A stretch of 64,000 nt of DNA from Ectothiorhodospiraceae bacterium BW-2 (GTDB lineage Bacteria > Pseudomonadota > Gammaproteobacteria > Thiohalomonadales > Thiohalomonadaceae). A program made the translations under genes and the position numbers. Every line of letters starts with the position of its first letter. The first letter of the stretch is position 1. The notes under the pieces are model-generated. The model made no database searches and was not told the DNA's origin. It was given only the letters and a program-made list of their open reading frames with translations. The stretch lies in the NCBI GenBank assembly GCA_008375315.1, contig CP032507.1:1849001-1913000 (forward strand). The letters run 5' to 3'. Shown here one piece after another: positions 1-64,000 of the stretch.

Positions 1-143
1 GGTTTGAGATGGGTGACCCTGAGGTCACCCTGCCCGAGGTGATGATGACGAAAGCGAAGGCGGGAATCGCCTTTGACGGTATGATGCAGATTCGCAACAA
101 GATGGTAGAGGCCTACCAAGAGATGATGCGGATGCAGGTGTAG
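1..143 (+). CDS. fliE: Flagellar hook-basal body protein FliE, 3' end (partial)
   Basis: The window opens inside this gene; the frame beginning at base 3 runs to TAG at 141-143 and gives about 46 C-terminal residues. They contain the family hallmark tail, in which a V-R/I-R-N-K-(L/M)-V-x-A-Y-Q-E-M-M-x-M-Q-V pattern ends the protein; here it reads QIRNKMVEAYQEMMRMQV. FliE links the MS-ring to the proximal rod in the periplasm and is needed to start rod export. Directly followed by fliF, the usual gene order. Identity is secure; the 5' end lies outside the window. Confidence 0.95.
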   Translation, partial: FEMGDPEVTLPEVMMTKAKAGIAFDGMMQIRNKMVEAYQEMMRMQV

Positions 144-155
144 GGGAGTGGTGCT

Positions 156-195
156 GCAGGGCGATTTTGTCGTTTACGACACACTTTTGCCCTGC
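156..195 (+). promoter_or_regulatory. Stem-loop in the fliE-fliF gap
   Basis: A nested inverted repeat sits in the 108-bp gap: outer arms GCAGGGC (156-162) and GCCCTGC (189-195), inner arms TGTCG (168-172) and CGACA (177-181) around a 4-base loop. No T-run follows, so it is not a canonical terminator. It could stabilise mRNA or set relative FliE/FliF output; function is inference. Confidence 0.5.
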
Positions 196-251
196 GGTAA
201 CTGCTTAAATGAATCACAATCATAAGATTTAGAGCGCAAGAGAGAGCCATC

Positions 252-1910
252 ATGGAAAAAGAGATTACTGTTGAACACGATTTGGTTCCTCCCGATAACC
301 TACCTGAGTCGGTGAAGGGGTTTTTGGGGTTACCAGTGGTGCGTCAACTGGCCCTGTTAATTAGTACTGCGGCCAGTGTGGCGCTTATTGCCGTTGTTGT
401 TCTTTGGTCGATGAAGCCCGATATGTCGATTCTATTTGGCGGCCTAGAGGGGAAAGAGGCGACTGAAATCGTCGATGCCCTTATGGCGCTAAATGTCGAA
501 TATAAGCTCGACAGCATGAGCGGCGCGGTGATGGTGCCGAGTGACCGACTGCACGATATTCGGCTACAACTCGCCAGTCAGGGACTGCCGCGCAGCAGCG
601 GTCTGGGGTTGGAGATTTTGCAGCAGAAGCCGGAGTTCGGTACCAGTCAGTTTATGGAGATAGCCCGTTATCAGCATGCGATTGAGGGGGAGTTGGCTAA
701 ATCGATTACCGCAATTCACAGCGTTCGTAGCGCCCGCGTCCATCTGGCGCTACCGAAACAGTCGGCCTTTGTGCGCAAAAAGGAGCGGGCCTCAGCGTCG
801 GTACTGGTGAACCTCTTCTCCGGTCGCCAGCTAGAGGAGAGTCAGGTCGATGCGATTAGCCATCTAGTGGCCGCTAGCGTACCCAATATGGAGCCGGCTG
901 ATGTGACGATTATCGATGAGCGGGGCAACCTTTTGAGCGATAAACAGAACCGTTCAGCGCTCAATGTGAGCGAAGAGCAGCTAAAATATACCCGCATGGT
1001 CGAAAATACCTACATTGATCGAGTGGTGTCGATTCTAGGGCCGATTGTGGGGGAGGATAAGATCAGAGCCCAAATTGCAGCTGATATCGATTTTACCGCG
1101 ACTGAAAAGACCATGGAGAGCTATAACCCCGATCTGCCCGCGCTACGGAGTGAGCAGGTGGTCGAAGAGGAGCGGGTTGGTGCCGCACCGATAGGGATTC
1201 CTGGCGCGTTGGCCAATCAACCTCCCGGAGCGGGTAACGCCCCCGAAGATGCGGTAGGCGCGAATGGGGGGACTCGCTCTTCGAGCAAAAACTTGCAGGC
1301 AACCCGTAACTACGAACTTGATCGTACCATTAGCCATATCTCTAACCCGATGGGGCAGGTAAAACGGCTGTCGATTGCGGTGGTACTGGATCATAAGTTG
1401 GACGAGAATGGCGAGCCTATCGAGCGCAGCGTCGATGAGCTGGAGCGGCTGACGGCGCTAATCAAAGAGGCGGTCGGTTATAGTGGTCGTCGAGGCGATA
1501 CCATTAATGTAATGAATACGCGGTTTGAGGGGTTAAATAGTGAGCCTATCGTCTTGCCAGAGATCCCCATCTGGGAGCAGGCTTGGTTTATCGATGTCAT
1601 CAAACTGGTACTCGGCTTCCTATTGGTGGTACTCTTCCTGCTGGTGGTTATCCGTCCGATGCTAGGTCGTCTGGCGGAATCGAACCGAATGCAGGTAGCA
1701 GAGGAGCTGGCGCTGGCTGAGGGGCTCTCGGCGGCGATGAAGCAAGAGGAGGCTGATGCTAATAAGAAGCTGGGTTTGGATGGGTTGATTGAGCTACCGA
1801 CACCGGGTGCCTACGAGGAGAATCTACAGATGGTTGCTCATGTCACCAAAAATGATCCAGCGCTAGTTGCTCAAGTCGTTAGAAAGTGGATTGGGGAAGG
1901 AGGTCGCTAG
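252..1910 (+). CDS. fliF: Flagellar MS-ring protein FliF
   Basis: 552 aa, normal family length. FliF forms the inner-membrane MS-ring that houses the export gate and carries the FliG rotor ring. Visible: a transmembrane segment near residues 32-52, the YscJ/FliF ring-building modules after it (including the QFMEIARYQHAIEGEL stretch and the RSARVHLALP motif), a low-complexity Gly/Pro/Asn loop around residues 310-345, a second transmembrane segment near residues 450-470 (FIDVIKLVLGFLLVVLFLL) and a cytoplasmic C-terminal tail that in the family binds FliG. The ATG at 252 is preceded by a GAGAG-type ribosome site. Its stop lies two bases before the fliG ATG, suggesting translational coupling. Confidence 0.97.
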   Translation: MEKEITVEHDLVPPDNLPESVKGFLGLPVVRQLALLISTAASVALIAVVVLWSMKPDMSILFGGLEGKEATEIVDALMALNVEYKLDSMSGAVMVPSDRLHDIRLQLASQGLPRSSGLGLEILQQKPEFGTSQFMEIARYQHAIEGELAKSITAIHSVRSARVHLALPKQSAFVRKKERASASVLVNLFSGRQLEESQVDAISHLVAASVPNMEPADVTIIDERGNLLSDKQNRSALNVSEEQLKYTRMVENTYIDRVVSILGPIVGEDKIRAQIAADIDFTATEKTMESYNPDLPALRSEQVVEEERVGAAPIGIPGALANQPPGAGNAPEDAVGANGGTRSSSKNLQATRNYELDRTISHISNPMGQVKRLSIAVVLDHKLDENGEPIERSVDELERLTALIKEAVGYSGRRGDTINVMNTRFEGLNSEPIVLPEIPIWEQAWFIDVIKLVLGFLLVVLFLLVVIRPMLGRLAESNRMQVAEELALAEGLSAAMKQEEADANKKLGLDGLIELPTPGAYEENLQMVAHVTKNDPALVAQVVRKWIGEGGR

Positions 1911-1912
1911 TC

Positions 1913-2932
1913 ATGGCCGAAGCACAAGAGAAAGATGTTACCAAGCTCTCGGGGGCGGAGAAGGCCGCCATCTTGATGATGAGTTTGGGGGATGAGACCG
2001 CCTCACAAATTATGCGCCAGCTCGGCCCAAAAGAGGTTCAGAGTGTCGGTGAGGCGATTGCCAATTTAACCGATGTCAGTCGTGGTATGGTCAATACCGT
2101 CGTCGGAGAGTTTGCCGAGACCCTTGGTACGCTGACATCCCTAGGCACCAGTAATGAGGAGTATCTACGCAAGGTACTAAGAAATGCCCTCGGAGAGGAT
2201 AAGGCTGAGAGTCTCATCGATAGGATTCTGTTAGGCCGTTCATCGAAAGGGCTAGAGGCGCTAAAGTGGATGGAGTCTCGCGCTATTGCCGACTTTTTGC
2301 GCCTAGAGCATCCCCAGATTATCTCGATTGTCCTCTCCTATCTGGAGCCGGAGCAGTCTTCGGAGATTCTGGAGCTAATGCCGGAGAATATGCGTACCGA
2401 TCTGGTGCTGCGTATCGCCAGTCTTGACGGTATTCAGCCTTCGGCTCTGAATGAGCTAGATGAGATATTGGAGCGACAGTTCTCCGGTGAGAGTTCGAAC
2501 TACCGCTCCTCGACGGTGGGGGGACACAAAACAGCAGCCAACATCCTTAACTTTATGGATTCAGCCGTTGAGGCCACCATTATGGAGGAGCTGAAAGAGG
2601 TCGATGAGGCGCTCGGTGCGAAGATTGAGGATCTGATGTTTGTCTTCGATAATCTGAAAGAGGTCGATGATCGCGGCATTCAGACCATGATGCGTGAGAT
2701 TAACTCCGAAACGCTGGTCATGGCACTGAAAGGGGCCGATGATGAGCTGCGGGAGAAGATTATGAAGAATATGTCCAAGCGGGCTTCAGAGATGTTGCGC
2801 GATGATCTGGAGGCGAAGGGGCCGGTGAAAATTAGCGAGGTCGAGGAGGCGCAGAAAGAGATTCTGGCCGTGGCTCGACGCATGGCCGAAGCGGGTGAAA
2901 TTTCACTAGGTGGCGCTGATGAGTATATCTGA
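1913..2932 (+). CDS. fliG: Flagellar motor switch protein FliG
   Basis: 339 aa. FliG is the rotor component that meets the MotA stator and sets torque and rotation direction. The N-terminal segment begins KLSGAEKAAILMMSLG, the usual FliF-binding start; the C-terminal third carries the charged torque helix (FDNLKEVDDRGIQTMMREI). I chose ATG 1913 over the in-frame ATG at 1886 because a very strong Shine-Dalgarno (GGAAGGAGG, 1895-1903) sits 9 bases upstream of 1913, and the earlier start would overlap fliF. The end overlaps fliH by 14 bases. Confidence 0.97.
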   Translation: MAEAQEKDVTKLSGAEKAAILMMSLGDETASQIMRQLGPKEVQSVGEAIANLTDVSRGMVNTVVGEFAETLGTLTSLGTSNEEYLRKVLRNALGEDKAESLIDRILLGRSSKGLEALKWMESRAIADFLRLEHPQIISIVLSYLEPEQSSEILELMPENMRTDLVLRIASLDGIQPSALNELDEILERQFSGESSNYRSSTVGGHKTAANILNFMDSAVEATIMEELKEVDEALGAKIEDLMFVFDNLKEVDDRGIQTMMREINSETLVMALKGADDELREKIMKNMSKRASEMLRDDLEAKGPVKISEVEEAQKEILAVARRMAEAGEISLGGADEYI

Positions 2933-3566
2933 TCTAATTCGTGACAAGGAGCAGGCGGCCCAGCTGTGGCAGATGCCTAACTTCGATAGCGGCCACTCAG
3001 GCAAGAGCTATGAGGAGCTAGCTGAGGAGGAGGAGCAGATTCAGCCGCTGACCGCAGAGGAGCTAGAGGCGATTCAGCAAGAGGCCTATCAAGAGGGGTT
3101 TGTTCAGGGTGAGAACGATGGTCTAGCGGCCGCTAAAGAGAAGATAGCTCAGAGAGAGGCAGAGCTGAACCGTACTCGTGAAGAGCTACAGCAGCTATTC
3201 GAAACGGTACAGCAACCGCTACAACGACTGGATGAGACGCTGTCGCAGCAGGTGTGTCAATTGGCGATCTCGATTGCTGAGCGCATTGTTCGCGCCGACT
3301 TTAGTAGTGGCAGCGAAGCGCTACTACCGATGGTTCGCGAGGCGCTGCAGCGGCTACCTGGAGCGGATCAACAGCAGAGTACCCTCTACCTCAATCCGGA
3401 GGATGTGGCGCTGATTGAACACCATTTCGAGCCGACGCTAGTCAGAGTGAGAGCCGATGCAACGATGAGTCGTGGCGGCGCTAGGTTGGAGTCGGGGAGC
3501 GCTCGCATCGACATGAGTATTGAAGAGCAGATTCGAGCCATTGCCGCCGAGATATTTGAAGAGTAA
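2919..3566 (+). CDS. fliH: Flagellar assembly protein FliH
   Basis: About 215 aa. FliH binds the FliI ATPase and docks it at the flagellar export gate. The N-terminal half is acidic and Glu/Gln-rich (EELAEEEEQIQPL), followed by a coiled-coil stretch around residues 70-110 and a FliH/YscL-type C-terminal domain (QVCQLAISIAERIVRADF). An upstream GTG at 2910 is also in frame, but ATG 2919 has an AGGTGG site 7 bases before it and is preferred. It overlaps the end of fliG and is followed 6 bases later by fliI, so the three are co-translated. Confidence 0.9.
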   Translation: MSISDLIRDKEQAAQLWQMPNFDSGHSGKSYEELAEEEEQIQPLTAEELEAIQQEAYQEGFVQGENDGLAAAKEKIAQREAELNRTREELQQLFETVQQPLQRLDETLSQQVCQLAISIAERIVRADFSSGSEALLPMVREALQRLPGADQQQSTLYLNPEDVALIEHHFEPTLVRVRADATMSRGGARLESGSARIDMSIEEQIRAIAAEIFEE

Positions 3567-3572
3567 CCCGAT

Positions 3573-4931
3573 ATGAATTTTCAACAGCTACAGCAGCAGC
3601 GTTTAAGCCGACTTAGCAGCCGCTTAGAGCGGGCGCTTGAAAGCAATCGCGATGCTCCGCTACCGATGCAGGTTGAGGGGCGGTTAATGCGCATGGTGGG
3701 GTTAACGCTCGAAGCGAGCGGTATTCGTACCCCCATCGGCTCCCGTTGTCTTATCGATAATGCCCACGGCGGTAAAATTGAGGCCGAAGTGGTCGGCTTT
3801 AGCGGCGATAGAGTCTATCTGATGCCGACCGGCAATACCCAAGGGATTAGCCCCGACTCGCGAGTCGTCCCGACGGGTAAATACTATACCGCACCTGTCG
3901 GAGCGGCTCTGTTAGGGCGGGTGATCGATGGTGCCGGTGAGCCGCTCGATGGCAAAGGGCCACTACAGACTAGCGACAGCTATCCGTTAGCGGGCTACTT
4001 TATCAATCCGATGGAACGGGCACCGATTAGGCAGCAGCTCGATGTCGGGGTGAGAGCGATTAACTCAATGTTGGCCGTCGGTCAGGGGCAGCGGATGGGG
4101 CTCTTTGCCGGTAGTGGGGTCGGTAAGAGTGTCCTGCTCGGTATGATGACCAAATATACCACCGCCGATGTCATTGTGGTTGGGCTAATTGGTGAGCGGG
4201 GGCGAGAGGTTAAGGAGTTTATTGACGAGATTTTGGGCGAAGAGGGGCTAAAGCGCTCCGTTGTGGTCGCCGCACCGGCCGACACCACCCCAGTGATGCG
4301 GCTCCATGGTGCCTCCATGGCGACGGCGATTGCCGAGTACTATCGCGATCAGGGTAAAAATGTCCTCTTACTCATGGACTCCCTTACCCGCTACGCGATG
4401 GCGCAGCGGGAGCTAGCGCTCTCCATCGGTGAGCCGCCGGCAACGAAGGGCTATCCGGCCTCGGTATTTGCCAAAATTCCGCAGCTAGTGGAGCGGGCAG
4501 GGAATGGGCGTGAGGGGGGGGGCTCAATGACCGCCTTCTATACCGTCTTGACCGAGGGGGATGATCAGCAAGATCCGGTCGCCGATTCGGCTCGGGCGAT
4601 TTTAGATGGCCATGTCGTGCTCAATCGGCGTCTGGTAGAGATGGGCCACTTTCCCGCTATCGATATTGAGGCCTCTATTAGCCGAGTTATGCCAGCGGTC
4701 ACTACGACACAGCACCAGCAGCAGGCGCGGGCGATTAAACGGATCTACTCCCTCTATGAAAAGAGTCGCGATCTGATTAGCGTCGGTGCCTACAGCAGTG
4801 GCAGCGATAAGCAGATCGACGAGGCGATACGGTTGCAGCCCCATATCGCCACCTTCTTGCAGCAAGATATGCAGCAGAAGGTGACCTTAGCGGACTCCAT
4901 TAAACAGATGCAGCAGTTAGTGCAGGCATAA
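3573..4931 (+). CDS. fliI: Flagellum-specific ATP synthase FliI
   Basis: 452 aa, normal length. This is the F1-beta-like cytoplasmic ATPase that energises type III flagellar export with FliH and FliJ. Walker A reads AGSGVGKS (residues 179-186), and the export-ATPase hallmarks [29 protein letters not shown] and [13 protein letters not shown] follow in order. The N-terminal beta-barrel region has the expected [15 protein letters not shown] start. No odd residues were seen. Flanked by fliH and fliJ in the canonical order. Confidence 0.98.
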
Positions 4932-4944
4932 GGGGTAATCGGTC

Positions 4945-5385
4945 GTGGCACAGAAGAGATCTCAACGCCTCGACAGTGTCAAAATGTTGGCGGAGAGGGC
5001 CGAAAAGCAGGCGTTAGAGGATTTTGGTAAGAGCAGTCGCTATGTCGAGCGACAGCAGCAGCAGCTCAGTGAGCTGATGCTCTATAAACAGGAGTATCAC
5101 CAGAGCTTACAGCAGCAGGGAAGAGCGGGGGTTTCAGCGGGACGACTGCGCCAGCTACAGCTCTTTTTGGCCAAGCTCGATGTAGCCATTGAGCAGCAGC
5201 AGGAGGTCGTAAAGCAGGCCAATTTACAACGGGAGCAGGCGCAACGCTACTGGTTAAGCCGTCGTGGCCGCACCCAAGCGTTTAATAAGGTGACCGAACG
5301 CTATCTGCTAGAGGAGCGGCAGAGTGAGAGTCGTCAGGAACAGAAGGCGATAGATGAGATGGCGCAGCGGCGCCGTAGTGACTAG
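4945..5385 (+). CDS. fliJ: Flagellar export protein FliJ
   Basis: 146 aa, almost entirely predicted coiled coil and rich in Gln, Glu and Arg, as expected for FliJ, the central stalk of the FliI hexamer that also handles export chaperones. The C-terminal LSRRGRTQAFNKVTERYLLEE resembles the conserved FliJ tail. It starts with GTG at 4945; an AAGGGG site at 4930-4935 sets this start. Position between fliI and fliK supports the call, since coiled-coil sequence alone would be weak evidence. Confidence 0.88.
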   Translation: MAQKRSQRLDSVKMLAERAEKQALEDFGKSSRYVERQQQQLSELMLYKQEYHQSLQQQGRAGVSAGRLRQLQLFLAKLDVAIEQQQEVVKQANLQREQAQRYWLSRRGRTQAFNKVTERYLLEERQSESRQEQKAIDEMAQRRRSD

Positions 5386-5424
5386 AGTGAATCGATACTA
5401 TTTAATGTTACGGGGGTAAGAGCC

Positions 5425-8244
5425 ATGCAGGCAGCAGTTACAATTCAGGCAGAATCGGGTCTGTCAGCGGGGGGCAGTCGAGCTGCCAATGGAGTCACTT
5501 TCGGGAAAACCGAGGGGCAGCCACTGCTGTTTGCCTCGGAGTTCAGCCGTCAATTACAGCAGCAGAGCGGTGTTGCGGTTCAGACCATGGCACCGGCAGG
5601 AGAGGGGGGGGAGCTTATCGCGTCTGAGGCTAGCACCAAGACAGTCGCGCAAGGTACCGCTGTCGCGACCACCGTGACTACCGAGAGCACAGAGAAGCAG
5701 ACGGTAGGGCAACTGAAGAGCGATAGCAAGAGCGAAGAGGGGATCTCTTTGGCCGCCAAAGATAGCGTAAAAGGGACTGTCGAAGGGGCAGTCAATGGCT
5801 CAACAAAAGACTCAACAAAAGGCCCAATAACTGAGGCGGTTAGTGGTCAATCTAAGCTAGGTACCGTGTTGACTGACCAACAACTAACCGTTAACCGTCC
5901 CGGTGAGCTCTCGCTATCGATATTGCGTAGTGCTAGGCAGTCGATACACTCTAAGGCTAGCGGTGACTCCGTAGCTGAAACTGCCCTAACCCCGCTCAAT
6001 AGAGGGCAGTCGCAACTGCCACAGAGCGACTCAGTCACAACCACGGCTCAAGCCACCTCTGTAGGTAGCGAGAGTGGTGACGGTGGCAAAAGTGGCGAGA
6101 GCAGCCGAAGCAATGCCACCGTAGCGACAGTCAAAACGGCCCTAACCGCAGAAACTGAGTCGCAACAACCGCAAACAGCAGCCACTGAAGTGAAAGCGGA
6201 GCGCGTCCCGACCTCCCCCTCCCCCTCAAAGACCGAGCCAGAGCGAGCCCAAACAGCAGCCACTGAAGTGAAAGCAGAGCGCGTCCCGACCTCCCGCTCC
6301 ACCTCAACGACCGAGCCAGAGCGAGCCCAAACAGCAGCCACTGAAGTGAAAGCGGAGCGCGTCCCGACCTCCCCCTCCCCCTCAACGACCGAGCCAGAGC
6401 GAGCCCAAACAGCAGCCACTGAAGTGAAAGCGGAGCGCGTCCCCATCTCCCCCTCCCCCTCAAAGACCGAGCCAGAGCGAGCCCAAACAGCAGCCACTGA
6501 AGTGAAAGCGGAGCGCGTCCCCATCTCCCCCTCCACCTCAACGACCAAGCCAGAACGAGCCCAAACAGCAGCCACTGAAGTGAAAGCGGAGCGCGTCCCC
6601 ATCTCCCCCTCCCCCTCAACGACCGAGCCAGAGCGAGCCCAAACAGCAGCCACTGAAGTGAAAGCAGAGCGCGTCCCGACCTCCCCCTCCCCCTCAACGA
6701 CCGAGCCAGAGCGAGCCCAAACAGCGGCTCAAGTCAAAACCGCCGTCACTGACGAACAGCCAGTGCAACCAGTGCCAATTGCGGTCAACGAATCCGAATC
6801 GCAATCCGAACCAGCGCAGTCAGATAACAGACCCAGACCAAGCGAACCTAATGGCGAAGCTATGATGACGACACAGCAGAGAGCTCAGCAGCGTGCCGAT
6901 GTAGTCACCCAAACAGAGAGTATCGCCCCGACCGCCGCCGATAAAGATACATATACATATAAAGATAACGATAATGCGACCGTGGCAACTTTGACTCAAA
7001 GAGAGCCAGTCACCCCCGCCGCTATTAACACCAACGCCAACGCCAACGCCAACGCCAACACTATCGATACCAATAGCAGCGTTACCAGTGAACAGTCAGC
7101 TAGAGAGCAGAGTGTGGCTATGACTACCGACAGCGATGATAGCAACCATGAACTAGAAGAGCTAAATCACGCCCCCGAGAGCGCAGTGACGCTAGCCAAC
7201 AGTAGCGAACTAGCGCAGCAAGCGTCGCTAGAGCCGACTGAGAGAGCATCGGAACCGACTGCCAATACTACCAATACCACTAATGCTACCAATGTGACTA
7301 ATGTCACCAGTGCCAATGCTGATCATAACGCCGAACAGATTAGCCGCGATACCGAGCTTGAACCACAACCCGAAGGCACCGCAGTTGCCCCCCCAGTACA
7401 ACCGACCGTAGCTGTCGAAAATCGTAGCAGCGGTTCGACCGCCTCAGTGCTCTCTGAAGCGCGAGAGGCGATGAATCGTGGTGAGAGTGGCGCTACCCGC
7501 AGTCAAGGTGATAGCGCCGGCGAGGGGCGTCAGGGGCGGCAGCAGAGTGAGGAGATGCCACAGCAGCGCCAATCACTACGGGAGTTTATTCGCATGGCAC
7601 GCGAGGGCGAACTGCCGCCTGAGCGGATAGTCTCAGCCACGACTCCCCCCCGTAATGGCGCAGCAACCTTCGCCCAACTCTCTGCCACGGTAGCTGAGAC
7701 CCTCGCTACCCAGAACCAACTGAACCCGAGCGCCTCTTCAGCGTCACACGCACCACATAGCCTCCTAAGCGGATTGACTCAGACCGGTGCCCCGGCACAG
7801 CTAGCGAGTTTTACCGTTCCAGTACCACTGAGAAACGCTAACTGGGATCGAGCTATGGGCGAGCGGGTGACCTGGATGGCCAAAAATAATCTGCAACAGG
7901 CGAAACTAGAGCTCAATCCGAAACAGTTAGGGCCGGTTGAGATTAAGTTGAGCGTCAATCAAGACCAGCAGGTGAGTGTTAGCTTTGTAGCCAATAACCA
8001 GAGCGCTCGTGAAGCGATTGAACAGGCGATGCCACGACTACGGGAGATGTTAGAGCAGTCGGGGATGAGCTTAGGTGACACCGATGTCTCCACCCGTCAG
8101 CAGCAGCAGCAGGCGGAGGGCAATCGACAGCAAGGGGGTGGCAGAGCCGGCCTTGGAGGCGATATGGCTCTGGAGGGGGAGGAGTCGCTGTTAGCCTCGC
8201 AGCAGGCGACTGTGGCACCATCGGGGCTCGATCTTTTTGCATAA
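5425..8244 (+). CDS. fliK: Flagellar hook-length control protein FliK, enlarged with tandem repeats
   Basis: 939 aa, about twice the length of enterobacterial FliK (about 400 aa). FliK is the secreted ruler that terminates hook growth and switches export specificity. The C-terminal Flg_hook domain is clear at about residues 795-895 (WMAKNNLQQAKLELNPKQLG, then VEIKLSVNQDQQVSVSF), followed by a Gln-rich tail. The long central part is low complexity, Thr/Ser/Ala/Glu-rich, with seven 26-residue repeats (6172-6717), a short NANANANAN run near 7034-7057 and Thr-Asn repeats near 7261-7320. Because FliK measures length by its extended middle, repeat number could affect hook length (inference). Confidence 0.93.
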   Translation: MQAAVTIQAESGLSAGGSRAANGVTFGKTEGQPLLFASEFSRQLQQQSGVAVQTMAPAGEGGELIASEASTKTVAQGTAVATTVTTESTEKQTVGQLKSDSKSEEGISLAAKDSVKGTVEGAVNGSTKDSTKGPITEAVSGQSKLGTVLTDQQLTVNRPGELSLSILRSARQSIHSKASGDSVAETALTPLNRGQSQLPQSDSVTTTAQATSVGSESGDGGKSGESSRSNATVATVKTALTAETESQQPQTAATEVKAERVPTSPSPSKTEPERAQTAATEVKAERVPTSRSTSTTEPERAQTAATEVKAERVPTSPSPSTTEPERAQTAATEVKAERVPISPSPSKTEPERAQTAATEVKAERVPISPSTSTTKPERAQTAATEVKAERVPISPSPSTTEPERAQTAATEVKAERVPTSPSPSTTEPERAQTAAQVKTAVTDEQPVQPVPIAVNESESQSEPAQSDNRPRPSEPNGEAMMTTQQRAQQRADVVTQTESIAPTAADKDTYTYKDNDNATVATLTQREPVTPAAINTNANANANANTIDTNSSVTSEQSAREQSVAMTTDSDDSNHELEELNHAPESAVTLANSSELAQQASLEPTERASEPTANTTNTTNATNVTNVTSANADHNAEQISRDTELEPQPEGTAVAPPVQPTVAVENRSSGSTASVLSEAREAMNRGESGATRSQGDSAGEGRQGRQQSEEMPQQRQSLREFIRMAREGELPPERIVSATTPPRNGAATFAQLSATVAETLATQNQLNPSASSASHAPHSLLSGLTQTGAPAQLASFTVPVPLRNANWDRAMGERVTWMAKNNLQQAKLELNPKQLGPVEIKLSVNQDQQVSVSFVANNQSAREAIEQAMPRLREMLEQSGMSLGDTDVSTRQQQQQAEGNRQQGGGRAGLGGDMALEGEESLLASQQATVAPSGLDLFA
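6172..6717 (+). repeat. Seven in-frame 78-bp tandem repeats inside fliK
   Basis: Seven head-to-tail units of exactly 78 bp (26 codons) fill 546 bp, followed by a degenerate start of an eighth (QTAAQVK). The unit begins QTAATEVKAERVP and ends TEPERA; variable positions are T/I after the VP and a Ser/Pro/Arg-rich patch with K or T. Repeats differ by only a few bases each, which suggests recent expansion or homogenisation. Being a multiple of three, copy-number change keeps the frame. Confidence 0.97.
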
Positions 8245-8304
8245 GCGGGGCCTAATCTGTCACTATAGCGGCTTTTCGACTACAGCCTATAGCGAGTGAC
8301 CATC

Positions 8305-11300
8305 ATGAGCCGGATACGCGAAATCCCCTACAACTACACCTCCTTCTCTGATCGCGAAATTGTGATACGACTCTTAGGAGAGAAGATGTGGCAGGTGTTA
8401 CAGACCCTGCGTAGCGAACGGGTGACCGGTCGCTCAGCGCGGATGCTGTTCGAGATTTTAGGGGATATGTGGGTGATTCAACGAAACCCCTTTATTCAGG
8501 ACGATCTGCTGGAGAACCCAAAACGGTGGCAGTCGCTGGTACACGCCCTCTATCACCGTCTGGCCCAAATTGAGGCTAGAGCCGATGGTAATACCCTCGC
8601 GCTCTCACTAGCTGGCGAGACCCGTCGGGCGATAGAGCGCTTTGAGCGCTGGCTACCGCAGCAGCAGCAGCAGCGGCAGGCGATTCGGCGGCGCTTAAAG
8701 GGGCTGACGCATGTTGATAACATCTGTTTTGATGGTTTAAGTCGCGTCTCTCACGCCACCGATGCCTCCGACTGGCGGGTGGAGTATCCGCTACTGGTGC
8801 TGGTGCCCGATCATGAGCGGGAGATTCAGCCACTGGTACGGGCGGTGCTGGAGCTGGGGTTAACCATCATCCCGCGTGGGGGGGGGACGGGTTATACCGG
8901 TGGGGCGGTGCCGCTCACAGAGGCGAGTGTCATCATGAATACCGAAAAGCTAGATCAGATCGAGAAACCGCAGCGAAACACCCTGCCAGGATTAGAGCGG
9001 CAGGCGATGACGATTGCTGTTGGTGCCGGCGTGGTCACTCGGCGGGTGGCTGAGGCGGCGGCGGGGGTGGCGCATGTGTTTGCGGTTGACCCGACCTCAC
9101 AAGACGCCTCCTGTATCGGCGGAAATATTGCTATGAATGCCGGAGGAAAAAAGGCGGTGATGTGGGGCACCACACTCGATAACTTATTGCGCTGGCGGAT
9201 GGTGACCCCCGATGGAGAGTGGCTGGAGGTGGAGCGCCAATACCACAATATGGGCAAAATTCATGAGCAGGAGCGGGTGGTGTTTCACCTCTATCGACTA
9301 CAAGCCGATGCCCGCACCCGCGTCGGTGACCCCGACATATTGGTGATGGCTGGCCATGAGTTACGCAAACGGGGGCTAGGCAAAGATGTGACCAATAAAT
9401 TTTTAGGGGGGTTGCCGGGGGTACAGAAAGAGGGGTGTGATGGGATTATCACCTCGGCAGAGTTTGTGCTGCACCGAATGCCGGCCCATAGCCGCACTCT
9501 CTGTCTGGAGTTTTATGGCAATCTGCACCAAGCCGTTCCAGCGATAGTCGAAACTAAAGCGTTGGTCGATAGCAGTCCCGATGTGGCGCTAGCAGGGTTA
9601 GAACACCTTGATGAACGCTATATTCGAGCGGTCGGGTATCACCCCAAATCGGCGCGTTCTGAAGCGCCGCGCATGGTACTGCTCGCCGATATTGTTGGCG
9701 ATAGTGAGCGGGTGGTGGGCAAAGTTGCCTCACAGGTGGTGCAGGCGGCCAATCGTCGTGGTGGCGAGGGCTTTATCGCCGTCACTCCCCAGGCGAGAGC
9801 GCAGTTTTGGCTCGATCGTAGCCGCACTGCCGCCATCGCAGCCCACACCAATGCCTTTAAAATTAATGAAGATGTGGTCATTCCACTGCCGCGCTTAGCT
9901 GACTACAGTGAAGCGATTGAGCGAATTAATATCGAATATTCGACTAAAAACAAGCTAGCGATGGTTGAGGCGGTGGTCAACTATCTACAAGGGGAGGAGT
10001 TAACGCGCCATATCCCGCCCGAATATCGCGATGATAGCGAGATCGAACAGCGCTTCAATGAGAAATGTCAGAGCGCTCTAACACTGTTACGGCAGGTCGC
10101 GGAGTGCTGGTCTCAGACCCTCGCCGCACTAGAGCAGCCGCTATCGCAGCTAACTGAATTATTACAGCAGCCGGGGTTACGGCAGGGGAGTGAGGCGTTT
10201 ACCCCCCAGAGCGAGGCGACTCTGTTTAGTGCGCTGCAATCACGACAGCTACGAATCTCTTGGCGCAAGGCGGTAGAGAGACCGTTAAAAACGATTTTTA
10301 GTGGTCGTGACTATGAGCAGCTACGGCAGCAGTTTGACCAAATTCATGCTAAATGGCGGCCAGCGCGACTCTTTGTCGCCACCCACATGCACGCCGGCGA
10401 CGGTAATGTTCATACCAATATTCCGGTTCACTCTAATAACTACGCCATGCTGCGCGATGCGGATGAGGTGGTTGAGCGAATTATGGCTATCGCTGAAGAG
10501 TTAGGGGGGGTAATCTCGGGAGAGCACGGGATTGGGATCACTAAATTTGCCTTTTTGCAGCCACAGGTGGTGGCCGATTTTGAGCGCTACAAGGCGAGAG
10601 TCGATCCTAAAGGGGGCTTTAATCGGGGTAAACTCCTGCCCGGTGCCGATTTAAGCCGCGCCTATACCCCCTCACTCCAGCTATTAGAGCAGGAGGCGCT
10701 CATTCTCGAAGCCAACGATCTCCATCTATTAAACCGTGAGATTAAAGATTGCCTGCGCTGCGGTAAGTGTAAACCGGTCTGTACCACCCATGTGCCACGG
10801 GCCAATCTGCTCTACTCGCCGCGCAATAAGATTTTAGCTACCGGCTTGATTATTGAGGCTTTTTTATATGAAGAGCAGACTCGACGGGGGCTATCGGTAC
10901 GCCACTTTGACGAAATGAACGATATTGCCGATCACTGTACCCTCTGTCATCGCTGTGCTAAACCGTGTCCGGTCAATATCGACTTCGGTGATGTCTCGAT
11001 ACAGATGCGGCAGCTATTAAAGCAGCAGCAGCAGAAGCGCACTTCCCTCGCCACTCGCCTAGCGATGACCTACCTTAATGTCACTGATCCGATGACGGTG
11101 AAACTGCTGCGTAAGGTGACCATTGAGTGGGGCTATCGGGCTCAGCGCTGGGCGAGTGAGCTGCTGCGAGGGGTGAGGCTAATTCGCGCTAAACAGCCGT
11201 CAGCCACCACCGGAAAGCCGGCCATGATCGAGCAGGTGGTGGAGCTGGTTCGCCAGCCGATGCCGGCCAATATCCCCTCTCGTACGCTGCGTAGTCAGTT

Positions 11301-12144
11301 AGGGTTGGAAGATGACAAAATTGTGCCGGTTATTCGTGATCCGAGTCGCTGTGACGATAGCAGCGAGGCGGTGTTCTACTTTCCCGGCTGCGGTTCGGAG
11401 CGGCTCTTTAGCGATATTGCGGCGGCAACATTGGCGATGCTATTCGATGAGGGGGTGCAGACTGTCGTTCCCCCTAGCTACCTCTGCTGCGGCTATCCAC
11501 AGCGTGGCAATGGGGATGGTAGTGAGGCGAAACGGATTTCGACCGCCAATCAGGTGCTGTTTCATCGTATCTCTAACACATTGAACTATCTTGATATTCG
11601 TACCGTGATCGTTAGCTGTGGTACCTGCATGGATCAGCTACTACTCTATCAGTTAGAGCGCATTTTTCCTAAGTGTGACATTATCGATATCCACCGCTAT
11701 CTGCACAAGCGCGGTGTCTCAATGGCGCAGGAGGGGGGGGCGCTCTACCATGATCCCTGCCACTCGCCGATTAAGGATAGAGGGGCGGTCTCAGTGGTTG
11801 AAGCGCTGACCGGTCAGGCGATTACCCTCTCTGATCGCTGCTGTGGCGAGGCGGGGACTTTTGCTCTCTCTCGACCCGATATCGCATCCCAGGTGCGCTT
11901 TCGTAAATTGGAGGAGCTGCAGCACAATCTCGCCGCCACTGAGGAGAGCACGGGGGAGCGGCCAGAGGTGATCTATACCACCTGTCCGGCCTGTCAGCAG
12001 GGGCTAGCCCGCTATCGACATGAGACTAAGCTGAGGGTGACCTATCCGGTAGTGGCGCTGTCGGAGGCGCGTTGGGGGAGCGACTGGCAGCAGCAGTTTG
12101 CTGATAGGGTCAATCGTGGGGGCGTGGAGCGAGTGTTACTGTAG
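8305..12144 (+). CDS. Large FAD-binding/4Fe-4S/CCG-domain oxidoreductase (DUF3683 type)
   Basis: About 1279 aa. It joins modules found in D-lactate and glycolate dehydrogenases: an N-terminal [16 protein letters not shown] segment typical of DUF3683 proteins, a PCMH-type FAD domain with [10 protein letters not shown] near residue 190, a FAD-oxidase C-terminal domain with the [15 protein letters not shown] motif, two 4Fe-4S motifs ([11 protein letters not shown] near 815, [12 protein letters not shown] near 877) and two CCG-type cysteine-rich segments ([11 protein letters not shown] near 1060, CCGEAGTF near 1178) like those of heterodisulfide reductase. Likely a membrane-associated 2-hydroxyacid dehydrogenase feeding quinones; the substrate is unknown. 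GTG 8296 is an alternative start. It follows fliK but is functionally unrelated. Confidence 0.85.
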
Positions 12145-12146
12145 GG

Positions 12147-13310
12147 CTAGCGGGGCGAGGAGGCTTTGCGGCACCAACTTTTCGGGTTAACGGGATTGCC
12201 CTTGTGGCGAATTTCGAAGTAGAGCCCCCTTCTGCTCTCAGCGCTGCTACCGCCGACTTCGGCAACTATCTCATCGGCCTGAATCGAGTCACCAACCTCT
12301 TTAAATAGGGTCTGATTCTGGCCGTAGAGACTCATGTAGCTATCACCATGGTCGATAATCAGCAGCAGACCGTAGCCGCGTAACCAGTCGGCATAGACCA
12401 CCCGACCGCCGCTAATGGCTCTCACTGGGCTACCGTTCGGGGCGTCGATAACGACGCCGTTCCACTTTAAGTTCCCGAGGCCTCGACTACTGCCAAAGCT
12501 GTGGCTGATTCTGCCCTCGACCGGCCAGGGGAGTCTGCCCTGTTGCGATTTGAAGGGGCGCTGGCGCGGCTGTTGAGCCAACTTTTTTAGCCGCTCGCCT
12601 AGCTGGTTAATCACCTGCTGTAGCTGCTGCTCATTCTGTTGTAGCCGTTGCAGCCGACTTTCGGTCGAGTCTATCTGGCGCTCTAGCTCGGCGAGTAGTT
12701 GGCTACGCTGCTGCTGCTGCTGCTGTAGCTGCTGCTGTTGCTGTTGCTGCTGCTGTAGTGCCTGTTGATTGGCGCTACGGGTCTTCTCAAGTTGCGCTTT
12801 AAGTCTGTTCATTTGGCTAAGTTGTTGTTGTAGTGCGGTAATGGTACGAGTTCTGGCCTCAGCAAAGTAGCGATAGTAGTGCAGCATTCGCCCTAACTGT
12901 TGTGGGCTCTCTTGATTGAGTAGCAGCTTGAGCGGTTCAGAGAGGCCACTCATGCTGGCGGCACGAAGCTGTCTGGCTAGTAGCTGCTGCTGCTGTTGCA
13001 GACTCTGTTGCTGCTGTTCGCTCTGCTGTTGTAGTCGGTTGAGTTGCTGCTGCTGAGAGGATAGCTGCTGCTGTAGCTGCTGCAGACGGCGATGGCTGTG
13101 GCTAATTGCCTGCTCGGTACGGGCTAGCTCGCGCTCGGTAGTGCTATAGCGCTGCTGCTGCTGTTGCTGCTGCTGCTGTAGCTGCTGCATCTCTTGTCGT
13201 AGCTGTTCGAGTTCGGCTTCGCGACTCTTTTTGTCAGTGGCAAGATCGGCGGCTGTGGCCAATGGCAGCAGCAGTAGCAGTAGCAGCGTGTTAGCCTTGA
13301 CGCGAGCCAC
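12147..13310 (-). CDS. envC: Murein hydrolase activator EnvC-like protein (degenerate M23/LytM domain)
   Basis: 387 aa. A signal peptide ([14 protein letters not shown]) leads into a long Gln-rich coiled coil (about residues 25-250, with several Q runs) and a C-terminal LytM/M23 fold. The fold lacks the zinc ligands: WNGVVID replaces HxGxD, SLYGQN replaces YxH, and [10 protein letters not shown] replaces the HLHFE motif. This is the pattern of EnvC, a periplasmic activator of cell-division amidases rather than an enzyme. Its start overlaps the end of gpmI by 20 bases, the same order as in enterobacteria. The coiled coil is encoded by nearly pure CAG tracts (for example 12704-12757). Confidence 0.9.
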
Positions 13311-14853
13311 TTTTCACCAGTGAGTGTCCGGTCATCTCAACCGGCTGTTTTAGCCCCATTAGCTCTAGTAGGGTGGGGGCGATATCGCTCAAACTGCCGC
13401 CATCGCTTAGCTGTAGGGGGGAGTCTCCGATGTAGATTAGGGGAACTGGGTTAGAGGTGTGGGCGGTGTGGGCTTGGCCGCTTGTCTCGTCAACCATCTT
13501 TTCAGCATTACCGTGATCGGCGGTAATTAGCATCTGCCCACCGCAGTTACGAATCGCCTGCTCAACTCGCCCAACGCACTCGTCGATATACTCTAGGGCG
13601 CTTACGGTCGCTTCGTAATTACCGGTATGGCCTACCATATCGGGGTTGGCAAAGTTGCAGATAATCGCATCGTAGCGGCCGCTCTCGATCGCCTCTAGCA
13701 GTCTGTCGGTCACCTCTGCGGCGCTCATCTGCGGCTGTTCGTCATAGGTGCCGACATCGGGGGAGGGGACTAAAATGCGCTCTTCCCACTCAAATGGCTC
13801 CTCCCGTCCGCCATTAAAGAAGAAGGTGACATGGGCATACTTTTCTGTCTCGGCAATGCGTAGCTGGTGCAACCCCATGCGGGAGATATAGTCGCCAAAG
13901 ACATTACCGAGCCGCTCCGGAGGATAGGCGGTGGGTATATGGTAGTCGGCGCTATACTCCGTGAGGCTGACAAAGCTCGATAGCTGTGGCCAAATGGCGC
14001 GTTCAAAGCAGTTAAACTCCGGTTCGATAAAGGGGCGGGTAATCTGCCGTGCTCTATCTGAGCGAAAATTCATGAAGATAATCACATCGCCATCGGCCAT
14101 TGTGACCGGTTCGGTGGCGCTAATGGCGGTGGGCTGGACAAATTCGTCGCTCTCATCACGGGCGTAGGCTTGGTGTAATGCAGTGAGGGCATCGGGCGCT
14201 ATCAGTGCCGCCCTATGGCCGGTGATGAGATCATAAGCGGCTTGAACTCGCGGCCAGCGGTGGTCACGATCCATGGCGTAGTAGCGACCGACAATAGAGG
14301 CCAGTTCGCCACAGCCTAGCTCTTTAAATAGCGATTCGACGGCAATAATCGACGCCTCTGCGCTCGAAGGGGGGGTATCACGACCATCAAGAAAGGCGTG
14401 CAGATAGACCCGTTTTGCCCCTCGCTCCACCGCCAGTCGAATCATGGCGTGAAGGTGCTGTTCGTGGCTGTGTACTCCGCCGGGTGAGAGTAGCCCCAGA
14501 ATGTGGATGGCGGATCGATTGCCAATCGCCTGATCTACCGCATCCGTCAAGGTGGCATTGGTGTAGAACGAGCCGGTTTTGATGGAGCGGCTGATGCGGG
14601 TAAACTCTTGATAGACGACGCGACCTGCCCCTAGGTTAAGGTGGCCGACTTCAGAGTTACCCATCTGCTCCCCCGGCAGGCCGACAGAGGCGCCAGAGGC
14701 ATTAATGGTGGTGTGGGGGGCCTCTCGCCAGAGCCGCTCCATAACGGGGGTTTTGGCGTTGGCAACGGCATTGAAGGTGTTCTCATCGCTACACCCCCAG
14801 CCGTCAAGAATGGTCAGTACAACGGGGGGGGAACCGGGTTTGGCTTGGCTCAT
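13291..14853 (-). CDS. gpmI: 2,3-bisphosphoglycerate-independent phosphoglycerate mutase
   Basis: 520 aa, full length. It interconverts 3- and 2-phosphoglycerate using two Mn ions and a phosphoserine; in an autotroph it connects Calvin-cycle 3-PGA to pyruvate. The active serine is S67 in [15 protein letters not shown]; metal-binding motifs [30 protein letters not shown] and [11 protein letters not shown] are all present. Divergent from the arsR-family gene at 15044. Confidence 0.97.
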
Positions 14854-14943
14854 GGTCTTTTCATCAACAATTTTCAGTGGTTGGATTGAGGGTCGATACG
14901 CTTAAATTTGAAGAGCAGGGGAATACCCCCTGTTACCGCAGCG

Positions 14944-14960
14944 ACATTATTGTATAATGT
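14944..14960 (+). promoter_or_regulatory. Perfect palindrome over a TATAAT -10 box, likely repressor operator
   Basis: ACATTATTGTATAATGT is a 7-3-7 inverted repeat, and its right half contains TATAAT (14953-14958), a good -10 element reading toward the arsR-family gene 84 bases downstream. No strong -35 is seen (weak TGTTAC at 14931). A dyad covering the -10 of an ArsR-family gene is the usual autoregulatory arrangement; binding itself is inference. Confidence 0.65.
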
Positions 14961-15043
14961 TTCGCCCGTTGTGGGCAGGGGGTCGATTCCAATTGGTTGG
15001 AGATGGCCCACTAAACTGCATCACTTTCACTAGAGGTATGTGA

Positions 15044-15358
15044 ATGAATTACGATGACCCAGGTGTGATGACTCACGATGAAGATATAGAGCGTGCATCC
15101 CGCTCTTTAAAGGCGATGTCACACCCGTTGCGCCTGAAGATTCTCTGTACGCTGGGTGAGCAGGAGGTGAGTGTTCAAGATATTGTCGAGCGTGTCGGCA
15201 CATCGCAGAGCAATATCTCCCAACATTTAGCCATCTTGCGAGATAAGGGCATCCTCTCTGCCCGTAAGGATGCTAATCGGGTCTATTACAAGATGGTTGA
15301 CTCTCGCACCTTGCAGTTAATTAGCATGATGCGCAATGTCTTTTGTAATGTTGAGTAA
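15044..15358 (+). CDS. ArsR-family repressor with SqrR/BigR-type cysteine pair
   Basis: 104 aa winged-helix repressor (HTH around SVQDIVERVGTSQSNISQHLAILRD, residues about 43-67). It lacks the metal-binding CVC motif of arsenic sensors. It has exactly two cysteines, C35 (LKILCTLGE) and C101, 66 residues apart; that matches the spacing of the persulfide-sensing pairs in SqrR (41/107) and BigR (42/108). I infer a persulfide/sulfide-responsive repressor. The next gene is a rhodanese, the typical partner, and a palindrome overlaps the promoter. The upstream AGAGG site supports ATG 15044. Confidence 0.85.
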   Translation: MNYDDPGVMTHDEDIERASRSLKAMSHPLRLKILCTLGEQEVSVQDIVERVGTSQSNISQHLAILRDKGILSARKDANRVYYKMVDSRTLQLISMMRNVFCNVE

Positions 15359-15379
15359 AACGGTAGAGTCGGAGACGCT

Positions 15380-15832
15380 ATGGAACGCCTAGCCGAGTTT
15401 GTGGTAAACCACTGGGATCTCTTTTTGGCGCTACTTATCATCCTGTTGATGATGGTCTGGGGGCCGCTGATGCGCCGCATTCGCGATTACAAAGAGATTG
15501 AGGCTGTCGATGCGGTCGCCTTGATGAACCATCGCGATGCGCTGCTTATCGATGTGCGCGAAGAGGGTGAGGTTAAAGAGGGCTATATCCTCAATTCGCT
15601 TCACATTCCGTTGCGTGATCTAGGTAAGCGTCTTGATGAGCTAGAGTCGTATCGCGCTAGACCGCTGATTGTCGGTTGCCGTAGCGGTAGTCGCTCGGCG
15701 ATGGCGTGTGGCACCCTGCGTAAACAGCAGTTTGCCGAAGTCTATAATCTGCGTGGCGGGGTGATGGCGTGGCAAAGTGCCGGTCTGCCGCTCAGTAAAC
15801 CGGATAAGAGGCGCAAAAAGCGTAAAACCTAA
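15380..15832 (+). CDS. Membrane-anchored rhodanese (sulfurtransferase)
   Basis: 150 aa. An N-terminal transmembrane anchor (residues about 12-30) precedes one rhodanese domain (DALLIDVREEGEVKEGYILNS). The active-site loop is intact: C100 followed by RSGSR. It moves sulfane sulfur between persulfides, thiols or cyanide. It lies 21 bases after the SqrR/BigR-like repressor and before glutaredoxin and thioredoxin genes, so a role in sulfide/persulfide handling at the membrane is likely. A YibN-like arrangement is also possible. Confidence 0.92.
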   Translation: MERLAEFVVNHWDLFLALLIILLMMVWGPLMRRIRDYKEIEAVDAVALMNHRDALLIDVREEGEVKEGYILNSLHIPLRDLGKRLDELESYRARPLIVGCRSGSRSAMACGTLRKQQFAEVYNLRGGVMAWQSAGLPLSKPDKRRKKRKT

Positions 15833-15864
15833 CCGTAACCTAACCCTATAGGAGTCAAAAATGT

Positions 15865-16122
15865 ATGGCTGACATTGTGATCTATACGACCGAGTTCTGC
15901 CCATTTTGTGTTCGCGCCCGCCATTTGCTCGATAAAAAAGGGGTGAGCTATACCGACATTGCGGTTGATAAACAGCCCGAAAAGCGTCTGGAGATGGAGC
16001 AGCGAGCGGGGCGCACCTCGGTACCACAGATATTTATCGATAATTTTCATGTTGGGGGCTTTGACGATATGGTTGAGCTCGATATGGATGGGGAGCTCGA
16101 CTCCCGTCTCGGTCTTGTCTGA
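15865..16122 (+). CDS. grxC: Glutaredoxin 3
   Basis: 85 aa, the size of GrxC. Dithiol active site C12-P-F-C15, with the glutathione-binding TSVPQIFIDNFHVGGFDD stretch containing cis-Pro and the GG motif. It reduces protein disulfides and glutathione mixed disulfides. An ATG at 15861 is out of frame and closed at once by TGA; the true start is ATG 15865. It sits between the rhodanese and trxC in what looks like one redox/sulfur operon. Confidence 0.93.
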   Translation: MADIVIYTTEFCPFCVRARHLLDKKGVSYTDIAVDKQPEKRLEMEQRAGRTSVPQIFIDNFHVGGFDDMVELDMDGELDSRLGLV

Positions 16123-16142
16123 GTTACGAAGTGGGGTGAGTG

Positions 16143-16613
16143 ATGTCTTCGCTGCATATCGTCTGTCCGGATTGTCATAGTACTAACCGTCTGCCGCTGG
16201 AGCGAGAGCGAACTTCTGCTCGCTGTGGTCGCTGTAAAGCGCCGCTCTTTACGGCAACGCCGCTCGCCTTAACGGCGGCCAATTTTTATACCCATCTACA
16301 AAAGAGCGATATTCCGTTACTGGTCGATTTTTGGGCACCTTGGTGTGGGCCTTGTCAAATGATGGCGCCTGTGTTTGAGCAGGCGGCAGCGAGGCTAGAG
16401 CCTGCGCTGCGCCTGATTAAGGTCGATACCGAAGCGCAGCAGCCACTGGCGATACAGTTTCAGATTCGCTCTATTCCTACGCTGGCGCTCTTTAACGGGG
16501 GCGCAGAGGTGGCGCGTCAGCCTGGTGCGATGGATTTATCAACTCTGCTGCAGTGGGTAGAGCGCCACCTGTCACCGCTGAGTCACAAGTCGTCGTCTAA
16601 AGAGAGTAATTAA
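16143..16613 (+). CDS. trxC: Thioredoxin 2 (zinc-ribbon thioredoxin)
   Basis: 156 aa. An N-terminal zinc ribbon with two CxxC pairs (C8/C11 and C28/C31) precedes a thioredoxin fold with the WCGPC active site (C68/C71). This architecture is specific to TrxC, an oxidative-stress-linked cytosolic disulfide reductase. GTG 16140 directly abuts ATG 16143; the GGGGTGAG site at 16132-16139 could serve either. Clustered with glutaredoxin, rhodanese and glyoxalase. Confidence 0.95.
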   Translation: MSSLHIVCPDCHSTNRLPLERERTSARCGRCKAPLFTATPLALTAANFYTHLQKSDIPLLVDFWAPWCGPCQMMAPVFEQAAARLEPALRLIKVDTEAQQPLAIQFQIRSIPTLALFNGGAEVARQPGAMDLSTLLQWVERHLSPLSHKSSSKESN

Positions 16614-16622
16614 TAGGGCTAA

Positions 16623-17009
16623 ATGATGCGAATTTTACATACCATGCTGCGAGTTGGCGATCTAGATCGCTCCATCGCTTTTTATACCGAAGTGTTGCAG
16701 ATGACTTTGTTGCGTCGAAAGGAGTATCCAGAGGGTAGCTTTACCCTCGCCTTTCTCGGTTATGGCAGCGAGGCTGAGAGTAGTGTCATTGAGTTGACCT
16801 ATAACTGGGGGGTTGACCACTATGAGTTAGGGGATGGCTATGGCCATCTTGCTATTGAAGTCGAGGATGTCTATCAGGCGACAGCGGCGATTCGAGAGCG
16901 AGGCGGTAAAATAGTGCGTGATGCAGGGCCGATGAACGCCGGCAGTACGATTATCGCCTTTGTTGAAGATCCTGATGGCTATCCAATTGAGCTAATCGGT
17001 AGGCGTTAA
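16623..17009 (+). CDS. gloA: Lactoylglutathione lyase (glyoxalase I)
   Basis: 128 aa, essentially the length of E. coli GloA and similar along its whole length: starts [20 protein letters not shown], contains [21 protein letters not shown] and ends with the [13 protein letters not shown] motif. The metal-ligand His and Glu residues are visible. It converts the methylglyoxal-glutathione hemithioacetal to S-lactoylglutathione. The two tandem ATG codons at 16623 and 16626 are both possible starts. Its 3' end overlaps the convergent acyltransferase gene by 59 bases. Confidence 0.96.
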
Positions 17010-17736
17010 ACCAGAACTGGTTTAGCTGCTGTTGCCATTGGTTCTTATCGAGTTGCCGACAGTCGAGGGGAGTGTCGAGCTCGGTAATCTTAGGTCTGCC
17101 ACGATGCCACACCGCACGGATAACATGGCCGATGGCGGCACTGGATATCCCCTCCACTTTGGTGACGATCATCGGCACGCCGCTTCGTTGCGCTAGACGC
17201 CAAGCCCCCGGTTTCAGGGGGCGCGGTTGCTGATCGGGCGCAATTCCGCCTTGAGGAAATAGTGCGATCACCTCGCCTTGCTGTAGAGCGCGAATCGCGG
17301 CGCGGTAGGCTCGTTCGGGATTGGCATCGCGATCAACGGGGATAGAGCCTACGGCCCGAAACAGCCACTGCATGCCAAAACGGCGGTACTGCTCTCTGGC
17401 AATCAGAAAGCGCAGCGGACGGGGGGAAGCGGCAATGAGTAGCATCGGATCGAGCCCCGAGAGGTGGTTACAGACGACCACCGCTCCGCCACTCGCCGGT
17501 AGCTGCGTTAGCATCGGGGCCTGTAGGCGGTGGTAGCGGCGACAGAAGAGCTGATTGATCCCCTCTAGCCAGTTGAGTCCACGGTGGTTCCAGTCGGTTC
17601 GGTGCTCTCTATGGCCGATAACATAGAGGGCGAGAGCCGCTGCGGTCAGGGTGATGAGGGTTAGGGTCACTATCAACATCAATATCAATATCAAGGCGAG
17701 ATGAGATGAGAGGTTATTGGCGCTGGCGTAGATCAC
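16951..17736 (-). CDS. 1-acyl-glycerol-3-phosphate acyltransferase-like protein (PlsC family)
   Basis: 261 aa. An N-terminal hydrophobic segment (residues about 14-40) anchors a PlsC-type acyltransferase domain. Motif I is N90-H91-LSGL-D96 (HxxxxD catalytic pair) and motif III is FPQGG at 160-164, where most members have FPEGT; the Glu-to-Gln change is notable but seen in divergent members. It probably acylates lysophosphatidate or a related lysolipid. Its start overlaps the def gene by 23 bases and its end overlaps gloA. Confidence 0.8.
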
Positions 17737-18205
17737 GCCGACTGACTAACCTATCGATAAACAGTAGCCCATCTAGGTGGTCAATTTCGTGCTGAACGGC
17801 ACGAGCCTCAAAGCCATGGCAGTTAAACTGTTGTGGTTTACCGTGGCTATCGACAGCTGTGAGTGAGATCGATTCAGCCCGAATGACTTTGCCCGTATAG
17901 TCGGGCACCGACATACACCCCTCTCGCCCGACTGCCATACCGCTCCATTGGGTGATGTCGGGGTTAATTAGTACCATCAGGCCATGATTGTCGACCGGAT
18001 GTTTAGCGTTAGAGACATCGATCAGGACAATGCGTTTAAAGTAGCCCACTTGGGGGGCAGCGATACCGACCCCGCCCGGGCCAGCCCGCATTGTCTGTTC
18101 GAGGTTATCGATAAATTGCCGCAGCGCCTCATCAAAGTGGGTGACAGGCTGCGAGAGCTGTTTTAGACGCGGATCGGGGTAGCGCAGAATCTCCAGTTCA
18201 GCCAT
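17714..18205 (-). CDS. def: Peptide deformylase
   Basis: 163 aa. All three motifs of the metalloenzyme are intact: GVGIAAPQVG (45-54), EGCMSVP (95-101) and HEIDH (139-143), giving the Cys and two His iron ligands plus the catalytic Glu. It removes the N-formyl group from nascent proteins. Unusually it is not beside fmt; instead it lies between gcvR and the acyltransferase at the end of a long minus-strand gene run. A genome may hold a second def next to fmt, which cannot be seen here. Confidence 0.96.
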   Translation of the reverse strand: MAELEILRYPDPRLKQLSQPVTHFDEALRQFIDNLEQTMRAGPGGVGIAAPQVGYFKRIVLIDVSNAKHPVDNHGLMVLINPDITQWSGMAVGREGCMSVPDYTGKVIRAESISLTAVDSHGKPQQFNCHGFEARAVQHEIDHLDGLLFIDRLVSRRDLRQRQ

Positions 18206-18211
18206 TGAGTG

Positions 18212-18730
18212 CTATCCAATGAGTGTTTCACTATCGCGACAGTGAGCCGTAATGCCGGCGTGTCGTAGCTGCTCCATCACCTGCTGTAGCGCATCGATAC
18301 CCTCATTGGCGATCCCCTCAATCTGCATGAGGTAGATAGGATCGCTGTCGCTGCCTATCACACTGCTCTGCATATCGAGAATATGGAGTCCGGCATCGGC
18401 TAAGGCGGTAGTGACTCGGGAGACGATACCGGCCCGATCGGCACCATGGAGGGTAATGTGGACATCGGGTTGGCTGTGATCGTGGGGCTGGTGCTGAACC
18501 GGATCGAGGTGAAACTGTAGCTGCTGCTCGCGGCAGATAGGTGAGAGCGCCTGCTGTAGTAGCTGTAGGTCGCCGGCATACTCGACCATTAACATAATGG
18601 TAAAGTTGCCACCGAGGCGTATCATCGATGCCTCGCCTAAGTTGGCACCGTGTTGATAGAGGGTGGTGGTAATGGTGGCAACGATACCGGGTCTATCGCT
18701 GCCAACCAGAGTGAGTAGATACCAGCGCAT
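18212..18730 (-). CDS. gcvR: ACT-domain regulator, GcvR-like
   Basis: 172 aa made of two ACT domains: the first begins LLTLVGSDRPGIVATITTTLY, the second ITLHGADRAGIVSRVTTALAD. This tandem-ACT layout is that of GcvR, which controls GcvA and the glycine cleavage genes in response to glycine; in autotrophs glycine cleavage is also part of photorespiratory salvage of 2-phosphoglycolate. No gcvA is present in the window, so the target is inferred from homology only. Seven bases separate it from def. Confidence 0.8.
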   Translation of the reverse strand: MRWYLLTLVGSDRPGIVATITTTLYQHGANLGEASMIRLGGNFTIMLMVEYAGDLQLLQQALSPICREQQLQFHLDPVQHQPHDHSQPDVHITLHGADRAGIVSRVTTALADAGLHILDMQSSVIGSDSDPIYLMQIEGIANEGIDALQQVMEQLRHAGITAHCRDSETLIG

Positions 18731-18742
18731 GGAGAGTTACCG

Positions 18743-19138
18743 TTAAAGCTTCTCTCCGTCAGTAGGGAATTGGGGCGGAGCGGGTGGGGTCATGGGGGTT
18801 TCTGGGGCGTTGTTGCCGCCCTTGAGTGCCTCTGAACCCTGTTGTGCCTTGTCGCCGATCCAGTTGAGCGCCTTACCGGTTCCCTCTTTGGTCGCCTCCC
18901 ACGCCCCTTGGCGCTCATCTTCGGTCTCTTTCCAAACCTCGCCAGTCTTATCGGCAAGGGTACCGGCGGTCTCTTTGGTGGCGCTCCACGCCTTACCCGC
19001 CCCCTCTTTGGTCTTCTCCCACAGGCTAGGTGCCTCTTCTGTTGCGGGGAGGGGGGGAGGTGTCTGTTCGGCCTGTAGCGGCAGCGCAGGGAGAAGGAGA
19101 GTTATCGTTAGCGAGAGTGTGGATAGGGGTCGATTCAT
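18743..19138 (-). CDS. Exported LEA-like repeat protein of unknown function
   Basis: 131 aa. A signal peptide (about residues 1-23, ending LPLQA) is followed by a hydrophilic region with imperfect 11-14-residue repeats in which W-x-x-T-K-E-(G/T)-(A/T)-G-K-A recurs: WEKTKEGAGKA, WSATKETAGTL, WKETEDERQGA, WEATKEGTGKA. The repeats would form amphipathic helices and recall group 3 LEA proteins. The tail is Pro-rich. Start supported by AGGAG 9 bases upstream. I do not recognise a named family; a periplasmic stabilising role is only a guess. Confidence 0.65.
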   Translation of the reverse strand: MNRPLSTLSLTITLLLPALPLQAEQTPPPLPATEEAPSLWEKTKEGAGKAWSATKETAGTLADKTGEVWKETEDERQGAWEATKEGTGKALNWIGDKAQQGSEALKGGNNAPETPMTPPAPPQFPTDGEKL

Positions 19139-19163
19139 GTGACAGGCTCCTGTAAAAGGGAAG

Positions 19164-19631
19164 TTAAGTTATAAAAACTCGCCCCATGAGAGCGAGTACC
19201 GTGGTCAATAGGCCAAGCAGTAGATTAAATCCTACTATACGCCGAATAGAGGCCAGAGCGATAGCCCCGCTCGGCCATTGTGCACTATCGACAGCCCTTT
19301 TGAGAGCTGCGTAGGGTTTAAACCAGAGATAGAGATAGAGAATAACCATCAGCCAGCCTGTTAGTTGCATAACATGGACGAAGAGGGGAGTATTGGCAAA
19401 GCCGCCATAGGTGGTAAAGATAATTGCATAACCGGTAAGCGGTAGCAGCACCACGGCATGCCAGACCCAGATAAAAAATGTATGGAAGCAGCTACGCCAG
19501 AGCGTCAGGCGAGCAGGGGGTTCAAGTTGACTAGCGGCGACGGGGCGCAGGACGACCCAAGCGAAGAACATTCCACCAACCCAGATGAGGACAGAGAGCA
19601 GATGTAGTGTCAGCAGACTATAGTGTAGCAT
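19164..19631 (-). CDS. CopD-domain integral membrane protein
   Basis: 155 aa with four hydrophobic segments (residues about 4-26, 50-72, 82-104, 128-150) and conserved His residues at the start (LHLLSVLIWVGGMFFAW) and in FIWVWH, the layout of the CopD/copper-resistance-D-like membrane family. It may bind copper or heme, but the function is not established for most members. Nineteen bases downstream of the acetolactate-synthase-like gene and in the same direction. Confidence 0.7.
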   Translation of the reverse strand: MLHYSLLTLHLLSVLIWVGGMFFAWVVLRPVAASQLEPPARLTLWRSCFHTFFIWVWHAVVLLPLTGYAIIFTTYGGFANTPLFVHVMQLTGWLMVILYLYLWFKPYAALKRAVDSAQWPSGAIALASIRRIVGFNLLLGLLTTVLALMGRVFIT

Positions 19632-19649
19632 CGGTCAGAAACTCCAGAT

Positions 19650-21311
19650 TTAACGCTTTGATGAGTAGTTAGGAAAGAGGTTTTTATCAATGACCATTTC
19701 GATGAGGTTAATGGAGCCTTTTAGATCGGCACGCTCAAACAGCATCTCAGTATCGGCCTCAGTCTCGATTAGATAGTAGCAGATACCCAACGCGGCCGCC
19801 AGTTGACGCAGATCGGGGTTGATAAAGTCGCAGTTAATGTAACGGCTCTGGTAGTGTTGGTGCTGATTTTTGCGAATCAACCCCATGGTGCCATTATTAA
19901 ATACCAGCACATTAAGCGGTTTTTGGTAGTTGACGGCGGTCATTAGCTCCATACAGCACATTTGAAAGCCGCCATCACCTAAGATGGCAAAGGTCGGTCG
20001 CTCGGTGACAAAGCGGGCACCAATCGCCGCGGGTATGGCGTGGCCAAGGGAGGAGATCCCAGAGTTAGGGTAGTAGTGGTTTTGGCTTGAGACCTGAAAA
20101 AAGTTTTGTGCAAAGATAATATTGTCGTCAAATACCTGAATATCGGCCGGAAAGTGCTCTGCTAGCTGCTGAAAAAAGTGCTCAATGAGTGAAAAGCCCG
20201 ATTGAAAGAGGGCGTAATCGGGGCGGGTAGTGGCGATAGCAGGCGCTTTAGTGGCGCTTGTGCGTTGTGGCTGTGGTGGTAGCTGCTGCAACACCCCCTC
20301 TATGACCTTATTAATATCGCCTTGAATTGCCAAATCGGCCTGAAATAGCTTATTGAGCTGGTTCGGATCGAGATCGACCTGAATGAGGGTGCGGTTATCG
20401 AGTAGTTCGCTCTCCCAGAGATAGCTAGTGCGTTCATTAAAGCTAGCCCCCAAAAAGAGCAGGGTATCGGCCTGTTGACAGATATAGCGGTAGGCTTCGC
20501 CGCTGGAGGTGACGCCTAAGCTGCCTAAGGATAGCGAAGAGGTTTCGTTAATAACCCCTTTCGCCTTAAGCGTTGTGGCGACCGGAATCTGTAGCTGTTG
20601 ACTCAGTTGCTCAATGGTGTGACGGGCACCTGCCTGTAGGGCACCAAAGCCGGCGATGATCACTGTTTGGCGACTCTGTAGCAGCAGTTGGGCTAATTTT
20701 TTTACCGGTAGCGACTCCTCATAGAGGGAGAAGTGGCGTCGCTGAGTGGTGATCTGATCTAGAAGTGACTCCTCAATGAGTTCGCGCTGAATATTAAAGG
20801 GCAGACTGAGCAGTACTGGGCCGGGCGTGTCGGAGAGGAGTACCTGACTGGCCTGGTTGAGGACATTAACTAGATAATCGGTGCGTTCAACGATCTTATT
20901 ATAGCGGGTAATGCCCTTAAAGAGCGTGACTTGATCGATACTGCCGCCCTCACCGGAGCTCTCCTGTAGTCCCCCTTTACCGAAAATGTGGGTCGATGTC
21001 TCTCCGGTAATTACCAAGATAGGCTGCTTATCAGCATAAGCATTGGCAATGCCGGTAATTAGATTGGTTGCACCGGGGCCGGCGGTGGTAATGCAAGCAC
21101 CGATTCTACCGGAGGCGCGACTGTAACCACCGGCCATAAAGGCAGCCCCCTGCTCATGTTTGGCCAGTACGGTCTCAATTTTAGACTCATAGAGGGCGTC
21201 ATAGACCGGTAGAATATGGGCACCGGGCATCCCAAAAATTGCCTCAATGCCCAAACGCTCCATGTAGCGGACGATGAAGTGACTGACGGGGAGTTTGGCT
21301 TTATCTGTCAT
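19650..21311 (-). CDS. Thiamine-diphosphate-dependent enzyme, acetolactate-synthase-like
   Basis: About 553 aa with the three-domain layout of the IlvB/POX family: N-terminal pyrimidine-binding domain with catalytic Glu (LAKHEQGAAFMAGGYSRASG), a central FAD/NAD-like domain, and a C-terminal PP domain with the GDGGFQMCCMELMTAV...NN ThDP/Mg motif. It probably decarboxylates pyruvate or a related 2-oxo acid. No small regulatory subunit (ilvN) is adjacent, so biosynthetic acetolactate synthase is not proven. I chose ATG 21311; the frame is open to 21386, but that would run 50 bases into psiE. Confidence 0.8.
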   Translation of the reverse strand: MTDKAKLPVSHFIVRYMERLGIEAIFGMPGAHILPVYDALYESKIETVLAKHEQGAAFMAGGYSRASGRIGACITTAGPGATNLITGIANAYADKQPILVITGETSTHIFGKGGLQESSGEGGSIDQVTLFKGITRYNKIVERTDYLVNVLNQASQVLLSDTPGPVLLSLPFNIQRELIEESLLDQITTQRRHFSLYEESLPVKKLAQLLLQSRQTVIIAGFGALQAGARHTIEQLSQQLQIPVATTLKAKGVINETSSLSLGSLGVTSSGEAYRYICQQADTLLFLGASFNERTSYLWESELLDNRTLIQVDLDPNQLNKLFQADLAIQGDINKVIEGVLQQLPPQPQRTSATKAPAIATTRPDYALFQSGFSLIEHFFQQLAEHFPADIQVFDDNIIFAQNFFQVSSQNHYYPNSGISSLGHAIPAAIGARFVTERPTFAILGDGGFQMCCMELMTAVNYQKPLNVLVFNNGTMGLIRKNQHQHYQSRYINCDFINPDLRQLAAALGICYYLIETEADTEMLFERADLKGSINLIEMVIDKNLFPNYSSKR

Positions 21312-21336
21312 TAAAGAAAATGGGTTGCCAAGGATA

Positions 21337-21786
21337 CTATTCGTCCCGCTTTTCTGAGTCGTAAATATCATCCTCTGGCCGCCCAAATCGACGACTAGAG
21401 TAGCTAAGCGCCATCACAGAAAAACTTAATAGCACAATCGAGGCGGTAATGCTTAACAGTAGATAGAGGTGAAATGGATCGGAGACCTGTTGTACATCGA
21501 TAACTAAATGTCGCGAGAGGGCAGTAATGGCGATATAGATTAGAAACTGCACCGGTAGTCGGTGGGTTTTAAAGTAGATCCCAACCATCGCCCCCAGTTC
21601 AAGATAGATAAACAGCAGTAGAATGTCTTTTAACTTGGCATACCCATTTTGCATGATGTGAACATACTCATACGCCGCCGACCAAATAATCGTTGCACCA
21701 ATAATAAACAGGGCAAAATAGTGGAAAATATCGACCATTTGGTCGCCAAAAAATTGTATTCGCTTCTTCCAGCCAGTTTCAGTCAT
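21337..21786 (-). CDS. psiE: PsiE-family membrane protein
   Basis: 149 aa, four predicted transmembrane segments (residues about 20-40, 53-73, 77-95, 105-128). The central LLLFIYLELGAMVGIYFKTH and PVQFLIYIAITALSRHL stretches are the signature of the phosphate-starvation-inducible PsiE family. Biochemical role unknown. No Pho box was seen immediately upstream; it lies 23 bases after dapB and 25 bases before the thiamine-dependent enzyme, so it is probably transcribed with them. Confidence 0.85.
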   Translation of the reverse strand: MTETGWKKRIQFFGDQMVDIFHYFALFIIGATIIWSAAYEYVHIMQNGYAKLKDILLLFIYLELGAMVGIYFKTHRLPVQFLIYIAITALSRHLVIDVQQVSDPFHLYLLLSITASIVLLSFSVMALSYSSRRFGRPEDDIYDSEKRDE

Positions 21787-21809
21787 ACCCTTTCTCTCTG
21801 TTAATTGTG

Positions 21810-23307
<1,498 letters not shown>

Positions 23308-24354
23308 CGATAAACGCGGCAGCATGAGCGGGGTTAACATGCTGATGGATGCCGTGGCCGAGGTTAAAGATATGGCCACTGCCGTGGCCGTAGCTAGCGA
23401 GAATGGTGGCGACCTCCTCTCTAATTCTCTCTGGCGAGGCGTAGAGTACGGTGGGATCCATATTACCCTGTAGGGCGACCTTTTGGCCCACTCTGGCTCT
23501 AGCGCTGCTTAATTCGGTCGTCCAATCGACGCCTAAGGCGTCGGCACCGCTGTCGGCCAATAGCTCTAGCCACTGTCCGCCCCCTTTGGTAAACAGAATG
23601 ATCGGAATCGGTTCACCTTCGACTTCGCGGGTTAGTTCGGCCACAATTTGCTGCATATAGTGGAGCGAAAACTGCTGGTAGTCTCTAGGTGTGAGTAGGC
23701 CGCCCCAGGTATCGAAAATCATTACCGCGTTCGCTCCAGCGGCAATTTGGGCGTTCAGGTAGCGGGTGACGGCTTCGGCGGTGACCGCCAGTAGGTGGTG
23801 CATCAGATCGGGACGGTCAAATAGCATCCCTTTCACATGGGCATACTCTTTCGAGGTGCCTCCCTCAACCATGTAGGTCGCCAGCGTCCAAGGGCTGCCG
23901 GCGAAGCCGATAAGGGGGAGACTATTGTTGAGCGCTTGGCGAATGGTGCTGACCGCCCGCATCACATAGTTGAGTTCGGCGTGGGGGTCGGGGATCGGTA
24001 GCCGTTTGACATCGGCCTCGGTACGGACTGGGGCGTCAAAAACGGGCCCTTCGCCTTCGGCAAAGCGCAGTTTCAATCCCATCGCGTCGGGAACGGTCAA
24101 GATGTCGGAGAAGAGGATCGCCGCATCAAGCGGAAAGCGCTCTAGCGGCTGTAGGGTGACTTCGCAGGCGTAGTCAGGGTTTTGACATAAATCGAGAAAG
24201 CTACCCGCTTTAGCGCGGGTCGCACGATACTCCGGCAGATAGCGCCCCGCCTGGCGCATCATCCAGACGGGGGTGTAGTCAACCGGTTGCCTTAGTAGGG
24301 CTTTGATAAAGGTGTCATTAAGCAGTTGTGCCATAAAGAGTCCGCAAGCTGTCG

Positions 24355-30293
<5,939 letters not shown>

Positions 30294-30611
30294 AATATGC
30301 AATTCCACCTGAATTTTTATAAAACGGGTCAGCTTGGCGTTGCCAGAACGGACGGGCAAATGGCCAAGTAGTATATAGTCGATAGGTAGTGGCTGCAAAT
30401 TTAAGTTCAGCGAAGGGGGCGGAGCGGGGGCACAAAAGCGCCCGTTTTGTGGCTCGTAGTGTGGTGACAGTGTGGCGGTGGTTTATGGATTAATGGTTTT
30501 ACTATCGATAATTATCTATGGATTGCATTGAAATAATCACTTTTAAAAGAGGGGTGACTTGGTTTATAAAGCGCTATCAGCAGCTAGAGATAACTTGATA
30601 GGGCGATAGCC
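30294..30611. other. Divergent promoter region between gltB and bicA
   Basis: About 318 bp upstream of gltB (minus) and bicA (plus). The half nearest bicA is AT-rich (30480-30560) and must hold its promoter; I see no confident -35/-10 pair or perfect palindrome. The half nearest gltB could be coding if the longer gltB start is used. Confidence 0.4.
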
Positions 30612-32339
30612 GTGCAGCTAATTAACGAAATACGCTTTGATAACCTTCGTGGCGATCTCTTTGGCGGAGTTACCGCCGCCATTATCGCGCTGCCGATGGC
30701 GCTCGCCTTCGGGGTCGCTTCGGGAGCGGGTCCTGCGGCCGGTCTCTATGGGGCGGTGTTGGTGGGACTCTTTGCGGCTCTGTTCGGTAGTACGCCGACG
30801 CTCATCTCTGAACCGACTGGGCCGATGACGGTGGTGATGACCGCTGTGATCGCCAGCCTGATGGCGGCTAATCCCGATAATGGCATGGCGATGGCTTTTA
30901 CGGTGGTGATGTTGGCGGGGCTGTTTCAGATGCTGTTCGGGGTGTTGCGGCTCGGGCGCTATGTCACCATGATGCCCTATACGGTTGTCTCCGGCTTTAT
31001 GACTGGGATCGGGATTATCTTGATTATTTTACAGTTAGGGCCACTTCTCGGACAGGCACCGCCGCCCGGCGGCGTGGTGGGGAGTGTGACCTCGCTGCCG
31101 GAGCTAATAGCGGCCATTAAGCCGGCCGAAACTCTACTGGCTGTGATGACCTTTGCACTGATTCTGTTCTTTCCTAACGCTTGGCGCCGCTATCTGCCAC
31201 CGCAGCTCGTCGCCTTGGTGGCGGGGACTTTCATTGCGGTCTGGTTCCTTTCTGAGAGCGATATTCGTCAAATTGGCCCGATTCCGATGGGCTTACCGCA
31301 GCTACAGCTACCCCACTTTACTGCCGCACAGTGGCAGGCGATGGTGATGGATGGGGTGGTGTTGGCGGTGCTAGGGAGTATCGATGCGCTGTTAACTTCG
31401 GTGATTGCTGAAAATTTAACCCGCAAGCAGTGTAGCTCCGATAAGGAGCTCATTGGCCAAGGGATAGGTAATCTCGCCTCTGGCCTCTTCGGTGGGATTC
31501 CGGGGGCGGGGGCGACGATGGGCACGGTAGTCAATATTCAGACCGGTGCGAAGACAGCGCTGTCGGGGGTGACTCGGGCGCTACTGCTGCTGGTGGTCGT
31601 GTTGTGGGCCGCCGACTTAACCGCTCATATCCCGCTGGCGGTGTTAGCCGGAATTGCGATTAAGGTCGGTATCGATATTATCGACTGGTCGTTTTTGAGG
31701 CGAGCTCACCGAGTATCGACTAAAGCGGCGGTTATTATGTATGGGGTGATTCTGTTAACGGTATTTGTTGATCTGATCACGGCGGTAGTGATTGGAGTCT
31801 TTATCGCTAATCTGTTGACGATTGAGCGGATGGCGAAGATTCAGAGTCGTTCACTGGAGGCGATTCAACATGCTGATGGTTCAGGCAGCATGAGTCAGGA
31901 TGAGCAGATGTTAATGGAGCGGGCTCAGGGCAAGATTTTGGTCTTTGTGCTTGGAGGGGCGCTCATCTTTGGCGTGGCCAAGGCGATTTCGAGAAAACGG
32001 GCGGTACTGGCCGATCACCAAGTGCTAGTGCTAGACTTCACTCAGGTGCCGATGTTGGGGGTCTCCTCATCCCTAGCGATAGAGCAGATGATCTTGGAAG
32101 ATAGGGCCAACAATAAGCCGGTCTATCTTGTCGGTATGCAGCAGAGCATTCATAAAAGATTGGCCAATATGGGTGTGTTGCAACAGGTGGGGGAGGAGAA
32201 TATTCTTCAAACTCGGCAGGAGGCGCTAGAGCGTGCTAATCGTTACCTTGATCAGAAACAGCTTGAGGATGCCGAAGTGGCGGTGGCGATAGTGGCTAAA
32301 AGTGGTCGTAGTGATATTCGGCTCTTTGGAGGGCGTTAG
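30612..32339 (+). CDS. bicA: SulP-family bicarbonate transporter, BicA type
   Basis: 575 aa. The protein aligns in memory along its length with cyanobacterial BicA, a Na+-dependent HCO3- importer: near-identical stretches include ALPMALAFGVASGAG, TPTLISEPTGPMTVVMTAVI, YVTMMPYTVVSGFMTGIGI and GGIPGAGATMGTVVNIQ. There are about 12-14 membrane segments and a C-terminal STAS domain (about 435-545). GTG start. It is followed by a carboxysome shell gene, which supports bicarbonate rather than sulfate as substrate. Transport substrate remains inferred. Confidence 0.88.
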   Translation: MQLINEIRFDNLRGDLFGGVTAAIIALPMALAFGVASGAGPAAGLYGAVLVGLFAALFGSTPTLISEPTGPMTVVMTAVIASLMAANPDNGMAMAFTVVMLAGLFQMLFGVLRLGRYVTMMPYTVVSGFMTGIGIILIILQLGPLLGQAPPPGGVVGSVTSLPELIAAIKPAETLLAVMTFALILFFPNAWRRYLPPQLVALVAGTFIAVWFLSESDIRQIGPIPMGLPQLQLPHFTAAQWQAMVMDGVVLAVLGSIDALLTSVIAENLTRKQCSSDKELIGQGIGNLASGLFGGIPGAGATMGTVVNIQTGAKTALSGVTRALLLLVVVLWAADLTAHIPLAVLAGIAIKVGIDIIDWSFLRRAHRVSTKAAVIMYGVILLTVFVDLITAVVIGVFIANLLTIERMAKIQSRSLEAIQHADGSGSMSQDEQMLMERAQGKILVFVLGGALIFGVAKAISRKRAVLADHQVLVLDFTQVPMLGVSSSLAIEQMILEDRANNKPVYLVGMQQSIHKRLANMGVLQQVGEENILQTRQEALERANRYLDQKQLEDAEVAVAIVAKSGRSDIRLFGGR

Positions 32340-32420
32340 CGGGGAGCCATTAACAGCCTTGTTGAGCGCTATGGTTATCGTGGCGCTGTTGTTCTAATAG
32401 ATGGATTAAGATAAAACGGT

Positions 32421-33035
32421 ATGATTAGTTTGCGAACTTATGTCTATATTGATGCGTTGCAGCCGCAGTTAGCGGCCTATATCGCGACTGCCTCGCAGGG
32501 GTTTTTACCGGTACCGGGCGATGCCTGCCTCTGGGTTGAGGTCTCCCCGGGGATGGCAGTCCACCGCCTAACCGACAGGGCGCTCAAGGCGACTCGGGTC
32601 CATTTAGCGCAGCAGGTGGTTGAACGGGCCTATGGGTCGATGGTGATTCACCAACGGGATCAGAGCGATGTGATTGAGGCCGGTCGGGCTATTTTAGCCA
32701 CCATGGGGGCGAAACAGAGCGATAGGCAGCAGTGCAAAATCGCTTGGCAAGAGACTATTCGCGGCATGAGCCCCGATCATACGGTACTCATTAATCGTCA
32801 AGATCGGCGCGGTAATATGATTTTGCCGGGTCAAAGTATGTTTATTCTTGAGACTGAGCCGGCGGGCTATATCGTCTATGCGGCCAATCAGGCGGAGAAG
32901 GCGGCCGATATTTCGTTAATTGATGTACGGGCGGTCGGGGCTTATGGACGATTGATCCTCTCGGGGCGGGAGGGGGCGATCGACGAGGCGGCACAGGCGG
33001 CCATTACGGCGGTTAATAATCCCTCTGGAACTTAA
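32421..33035 (+). CDS. csoS1D: Carboxysome shell protein CsoS1D (tandem BMC trimer)
   Basis: 204 aa with two fused BMC domains. Close to Prochlorococcus CsoS1[50 protein letters not shown], and [18 protein letters not shown] in the second half. The VVERAYGS segment probably carries the Glu-Arg pair that gates the large central pore. It lacks the roughly 50-residue N-terminal extension of the cyanobacterial form. It forms stacked trimers with an openable pore in alpha-carboxysome shells. It sits away from the main cso operon, between bicA and a Nudix gene. Confidence 0.92.
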
Positions 33036-33039
33036 ATAG

Positions 33040-33612
33040 ATGCACCGACTGCAACTGTTAACGCTGTTAAGTCACTACACGACCCGCTTTATGGATGAGG
33101 CGGCCTTTGTCAAAAATACGCTCGACTTTGTCCAACAGCACGAAAACTGCTTTGACAGAGAGCTACAGATAGGCCATGTGACCGGTTCAGCTTGGGTTGT
33201 CAGTCGTGATCGGCAGCAGGTACTGCTGCTGCACCATAAAAAGCTGGATCAGTGGTTTCAACCCGGCGGCCACGCCGATGGTGAGGCTGATATCGTTCAT
33301 GTCGCCTTAAAGGAGACTGCCGAGGAGAGCGGCCTGCCTGAGGAGGCGATTCACTTGGTGAGCGACGCGCTGTTTGATGTCGATATCCATACGATTGCAG
33401 CTAATTTGCATGATAATCGCCATCTTCACTTCGATATTCGTTTTCTAGTCGAGGTCGATGAGAGGCTGCCGGTGCCTGGTAATGATGAGTCGCACCAAAT
33501 TCTATGGGTGCCGCTCTATCGGACACTACAATTTAACAATAACCGCTCCACCTATCGGATGCTAGAGAAGACTCGGCGACTGCAGCTACATCATTTTGCT
33601 CGGTCTATTTAG
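33040..33612 (+). CDS. Nudix hydrolase coupled to csoS1D
   Basis: 190 aa. One Nudix domain; the Nudix box lies around residues 76-100 (GGHADGEADI, then KETAEESGL) and is slightly off canonical spacing, with the first Glu one position early. A flanking HFDIRFLVEVDE fits the fold. Nudix enzymes hydrolyse nucleoside-diphosphate-linked compounds; the substrate is not predictable. It starts 4 bases after the csoS1D stop, so the two are probably co-translated, and it overlaps convergent cbbO by 8 bases. A housekeeping role in removing a sugar-phosphate or nucleotide by-product of carbon fixation is speculation. Confidence 0.85.
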   Translation: MHRLQLLTLLSHYTTRFMDEAAFVKNTLDFVQQHENCFDRELQIGHVTGSAWVVSRDRQQVLLLHHKKLDQWFQPGGHADGEADIVHVALKETAEESGLPEEAIHLVSDALFDVDIHTIAANLHDNRHLHFDIRFLVEVDERLPVPGNDESHQILWVPLYRTLQFNNNRSTYRMLEKTRRLQLHHFARSI

Positions 33613-35956
33613 TCAAACTGGCAAATAGGAGCGGCAGCTTCTCTGGTAGCCTATCGACATGGTCGATAATGGTGTAGTTGTTATCGCCAAAAATTCGTCT
33701 GACATAGTGATCTGCGTGTGGATCAAGGGTTAGACAGTAGGTGAGGATCCCGCTGCTATAGAGCTCTTCAACCGCCTTTTTGGTGTCGTGTCGCAGGTGT
33801 TGTGGATCTCGTTCATCGATATCGGCCGGCTCGCCATCGGTCACCAATAGGATTAGTTTGCGCTGCTCTGGCTGTTTGCTTAGGTGGTAGCCTGCGTGGC
33901 GCAGAGCGGCCCCCATGCGGGTTGATAGCCCCCCTCTCATTCCTGCGAGTCGCGATTTGACCTCGTCATCAAACTTTTGGCCGATATCTTTAAAACGGTA
34001 GTAGTGGACATCGTGGCGTCCATCGGAGGCGAAGCCGTGCAGGGCGAAAGGATCGCCAATCCCCTGAATGGCGATTGAGACTAAAGTGGCCGCCTCGCGG
34101 GTTAACTGTAGTACCGTCTTATCGGTACCGGCCATCGTCTCGTTGGTCGATTCGGAGAGATCCATCAGCACCACTACCGCTAAATCGCGGCTTTTGATCA
34201 CATTACGCATGGTGATACGGGGGCTCGGCTGCTCTCCCATCCGAATGGCAACCATGGCATCGACGGCGGCATTAATATCGATTTCGTCGCCATCTTCCAT
34301 ATTGCGCACCCGCTGTACCCCCTCTGGGGTGAGCAGATCGATAATCTGCTTAATGCGGTGGGCTATCGGCCGGTACTCCAGTAGAATTTGGTCGATATCT
34401 GCTGGGTTAGCACGCAGTGGGCGTCGCTCATAGAGGGTGACCCAGTCGGGGCGGGCGAGCTGTATCTGGTAGTCCCACTCCGGATAGTGGAATGGATCGG
34501 AGATTGGCTCTTTACCCCACATCTCATTAAAGCTTTTGGTGGTGGTGAGATCATCTTCGTAGGGGAACATCTCATCGGGACAGCTCCAGATCTCCTGCGC
34601 ATCATCACCGGCGAGTTCGCAATCGACCTCGTTGGCCATCTCCATAATCGTCATGACCCGCCGAACTTGGCGTTGGCTAGCGGGAAGATAGTGGTTACCA
34701 CTGCTTTGCCACATTAGCTCGTCAAACTCCCAGATATAGCGGTTATCGTCGCGATAGGGGATACGAATGCGCTCTAAAATTCTCAGGCTTGGTACCGCCT
34801 TGCGTTGACTGAAAATAGTAAATAGCTCCAGTCCCATCTGCCAAGAGAACCGATTATCATCCCGTTTTGTATCAATATTGGCATGAAAACGGGCCGCGAA
34901 GCGGTTGAGCTGCTCATCATCGCACTGCACTTCGCTATCGAGCAGCATAAGCGCCATAGACTCTAAGATTGGCATGGTTTCATGCTCTGCTCTCTCGGTC
35001 TGTGGTAGTCGTAGCAGCGTCTGCCACAGCTTTTTTAGACCGGGAAATTCGGTGGCGGCTCGATACTCAACGCGGGCATCCTCTAATAGACCGATAAAGA
35101 AGAGTTGGGCTGGGCTTAGCTGCTCTGCCGAGAGGGGGGAGGTGGTGTAGCAGAGATGCGAGGCCATGTGTGCCGCTGTGGCGCGATAGAGCTCTAGCCC
35201 TAAAATGGGGTTCTCGCTGCTACCGATATCATCTACGGCATCGGGTAGGTGCAGAATGTGGTGTTCAATGTAGGGCCTAAAGTCGGTATAGTCGGCCCCC
35301 GTTGGGCGCAGAAAGAAGTCCCGACCCCACAGTGCCCGTAGGTAGAAGTTGAGTTTGCGCTGAGTTTTGACGAACAGTACCCCGCGCCGCTCTCTTTGCA
35401 GTACGGCTTTAGAGTCGGCCGACTCTAGGTTAAAGTAGGCGGTCAGGTTGTTAAAGTCTCGTCGATAGGCTTGGGCGCCAAAATTGGCCCAGCGCCGCAG
35501 GCCGCTTAGGGTCAGTTTGGAGAGCAGCTCATCGATATGGTTTAGCATCGGCCGCACACCACGGGCGGCGGTGGAGGAGAGTTGATGCATCAGTGTGAGA
35601 TAGCCGCGCAGTAACTCGGCATCCCCTAAATGTCGTGCCGCTGAAGGGAGGCTGCTTAATAGTAGGGTAATGACCTCGCCTGAGACCATGGAGGAGAGTT
35701 TCATCGCCGCTGTTAGGCAGTCGTTGATAATATCCTCGCCACACTCCTTGACAACCAGTGGCATCTCTTGCAGGTAGGTAATGACCAGATCATTCCCTCG
35801 TCCTAGCTTGCATAGCGCTTTGGCTCCCTCCAGATAGTCTCGTAGTCCGGTGGGGGACATCAGTCGTGCCGCCTCATGGAAGGTACCCTCTAGCACCTCT
35901 CTTATCGCCGGTACACTATCAAGAAACTCTCGGTACTCTTCGAGCTGAATACTCAT
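33605..35956 (-). CDS. cbbO: RuBisCO activase adaptor CbbO
   Basis: 783 aa. A long helical N-terminal region is followed by a C-terminal von Willebrand factor A domain (about 575-775) whose MIDAS motif DLSES is intact (VVVLMDLSESTNE). CbbO bridges the CbbQ hexamer to inhibited RuBisCO so that tight-binding sugar phosphates are removed. It follows cbbQ by 46 bases. Related to NorD, but the RuBisCO context settles the call. Confidence 0.95.
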   Translation of the reverse strand: MSIQLEEYREFLDSVPAIREVLEGTFHEAARLMSPTGLRDYLEGAKALCKLGRGNDLVITYLQEMPLVVKECGEDIINDCLTAAMKLSSMVSGEVITLLLSSLPSAARHLGDAELLRGYLTLMHQLSSTAARGVRPMLNHIDELLSKLTLSGLRRWANFGAQAYRRDFNNLTAYFNLESADSKAVLQRERRGVLFVKTQRKLNFYLRALWGRDFFLRPTGADYTDFRPYIEHHILHLPDAVDDIGSSENPILGLELYRATAAHMASHLCYTTSPLSAEQLSPAQLFFIGLLEDARVEYRAATEFPGLKKLWQTLLRLPQTERAEHETMPILESMALMLLDSEVQCDDEQLNRFAARFHANIDTKRDDNRFSWQMGLELFTIFSQRKAVPSLRILERIRIPYRDDNRYIWEFDELMWQSSGNHYLPASQRQVRRVMTIMEMANEVDCELAGDDAQEIWSCPDEMFPYEDDLTTTKSFNEMWGKEPISDPFHYPEWDYQIQLARPDWVTLYERRPLRANPADIDQILLEYRPIAHRIKQIIDLLTPEGVQRVRNMEDGDEIDINAAVDAMVAIRMGEQPSPRITMRNVIKSRDLAVVVLMDLSESTNETMAGTDKTVLQLTREAATLVSIAIQGIGDPFALHGFASDGRHDVHYYRFKDIGQKFDDEVKSRLAGMRGGLSTRMGAALRHAGYHLSKQPEQRKLILLVTDGEPADIDERDPQHLRHDTKKAVEELYSSGILTYCLTLDPHADHYVRRIFGDNNYTIIDHVDRLPEKLPLLFASLTK

Positions 35957-36002
35957 CGAACGACTCCCCTATCACTGACTACCATCGAACCCTCATGCTG
36001 TT

Positions 36003-36818
36003 CTAACCAAAAAATGTCTGTACCGCAGCCTTAAGGGTATCTCGCATATCGGGATCGTCAGTGAGTGGTGTCACCATCGTCATGCTACAGGCCGAGGCCG
36101 GTTCGATACCTTTGTGAATCAGTTGACCGGCATAGACTAGCAGCCGTGTCGAAATCCCCTCATCCAGACCGTGACCCTTCAGATTTCGGGCGCGATGGGC
36201 AATTTGTACCAGTTTGGCGGCCGTTGTGCTATCAACCCCCGACTCTTTTGCAACAATCGCTACCTCTTTCTCTTCACATGGGTAGTCAAAGTCGAGACCG
36301 CCAAAGCGCTGTTTGGTGGACTGCTTCAGATCTTTCATGAGACTCTGATAGCCAGGATTGTAAGAGATGACGAGCTGAAAATCGGGGTGGGCGACGACTA
36401 ACTCCCCCTTCTTATCTAATGGGAGGGTGCGGCGGTGATCGGTTAAGGGGTGGATCACCACGGTGGTATCTTGACGCGCCTCAACGATCTCATCGAGATA
36501 GCAGATAGCGCCGAGGCGAGCGGCGGTGGTGAGCGGGCCATCTTGCCATTTGGTGCCATCTTTATCGAGTAGAAAGCGACCGACCAGATCAGAGGCGGTC
36601 ATATCTTCGTTACAGGCAACGGTAATGAGTGGCCGCTGCAATTTCCAAGCCATATACTCTACAAAGCGTGACTTACCACATCCGGTAGGCCCTTTTAACA
36701 TCATTGGCATACGGACATTGTAGGCGGCCTCGTAGAGGGCGACCTCATCTGCGACCGACTCATAGTAGGGCTCAGTGTTGACTATATATTGCTGTGAGTC
36801 AATTGTGTGTTCCAACAT
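36003..36818 (-). CDS. cbbQ: RuBisCO activase AAA+ subunit CbbQ
   Basis: 271 aa MoxR-type AAA+ ATPase. Walker A GPTGCGKS at residues 43-50, Walker B AICYLDE with D109-E110, a sensor-1 region VISYNPGYQ, and the conserved C-terminal domain with [13 protein letters not shown]. It forms the hexameric motor that remodels inhibited RuBisCO with CbbO. Its target is likely the form IA enzyme encoded just upstream; whether it also serves the carboxysomal enzyme is open, as only one cbbQO pair is present in the window. Confidence 0.96.
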
Positions 36819-36849
36819 AATAGATCCTTCAAATGCTACTTAAATAGTT

Positions 36850-37158
36850 TCAATCGCTATAGGTCTCATATTCACCGCTCCACCCCTTCTCTCTGGCAAT
36901 TTTTACCGCTTCGGCGTGAATTTTTTTATGCCGCTGCTGTAGTTCAGGGGGAAGCAGGCTGACTAGGCAACCATATTTATCCCACTCTCTGTTGACTTTA
37001 TCTTGTAGGTTATTGATGCCACCTAGATTCCACCCCTCACAGGTCTCATCTTCGGATAGCAGGCCGAAGACCCAAGCATCACGAATGGTTTTACCAATGG
37101 CGGTCATCCCGCCAAACATATCACTGTGGATGCCGACATATCTATCCGATCTACTCAT
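36850..37158 (-). CDS. Small conserved protein between cbbLS and cbbQO, function unknown
   Basis: 102 aa, soluble, no signal peptide. It begins SRSDRYVGIHSDMFGGMTAIGKTIRDAWVFG and ends in a charged helical part with KIHAEAVKIAREKGWSGEYETYSD. I recall similar small proteins beside cbbQ in other chemolithoautotrophs, but no function is known to me. It has three hallmarks of a real gene: tight spacing to cbbQ (31 bases), codon use like its neighbours, and position within a dedicated operon. It lies after the cbbLS terminator, so it is probably transcribed at cbbQO level. A RuBisCO assembly or activation accessory role is inference. Confidence 0.75.
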   Translation of the reverse strand: MSRSDRYVGIHSDMFGGMTAIGKTIRDAWVFGLLSEDETCEGWNLGGINNLQDKVNREWDKYGCLVSLLPPELQQRHKKIHAEAVKIAREKGWSGEYETYSD

Positions 37159-37238
37159 GGTTACCTCTGCAATATAGATTAAAAAAGAGCAGTGAAATAG
37201 GTCACTGTTGTGGCTATTTTCCCAAAACGCAGTCGAAT

Positions 37239-37273
37239 AAAAAAGCCCCTGTCCGTATCAGTCGGGCAGGGGC
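37239..37273 (-). terminator. Rho-independent terminator/attenuator after cbbLS
   Basis: On the minus strand, an 11-bp stem with one G-T type mismatch (arms GCCCCTGCCCG and CGGACAGGGGC, 37273-37245, 7-base loop) is followed by six Ts (37244-37239). It lies 25 bases after the cbbS stop and before orf102, so it should end most cbbLS transcripts and let a minority read into orf102-cbbQ-cbbO. Confidence 0.88.
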
Positions 37274-37297
37274 CACTGTGGTCGCTACCCTCGCAGC

Positions 37298-37654
37298 TTA
37301 AACCGCAGTGCCGTGATAGACAACCATCGAGGCACCGGGGCACTGGGCAAAGTTATCTAAGCCAAGCAGGCGGACATGGTTATTCGGGTGCGCTTGATGG
37401 CACGCATCGCACTCGGCTAAAATGGTATCGACATTGGTTTCGCCAAACATCGGTAACTTCCACATATACCAGTAACTACCACGCGCATTCTCAGGCTCGG
37501 TATGTTCAATAGATGGGTTCCAGCCTTTAGAGACAATATACTCGATCTGGCTGCGGATACGGGCACTATCCATCGGCTCCAGATAGGAAAATGTCTCAAA
37601 TTTACGACTGCTGATATCGCTCAGGCTTGAGTTGTAGTCTTGCATCTCACTCAT
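37298..37654 (-). CDS. cbbS: RuBisCO small subunit, form IA (non-carboxysomal)
   Basis: 118 aa. Contains the small-subunit core [35 protein letters not shown] and [12 protein letters not shown]. It caps the L8S8 holoenzyme with the neighbouring CbbL. It differs clearly from the second CbbS at 52906, and the paralogues belong to different form IA branches. Separated from cbbL by 72 bases that contain a hairpin. Confidence 0.96.
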
Positions 37655-37676
37655 GTGAATCTCTCCAAAATGTTCG

Positions 37677-37696
37677 GTAGGGCATCGCTGCCCTAC
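37677..37696 (-). promoter_or_regulatory. Intercistronic hairpin between cbbL and cbbS
   Basis: A perfect 7-bp stem GTAGGGC/GCCCTAC with a 6-base loop lies 23 bases before the cbbS start. No T-run follows in the direction of transcription. Such hairpins between rbcL and rbcS can stabilise the message or tune the L:S ratio; this role is inferred. Confidence 0.6.
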
Positions 37697-37726
37697 GGTT
37701 AAAGCGGTTGACTAGGATTAGGGTGC

Positions 37727-39145
37727 CTATTTGTGCGACACATCGAGCTTATCGACGGTGTCAAACTCGAATTTAATCTCTTTCCAAGTCTCCATGGCGG
37801 CACCGAGCTCAGGGCTATGCTTAGCCGCTGCGGTGAGAATCTCTTTGCCCTCTTTCTCCAGCACTCGACCTTGGTTACGCGCCTCAACACACGCCTCAAC
37901 TGCAACGCGATTGGCCGCAGCGCCCGCCGCGTTACCCCAAGGGTGTCCGAGGGTACCCCCACCGAACTGTAGTACCGAGTCATCCCCAAAGATGCTCACC
38001 AGTGCCGGCATGTGCCAGACATGGATGCCGCCAGAGGCGACCGGAATCACCCCAGGCATGGAGCCCCAATCTTGATCGAAGAAGATGCCACGGGAGCGAT
38101 CCTCTTTGATGAAGGAGTCACGCATAATATCGATCCAGCCTAAAGTGGCCTCACGATCACCTTCGAGTTTCCCGACAACGGTACCTGAGTGGAGATGGTC
38201 ACCGCCGGAGAGGCGCAGACACTTAGTCAGGACGCGAAAGTGGATCCCGTGGTGAGGGTTACGGTCGAGCACCGCATGCATGGCGCGGTGGATGTGGAGT
38301 AGCATACCGTTATCACGACACCAGCGAGCGAGCTGGGTGTTGGCCGCAAAGCCACTGGTTAAAAAGTCGTGCATAATGATGGGGGCACCAATCTCTTTAG
38401 CATACTCAGCCCGTTTCATCATCTCATCGGCTGTCGGCGCGGTCACATTCAGATAGTGGCCTTTGCGCTCGCCGGTCTCAGCTTCCGCCTTGACGATAGC
38501 CTCCATAACGAAGTCAAAGCGGTGCTTCCAGCGCATAAAGGGCTGAGAGTTGACATTTTCGTCATCTTTAGTGAAGTCGAGGCCACCGCGCAGCCCCTCA
38601 TAACAGGCGCGGCCATAGTTTTTAGCCGATAGACCGAGCTTGGGTTTAATCGTACAGCCGAGCATGGGGCGGCCATATTTGTTCATAATGTCGCGCTCAA
38701 CTTGAATCCCTTGGGGCGGGCCGTTGCAGCTCATGACATAGGCGACTGGGAAGCGGATATCCTCCAGACGCAGGGCTCGTAGCGCTTTAAAACCAAAGAC
38801 ATTACCCACCAGTGAGGTCAGGACATTAACCACCGAGCCCTCTTCAAACAGATCGATGGGGTAGGCGATAAAGGCGTAGAAGCAGGTATCATCTCCGGGG
38901 ACATCTTCGATGGCGTAGGCGCGGCCTTTATAGTAGTCAAGATCGGTTAACAGATCAGTCCAGACGGTTGTCCATGTTCCGGTAGAAGATTCAGCCGCAA
39001 CGGCTGCCGCCACCTCTTCCCGAGGGACACCGGGCTGAGGCGTCACTTTAAAACATGCCAAAATATCGGTATCGACGGGAGTGTACTCCGGCATCCAATA
39101 GGTTTCGCGGTACTCTTTGACACCGGCATCATACTTCTTAGCCAT
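37727..39145 (-). CDS. cbbL: RuBisCO large subunit, form IA linked to CbbQO
   Basis: 472 aa, full length. Active-site motifs intact: [22 protein letters not shown], the carbamylated Lys in [11 protein letters not shown], and [16 protein letters not shown]. It carboxylates ribulose-1,5-bisphosphate. The linked cbbQO place it in the form IAq type rather than the carboxysomal IAc type. AGGAGG precedes ATG 39145. Its divergence from the second CbbL shows most in residues 30-45 and 85-110. Confidence 0.97.
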
Positions 39146-39317
39146 ACGGCCTCCTGTTGGGTTTCAGCAACAAAAAATAGGTAGTTTTAGGGGTATCCTT
39201 GGATTTCAGTCGGGAGTCTGCTGTTAGCCAGTTGATGCAATCGTTCCTGACCGAAAGTCGGCAGTATAGTGAGCTTAATTGATAAATACAACACAAAGAT
39301 TTTCTCTCAATGTATAG

Positions 39318-39332
39318 TCAATAGGCTATTGA
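39318..39332. promoter_or_regulatory. Palindrome in the cbbL promoter region, candidate CbbR site
   Basis: TCAATAGGCTATTGA is a perfect 15-bp palindrome, 173-187 bases upstream of the cbbL start, in an AT-rich stretch (39270-39365). LysR-family regulators such as CbbR bind interrupted T-Nx-A dyads; the half-sites TCA and TGA here are 9 bases apart, slightly wider than the usual CbbR spacing. The rest of the 39146-39427 gap has no gene. Confidence 0.45.
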
Positions 39333-39427
39333 TTAAGTAAATATATTCATTTTTAATAACTTACAGGCAATGGTAACGATAGTCTTTCTTCTATACATCG
39401 CCTTTGGCCATGGATAAATTGTGGTCT

Positions 39428-40819
39428 TTAGTGCTGGGTTGAAGAGGGATCGTCATGGCCGTTATCGAGTTGGTAGCGCCTCATTTTGCGCCATAGGGAG
39501 ACTCTATCGATGCCGAGAATTTTGGCAGCTTGGGTGCGGTTATGGCCGACTCGCTGTAAGACTTCGGTAATATATTGCGCTTCTCGTTCGGCGAGGGTCG
39601 TTAAGGGGGGGAGGGGGGAGCGACGTAAGTGCGGTGAATTCTGCACCTCTGGCTGTAGGTGAGGGGGGAGTTCGGTGAAGCAGATCTCTCTCCCTCGGGC
39701 GAGAGCGACCGCCCGTTCGATAATATTCTCTAGTTCACGAATGTTGCCGGGGAAGGGGTAGTGGGTTAGGTAGTCGAGCACTTCTGGCGCTATTGTGTCG
39801 ATATTGCGCTCCATGCGCCGAGTATGTTTGCGTAAAAAGTGGAGCGCTAGCAGTGGGATATCGCCTTGGCGCTGTCGCAGTGGCGGCAGCGTTAGCTCTA
39901 CTACATTGAGACGATAGTAGAGATCTTGGCGAAATTCGCCGTTCGCGACCCTATGCGACATATTGCGATGGGTCGCCGATAAGATACGCACATCGACCGG
40001 TGTGACTGAGGTGGAGCCTAGTGGCTGTATCTCGTGCTCTTGCAGTACCCGCAGTAGCTTTACTTGCATCGATAGTGACATTTCACCAATCTCATCGAGG
40101 AGTAGGGTACTGCCGTTAGCCGCTTCAATCAGTCCGGTTTTGCGCTGTGCCGCGCCGGTAAATGCCCCTTTTTCGTGGCCGAAGAGTTCGTTCGCTAGCA
40201 GCTCCTCCTGTAGCGCACCGCAGTTAATCGCCATAAAGGGGCGGCGGTGGCGACCACTGTGGGCGTGAATATAGCGGGCTAGTAGCTCTTTACCGGTACC
40301 GCTCTCGCCACTAATGAGTACGCTGGTGGTGGCGGTGGCTAGCTGTCGTGCCATCTGTAGTAGCTGCTCCATGGTCGAATCTTGGGTGATAATGAGCGGG
40401 ATAGTGTGGCGTTTTTCGAGCTGCTGTTTCAGTTGCTGGTTCTCTTGTTTGAGATCGACAACATTGAGGGCGTTACGAATAATTTGTCTAACTTCATTCA
40501 GATGAAAGGGTTTGGCGATATAGTGAAATGCGCCCGCTTTCATCGCCGCTACCGCCGATTCGAGCGTGGCAAAGCCGGTAATCATAATGACTGCACTATC
40601 GGGTTGGTAGCGACCGCTTAGCTCTAGTAGTGTCATGCCATCAGTGTGATCGATATGCAGATCGGTAAGGATGAGATCGAATCTTTGCTGCTGGATGAGC
40701 TGTTTCGCCTCTGCGCCGCTAGTGGTGGTCGTGACCCGATACCCCTCTTTACGGCAGAGGTGGGCGAGATTGGTGACTGCGTTAGGTTCGTCATCGACAA
40801 TTAAGATCTCTCTACTCAT
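39428..40819 (-). CDS. NtrC-family sigma-54-dependent response regulator
   Basis: 463 aa: receiver domain with phospho-acceptor D53 (LILTDLHIDH), AAA+ domain with GESGTGKELLAR, the sigma-54-contacting GAFTGA loop (HEKGAFTGAAQRKTG) and a DEIGEM Walker B, then a Fis-type HTH (RTQAAKILGIDRVSLWRKM). It activates sigma-54 promoters on phosphorylation by the kinase encoded just upstream (8-base overlap). A consensus sigma-54 promoter lies divergently before the SLC13/nhaD operon, its likely target. Confidence 0.95.
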   Translation of the reverse strand: MSREILIVDDEPNAVTNLAHLCRKEGYRVTTTTSGAEAKQLIQQQRFDLILTDLHIDHTDGMTLLELSGRYQPDSAVIMITGFATLESAVAAMKAGAFHYIAKPFHLNEVRQIIRNALNVVDLKQENQQLKQQLEKRHTIPLIITQDSTMEQLLQMARQLATATTSVLISGESGTGKELLARYIHAHSGRHRRPFMAINCGALQEELLANELFGHEKGAFTGAAQRKTGLIEAANGSTLLLDEIGEMSLSMQVKLLRVLQEHEIQPLGSTSVTPVDVRILSATHRNMSHRVANGEFRQDLYYRLNVVELTLPPLRQRQGDIPLLALHFLRKHTRRMERNIDTIAPEVLDYLTHYPFPGNIRELENIIERAVALARGREICFTELPPHLQPEVQNSPHLRRSPLPPLTTLAEREAQYITEVLQRVGHNRTQAAKILGIDRVSLWRKMRRYQLDNGHDDPSSTQH

Positions 40820-41936
40820 TATCGAGTCGTCTCGGTGGGGGGAAGAGTAGCGTCACTGCGGTGCCGTGTCCTGGGGGGGAGTGGATGGCAATCATTCCGT
40901 CGTGCTCTTTAACTATCTCCTGCACAATCCAGAGTCCAAGCCCGCTCCCCTCTGAGGGGGGTTTGGTGGTGAAGAAGGGATCAAAGAGTTGTGGTTGGTG
41001 CTGGGGCGAGATCCCGCTGCCGTTATCGTTAACCACTATCTCGATAAAGGGGCCGCTATCGTCACTAGCTGAGGGGAGGTAACCGGCCATCGTGGCGTTG
41101 TTCGGTAGTAGCGGCCTGTCGCTGTAAGTGGCGCTAATGGAGAGGCGCTGGCTACCGGCCTGGCTTGCGTTTTGAATTAAGTTAATGAGTAGCTGTTGGA
41201 GTCGCTGTCTGTCGGCGCTTAGCTCTAGGTGTGGTGGAATATTGAGGACTAGCTCGGTACCTGTCCGTTGCAGTGTCTTGGTGATGAGTGGTCGTAGTCG
41301 CTCTATGAGCTGCTTTAGGTTTAAAGTTTGGCGCTGAAAGTGGCGCTGAGAGCCGAAGTCGAGCAGTGTCCGCACGATGTTGCGCCCCCGATCACTCTCA
41401 GCGGCAATTTGTGCTAACCATGTTTGTAGTTGCTCCGGTTCCGCTTCGGTCAGCTCCTCTTGCAGTAGCTGGTTGGCTATTGAGATGTTAGAGAGCGGGT
41501 TATTGAGTTCATGGGCGACACCTGCGGCGAGAACGCCGATGGAGGCGAGCTTCTCTGTCTGCATGATTAAGCGTTGGCGCTGCTCTAGCTCATGTATGAT
41601 GCGGTTAACGGCGCTGGTGAGTGTCGCTAGCTCCCGTAGGGCAGCCGCCTCTTTCAGGGGGGTGAAGTGGCCGTTGCTCATCTGTGTAAGCTGCTCTTCT
41701 AATTGATTGAATGGCCTAAAGAGCGTGGTATGCAGCGTTCTACCGATCCTGATGAGAATAACGAGGGTCAGTAGGGTTAGGCATACTCGCTGCGCTAAGT
41801 GGGGGAGCGAGGGTACCGCGAGCAGTAACAGTAGCACGATGAGTGTGAGCAGCATGAGGTAGCAGTGGCTGATCTCTCTTTGCACACTAGGAGGGTGGCG
41901 GGGGGAGGGCATAACAGAACGCAATAGGTGTTTCAT
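40812..41936 (-). CDS. Membrane sensor histidine kinase partner
   Basis: 374 aa. Two adjacent transmembrane segments (residues about 27-50 and 52-68) with almost no periplasmic loop, a HAMP-like linker, a HisKA domain with phospho-acceptor His in GVAHELNNPLSN, and HATPase motifs N (LINLIQNASQAG), G1 (VNDNGSGISP) and G2 (GSGLGLWIV). Lack of an extracytoplasmic sensor suggests it reads an intramembrane or cytoplasmic cue. Overlaps the response regulator gene. NtrB/ZraS-like in architecture; the signal is unknown. Confidence 0.92.
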   Translation of the reverse strand: MKHLLRSVMPSPRHPPSVQREISHCYLMLLTLIVLLLLLAVPSLPHLAQRVCLTLLTLVILIRIGRTLHTTLFRPFNQLEEQLTQMSNGHFTPLKEAAALRELATLTSAVNRIIHELEQRQRLIMQTEKLASIGVLAAGVAHELNNPLSNISIANQLLQEELTEAEPEQLQTWLAQIAAESDRGRNIVRTLLDFGSQRHFQRQTLNLKQLIERLRPLITKTLQRTGTELVLNIPPHLELSADRQRLQQLLINLIQNASQAGSQRLSISATYSDRPLLPNNATMAGYLPSASDDSGPFIEIVVNDNGSGISPQHQPQLFDPFFTTKPPSEGSGLGLWIVQEIVKEHDGMIAIHSPPGHGTAVTLLFPPPRRLDNE

Positions 41937-41998
41937 AATGCAACACTATAGCACAACGGCTTGATAAAAGCATTACTGGCCGAACTGGCGTGTGAGGG

Positions 41999-42032
41999 CG
42001 TTGCAAATAGCAACGGTTGCGCGCTAATGCAA
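41999..42032 (+). promoter_or_regulatory. Paired dyads upstream of the sigma-54 promoter, candidate enhancer
   Basis: Two adjacent inverted repeats share TTGC...GCAA half-sites: CGTTGCAAATAGCAACG (41999-42015) and TTGC-N8-GCAA (42017-42032). They are centred about 60-76 bases upstream of the -12 element, within the range used by NtrC-type activators. The regulator assignment is inferred from proximity. Confidence 0.6.
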
Positions 42033-42068
42033 AGCAGTAATGTTAGAAAAATCAACAAATTAAACTTT

Positions 42069-42084
42069 TGGCATACCGATTGCT
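42069..42084 (+). promoter_or_regulatory. Sigma-54 (-24/-12) promoter for the SLC13-nhaD operon
   Basis: TGGCATACCGATTGCT matches the sigma-54 consensus TGGCAYR-N4-TTGCW, with the invariant GG (42070-42071) and GC (42082-42083) separated by exactly 10 bases. It reads toward the SLC13-type permease whose start is 57 bases downstream. The adjacent divergent genes encode a sigma-54 activator and its kinase. Confidence 0.88.
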
Positions 42085-42140
42085 TCGGCCAGTGCTCTCT
42101 ATTTTTTCTCTAAATGGCAGTGATCTTGATAGGAGTTTAT

Positions 42141-44129
42141 ATGAAAAAAATGGCCGATGAAGAGCGGCAGGTGATTCAACCCGGTGTGATTAGCGTCAAA
42201 CAGGCGGTTGCGGCGGTTATCTTTGCGCTAGTGGCGATATGGTTGACGACGCTCGTGCCGAGCGTTGAAATTGCGTGGGTGAGCGCGATTCTATTGCTCA
42301 CCATCTACCTCTTTGCCTTTGAGGTAGTCGGCGTCGATGTGGCTGCTACGAGCATTATGGTTCTCTTAGGTCTCACCTCACTACTAGCACCGGTGATGGG
42401 GCTAGAGCAGGGGTTGGTCGATAATCGGCACCTATTCGACGGCTTTTCGTCAAATGCGGTTATCTCCATTATCGCGGTGATGATTATCGGCGCGGGGCTG
42501 GATCGAACCGGTATTATGGCTCGGGTGGCGGCATTTATTCTCAAAGTGGGGGGGACGACCGAAAAGCGGGTGATTCCGATTATCTCGGCAACGGTCGGTT
42601 TTATCTCATCGTTTATGCAAAATGTGGGGGCGGCAGCGCTGTTTCTACCGGTGGTATCGCGGATTTCGGCCCGCTCCGGCCTACCGATGTCGCGGCTGTT
42701 AATGCCGATGGGCTTTACCGCTATCTTAGGGGGAACTATGACGATGGTCGGTTCTAGCCCACTGATTTTGTTAAACGATCTTATCTTAACCTCCAATCAG
42801 GCACTCCCTACCGAACAGCAGATGGAGACCTGGGGCCTGTTTTCGGTCACCCCCATTGGGATCGCTCTAGTGGTAACGGGAATTATCTATTTTGTCCTTG
42901 CCGGGCGCTTTGTGTTGCCTAAGAGTAAAACCGAGAGTAGCACCGTCGGAACCGATTCGATGTCCTATTTTAACGAAGTCTATGGGGTCGATTACACCAT
43001 TAACGAAGTCGTTATCACCGATGGTAGTGATCTTATCGGCAAAAAGCTAGACGATGTCGAGACGAGCTATCGGGTGCGAATTATCGGCTCTAAGCGTGCC
43101 GGTGATGAGGTTAGAGTTGGGCCTGGAACGGTGGCGCGAGATACCGAATTTGTTGCCGGTATGGTGCTCGGTATGGTGGCTGATCCGGCCGATTTAGCCC
43201 ACTTTGTCGAAAAATACCAACTAAAACAGCGCAGTGAACTGCGAACCTTTGCCGAATCGCTCTCATCGGTTAAGTCGGGGATTGCCGAGGTAGTGATTCC
43301 GCCGGGATCGAGCCTAATCGGCAAGAGCGCCCGCGATGTCTGGATGCGCAAAACCTATGGTCTGGCGCTTATTGGTCTGCATCGTGACGGTAAAACGATG
43401 CGTGAGGGGGAGGATATTCGGAATATGCCGTTCCACCCTGGCGACACGCTCGTGGTGCATACCCCATGGAATGTCCTGGAGAGGATTGAGAAGAGTCGTG
43501 ATTTTGTCGTGGTCACCACCGAATACCCACGAGAAGAGGAGCTGCGGCCACATAAAATTGTCCCCGCGCTGCTCTTTTTCGGAATAGCGCTATTTATGGT
43601 GCTCTTTACCGATATTCGCCTCTCGGTAGCGCTACTGACCGGCGCGATGGGGATGGTGCTCGCTGGGGTGCTAAAAATAGAGGAGGCGTATGAGGCGGTG
43701 AGCTGGAAAACGGTGTTTTTGCTAGCGTCACTGATCCCGTTGGGGCTGGCGGTTGAGACGAGTGGGACGGCTAAATGGATCGCAGAACAGGTGCTCTCGG
43801 TTGTGGGAGAGATGCCGATTTGGGTCATTCAAGCCTCCATCGCCGTGCTAGCGACCTTCTTTACTCTGGTCATGTCGAATGTTGGAGCGACGGTGCTGTT
43901 AGTTCCGCTTGCGGTCAATATCGCCATTGGCGCGGGAGCAAATCCAGCTGTCTTTGCTCTAACTGTCGCAATTGCTACCTCTAACTCCTTTCTCATTCCG
44001 ACCCACCAGGTGAATGCGCTCATTATGGGGCCGGCGGGTTATCGAGTCGCCGACTTTATGAAGGCTGGAGGGATTATGACGATTCTGTTTTTAGTCGTCA
44101 TGATGGTCATGATGTCGTTGGTCTTTTAA
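42141..44129 (+). CDS. SLC13-family permease with central TrkA-C (RCK_C) domains
   Basis: About 662 aa. Two membrane blocks of the SLC13/ArsB superfamily flank a cytoplasmic middle (about residues 270-460) holding two TrkA-C modules (NEVVITDGSDLIGKKLDD and AEVVIPPGSSLIGKSARD). Conserved NVGA motifs occur in each half (SFMQNVGAAALFLP, VMSNVGATVLLVP). Members carry dicarboxylates, sulfate or other anions; the substrate here is unknown. ATG 42141 is set by AGGAG at 42131-42135; a start at 42114 is less likely. Co-operonic with nhaD and near carboxysome genes, hence a candidate DIC or coupled ion transporter. Confidence 0.87.
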   Translation: MKKMADEERQVIQPGVISVKQAVAAVIFALVAIWLTTLVPSVEIAWVSAILLLTIYLFAFEVVGVDVAATSIMVLLGLTSLLAPVMGLEQGLVDNRHLFDGFSSNAVISIIAVMIIGAGLDRTGIMARVAAFILKVGGTTEKRVIPIISATVGFISSFMQNVGAAALFLPVVSRISARSGLPMSRLLMPMGFTAILGGTMTMVGSSPLILLNDLILTSNQALPTEQQMETWGLFSVTPIGIALVVTGIIYFVLAGRFVLPKSKTESSTVGTDSMSYFNEVYGVDYTINEVVITDGSDLIGKKLDDVETSYRVRIIGSKRAGDEVRVGPGTVARDTEFVAGMVLGMVADPADLAHFVEKYQLKQRSELRTFAESLSSVKSGIAEVVIPPGSSLIGKSARDVWMRKTYGLALIGLHRDGKTMREGEDIRNMPFHPGDTLVVHTPWNVLERIEKSRDFVVVTTEYPREEELRPHKIVPALLFFGIALFMVLFTDIRLSVALLTGAMGMVLAGVLKIEEAYEAVSWKTVFLLASLIPLGLAVETSGTAKWIAEQVLSVVGEMPIWVIQASIAVLATFFTLVMSNVGATVLLVPLAVNIAIGAGANPAVFALTVAIATSNSFLIPTHQVNALIMGPAGYRVADFMKAGGIMTILFLVVMMVMMSLVF

Positions 44130-44147
44130 TCAAGGAACTGAGTATAT

Positions 44148-45572
44148 ATGTCAAAGTTATTGTTATCCCTTGCGTTACTGCTCCCTAGCTTGGTGTGGGG
44201 TGCTACCGGCGGGGAGCGGCTCGATCTGACGACTCACTGGGTGGGGTTTACCGCGCTCGCTATCTTTTTTATCGCCTACTTGCTAGTGATGGCGGAGGAG
44301 TTTACCCACCTGCGGAAGTCGAAGCCGGTGATTTTAGCCGCCGGTCTGATTTGGGGACTGATCGGCTGGATCTATGTGAGCTATGGTATTGAGCATGAAG
44401 CGGAGCTGGCGGTACGCCACAATCTGCTTGAGTATGCCGAGCTGATGCTGTTTCTGCTGGTGGCGATGACCTATATTAATACCCTAGAAGAGCGGCAGGT
44501 ATTTGATGCGCTACGAGCCTATCTGATTCGTAGTGGCTTCGGTTTTCGGGCGCTATTTTGGATTACCGGTATGCTCGCCTTTTTTATCTCACCTATCGCC
44601 GATAATTTGACCACCGCGCTGCTCATGTGCGCGGTAGTGATGGCAGTGGGGGGGGATAACGGTAAATTTATCCTCCTAGCGTGCATTAACATTGTGGTGG
44701 CGGCTAACGCAGGGGGAGCTTTCTCCCCCTTTGGCGATATCACCACGCTGATGGTGTGGCAGAAGGGGATGGTGGAGTTTTGGACCTTTTTTGCACTGTT
44801 TGTGCCGGCAGCGGTTAACTTTTTGGTGCCAGCTACGGTGATGCACTTTGCGGTGCCTGATGTCAAACCTCTAGCGACTAACGAAGTGGTGTCGATGCGG
44901 CGCGGTGCGAAGCGCATTTTGGTGCTCTTTTTGGCGACCATTGTGACCGCAGTCTCGTTTCATAACTTCCTCCACCTCCCCCCGGTGGTCGGGATGTTGA
45001 CGGGGCTGGCCTATCTGCAGCTATTTGGTTTTTATATGAAAAAGACGGCTCATCGCAGCCCCCACTCCGCTGCTGCTGCTGCTGATGATGATGATGAGGA
45101 GCGGCACAGCGGTGAAATGGGGAGCGTGATCGCGTTTGATGTCTTTAAACCGATCGCCAAAGCGGAGTGGGATACGCTGCTTTTCTTTTATGGTGTGGTG
45201 CTCTGTGTGGGGGGGTTAGGCTTTATTGGCTATCTAACTCTAAGCTCTGAGCTGATGTATAACGGCTGGGGGGCGACGCCGGCTAATATCACCATCGGCT
45301 TCCTTTCAGCCATTGTCGATAATATTCCGGTGATGTTTGCGGTGTTAACGATGAACCCCGAGATGTCAACCGGACAGTGGCTGCTCGTTACGCTGACGGC
45401 AGGCGTGGGCGGTTCAATGCTCTCTATCGGTTCGGCGGCCGGGGTGGCGCTGATGGGGCAGGCGCGGGGGAACTATACCTTTTTTGGCCATTTAAAGTGG
45501 ACTCCGGTGATCGCCTTGGGGTATCTGGCTAGTATCGTGGTTCACCTAGGGTTTAACGGTCACTACTTTTAG
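44148..45572 (+). CDS. nhaD: Na+/H+ antiporter, NhaD type
   Basis: 474 aa with about 12 membrane segments after a leader-like N-terminus (LLLPSLVWGA). NhaD family hallmarks are visible: ISPIADNLTTALLM, NAGGAFSPFGDITTLMVW and FLSAIVDNIPVMFAVLTMNPE. It exchanges Na+ (or Li+) for H+. A cytoplasmic loop near residue 305 carries an Ala-Asp run (AAAADDDDEE) encoded by GCT and GAT triplet repeats. It starts 18 bases after the SLC13 gene with its own AAGGA site. A sodium gradient from NhaD would suit Na+-dependent BicA (inference). Ends 20 bases into convergent cbbR. Confidence 0.9.
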   Translation: MSKLLLSLALLLPSLVWGATGGERLDLTTHWVGFTALAIFFIAYLLVMAEEFTHLRKSKPVILAAGLIWGLIGWIYVSYGIEHEAELAVRHNLLEYAELMLFLLVAMTYINTLEERQVFDALRAYLIRSGFGFRALFWITGMLAFFISPIADNLTTALLMCAVVMAVGGDNGKFILLACINIVVAANAGGAFSPFGDITTLMVWQKGMVEFWTFFALFVPAAVNFLVPATVMHFAVPDVKPLATNEVVSMRRGAKRILVLFLATIVTAVSFHNFLHLPPVVGMLTGLAYLQLFGFYMKKTAHRSPHSAAAAADDDDEERHSGEMGSVIAFDVFKPIAKAEWDTLLFFYGVVLCVGGLGFIGYLTLSSELMYNGWGATPANITIGFLSAIVDNIPVMFAVLTMNPEMSTGQWLLVTLTAGVGGSMLSIGSAAGVALMGQARGNYTFFGHLKWTPVIALGYLASIVVHLGFNGHYF

Positions 45573-46596
45573 TATTCACCGAGGGTTGTAGGTGATGGAG
45601 GTGGTGTGCTAGCTCCGGCCAGAGCTCCAGCAGGCGCTGATTCATGCGCGGCTGGATCTCCATGGCAAATGCCAAAAAGGTGCTGGCTACTAGCGATAGC
45701 TCTTTGCCTTTAGGATAGACTAAAAACCACTGGCGCATAATCGGAAAATCTTCTACATCGAGAAGGGCTAGCGGGCCGTTCGTGCCCTCTAGTGCCAAGG
45801 TGTGTAGTGAGAGAACCGATAGACCAAGGTGGCCGACAATCGCGTGCTTAATCGCCTCATTACTGCCTAGCTCCATGCGTACATTAGGCTGTAGCCCTCT
45901 ATTGGCAAAGGTTCTGATGGCGGCGTCGCGAATGCCGGAGCCTGGTTCGCGCATAATCATAGGCTCCATGACAATTCTCTCTAATGAGATATTTTTCTGC
46001 TTCACTAGGGGATGATCCCGAGGAGCCATCACCATCAGCGGATTGGCGGTAAAGGGGAACGACTCTACATCGAGTCTATCAAAGGGGACCTGCCCCATAA
46101 TGTAGAGATCATCTTCATTAGCGTTAATCCGTTCGATAATGCGATCTCGGTTAGAGACCTTGAGCGAGACATCGATGCCGGGGTGGCGCTGGCAGAACTC
46201 ACCGAGGACTTCAGGGGCGAAATATTTGGCGGTCGATATCACGCCTAGCCGCAATCTACCCCGTTTTAGACCTTTTAGATCGGCCACTTTCATCTCCAGA
46301 TTGGCCAGATTTTCAAAAATCTTACGACACGACTGGTAGAGCTCCATCCCAGCTTCGGTCGGGCGCACATTGCGGCCCACCTGTTCGAATAGCGCAATGC
46401 CGAGCGAGTCGGAGAGCTTTTTGACCTGCATCGAGACCGTCGGCTGGGTTAAAAAGAGCTCCTCCGCTGCACGGGTAAAGTTACCATGCCGGACAATCGC
46501 CTCAAAAATCTGGAGCTGGCGCAGAGTCGTATGGCGGATGAGATAGGTCGGCATCGCCGATGGGGGGGTATAGCCAGGTTCACTAAAAGGGGGCAT
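45553..46596 (-). CDS. cbbR: LysR-family RuBisCO operon regulator CbbR
   Basis: 347 aa. The N-terminal winged HTH reads FEAIVRHGNFTRAAEELFLTQPTVSMQVKKLSD, and the effector domain contains LRLGVISTAKYFAPEVLGEFC, close to known CbbR proteins that bind RuBP, PEP or ATP and activate cbb genes. It is the last gene of the carboxysome run, 33 bases after the mcdB-like gene. The in-frame ATG at 46554 (MPTYLIRHTTLRQL) may be the true start, as the first 14 residues lack family similarity. Confidence 0.92.
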   Translation of the reverse strand: MPPFSEPGYTPPSAMPTYLIRHTTLRQLQIFEAIVRHGNFTRAAEELFLTQPTVSMQVKKLSDSLGIALFEQVGRNVRPTEAGMELYQSCRKIFENLANLEMKVADLKGLKRGRLRLGVISTAKYFAPEVLGEFCQRHPGIDVSLKVSNRDRIIERINANEDDLYIMGQVPFDRLDVESFPFTANPLMVMAPRDHPLVKQKNISLERIVMEPMIMREPGSGIRDAAIRTFANRGLQPNVRMELGSNEAIKHAIVGHLGLSVLSLHTLALEGTNGPLALLDVEDFPIMRQWFLVYPKGKELSLVASTFLAFAMEIQPRMNQRLLELWPELAHHLHHLQPSVNTKSSDR

Positions 46597-46629
46597 GGAG
46601 GGGGATTCGGGTCGAGTACAGCCGTTCGA

Positions 46630-46824
46630 TCAGTCGGGCCAGACGCGCTTACCGTGTTTAAAGCTCTGCACCAGTGTCTGCTGCTGCTCATTGTGGCTCG
46701 GCGATTGCGGCGACGGGGAAGAGGCTTTACGCCGCGTGGTGGCCGGGCGCTTTTTCGGGGTCTGCTGCTCAGTCGTTGTGGTCGGCAGTTGTTCGGTTGG
46801 ATCTGTCTTTTCCGGAGTGGTCAT
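46630..46824 (-). CDS. McdB-like carboxysome positioning protein (orphan)
   Basis: 64 aa, basic, Pro/Thr/Gln-rich and evidently disordered, ending QSFKHGKRVWPD. Alpha-McdB proteins are small, disordered, lie just downstream of cso genes and share an invariant C-terminal tryptophan; the KRVWPD end and the location fit. McdB loads onto carboxysomes and uses the ParA-like ATPase McdA to space them over the nucleoid. No mcdA is present in the window, so this would be an orphan. GAGGTAA 7 bases upstream supports ATG 46824. The family call rests on composition, C-terminus and position. Confidence 0.72.
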   Translation of the reverse strand: MTTPEKTDPTEQLPTTTTEQQTPKKRPATTRRKASSPSPQSPSHNEQQQTLVQSFKHGKRVWPD

Positions 46825-46855
46825 AGAGAGTTACCTCGATTGTCAATGGGGGGTG

Positions 46856-47119
46856 TCAGTGATCACTATCTTCGTTAGTAAGCAGTTGATCCATTTTATG
46901 AGCAAACGCCCACTGCGCTGCGGTGGGAGTCGCCTCAGGATGCTCGGCATGGATGGTGACATTGACATAGTTACGGCCAAAACCGAGATCAGGATAGTAG
47001 GCCTCCTGCTCAGAGAGTTCTGCGGCTAAGTCGAGAAAATCACGCAACTGTTCATAATCGGCAAACTCATAGCGTCTTTCGAGCCGATTAGGTCGTTTGC
47101 GCTCCTGCCAAGGCTTCAT
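46856..47119 (-). CDS. acRAF: Alpha-carboxysome RuBisCO assembly factor (PCD-like)
   Basis: 87 aa with the pterin-4a-carbinolamine dehydratase-like fold: RLERRYEFADYEQLRDFLDLAAEL, then LGFGRNYVNVTIHAEH and TAAQWAFAHKMDQLL. In the carboxysome context this is acRAF, a chaperone that assists L8S8 assembly rather than a pterin enzyme. Its canonical place is downstream of csoS1 and the ferritin-like gene, as here. Confidence 0.9.
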   Translation of the reverse strand: MKPWQERKRPNRLERRYEFADYEQLRDFLDLAAELSEQEAYYPDLGFGRNYVNVTIHAEHPEATPTAAQWAFAHKMDQLLTNEDSDH

Positions 47120-47194
47120 TGCTTACCTCGTGAATGGGTTAGGTATCGCCCCCCTATCGCGGGGGGCTCTGAAACATTATCGAGCAGCTACGCG

Positions 47195-47671
47195 CTATCT
47201 ATAGTAACTGCGACGGTTGTCGGCTGCTGTAGGGGCGGTTAACTGGGTGTACCACTGCCCTAGTTCATGGCTGTGGTTGAGCTCCTCCTGTAGTAGCTGC
47301 TGGAAGAAGAGGGTGTCGTTGCTATAGGGGGTGGTTTGACAGTAGCTGACCGCCTCACTATAGAACCGAACCAACTCCTGCTCAAACTCAATAGCCACCA
47401 ACACTAGCTCTGCTAGCTGAGTGCCGAGTCTGACCGGTCGTAGTTGAGAGGCACTAGGGGCAACCCCCACCGAGAGCATACGGGCGATAATACGCTCGAT
47501 ATGCTCCATCTCCTCCTTCGCTTCGGCAGCTAGGCGCTCGGCATCTTTGAGCAGACCCCATCCAGAGACTAGGCGTGCTTGAGCCGTGTAGAGCTGAACG
47601 GCAGAGAACTCTAGGCTTAGGGCTCGCCCTAGATAGCCTAAAATTCTCTGATCCGATTGATTGGTAATCAC
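47195..47671 (-). CDS. Carboxysome-operon ferritin-like protein
   Basis: 158 aa, four-helix ferritin-like fold with di-iron ligand candidates in LSLEFSAVQLYTAQ, AKEEMEHIERI, VAIEFEQELVRFY and LLQEELNHSHELGQW. A bacterioferritin-like gene is a frequent but poorly understood member of alpha-carboxysome operons. Possible roles are iron storage or oxygen/peroxide handling near the carboxysome; both are inference. It lies 37 bases after the distal csoS1 gene. Confidence 0.85.
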   Translation of the reverse strand: MITNQSDQRILGYLGRALSLEFSAVQLYTAQARLVSGWGLLKDAERLAAEAKEEMEHIERIIARMLSVGVAPSASQLRPVRLGTQLAELVLVAIEFEQELVRFYSEAVSYCQTTPYSNDTLFFQQLLQEELNHSHELGQWYTQLTAPTAADNRRSYYR

Positions 47672-47708
47672 CGTTCTATCTCTTGTGCGCTAAATTCGCA
47701 TTGTCGAA

Positions 47709-48023
47709 TTAGGCGTCGCTAGAGTCAGCGCCGCCACCGGTAGGGAGTACCGGCTCAACTTCGCGGTGTGGACGGGCGATAATATGGGCGGCAACTAGGC
47801 CATCACCAACGCGCTCACAAGCATCGGCACCGGCGCGAACAGCGGCATTGACAGCTCCAGTCTCGCCTCTTACCAAGACGGTGACATAACCACCGCCGAC
47901 AAACTCACGCCCGATAAGGCGCACCTCAGCAGCTTTAGTCATTGCATCAGCCGCTTCAATGGCAGGAACCAAGCCACGGGTCTCGATCATCCCCAGTGCA
48001 ATACCGTAGTTATCATTTGACAT
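47709..48023 (-). CDS. csoS1: Carboxysome hexameric shell protein CsoS1 (copy 2)
   Basis: 104 aa single BMC domain that tiles shell facets as hexamers with a central pore. The core from NYGIALGMIETRG to REVEPVL is identical in protein to the other csoS1 copy, but this one has a longer tail (PTGGGADSSDA). I prefer ATG 48023: GGAGAG abuts the upstream ATG at 48029 with no spacing but is 6 bases from 48023. Last shell gene of the operon. Confidence 0.96.
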   Translation of the reverse strand: MSNDNYGIALGMIETRGLVPAIEAADAMTKAAEVRLIGREFVGGGYVTVLVRGETGAVNAAVRAGADACERVGDGLVAAHIIARPHREVEPVLPTGGGADSSDA

Positions 48024-48062
48024 TGTCATCTCTCCATTCAGATTCAGATTAAGGCTCGTGGG

Positions 48063-48356
48063 CTACTTATTGTTGCCTAGTACCGGCTCAACTTCGCGGT
48101 GTGGGCGAGCGATAATATGGGCGGCAACTAGGCCGTCACCGACTCGCTCACAGGCATCAGCGCCAGCACGAACCGCCGCATTAACCGCACCGGTCTCGCC
48201 ACGAACTAGCACGGTAACATAGCCGCCACCGACAAATTCACGCCCTATCAGTCTGACCTCTGCCGCTTTAGTCATGGCGTCGGCTGCTTCAATAGCCGGT
48301 ACCAGACCGCGAGTTTCAATCATGCCTAGTGCGATACCATAGTTTTCAGTTGCCAT
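48063..48356 (-). CDS. csoS1: Carboxysome hexameric shell protein CsoS1 (copy 1)
   Basis: 97 aa single BMC domain. AGGAG lies 7 bases upstream of the ATG. Its 89-residue core is identical to the next csoS1 copy while the DNA differs at many third positions, so the pair is old and held by selection. Short C-terminal tail GNNK. CsoS1 hexamers form the facets and admit bicarbonate and RuBP. Confidence 0.96.
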   Translation of the reverse strand: MATENYGIALGMIETRGLVPAIEAADAMTKAAEVRLIGREFVGGGYVTVLVRGETGAVNAAVRAGADACERVGDGLVAAHIIARPHREVEPVLGNNK

Positions 48357-48409
48357 TTTCGTCTCCTGTTGACTTATTAAATAAATAGACTCTGGTGGCC
48401 TGAGGGTAA

Positions 48410-48655
48410 TCAGGCTTCCCAGTTATCGATAATGCCGCCGATGGTTAAATCGGTCAGAATTTCAAAATCACCTACGGCGTATCTTGCCGCAGAACCGTTG
48501 ACGGTAAAGACCCAGTTGCCGTTACGAACGCCGACAGGATCAACCGCGACTTGGCGCTTACCTTGAGCGTCGCGCAGCACCCGTAGCCCAATCTGTTTTA
48601 GCCCCTCAATGCGACGGGTACAGAAGAGCGATCGTTCTACTTGAAAAATATCCAT
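48410..48655 (-). CDS. csoS4B: Carboxysome vertex protein CsoS4B
   Basis: 81 aa, single BMC-P (EutN/CcmL) domain: LFCTRRIEGLKQIGLRVLRD, then VAVDPVGVRNGNWVFTVNGSAAR and a final LTIGGIIDNWEA. Pentamers cap icosahedral vertices. Lies two bases after csoS4A, as in other alpha-carboxysome operons; order in the operon decides A versus B. Confidence 0.95.
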   Translation of the reverse strand: MDIFQVERSLFCTRRIEGLKQIGLRVLRDAQGKRQVAVDPVGVRNGNWVFTVNGSAARYAVGDFEILTDLTIGGIIDNWEA

Positions 48656-48657
48656 AC

Positions 48658-48927
48658 CTACTCGCCCACCGCCGACTCATCTTCTGCAGGAGGCCAGTGG
48701 TCGATAATACCGACGATAGTTAAATCGCTAGGGTACTCTTTGCTCCCGGCCGCCTCTCGCGCGGCCGAGCTGCCGACACAGATCACCCAATCCCCCGGCA
48801 CACAGCCGACGGCATCGACGGCGACCATTTTTGAGGAGCCATCCTTAACCACCAGCAGATGCTTATGTTCAAAGCCTGCGATGCGGTTGGTGGCGACTAG
48901 CGGTTTCTCTACCTGACAGATTTTCAT
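48658..48927 (-). CDS. csoS4A: Carboxysome vertex protein CsoS4A
   Basis: 89 aa BMC-P domain protein: VATNRIAGFEHKHLLVV, AVDAVGCVPGDWVICVGSSAAREA and DLTIVGIIDHWP. It is followed by a short acidic tail. It starts immediately after the csoSCA stop, indicating translational coupling. Forms pentameric vertices with or in place of CsoS4B. Confidence 0.95.
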   Translation of the reverse strand: MKICQVEKPLVATNRIAGFEHKHLLVVKDGSSKMVAVDAVGCVPGDWVICVGSSAAREAAGSKEYPSDLTIVGIIDHWPPAEDESAVGE

Positions 48928-50400
48928 TTAGTGGGCTCCCACCTTTAGAGAGGCCTTCACGCTGCAGTGGAGAGTCTCCAACGGCGCATCGTGAGTGTTA
49001 CAATCGCGGATGACCTGTAGCGTATGCAGCAGCCCCTGTGTGGCTAGTTCGGCGTAACGGCTGTTAATGGCTGCTGCCACTCGCTGACACTTCTCTACGG
49101 CTCGCTCCCTAGCGCCGGGGACTCGACTGTGGTAGTCGAACCGAATCACAATCGGAATAGGCAGCGAACGCGACACATTAAGGCCGGTAAATATCTTAAT
49201 CCCAACATCGAGATCTTGAGTCGCCTCCTCAACTGTATTGAGGTAGGCAAAGTACATTAAGTTGCGTAGCTGAATCTCTTCAAAGCCGACTCCGGCACCG
49301 ATAAAGCGCTCGGCATGGCCGATATCGTGATAGTGGCTGCCGTGGTGCTGTTTAACATAGTCGATTTGGGAGAGATTGTTGATCGCAATGGCCTGAATAA
49401 AACGCGCCATCCCAGGGTCAATATCGGGGCTAGCGTAGCCAATTGCACTCTCAATCGTCTGCTCTGCCTGCTGCGGATGGTCGCTATAGCTCTGCTGGTA
49501 GAGCTGTAGCGTATCGACATAGCGATTTAAGGCTAGCTCCCCCTTCCCATCGGGCAGATGGATGCGAATGGCATCGGTATCGGTATCGAGCCCTAGCAGC
49601 AGTAGATCGATCGAGGCACCACAGCAGAAGCTATTCTCTATCGCCTGTTGAAAGGCTAAGAGGCGCTCTAAGCCAGCCTTAGCAGCCTTTTCGGTATCAG
49701 AGCCGTGAGCTGCGCACCCCTCATGTTCAGGATCAACCGAACTGAAGTGGTAGGCGACCACTTTTAGGTAGCGGGTCGGCTCATCGGCTAGATTAGGACG
49801 CCCTTCGCGATAGCGCAGCATCTCGACCTCAACCCATTTTTGGAGGCTATCTTCGATATCAAATAGCGAACCGGCATACGATTTGCGCCGCACTGCGCGG
49901 TGGGGCAGACGCAGCACATAGCGAATGAGATGGGCTAGACGACCATCGGCGCAGGGAGAGATATCAAGGGTATGAAAACCGCACGACTGTAACCATGGCT
50001 CAAATTCGGCGTCACTCATCGCCCCGAGTGGATTGTCGCTATAGAAGCGATCAGCGAACTGGCGATAGGTCGAAAAAGTTGCCATCGCATAGAGTTTGCG
50101 CATATCTAGCTGAGTCACCCACGCCGCGGCGAGGAGCTCCTCAGGGAGAGCAAATCCAAGCTGTTGCTGAACGAGCTGTTGTGCCACTGTCTCGAAGTTA
50201 GGCTCATGCTGGCGTGCCGAAAGCTGCTTTAACACCGGGATGATGGCGTCAAAAGTGCCCTTAACCCCCGTTTCATAGTGGGCTAGACGAGCGTTCGCTC
50301 GGCTATCTGTCAGCGAGTGGCCCTGCCTAGAGGTTACCGCGCCGGGACGGCGCAGCGGCGCTCTAGCTGGCTGTGGATATTGGCGAGAGTTGCGGATCAT
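48928..50400 (-). CDS. csoSCA: Carboxysomal carbonic anhydrase CsoSCA
   Basis: 490 aa. Zinc site Cys150 (PCADGR, with Asp152-Arg154 dyad), His218 (VAYHFSSVD) and Cys229 (EHEGCAAHGSD); the spacing of 68 and 11 residues mirrors Halothiobacillus CsoSCA (173/242/253). It converts bicarbonate to CO2 inside the carboxysome. The N-terminal roughly 45 residues are Arg/Pro-rich and disordered, which in the family bind RuBisCO. Located between csoS2 and csoS4A. Confidence 0.96.
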   Translation of the reverse strand: MIRNSRQYPQPARAPLRRPGAVTSRQGHSLTDSRANARLAHYETGVKGTFDAIIPVLKQLSARQHEPNFETVAQQLVQQQLGFALPEELLAAAWVTQLDMRKLYAMATFSTYRQFADRFYSDNPLGAMSDAEFEPWLQSCGFHTLDISPCADGRLAHLIRYVLRLPHRAVRRKSYAGSLFDIEDSLQKWVEVEMLRYREGRPNLADEPTRYLKVVAYHFSSVDPEHEGCAAHGSDTEKAAKAGLERLLAFQQAIENSFCCGASIDLLLLGLDTDTDAIRIHLPDGKGELALNRYVDTLQLYQQSYSDHPQQAEQTIESAIGYASPDIDPGMARFIQAIAINNLSQIDYVKQHHGSHYHDIGHAERFIGAGVGFEEIQLRNLMYFAYLNTVEEATQDLDVGIKIFTGLNVSRSLPIPIVIRFDYHSRVPGARERAVEKCQRVAAAINSRYAELATQGLLHTLQVIRDCNTHDAPLETLHCSVKASLKVGAH

Positions 50401-50411
50401 GCGGCTTTAAC

Positions 50412-52841
50412 CTAGCCTCTAGCCCCACCGGAGTAGGTGACTAGCGCCCCTTTATCGGTATTGCCACTGCTGCCGGTAACTCGACTAACCGGTGCGGCAA
50501 GCTCCTCTTTACAGCTGTTTTGCTGCAAAGGTGCCATCACCGATACTGGGCCGCCACGGCGAGTCGGATTGCGACTGAGTACCGACCGACCTTCGGTGCC
50601 GGTGACCCGTTCGCCGCGATCCCAATCATCGCCGGTAATACGCCTGCCTGAGGCGTTGCCCTCACCTGTGACTCGCTGCTTTGGGGCAGCCTCACGCGGT
50701 TTAGCGGCAGTGTGGCCAAAACGGGCCTCTTCGGTGCCAGTGACCTTGCCAGCAGCCATCCCGAACGGGCCGGTAATTTGGCTATTTTCGTAACCGGCAC
50801 CGGTGACAGCACTGGTTCGGGCGGGGGGGGCTGTGTCTGTTAGACTAGTCGCGCTCTCTAGCGGCGCTGGCGGCTGTAGTGGTTGCGGAAAGTCGGGACT
50901 GTCGGGCGCTGCGGCTGTGGCGGCACACGCTTGAACAATCTGCTCACTCCCTAGGTAGGGGGTGCCACTGATCGCTTCACAGGCCCCGCGGCTATCCCCA
51001 GTCATTTTGTCGCCGACAGCCGGTTGCAGCCCCGTTAGGGAGGCACCGCCTAGAGGGCGTTGCGGGGGCATACGCCGCGCGACCTCGCGGCTCGCTTCAG
51101 GAGGGCAGAAGTCACGATACTGTTCGATACCAGCATAGGGGGTGCCGGTAATCGATTGACAGGTGCCGGGCTCATCGCCGGTGACTTGGTTCGCGCGACC
51201 GGTCATGGTGCCGGTCACGGGACGACCTTTGGGGGTCACTGAGGTACCGACCTTCTCATCTCCCGCTGCCGGTACTGTGTCGCAGAAGGTTGTGAACTGC
51301 TCTTGACCGATATAGTCATCTCCGGTCACATGACGGCAGCTCCCCGACTCATCGCCTGTCATTTTAGTCGAACGACCGAGCATGGTGCCGGTGACCCCTC
51401 GACCCTTGAGGGTCTGGCTACTGCCGACCTTGGCCGGAACCGTCAGCTCGACATCGCTAGCCGGCATATATTGGGTTCCGGAGAGGCGACGGTTAGCGCC
51501 GGTTTCGGTACCGGTAACGCGGCGGGCGTGGGTTTCGGGATTACCGCTAACGCGACTCCCTCTGGCGGTGTGGCTGGTGGTAATTTTGGTCGGTGCCGGC
51601 ACCGGTTCGGTACCACAATACTCTACCTGCTGTTCTGCGGCGAGATACTCAGAGCCGGTAATCTTTTGACAGGTACCTGGCTCATCGCCGGTCACCTTCT
51701 GACTACGGCCGACCCGATTACCGGTGACCTGGTTGCCTCGACTAGTCGAGGTGACGCTACTGCGACTGGGACTCATCGGGGGGTCGCTTTGACAGAAATC
51801 TCGGAAGATATCCGCGCCCATATACTCAGTACCCGTGACCGTACGACAGGTACTCTCATCGTTACCGGTCATCTTTTCGGTGCGATCGACCATGGTGCCT
51901 GTGAGTCTCTGTCCTCTCGCGGTCTCGCTCATGCCGACCTTCCAAGTCGCATCGCTAGCTGCTGCCCTCTGGCGGCTGCTTCGCTGCTTACCGGTCGGTT
52001 CGCTCTTTTTTTGCCCTACCTTGCCGCGGCGACTCTGCTGTTCACGAACTGCCATGGCTAGTTCGCGACTGGTGAGTTGCGGATTGCGCACTCGGGCGGT
52101 CTGCGCGGTTGTCATGCCTGAGGCACTAATACCCGCTTTGCCACGAGTCGATTGCGCTTGGCGTCTGGCTAGCGCAATGGTGCGGCAGGAGCTGGTTGCG
52201 CTGACCGGCGGCTGTTTGGGTTTGATCTTAGAACGCGAGGCGCTGCTGCGCACGGGCGTACGGCTCTCAGAGGCGGCGGGTCTGTGGCTGCTCTTGCCGC
52301 CACAACCACAGCTAGGCTCTGTCGCCTTGGTTAATTCGGAACTCTCCGCTACCGTCGCTGTACGGTGCGAGGCCGCATCGCGAGTTCTATCCGCGCTACG
52401 GTCGGCCGACTTACCCCGGGTGGAGAGGGCACGGCGCCGCTCGCGCGAGGCTTGGCGGGCTGTGCTGGAGCCCCCCCCGACTGCGGGGGAGATGATATAG
52501 CGAGTTCTGGCGCTGCTAGCTCTCTCAGGCGCTTTAGCAGCGACAGGTTGAGCGACAGTTTCATTAACAGCAGCCGGCGGTGGCGCTGGGACAGAACGAG
52601 TTCTGTCGCCACCACGCTGTGCTAACTTGCCACGGCTAGAGAGAGCCTTTCTGCGGGCCAGAGAGGCAGTTCGGGCCGAACCGGTGCATTGGGCGGCTTG
52701 GACACGAGCCGGTGCGGCAGTTGAGGTTACCGAGGCGCTGTTTTGTTGAGCCGTCGCGGCAGTTCTACCTGAAGTTGACAATGCTCTGCGCCTCTCCATT
52801 GCCAACGCTCGGACACTTTGTGCATTCGCGGTTTGTGCCAT
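50412..52841 (-). CDS. csoS2: Carboxysome scaffold protein CsoS2
   Basis: 809 aa, disordered and repetitive, as in the family. The N-region has about five RuBisCO-binding helices of the form A-x-x-R-R-(K/R)-A-x-S-x-x-G-K (ERRRALSTSGRTA, LARRKALSSRGKLA, ERRRALSTRGKSA, LARRQAQSTRGKAG, VREQQSRRGKVG). The middle has about six shell-binding repeats built on KVG.S.T.KG..VTGT and (V/I)TGDE.GTC..(V/I)TGT.Y with paired cysteines. The C-region (SAVTGAGYENSQITGPFGMAAG, then VTGTE) attaches to the shell. A slippery A-AAA-AAG lies at codons 277-279. Confidence 0.96.
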   Translation of the reverse strand: MAQTANAQSVRALAMERRRALSTSGRTAATAQQNSASVTSTAAPARVQAAQCTGSARTASLARRKALSSRGKLAQRGGDRTRSVPAPPPAAVNETVAQPVAAKAPERASSARTRYIISPAVGGGSSTARQASRERRRALSTRGKSADRSADRTRDAASHRTATVAESSELTKATEPSCGCGGKSSHRPAASESRTPVRSSASRSKIKPKQPPVSATSSCRTIALARRQAQSTRGKAGISASGMTTAQTARVRNPQLTSRELAMAVREQQSRRGKVGQKKSEPTGKQRSSRQRAAASDATWKVGMSETARGQRLTGTMVDRTEKMTGNDESTCRTVTGTEYMGADIFRDFCQSDPPMSPSRSSVTSTSRGNQVTGNRVGRSQKVTGDEPGTCQKITGSEYLAAEQQVEYCGTEPVPAPTKITTSHTARGSRVSGNPETHARRVTGTETGANRRLSGTQYMPASDVELTVPAKVGSSQTLKGRGVTGTMLGRSTKMTGDESGSCRHVTGDDYIGQEQFTTFCDTVPAAGDEKVGTSVTPKGRPVTGTMTGRANQVTGDEPGTCQSITGTPYAGIEQYRDFCPPEASREVARRMPPQRPLGGASLTGLQPAVGDKMTGDSRGACEAISGTPYLGSEQIVQACAATAAAPDSPDFPQPLQPPAPLESATSLTDTAPPARTSAVTGAGYENSQITGPFGMAAGKVTGTEEARFGHTAAKPREAAPKQRVTGEGNASGRRITGDDWDRGERVTGTEGRSVLSRNPTRRGGPVSVMAPLQQNSCKEELAAPVSRVTGSSGNTDKGALVTYSGGARG
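52005..52011 (-). promoter_or_regulatory. Slippery heptamer A-AAA-AAG within csoS2
   Basis: In the csoS2 frame the codons CAA-AAA-AAG (Q277-K278-K279) contain A-AAA-AAG in the phase needed for -1 slippage, with a purine-rich AAGGTAGGG just before it. A -1 shift would add Glu-Arg-Thr-Asp-Arg and stop at TAA (51990-51988), giving an N-domain-only product of about 284 residues. Whether ribosomes shift here is unknown. Confidence 0.45.
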
Positions 52842-52896
52842 TACTATTCCCCGTTGTGTTTGATTGACCCTGACAGAAAGACTCTGTTGCCTTTAG

Positions 52897-52913
52897 GTGC
52901 CCGAATTAGGCAC
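52897..52913 (-). promoter_or_regulatory. Hairpin at the cbbS stop before csoS2
   Basis: GTGCC and GGCAC arms flank a 7-base loop that contains the cbbS stop codon; a second small hairpin (ACAGA/TCTGT) follows at 52873-52887. No T-run follows. Such a structure between cbbS and csoS2 could protect the abundant RuBisCO message or weaken csoS2 expression (inference). Confidence 0.5.
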
Positions 52914-53250
52914 GACCTTCGAAGACAACGAAGGCTAATCCCTGACTCTGGGTGTAGTTATCGTAGCCGAGTAGGCGGACATGGTGGTCGGGATAGGCGC
53001 GACGACAAGCCTCTAACTCGTTGACAACGCTCTCTAGATCTTGCTCCCCAAAGAAGGGTAGCTTCCACATCGTCCAGTAGTGGTTAGTTGAGCGCGAGGG
53101 GTGTTCATGCTCGATTGCTGGCGTCCAGCCTTGAGAGATCAGGTAGGCGATCTGATCATAGATCTCCTCCTGAGTCAGCTTAGGCAGAAAGCCGAAGGTT
53201 TCCAGCGTCTGTGCGGTTTGAAAATCACCCATTTGGTTACTCATTGACAT
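52906..53250 (-). CDS. cbbS: RuBisCO small subunit, carboxysomal form IA
   Basis: 114 aa. Core motifs: [38 protein letters not shown] and [15 protein letters not shown]. It pairs with the downstream-numbered cbbL at 53311 and is followed by csoS2, which identifies it as the carboxysomal (IAc) enzyme. Clearly distinct from the paralogue at 37298. Confidence 0.97.
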
Positions 53251-53310
53251 GGTAGTTCCTCTTTAAATCTTTAAAGTAGTTAAGACTGATGAATTTGATT
53301 AGGCTGAGGA

Positions 53311-54726
53311 TTAGGAGAGATCCAGCTTGTCAACCGTATCAAACTCGAACTTAATCTCTTTCCAAGTCTCCATAGCAATGGCGAGTTCAGGGCTGTGGCG
53401 TGCAGCTTCAGAGAGAATATCTCGTGCCTCTTTCTCGATTTCGCGCCCTTCGTTACGCGCCTTGATGCTCGCCTCTAGCGCGACACGGTTCGCCGCCGCC
53501 CCAGCTGCATTACCCCATGGATGCCCTTGAGTACCGCCGCCGAACTGTAGCATGGAGTCATCACCGAAGATGGTCACCAGCGCCGGCATGTGCCAGACAT
53601 GGATACCGCCTGAGGCGACAGCCATCACGCCGGGCAGTGAACCCCAATCTTGATCGAAGAAGACCCCGCGAGAGCGATCTTCGGGGACATACGATTCCCG
53701 TAGCTGATCGACAAAGCCGAGTGTCGATTGACGGTCGCCCTCAAGTTTACCGACGACGGTGCCGGTGTGGAGGTGGTCACCCCCAGAGAGGCGCAGACAC
53801 TTAGCGAGGACGCGAAAGTGGATACCATGCTTCGGATGGCGGTCGATAACGGCGTGCATCGCGCGGTGAATGTGGAGCAGCATACCGTTTTCACGGCACC
53901 AGTTAGCTAGACCGGTATTGGCGGTAAAACCGCCAGTCAAAAAGTCGTGCATAATGATAGGGGAGCCAACCTCTTTAGCAAACTCGGCCCGCTTATACAT
54001 CTCTTCAGGGGTTGAGGCGGTCACATTGAGGTAGTGCCCCTTGCGCTCGCCGGTCTCCTGCTGCGCCTTCTGAATCGCCTCGCCGACGAACTCAAACCGG
54101 TCGCGCCAGCGCATAAAGGGCTGCGAGTTGACATTCTCATCATCTTTGGTCATATCCAGACCGCCGCGCAGACACTCATAGACGGCACGGCCATAGTTTT
54201 TAGCCGAGAGACCGAGCTTAGGCTTAATGGTCGCGCCTAGCATTGGACGACCATATTTATTCAGACGGTCTCGTTCTAGCTGAATACCGGCAGGAGGGCC
54301 ACCGCAGGTCTTAATGTAGGCGATTGGGAAGCGAATATCTTCCAGCCGCAGATGGCGCAGCGCTTTAAAGCCAAAGACATTGCCGACGAGTGAGGTCAGC
54401 ACATTAACGACTGAGCCCTCTTCGAATAGATCGATAGGGTAGGCGATAAAGGCGTAGAAGGACTCTGAATCGCCCGGAACATCTTCGATACGATAGGCGC
54501 GGCCTTTGTAGTACTCCATATCGGTCAATAGTTCAGACCATACCGTACTCCAAGTACCGGTCGAAGACTCGGCAGCGACGGCGGCCGCGACCTCTTCGCG
54601 GGGAACGCCGGGCTGCCCGGTGCACTTAAAGCACGCGAGTAGATCGGTATCTAAGGGGACATAGTCCGGCGTCCAGTACATATCACGGTACTCTTTAACG
54701 CCTGCATCGTAAGTTTGTTTTGCCAT
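53311..54726 (-). CDS. cbbL: RuBisCO large subunit, carboxysomal form IA
   Basis: 471 aa. Active-site motifs [39 protein letters not shown] and [16 protein letters not shown] are intact. The sequence closely resembles carboxysomal CbbL of Halothiobacillus (for example [22 protein letters not shown] and [10 protein letters not shown]). It heads the cso operon. ATG 54726 is chosen because AGGAG lies 6 bases upstream; an in-frame TTG at 54732 is less likely. Confidence 0.97.
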
Positions 54727-54732
54727 GTTCAA

Positions 54733-55053
54733 CTCCTGTTTATGCCGGATTGGCCAGTTGGTTAAAACCTTTTCGTCCTAGATGATAGGAAGAAAGGGGA
54801 GGGTTTATCCAATAAATGGTTTCTTTAAAAATCATAGACCATAATCTATAGGTAATTTTTTTCAGTGGTTTAATAGCTGTTTAAATATCAATTAACGGTT
54901 CAAAATGCCAAAAACTGTCGGGGTTTAGCGCACAGAGGTGACAGTCTGTTGCAGTTAGCGGTCTATCTTAACCTAAAAGTTGGCCCGTGTGTCAACTTAA
55001 AGTAGAGTCGCTTTAGCGGGCAAGCTATTGCATAATGGCTTGAGGATCTAACA
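54733..55053. promoter_or_regulatory. Divergent promoter region of the carboxysome operon and the chemoreceptor
   Basis: About 320 bp without a gene. It is AT-rich at 54800-54900 and includes an interrupted dyad ATAGA-N6-TCTAT (54834-54849), a candidate CbbR-type site 108-123 bases before cbbL. On the plus strand CATAAT (55031-55036) could be the -10 of the chemoreceptor gene; no convincing -35 or FliA promoter was seen. Confidence 0.4.
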
Positions 55054-57081
55054 ATGGAGAGGGGGCTGACTGTGCAGTTGACAATTAACCAAAAAGTGAT
55101 TTTTGCGATGGTGGGTATGGTGTTGCTGCTGCTATTTAGCAGCGCAGCCGGCATTATGGGGGTGCAGAACCTCGGCAGTAGCCTGCGCTTTGTCACCGGT
55201 CCGGCGTGGGATGCCGCTGATGGCGCAATGGAGGGGACTATCGGGATTCAGAGTGAACTTCTCGCTATCGGTCGGTTATTGCGTCAAGAGGTGAGCTATG
55301 AGCAGATGCGTACCGAGCTAGCACAGGCGGAGAGTTTTGCTGGCGAGGCGCTAGAGAGGATGTTCGCCTCTGGCTTAATGAGCGCGGATGAGCAGCGTTC
55401 GAGTCGGCAATTTTTGCAAGATTATCGTAAAAAGCGCGATCTGTTTCTCGCGCTCTATCGCGATTATGCTCAATCGCAGCAGCGGTTAAGCGAGATCGTC
55501 AATGATCTAGATAGGCTGTTAGAGGGGGCTGAAGCGGTGGTCGAGCAGAACATGGATGGGGCTAAGCTAGTGACAAACGACCCGCTTACCATCACTCGGC
55601 TGTGGGCGTTTGCAGATGGCTTGATGGAGAGCCGTATTGCGATCCTCAAACGGGCGAAAATTTTTGAAGATGCCATTTTGCAGGGCGAGTTGACCTCTGC
55701 ACAGCAGCAGCAGCTACAGGCGTATCAGCAGGAGCTAGGTGACCTTATCGATGTTGTCTCGCTCTCCCCCTACGCTAATCAGCGGCTCGATGGCTATTCG
55801 CAGACAGTGAGTGAACTGATGCTATCGCTATTAGATGACTATCAGCAGCAGTTTGAGCGGAGTGTGGCTCACTTTAAGGCGTTTCGGCAGCAAGAGTTGC
55901 AGATGCAGGAGACCATCTCGCAGCTATTAGCGCTAATTGAGGCGTTAGAGGCGAGCGGCGATAGCCAAGTGGAGGGGGCGATAGAGAGGGTTGCGCCCCA
56001 AATTGTGCAGGCGGAGCTTTTGCTCCTGCTCGCCCTAGGTATCGGGGTGGGGGTTGCGATTGTGGTGATTGTGGTGATGCGTGTAACGATATTAACGCCA
56101 CTGAGGGCGGTGGTCGAAAGGATGCACGATATTGCCGCTGGCGAGGGGGATTTGACCGTGACCTTGAGTGAGCAGGGTCGAGATGAGTTGGCGCAGCTAG
56201 GCCATTGGTTTAACCAATTTTTGCAGAAATTGCGCCAGATGGTGGCTGAGATCGATCAGACCTTGAGCCGTTTAAATCGGCTGACCGGATCGATGGCGAC
56301 TATCTCTGAGCAGACGATCCACTCGATCCAAAATCAGAGTAGCGAAACCGATATGGCAGCGACGGCGATGACTCAGATGTCGGCTACCGTTGCTGAAGTG
56401 GCAAACAATGCCGCTAGAGCGGCCGAGGCGACTCATGAGGCTGAGCGGGAAGCGACAACCGGCTTTGAGGTGGTCGCCTGTACCATTCGTTCCATTGAAC
56501 AGCTAGCGGTTAGAGTGGGTGAAGCGGCGGAGGTGGTCCATCAACTGGAGCAAGATAGCGAAAATATCGGCACGGTACTAGATGTCATTCGCGGCATTGC
56601 TGAGCAGACCAATCTGTTGGCGCTGAATGCCGCGATTGAGGCGGCTAGAGCCGGAGAGCAGGGGCGAGGCTTTGCGGTGGTTGCCGATGAGGTGCGGACG
56701 CTCGCTGGGCGCACCCAGCAGTCAACGCAGGAGATTCAGCAGATGATTGAGAGGCTACAGAGCGGAGCGAATAGTGCGGTGGTGATGATGAATAGCTCCC
56801 ATCAACAGGTCGGTGAGACGGTCACGCAGGCGCGTCAGGCCGGCAGCGCTCTGGAGGCGATTACCCACTCAGCCCAACTGGTGACCGATATGTCAACTCA
56901 GATCGCCTCGGCGGCGGAGCAGCAGGCGGCGGTGGCAGACGATGTGAGTCGTAATGTGACTAACATTCAGGACATTGGCCACCAGACTAGCGATAGCGCC
57001 AATGAGATTGGCCGCACCAGCCAAGAGCTTAATCAGCTGGCGCAAAAGCTGGAGGCGCTGTTAAATCAGTTCAAGATTTAA
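55054..57081 (+). CDS. Methyl-accepting chemotaxis protein
   Basis: 675 aa. Transmembrane segments at residues about 17-37 and 323-348 bracket a helical periplasmic sensor domain (about 280 residues, rich in Gln and Glu, no recognised ligand motif); a HAMP domain follows ([21 protein letters not shown]), and then the signalling hairpin whose tip reads [37 protein letters not shown]. It signals to CheA/CheW and so to the flagellar motor encoded at the window start. Ligand unknown; it sits divergently from the carboxysome operon. Confidence 0.95.
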
Positions 57082-57086
57082 TCTGT

Positions 57087-57974
57087 ATGAGCGATGTGAT
57101 TGCCCTTGAGGTTAGAGAGTTAATTAAATGTTACGGTAGCCACACTGCGGTCGATGGTATCGATTTAGCGGTGCCTGAGGGGAGCTGTTTTGGTCTGTTA
57201 GGGCCAAATGGTGCCGGAAAAAGTACTACCATGGAGATGATGGAGGGGATGATCGAGCCGACTGCGGGGGAGATCTTCTATCGTGGTAAACCGCGTGATC
57301 ACACTTTTCGCTTCAAGGCGGGCATTCAGTTTCAGCATACTGCGCTGCAGGAGTTTTTATCGGTTAAGGAGACTCTACAGCTCTTCTCAGGTCTCTACCC
57401 CGATCCACTACCACTGCCGCAGCTCATTGAGCTCTGTTCGCTGCAGAGCTTTCTCTATCAGGACAATCGGCATATTTCGGGGGGGCAGCGACAGCGGCTG
57501 CTGCTAGCGCTAGCGCTAGTGGGGCGACCGGAGATCCTATTTTTAGATGAGCCGACTACCGGGCTCGATCCACAGTCAAGACGCCACTTTTGGCAGCTAC
57601 TACGCCATATTCAGCAGCAGCAGACGACGATTATCCTCTCCACTCACTATATGGAGGAGGCCTCAGAGCTGTGTGATCAAGTGGCAATTATTGACCACGG
57701 TAAAGTGATCGCCCTTGGCACGCCTAGGGCGCTGCTCAAAGAGCATTTTGAGGGCCAAATCGTGCAGCTACCGCAGAGCGATTTTGTGGCGAACTGGGAA
57801 GGGAGTGAGCTTATCACCGAGCAGCAGGGGTGGGTCGAATTGACCACGACTGATGTCGGGCAGACTCTGACGCGACTGCTACACAGAGGGGTCGATTTGA
57901 GTCGGGTACAGGTGAGGCAGCGCAATTTAGAAGATCTCTTTTTGCATATTACCGGTAAGGAGTTGCGGCAGTGA
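57087..57974 (+). CDS. ABC transporter ATP-binding protein (DrrA-type exporter)
   Basis: 295 aa. Walker A GPNGAGKST at 39-47, signature ISGGQRQR near 132-139, Walker B ILFLDEPTTG near 150-159, followed by the H-loop (ILSTHYMEEA) and a C-terminal extension typical of DrrA/NodI-like exporters. It overlaps the permease gene at ATGA. Exports a lipid, polysaccharide or drug-like compound; the substrate cannot be inferred. Confidence 0.93.
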   Translation: MSDVIALEVRELIKCYGSHTAVDGIDLAVPEGSCFGLLGPNGAGKSTTMEMMEGMIEPTAGEIFYRGKPRDHTFRFKAGIQFQHTALQEFLSVKETLQLFSGLYPDPLPLPQLIELCSLQSFLYQDNRHISGGQRQRLLLALALVGRPEILFLDEPTTGLDPQSRRHFWQLLRHIQQQQTTIILSTHYMEEASELCDQVAIIDHGKVIALGTPRALLKEHFEGQIVQLPQSDFVANWEGSELITEQQGWVELTTTDVGQTLTRLLHRGVDLSRVQVRQRNLEDLFLHITGKELRQ

Positions 57975-58981
57975 TGAGTTGGCGGCGCTTTATGGCGCTG
58001 GTGCGGGCGAGTACTTTGGAGTTTGTGCGGGATCGGGCGGCGTTAGGGTGGAATATTCTGTTTCCGGTGATGATTATGTTGGCCTTTGCGCTACTCTTTA
58101 GCGAGTCGGAGCAGGCCCTCTATAAGGTCGGCATGGTGGGGGAGGTGCCGGTTGATCACCCCTTTTTAGCGCAGCGCTATATCGATTTTCTGCCCGAAGA
58201 GGGGGTGGCCGAGGCGGTGGTTAAAGTGGAGCGCCACCAGCTTGATATGGTGATAGATTGGCAGCTACGGCGTTACTGGGTCAATGAGAGCTCCCCTAAC
58301 GGCTATATTGTCGAGCAGCTACTCTATGCCGCTGCGGGCGATTCAATACTACAGCGCCAGCCGGTGAGTGGCCGAGCCGAGCGCTATATCGACTGGCTGG
58401 TGGTGGGATTGTTGGGTATGAACGCGATGTTTAATGCCCTGTATGGCATCGGCTTTGTGATTGTGCGCTATCGTAAAAACGGGGTGTTAAAAAGGTTACG
58501 AGCCACCCCGCTGACGGTGGCTGAGTTTTTGGGGGCACAAATTGTCTCGCGCATCTTGCTCATTTTAGGGGTGACTTCGCTGGTCTATTGGGGCTGTGAT
58601 CTGCTGCTCAATTTTACTATGCACGGCAGTTATCTCACGCTGCTGCTGGTGCTCTTTTGTGGAGCCTTGGCGATGATTGCGATGGGGCTACTTATTGCCT
58701 CACGGCTCTATAATGAGGAGTTGGCCGGCGGCCTAGCTAACGGGATCGCCTGGCCGATGATGCTGCTATCAGGGGTCTGGTTTTCGCTCGAAGGCTCTCC
58801 TGTTTGGGTGATGACTTTGGCGCAGCTCTTACCGTTAACTCATGCGATTGAGGCGGGGCGGGCGGTGATGTTACGCGGGGCGGGGGTGATCGATATTGCG
58901 CCACAGCTAGGAGCGCTGCTGCTAATGACACTGCTCTTTTTGGCCATCGGGGTTAAGTTGTTTCGGTGGCAGTCGTGTTAG
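57974..58981 (+). CDS. ABC-2 type transporter permease
   Basis: About 335 aa. One N-terminal transmembrane segment, a periplasmic domain (about residues 45-140), and five C-terminal membrane segments (LVVGLLGMNAMFNALYGIGF, later GLANGIAWPMMLLSGVWFSLEG) as in ABC-2 permeases. ATG 57974 overlaps the ATPase stop (ATGA); GTG 57971 is also possible. Forms an exporter with the preceding ATPase. Its stop abuts the stop of the convergent DUF2058 gene with no gap. Confidence 0.92.
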   Translation: MSWRRFMALVRASTLEFVRDRAALGWNILFPVMIMLAFALLFSESEQALYKVGMVGEVPVDHPFLAQRYIDFLPEEGVAEAVVKVERHQLDMVIDWQLRRYWVNESSPNGYIVEQLLYAAAGDSILQRQPVSGRAERYIDWLVVGLLGMNAMFNALYGIGFVIVRYRKNGVLKRLRATPLTVAEFLGAQIVSRILLILGVTSLVYWGCDLLLNFTMHGSYLTLLLVLFCGALAMIAMGLLIASRLYNEELAGGLANGIAWPMMLLSGVWFSLEGSPVWVMTLAQLLPLTHAIEAGRAVMLRGAGVIDIAPQLGALLLMTLLFLAIGVKLFRWQSC

Positions 58982-59539
58982 TTACCATAGTAGATCATCC
59001 GGCACGACATAGTCGGCATAGGGATCATCGGCAACAGCAGGGGGGGGCTCACTCTCCGGCTGCAGTTGTAGCACTAGGCTCGCGGGGCGGCGCTCGGCAA
59101 TTTTTGCGGCGATATCACATTTGACTAGCTCATAGAGACCATCGATTTTGACGATGGCTAGCTTACCGGCGACAATGCTGTCGCGCAGTGCGGTTGTAAT
59201 ATGGAATCGCTTTACCTTGCCCTTATCGACAAAGTTGTAGCAGCACTCGCCCACCTCTTTCTCTATTTTGTGGCGGGCAATTAGCTGGCGCACCTCGGCG
59301 AGTTTCGCCTTTTGCTCGGCCTGTTGGCGGCGCTGCTCATTGAGCTGCTGCTCCCGCTGACGGCGCATCGCCTCCTCTTCGGCTAACTGTCGCTGCAACT
59401 CACTCTGCTCTGGAGTGGCGCGCTTTTTCGCTTTTGGCTGCTGTTTGCGCTCTTTTTTTAGCGCCTTTTGACTCTGCTGTAGTCTTTTTTCATCAACTAA
59501 TCCGGTTTTCAGTAGTTGATCCTGAAGTGAATTTCCCAT
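58982..59539 (-). CDS. DUF2058 family protein (YaiL-like)
   Basis: 185 aa. Begins GNSLQDQLLKTGLVDEKRLQQ, then a long Lys/Arg/Glu/Gln coiled coil, and a C-terminal globular part (YNFVDKGKVKRFHITTALRDSIVAGKLAIVKIDGLYELV) that is the conserved core of DUF2058. Ends DPYADYVVPDDLLW, as in the family. Cytoplasmic; function not established, though the basic coiled coil suggests nucleic-acid or ribosome contact. Confidence 0.88.
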   Translation of the reverse strand: MGNSLQDQLLKTGLVDEKRLQQSQKALKKERKQQPKAKKRATPEQSELQRQLAEEEAMRRQREQQLNEQRRQQAEQKAKLAEVRQLIARHKIEKEVGECCYNFVDKGKVKRFHITTALRDSIVAGKLAIVKIDGLYELVKCDIAAKIAERRPASLVLQLQPESEPPPAVADDPYADYVVPDDLLW

Positions 59540-59940
59540 GGTGGCCTCGTTTCGCTCCGCTGTTGTGAGTGGTAATGATATGGGCTCACAGCGGCGATGA
59601 ACAGCGATTTTGTGGCGAAAGCCATATTAGTTGACAGTAGCCGCGCGAAATTCCATAAAACCAGCCGCTGTTGGATCGTGTGGTTGAGAGTGTGTGCGGT
59701 AGCCACCGGCTGTTCAAGCTGCTGTTGATACGCTTCGGCCTGCTCCCGCTCAATCAGCAGGCTGTACTCATCGAGTGTTATGCCGTTGCCACTGCCAAAC
59801 TGAAAGCCAGGGGATCGAGATGGCGACCAATAGCGCGTGATCCTGCAATTTGCTGATATTGATTTTTGGTGATTGTGCGCAAAATCGCCACTGCCATTGG
59901 CACCGACTACCACACAAAATGTTGGGATATCGTCCATCAC
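59509..59940 (-). pseudogene. Decayed P-loop gene, possibly zeta-toxin-like
   Basis: A 143-aa frame begins TFCVVVGANGSGDF, an ATP-binding loop in which the Lys of GSGKS is lost. Reading the same region in another frame gives TKNQYQQIAGSRAIGRHLDPLAF, which recalls the residues that normally follow the P-loop in zeta-toxin-like ATPases, and the first frame resumes at LDEYSLLIEREQAEAYQQQL. At least two frameshifts are implied. It also overlaps the start of the DUF2058 gene by 31 bases. I infer a dead kinase/toxin-like gene; the family assignment is tentative. Confidence 0.4.
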
Positions 59941-60597
59941 TGCATTTTGAAATCGGTAACCTTACGCCACCATAGCGTAAAAAACGCCGCAACATTTGTT
60001 TCACTACTCCCCTGATGAACCACAGAGGAGAACAGAGAGGCCGAACCCCACCCTAGCAGCCGTATCGCAGGCCTTTAAAGATTGGCGGGAGACGCCTGTT
60101 CATAGCGGCGGATTAGCTCATCTGGTAATTTCAGCATCAAACACGCCCTGGTCAGTGAACATGACAAAAAGGAGGATAACCCGTTAGAAAATCGCCAAAA
60201 CAGGTACCATTTCGCAAGATTAAATCACTCATTGCCGCACATCAAGAGTCTTTTTGTACCCAAAAACCGCAAACTGATGGGAAAAACGATAGAATCGTCA
60301 TGGATTTTTTGATATGCTCACTCCATACCTGATCGACGGGGAAGATAACCCGTTTTCTGTTTATCCTGCCAAATGGAAGGATCACTCGTTAGGAAATCGC
60401 TGTTTTCGACTGGATTCAGGGAGGTTAATGAGGGTCTGTTGGGAAGATATACGGATCTGTTTAATAACTTGTTATGCCTGTCAGTTTTTTAGCTGTCGAT
60501 AGCACGCTGTTGATTTCTGCTTGAATGGTTTTTCGGGGTTTTAGCCCAGGGGTTATGCTTAACAATTTCGGATGATCAAGTACTAAAAGGAAAATAC
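59941..60597. other. Gene-poor stretch with no recognisable gene
   Basis: About 650 bp. Open frames are short (62-63 codons at 59996 and 60314) and resemble nothing I know. The end of the stretch (GGGGTTATGC at 60548-60557, just before the zinc-ribbon gene) looks like an integron-type core site, but I could not fold matching arms upstream. Confidence 0.4.
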
Positions 60598-60610
60598 ATG
60601 TCAAATCGTA

Positions 60611-60799
60611 ATGAAGGAATGCAAATCATGTGGAAGAGTGACCCAACATACTCAGCCAAGCACTTCTCATCTTCTGCATCTTGTATTGACAGTGTTCACA
60701 GCCGGGTTCTGGGTTATTCTTTGGATATTAACAGCAATAAGTAACTCAAGTCAGGCGCAATGCACTGTATGTGGAAGAACTAAAGGACTATTTGGTTAA
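60611..60799 (+). CDS. Small zinc-ribbon membrane protein
   Basis: 62 aa. An N-terminal CKSCGR and a C-terminal CTVCGRTKGLFG (paired CxxC, probable zinc ribbon) flank one hydrophobic segment (LHLVLTVFTAGFWVILWILTAI). I recall similar tiny proteins in many bacteria, often in mobile regions, without known function. ATG 60598 just upstream has a better AAGGA site but is in another frame, so initiation is uncertain. It precedes an attC-like site and is probably a gene cassette. Confidence 0.65.
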   Translation: MKECKSCGRVTQHTQPSTSHLLHLVLTVFTAGFWVILWILTAISNSSQAQCTVCGRTKGLFG

Positions 60800-60811
60800 A
60801 ATTTAGTTATG

Positions 60812-60904
60812 TATAGCTTTCCAGATAAATATTCTGGTAAAAACACTGTTCATACCCTCATTTTTCCTAGTAGTCATTCCAAAATGTTTTTCTGGAAAGC
60901 TATA
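60812..60904. repeat. 93-bp element with 14-bp perfect terminal inverted repeats
   Basis: TATAGCTTTCCAGA (60812-60825) is exactly inverted at 60891-60904, with 65 bases between. There is no ORF inside. It could be a MITE-like insertion or a long hairpin in the 3' region of the preceding gene. No target duplication was obvious. Confidence 0.6.
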
Positions 60905-60934
60905 GTTTCGACGATTGGTAGGATTGGCTTTTTG

Positions 60935-61034
60935 GCATAACTTGTTGCTCAAGGCCGACCACCTGCCGTCGGGCTTTTTTGGTTTAGTTTTGGGCTAAGT
61001 GCCGGTGGGTGTCGTCTTAGCTCGGGCGTTAGCA
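60935..61034 (+). other. Integron attC-like recombination site 1
   Basis: R''-like GCATAAC (60935-60941) and R'-like GTTAGC (61028-61033) bound a 100-bp imperfect dyad. The arms pair as GCT(C)AAG with CTTAGC, leaving an unpaired C, and further in CGAC and CACC pair with GTCG and GGTG. Extrahelical bases in an L''/L' stem are diagnostic of folded attC. The next gene starts 27 bases after the expected G/TTAGC crossover point, as in cassettes. Confidence 0.72.
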
Positions 61035-61055
61035 CACATATATAGAGGCTAAATT

Positions 61056-61319
61056 ATGAAAGAGAAATTAATATTAATATTTTTTGCGTTTTTTGTTGCT
61101 TTTACAACTCAATACGGTCTAAAAGAAATCGAAAACATGGAGATTATTTCTTTTGCTCACGCAGGTGATGGCAAGTGTTATTCCTCATTTGAAAATAATC
61201 AATATACTCATGATAAGGAGCTTAATAAAGCTTATAACAAAGGTTATAAAATTGTTGCTGCTAACATGGCTATTTATGATACTGAAGCTCAACCTCACTT
61301 CTATTTTGTTGCCTGCTGA
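61056..61319 (+). CDS. Small exported protein of unknown function (cassette gene)
   Basis: 87 aa, AT-rich and unlike the surrounding chromosome in codon use. Its N-terminal hydrophobic stretch (LILIFFAFFVAFTTQYG) is a signal peptide or anchor; the rest is polar, with two Cys residues (GKCYSSF and the final C), possibly a disulfide. GAGG lies 8 bases before the ATG. It directly follows attC-like site 1. No family recognised. Confidence 0.65.
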   Translation: MKEKLILIFFAFFVAFTTQYGLKEIENMEIISFAHAGDGKCYSSFENNQYTHDKELNKAYNKGYKIVAANMAIYDTEAQPHFYFVAC

Positions 61320-61392
61320 ACCGTTTGTTGGACGAGTCCGGGGTAATTGGAAAGACTTTATTAAGAAGATGGCTTTTTTGCCTTTCGCTAGT

Positions 61393-61415
61393 TTCCACGC
61401 GCCTTGGCGTGGGAA
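61393..61415. repeat. Palindromic repeat between cassette genes
   Basis: TTCCACGCGCCTTGGCGTGGGAA forms a near-perfect hairpin (CCACGC/GCGTGG arms). It resembles short GC-rich palindromes (TTCCCACGC...GCGTGGGAA) dispersed in many sulfur-bacterial genomes. The rest of 61320-61485 has no gene and no clear attC. Confidence 0.5.
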
Positions 61416-61485
61416 TCAGTTCGTAGGCTGAGTTGTAGCTTGCGGAACCCCAGTTTTTCAGGCACAAGTTAATTAGAAGGATAAA

Positions 61486-61719
61486 ATGACAATGCAAATT
61501 GAATTACCAGAACCTCAAGCTGAAATATTGCGACAATATTGTCATAAAGTAAACATCAGTGAAGCAGAGGTTATACGTCAAGCTTTAGTTCAATTTTTAT
61601 CAACAAAAGTAAAATCTCAACGTAAATTATCTGAGCATGCTGCTTTTGGATGTTGGCGTAATAAACAACAAGATGGCTTAACATATCAATACCATTTACG
61701 AGATGAATGGTCATCATGA
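61486..61719 (+). CDS. vapB: Antitoxin of a VapBC-type module
   Basis: 77 aa. N-terminal IELPEPQAEILRQYCHKVNISEAEVIRQALVQFL fits a ribbon-helix-helix DNA-binding domain, followed by a charged toxin-binding tail. AAGGA lies 6 bases upstream. The stop overlaps the toxin start at ATGA. Low GC compared with the carboxysome region suggests horizontal origin, consistent with a cassette. Confidence 0.8.
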   Translation: MTMQIELPEPQAEILRQYCHKVNISEAEVIRQALVQFLSTKVKSQRKLSEHAAFGCWRNKQQDGLTYQYHLRDEWSS

Positions 61720-62081
61720 ATATTGCGGTATTTGATACTAATATTGTCATTGATGCTTTAAATGGTACTAATAAAGCAGATGTGGAATATCAACGTTATC
61801 AACAAGTTTATATAAGCCTAATTACTTGGATGGAAGTTATGGTTGGTACGGACGAAAATGATACTTTAACCGAAAATTTTTTACAGGATTACTTTATTAC
61901 CTTACCGATTACCCAAGATGTTGCAGAAAAAGCGGTAATTATCCGCAAACAGCAAAAAATTAAATTGCCAGATGCAATAATTAAGGCTACTGCACAAGCA
62001 CATAATGCATTATTGGTTACACGTAATACTCGTGATTTTCCAGAAAATTCTGAAGGCATACGAATTCCTTATCAATTATAA
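61716..62081 (+). CDS. vapC: PIN-domain toxin VapC
   Basis: About 121 aa PIN-fold ribonuclease. Acidic residues expected for the metal site are visible: D7 (VFDTNIVIDALNG), the Glu in SLITWMEVMVG, D in KLPDAIIKATA and D in TRNTRDFPE. The start at 61716 overlaps the antitoxin stop by 4 bases; an in-frame ATG at 61707 is inside the antitoxin and less likely. It cleaves RNA when VapB is lost. Followed within 20 bases by attC-like site 2. Confidence 0.9.
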   Translation: MNIAVFDTNIVIDALNGTNKADVEYQRYQQVYISLITWMEVMVGTDENDTLTENFLQDYFITLPITQDVAEKAVIIRKQQKIKLPDAIIKATAQAHNALLVTRNTRDFPENSEGIRIPYQL

Positions 62082-62097
62082 AATAACGACGATTAAA

Positions 62098-62167
62098 ACC
62101 TAACAAAACCATCCACTTGACCGTTTTTCGCTACGCTCCAAACGGCAAATGATGGTAATTGTTATGT
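62098..62167 (+). other. Integron attC-like recombination site 2
   Basis: ACCTAAC (62098-62104) and GTTATGT (62161-62167) bound a 70-bp imperfect dyad: ACCATC pairs with GATGGT, and CCGTTT with AAACGG, with unpaired bases between, around a TTCGCTACGCTCC loop. Size, core sites and bulges match attC. The next open frame starts 28 bases after the crossover point. Confidence 0.75.
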
Positions 62168-62188
62168 GCTGAAAACAGGAAATAGAGA

Positions 62189-62280
62189 ATGAAAGCAAAC
62201 GAAACTAAAATAGAAGACTTTTTATCTTCAAATAAAACTCAATTTATAATTCCTGTATATCGAGGAATTATGATTGAGAA
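62189..62280 (+). pseudogene. 5' remnant of a DUF262 (GmrS/GmrD-like) gene
   Basis: The frame from ATG 62189 encodes KANETKIEDFLSSNKTQFII then PVYR, the N-terminal signature of DUF262 proteins, some of which are type IV restriction enzymes. It then goes out of frame (AAT-TAT-GAT-TGA recalls the expected RNYDW) and is cut at the left inverted repeat of the next element. It would have been the gene of the cassette after attC-like site 2. Confidence 0.7.
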
Positions 62281-63028
62281 TTACGGTAACACTTTACCAA
62301 TTACACTAATTTTAACTGTCCATCCCCTTACTCTGTGATGGCGGGCGATCACGCTTGCCCGGTCTCAATGAGCAACCCAATGTCTTTTCAAGTTTCGCCA
62401 ACGCTTGATCTCCCATCAACGGGTACCCAATACTTTGCCCCTTTGCTAGGGCGGCTTCAAGTTCTGCATTCGCCGGCATGTCGAGAAATTCATCAAGTCG
62501 TTCGACCCGATCTAAAAGCGGCTTGACGACGACTAAGCCATTATCCTTTCCCCTAAAGTGGGTAAAAGTACTGGATCACTTCCAATCTACGGCAGTGGCC
62601 GAAAGCTTTGCTTTAACAGGGTTCATTGCGACATAGCGAAAGGCGGCCATCAAGTGAGCTTCAGCCATGGCAACTGAGCCGAAGCGCCCCTGAAACAGAT
62701 GACCTGTAACGTGAAGTCTTGCATTGATATAGGCGCTGTAACGACGATGCGTTTCCCTCACAGCCCGAGACAATCCGGTTTCGTCTGACGGTACCAGAAT
62801 CAGGTGTGTATGGTTCGGCATCAAACAATAGGGCCAAACCATCACGGCTGCTGCCAGCCAATCTTTGTAGAGCGCGTGGTTGTTCTCTTCAAAGAACACT
62901 TTCTGACGCCGGTTGCCCCGCTGAGTCACATGATGCGGAACACCGGGCACGATGATTCTTGGAAGTCTTGCCATGTCGCGATATTACCGGACGAGATAAT
63001 TAGTGTAAATGGTAAGGTGTCACCGTAA
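62281..63028. mobile_element. 748-bp element with 31-bp inverted repeats carrying a Y1-type transposase
   Basis: The left end (62281-62311) and the right end (62998-63028) are inverted copies matching at 28 of 31 positions; each begins TTACGGT from outside and ends ACACTAATT. Each end can fold into a small hairpin (GGTAA...TTACC or GGTG...CACC). One transposase gene fills the interior. Outside the right end are further CCGTAATTT copies (63023-63050). Confidence 0.75.
62312..62974 (-). pseudogene. REP-associated-type (Y1) transposase interrupted by an in-frame TGA
   Basis: The first 132 residues have the family's PGVPHHVTQRGNRRQ start, the metal-binding MPNHTHLILVP His pair and the catalytic Tyr region FRYVAMNPVKAKL. 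The frame then hits TGA at 62576-62578 after VDWK, where the family has Trp in (V)DWxWSS. Beyond it the same frame stays open for about 87 codons with recognisable family C-terminus (KDNGLVVVKPLLDRVERLDE), ending at TAA 62312-62314. A single TGG-to-TGA change explains this. The short product would keep catalytic residues but lose the C-terminal part. Confidence 0.82.
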
Positions 63029-63319
63029 TTTCCGTAATTTACCGTAATTTCCCAAATAGCAAGTGGCGACCAGAGAGAGAATGACATCGGCGACAGCGGC
63101 TCCGCCGAGCGTTCTGAAGAAGAGGCTGTTACGCCGTCCCCGAATCACCAGCTTGAGCATACTCTCCATCCGGTTATTATCGATTTGTGCCCTCTCAATG
63201 CGGCAAAATCCGGTCAACTTATTGTAGTGGTTGAGCAGATAGCGGATCGCTTTGCCTAGCGGACTGTTTTCCTCGACATCGCCACTCTCAATCTGCGCCT
63301 CGCCCCCCCTGAGTGTCAA
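63020..63319 (-). pseudogene. IS66-family transposase C-terminal fragment
   Basis: The roughly 99-aa frame includes SPLGKAIRYLLNHYNKLTGF, IDNNRMESMLKLVIRGRRNSLFF and AADVILSLVATC-like text, matching the C-terminal part of IS66 TnpC. The catalytic first two thirds are absent and the last residues (GNYGKLRKLR) come from the adjacent CCGTAATTT repeats. It is a dead remnant. Confidence 0.85.
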
Positions 63320-63334
63320 GATACCCTGAGACCA

Positions 63335-63366
63335 CCCCTGATGAGAAATGAATGTAGAATCAGGGG
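63335..63366. repeat. Inverted repeat just upstream of the IS3-type transposase genes
   Basis: CCCCTGAT (63335-63342) and ATCAGGGG (63359-63366) are perfect inverted copies 16 bases apart. It lies 22 bases before the transposase start and may be part of the element's left end or a transcript hairpin shielding the gene. The exact IS boundary is not clear. Confidence 0.45.
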
Positions 63367-63387
63367 GGGCAACAGAGGAGATACACG

Positions 63388-63792
63388 ATGCCCAAAGATA
63401 CTACCGTTTTACCCTCCAACGAGGTTACCGACCCCGATGAAGAGAAGCGCTCCTACCGCAAATTTAGTGAGGAAGAGAAGCTTCGGATCCTAGCAGAAGC
63501 AGAGCAGTGCAAGGAGCCGGGTCAGCTAGGCGAGCTGCTGCGCAAAGAGCAGATCTACAGCTCCCATCTGACCAAATGGCGCCGACAACTGCAAGCACAG
63601 GGGCAGGCTGGCCTGAAAGGGAAACAGAGTGGTCGCAAACCGAGCCTAGACAAGCGAGATAAGGAGATAGAGCGTTTAAAGAAGGAAATTCAGCGTCTTA
63701 GCCAACGGTTACAGCAGACCGAAGGGGTGATTGCGCTCCAAAAAAAAGCCTTCAGCTTATTGGAGCAGATGAACACAGAGATAAGCTTATGA
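63388..63792 (+). CDS. IS3-family transposase OrfA
   Basis: 134 aa. A helix-turn-helix of the Tnp_1 type (YRKFSEEEKLRILAEAEQCKEPGQLGELLRKEQIYSSHLTKWRRQL) is followed by a leucine-zipper-like coiled coil (KRDKEIERLKKEIQRLSQRLQQ). It binds the IS ends and pairs with OrfB. The stop overlaps the orfB start at ATGA, so OrfB may be made by coupling. Confidence 0.88.
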   Translation: MPKDTTVLPSNEVTDPDEEKRSYRKFSEEEKLRILAEAEQCKEPGQLGELLRKEQIYSSHLTKWRRQLQAQGQAGLKGKQSGRKPSLDKRDKEIERLKKEIQRLSQRLQQTEGVIALQKKAFSLLEQMNTEISL

Positions 63793-64000
63793 GATTAGTT
63801 GAAAAAGAGTGCCCCAGTTCGGTGAGCATAAGAGCCGCTTGCGATAGCCTAGCGCTCTCGCGTGCAGGCTACTACCGCCGACAGGCTCCGGTTGTCTCCC
63901 CCCGAGCGAGCCTTCCAAGACCCGTCGCAGCCAATGCGCTGAGTGAGGCAGAGAGGCAAGCCGTTCTGGGGCTTTTGAACAGCGAACGATTCTATGACCA
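63789..64000 (+). CDS. IS3-family transposase OrfB, 5' part (runs off the window)
   Basis: ATG 63789 overlaps the orfA stop. The visible 70 residues (RLVEKECPSSVSIRAACDSL, then ALSRAGYYRRQ) match the start of IS3 OrfB, upstream of the DDE integrase core, which would lie beyond base 64000. Cannot tell whether the copy is intact. Confidence 0.85.
   Translation, partial: MRLVEKECPSSVSIRAACDSLALSRAGYYRRQAPVVSPRASLPRPVAANALSEAERQAVLGLLNSERFYD

Follow-up and report, generated by a model that had tools for sequence, protein, structure and literature searches.

The green-type RuBisCO of proteobacteria, form IA, drives CO2 fixation in chemoautotrophs and in alpha-carboxysome bacteria, and engineers move enzymes of this form into E. 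coli, yeast, and plants. RbcX is a small helical RuBisCO assembly chaperone of the rbcLXS operon, found with form IB, and Pfam models exist for RbcX, for Raf1, and for the pterin-dehydratase-like Raf2/acRAF. In the available portion of PMC4633670, acRAF is described as a pterin dehydratase-like factor of alpha-carboxysome loci. The CbbQ/CbbO activase combines a MoxR AAA+ protein with a VWA adaptor, and the activases of A. ferrooxidans function in vitro as CbbQ plus CbbO according to the accessible parts of PMC4660213 and PMC8718961, which counts against a need for the protein described below.

A gene between rbcS and cbbQ is mentioned in PMC6908604, where the text available reports that the Campylobacterota acquired an rbcL-rbcS-"conserved hypothetical protein"-cbbQ arrangement and that the same hypothetical gene occurs in Ca. 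Thioglobus; in that text it is a mention only, without family, distribution, or role. The A. ferrooxidans IAq operon is given as cbbL2-S2-Q2-O2 (PMC2942843), and A. vinosum has consecutive locus tags for rbcS and cbbQ (PMC11267869). No gene in this position is named in what was accessible of these two papers or of PMC8718961, PMC4660213, PMC4633670, PMC7714395, PMC3603346, PMC7895386, and PMC5437159. Our literature search, with most subscription journals outside it, found no characterization of the protein, which we refer to as X.

The Locus Between cbbS and cbbQ

All coordinates refer to the window, the whole stretch of 64,000 nucleotides that was analyzed; the genes of this paragraph, the cbbS-X spacer, and the second cbbL, response regulator, and histidine kinase described below lie on the minus strand. 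X (36850–37158) is an uncharacterized open reading frame with an ATG start encoding 102 aa, the protein beginning MSRSDRYVGIHSDMFGGM. It follows cbbL (37727–39145), encoding a form IAq large subunit with the C-terminus KLDVSHK, and cbbS (37298–37654), encoding the form IAq small subunit (RuBisCO_small, E = 3e-36). Downstream of X by 31 nt begins cbbQ (36003–36818), the AAA+ activase subunit (CbbQ_C, E = 2e-34), itself followed by cbbO (33605–35956), the VWA adaptor of the activase, identified by its VWA match. A C-terminal motif of the KLDVSHK kind in CbbL has been linked to CbbQO in the part of PMC8718961 available.

The 139-nt spacer between cbbS and X (37159–37297) contains a terminator-like hairpin at about 37235–37275, GCCCCTGCCCG...CGGACAGGGGC followed by T6, with a predicted energy of −19.9 kcal/mol. 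It was detected with a scan rule of our own, and in dinucleotide shuffles, a control applied to the window spacer only, an equally strong hairpin arose in 1/300 and some hairpin passing the rule in 62/300. A separate consensus terminator scan did not list this hairpin and listed a weaker site at 37207–37190; it returned two sites for the region, with 2.9 expected by chance. Across loci, a terminator-like hairpin lies between cbbS and X in 25 of 37 (window included) and between X and cbbQ in 1 of 35, and among 35 loci measured, all but one have an X-to-cbbQ spacer of between 0 and about 200 nt. Since the hairpin is common before X and rare behind it, X seems to be part of the activase unit and not of the cbbLS unit, in agreement with the preliminary description, which had placed the gene past a cbbLS terminator and together with the activase.

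A second cbbL (53311–54732), encoding a carboxysomal form IAc large subunit with the C-terminus KLDLS that is 81% identical to the first, sits in what looks like an alpha-carboxysome locus. Directly upstream of the first cbbL lie an NtrC-like response regulator (39428–40819) and an adjoining histidine kinase (40812–41936), and not a LysR gene; a LysR-type open reading frame at 45553–46596 is cbbR-like in appearance. Running towards cbbO, positions 30612–33612 hold a transporter of the SulP family and a 204-aa protein with tandem BMC domains, both identified by profile, and a Nudix-looking frame. Elsewhere, at 6000–6700, repeats of about 24 residues (TEPERAQTAATEVKAERVPTSPSPS-like) lie within the open reading frame 5425–8244, beside which the frames look flagellar.

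Sequence and Predicted Structure

X occurs once in its own 4.07-Mb genome. An alignment of 103 rows has invariant Y7, G9, W43, L69, A88, and W93, and AlphaFold2 predicts three helices, 20–31, 45–61, and 71–90, from 27 rows (pLDDT 84.6, pTM 0.73), with a nearly identical model from 103 rows (pLDDT 82.9, pTM 0.69).

Profile searches with X against Pfam and NCBIfam gave zero matches at E ≤ 1, including any AAA+, CbbQ_C, or VWA domain that would make it a subunit like CbbQ or CbbO, and no match was found to the Pfam profiles of the chaperones RbcX, Raf1, and pterin-dehydratase-like Raf2/acRAF. When the 27 family members of alignment A1 were compared with Pfam, only scattered weak matches to other families appeared (best E 0.0089). 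A profile search of the PDB gave one chain at E 5e-5 (8fjg, "H12," 48 positions) and four others at E > 0.1; with the model, neither Foldseek (best E 5.3) nor VIA-align (one chain, Z 2.0, rmsd 7.5, 54 aligned) found a credible solved fold.

X appears to share the unit of CbbQ/CbbO downstream of the cbbLS hairpin, but has no AAA+ or VWA profile and is found where no IAq-type cbbO was detected. Like RbcX it is small, predicted to be helical, and encoded among RuBisCO genes, with a similar job proposed, whereas it occurs with form IA, and neither a Pfam match nor, in the Foldseek and VIA-align comparisons, a convincing structural one was found. Like acRAF, it is small and a putative accessory linked to form IA RuBisCO, but it lacks a pterin dehydratase profile and is not restricted to carboxysome loci.

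Distribution and Gene Order

Matches to X were found in 24/56 genomes of the relatives set (its own genome counted), in 117/370 sampled genomes of the host's class, in 10/299 sampled genomes of the phylum, and in at least 547 stretches of GTDB contigs. The single copy in its own genome and the homologs in the relatives, the class sample, and GTDB indicate that the open reading frame is not due to chance; the preliminary reading of a real 102-aa gene between cbbLS and cbbQO is borne out. No X was found in viral contigs (pattern scan) or in phages.

Gene order was read in two sets. Among the best 80 of the at least 547 GTDB stretches, which represent the closest named relatives and are biased accordingly, 71 loci have the order cbbS-X-cbbQ and seven more are compatible with it but cut by contig ends; one of the other two has X-cbbQ behind cbbR and one is without any cbb gene. 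In the class sample, 120 stretches reaching at most about 9.5 kb to either side carry 121 copies of X (with the window, all 122 places), and 30 of them read cbbS-X, 10 cbbO-X, and two cbbQ-X-cbbO, in 15 some cbb or cso gene or a remnant of one lies in the vicinity, and the other 63 are devoid of such genes; many of these stretches end at contig edges, which limits the neighbor counts, and most of the sampled genomes seem to be MAGs. A cbbQ or cbbO or a remnant lies within reach of X in about 53/120 stretches, a count that includes the remnants in L122 and L114 (in L227 the contig ends before cbbQ), and about 67/120 are without, among them the 63 that have no cbb or cso gene. By this count homologs lie mostly away from cbbQO, a pattern that the preliminary description had named as one that would refute its proposal of a RuBisCO factor; the carriers, however, are RuBisCO-bearing (115/117), and 71/80 of the closest relatives read cbbS-X-cbbQ.

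The tree of X mixes cbb-linked and distant copies with no clean split, and a separate family of cbb-distant copies was accordingly rejected. The label "away" changes at least 23 times on this tree, which was calculated from about 100 columns and has many unresolved forks, and as low a number was reached in 0/500 shuffles, so that the label is clustered. A candidate fusion of CbbQ with X (371-aa open frame, G093) was also rejected; the long open reading frame (L157, 329 aa) reads cbbQ out of frame.

Several arrangements are noted for themselves. At L074:8634-11277 the order is cbbR-X-cbbQ with no cbbLS between, and a run of Ns after cbbQ makes the arrangement uncertain. L122 (G380) has pieces of cbbR, cbbM, cbbQ, and cbbS followed by an intact X, and in L114 X precedes the last 48 aa of cbbO; both look like decayed operons. 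Two further unnamed families, neither with a Pfam match, occur near X and have no match in the window's genome. The first, u10 (about 127 aa; representative L133:7505-8020, its protein taken from an internal ATG), lies within 6 kb of X in 31/120 class stretches, often after cbbO or X. The second, u18 (about 151 aa; representative L204:6550-7005), is near X in 15/120, often directly adjoining, and stands beside X also without a nearby cbb gene (L204, L207).

Co-occurrence with RuBisCO

A RuBisCO_large match is present in 115/117 class genomes with X versus 83/253 without (Fisher p = 3e-38, uncorrected for phylogeny). The match reaches E ≤ 1e-90 in 112 of the 117, G380 having a fragment only (6e-8), and it is form-I-like by score in 107/117. 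Form-I-like here means RuBisCO_large at E ≤ 1e-129 in the class sample and 1e-130 in the family f190 discussed below, and cbbO means E < 1e-100; the subform was checked by sequence in 60 fetched RuBisCO loci and in the fetched stretches around X only. X accompanies a form-II-like match alone in G004 and, by score, in G226.

As relatedness could cause this overlap, genomes were compared within families, a test covering those genomes whose family was shown. X is associated with form-I-like RuBisCO (p = 0.005, 16 informative families), pooled counts being 26 with and 7 without it among X-bearing genomes and 7 with and 17 without among the X-less. The association with cbbO is about as strong (p = 0.010, 15 families), and for "any RuBisCO" only two families were informative (p = 0.63). 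With form I fixed, cbbO was no longer significant (p = 0.59), nor was form I among genomes lacking cbbO (p = 0.30), and partner and phylogeny are thus not cleanly separated.

X is absent from 39/146 form-I-like class genomes, some of them with complete cbbLSQO, which argues that it is dispensable or replaceable and essential to neither enzyme. Two X-bearing genomes have no RuBisCO match: G331, listed as 100% complete in 120 contigs, has two copies, and G284 (93% complete) has X together with cbbO. Both match the PRK family, but so do E. coli and, at equal strength, the RuBisCO-less G254, and such an unspecific match is no proof of a Calvin cycle; G331 may be an X genome lacking that cycle. Its copy in L195 has no in-frame start codon and lies beside a frameshifted cbbO remnant, and the copy in L194 is intact.

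X Apart from the Activase

A cbbO match was found in 94/117 X-bearing class genomes; some of the 23 without are split assemblies, as in G360, where cbbO stands at a contig edge. Among the 60 fetched RuBisCO loci, 12 X genomes have carboxysomal IAc RuBisCO and no IAq-type cbbO match (G061, G063, G083, G087, G089, G157, G187, G192, G205, G231, G247, and G372), three of which (G157, G205, and G231) also have a second RuBisCO match outside these loci, which in G157 is possibly the remnant in L139. Ten X-less genomes likewise have IAc without IAq-type cbbO, G079 and G352 among them having a cbbO-like match near 1e-90.

In L139 of G157, whose full-length fetched cbbL is IAc, an intact X (158 bits, median over all copies 153) is flanked on one side by a cbbL remnant that carries an internal stop and a deletion of about 50 residues (72% identity over 110) and on the other by a short, weak cbbQ-like remnant (E = 8e-4). 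L134, L146, and L163 read kinase-NtrC-X with no cbbLSQO between, the regulator directly upstream of X being 51–53% identical to the NtrC-like protein of the window. The IAc genomes, L139, and these three loci together indicate that X can persist without an IAq operon.

Occurrence in a Second Class and Apparent Horizontal Transfer

Family f190 belongs to another class, possibly the Zetaproteobacteria. Among its 37 RuBisCO-bearing genomes, with forms assigned by score, X is present in 7/7 with form I and in 0/27 with form II only (p = 2e-7), and in 0/3 of the remaining genomes, whose RuBisCO fragments are unclassifiable. Six of the seven loci read cbbS-X-cbbQ and one X follows cbbO, and in the tree of X these copies are spread over three or more parts; this scatter suggests repeated co-acquisition of X with form I RuBisCO, many of the forks being weak. 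In the other classes of the phylum sample outside f190, 20 genomes with RuBisCO_large at E < 1e-130 have no X and may be of form IC.

Among 72,556 plasmids, tblastn with X found a single carrier, plasmid 1 of Nitrobacter hamburgensis. About 14 kb from X this plasmid carries a form IA cbbL, whose product shares 82% identity with the IAc protein of the window. The plasmid copy of X adjoins a DUF2309, proton-transporter, and PII set, presumably the dab genes. The same search gave no X match on a Thiodictyon plasmid carrying an IAc cbbL (94%) or on three Cereibacter plasmids carrying a cbbL at 74%. In Ca. Thioglobus pontius (L095), X lies exactly between cbbS and cbbQ. Judged by position, the hypothetical gene that the available text of PMC6908604 reports from the rbcS-cbbQ interval of Ca. 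Thiobarba and of Ca. Thioglobus-like relatives is very probably X. X and its RuBisCO type seem to travel jointly between distantly related bacteria.

Discussion

X is probably an overlooked RuBisCO helper, as suggested by its near restriction to RuBisCO bacteria, its apparent co-transfer, and its persistence beside decayed neighbors. The link to RuBisCO is strong, and the link to the activase is weaker. The best-fitting partner is form IA RuBisCO: within f190 the presence of X tracks form I but not form II, copies occur alongside IAq as well as IAc, and an IAq-type cbbO is not needed; we consider it reasonably probable that X is an accessory of this enzyme in some capacity. More specifically, X may well be a small accessory dedicated to the form IA enzyme as such, produced along with the activase without being limited to it, although here the balance is close to even. 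The earlier suggestion is partly supported: its tie to RuBisCO is upheld by co-occurrence, apparent co-transfer, and synteny, a factor of the CbbQ/CbbO activase is not required by the data, and assembly or activation of RuBisCO is a candidate role.

Three other explanations have to be weighed against this. X could serve the CbbQO activase as an adaptor or as a regulator, bridging CbbQ/CbbO and RuBisCO or tuning the ATPase, as its place in the cbbQO unit behind the cbbLS hairpin, the short spacer to cbbQ in 34/35 loci, the copies after cbbO (10/120) or between cbbQ and cbbO (2/120), and the cbbO matches at E < 1e-100 in 94/117 X-bearing genomes would suggest. An adaptor of this kind is nevertheless unlikely given the presence of X with carboxysomal RuBisCO where no IAq-type cbbO matches, its intact state where cbbL and cbbQ are remnants, and, should they carry CbbQO, its absence from all 27 of the f190 genomes that have form II only.

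Its small size, conservation, and position outside the cbbLS unit, together with the copies directly behind an NtrC-type regulator and kinase in L134, L146, and L163, are consistent with an inhibitor or regulatory protein that switches form IA RuBisCO activity with CO2 or energy supply; a genome should be able to lose such a protein, but L139 has kept X intact next to genes in decay, and we regard this role as improbable. Nor does it seem likely that X serves some other process of sulfur- and iron-oxidizing autotrophs, such as inorganic carbon uptake, redox control, or carboxysome positioning, and is linked to RuBisCO through shared lifestyle. The 63/120 class stretches with no cbb or cso gene nearby, the DUF2309, proton-transporter, and PII neighbors on the Nitrobacter plasmid, the frequent pairing with u10 and u18, and the occurrence of X without a RuBisCO match in G331 would fit such a process, but the exact correspondence of X with form I rather than form II in f190 and the transfer together with rbcLS to the Campylobacterota, as far as PMC6908604 is available, speak against it.

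As an accessory of form IA RuBisCO, X would serve the free IAq enzyme as well as its carboxysomal counterpart, IAc. Encoded behind the cbbLS hairpin with cbbQ and cbbO, it would be made in sub-stoichiometric amounts relative to RuBisCO, and a helper needed in such amounts is what a small protein of predicted helices, with its gene outside the cbbLS unit, would suit. It would bind RuBisCO, acting on the large-subunit core to help it assemble or to keep it competent, and would work beside the activase and not as an obligatory part of it. Assembly or maintenance is the likeliest of the jobs considered, as a tentative assignment at less than even odds. X could also be the first of a new class of RuBisCO chaperones, with no sequence relationship to Raf1, RbcX, Raf2/acRAF, BSD2, or any activase; it would then be specific for form IA, travel between phyla with it, and be a missing helper for its functional transfer, which we consider less likely than not.

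Surveys built on family models miss a conserved helper for which Pfam and NCBIfam have none, an example being the Pfam- and EC-based survey of the Calvin cycle in PMC7895386, as described in its available part. Should form IA RuBisCO assemble better, or be more stable or more active, with X, then RuBisCO engineering would gain an untried part.
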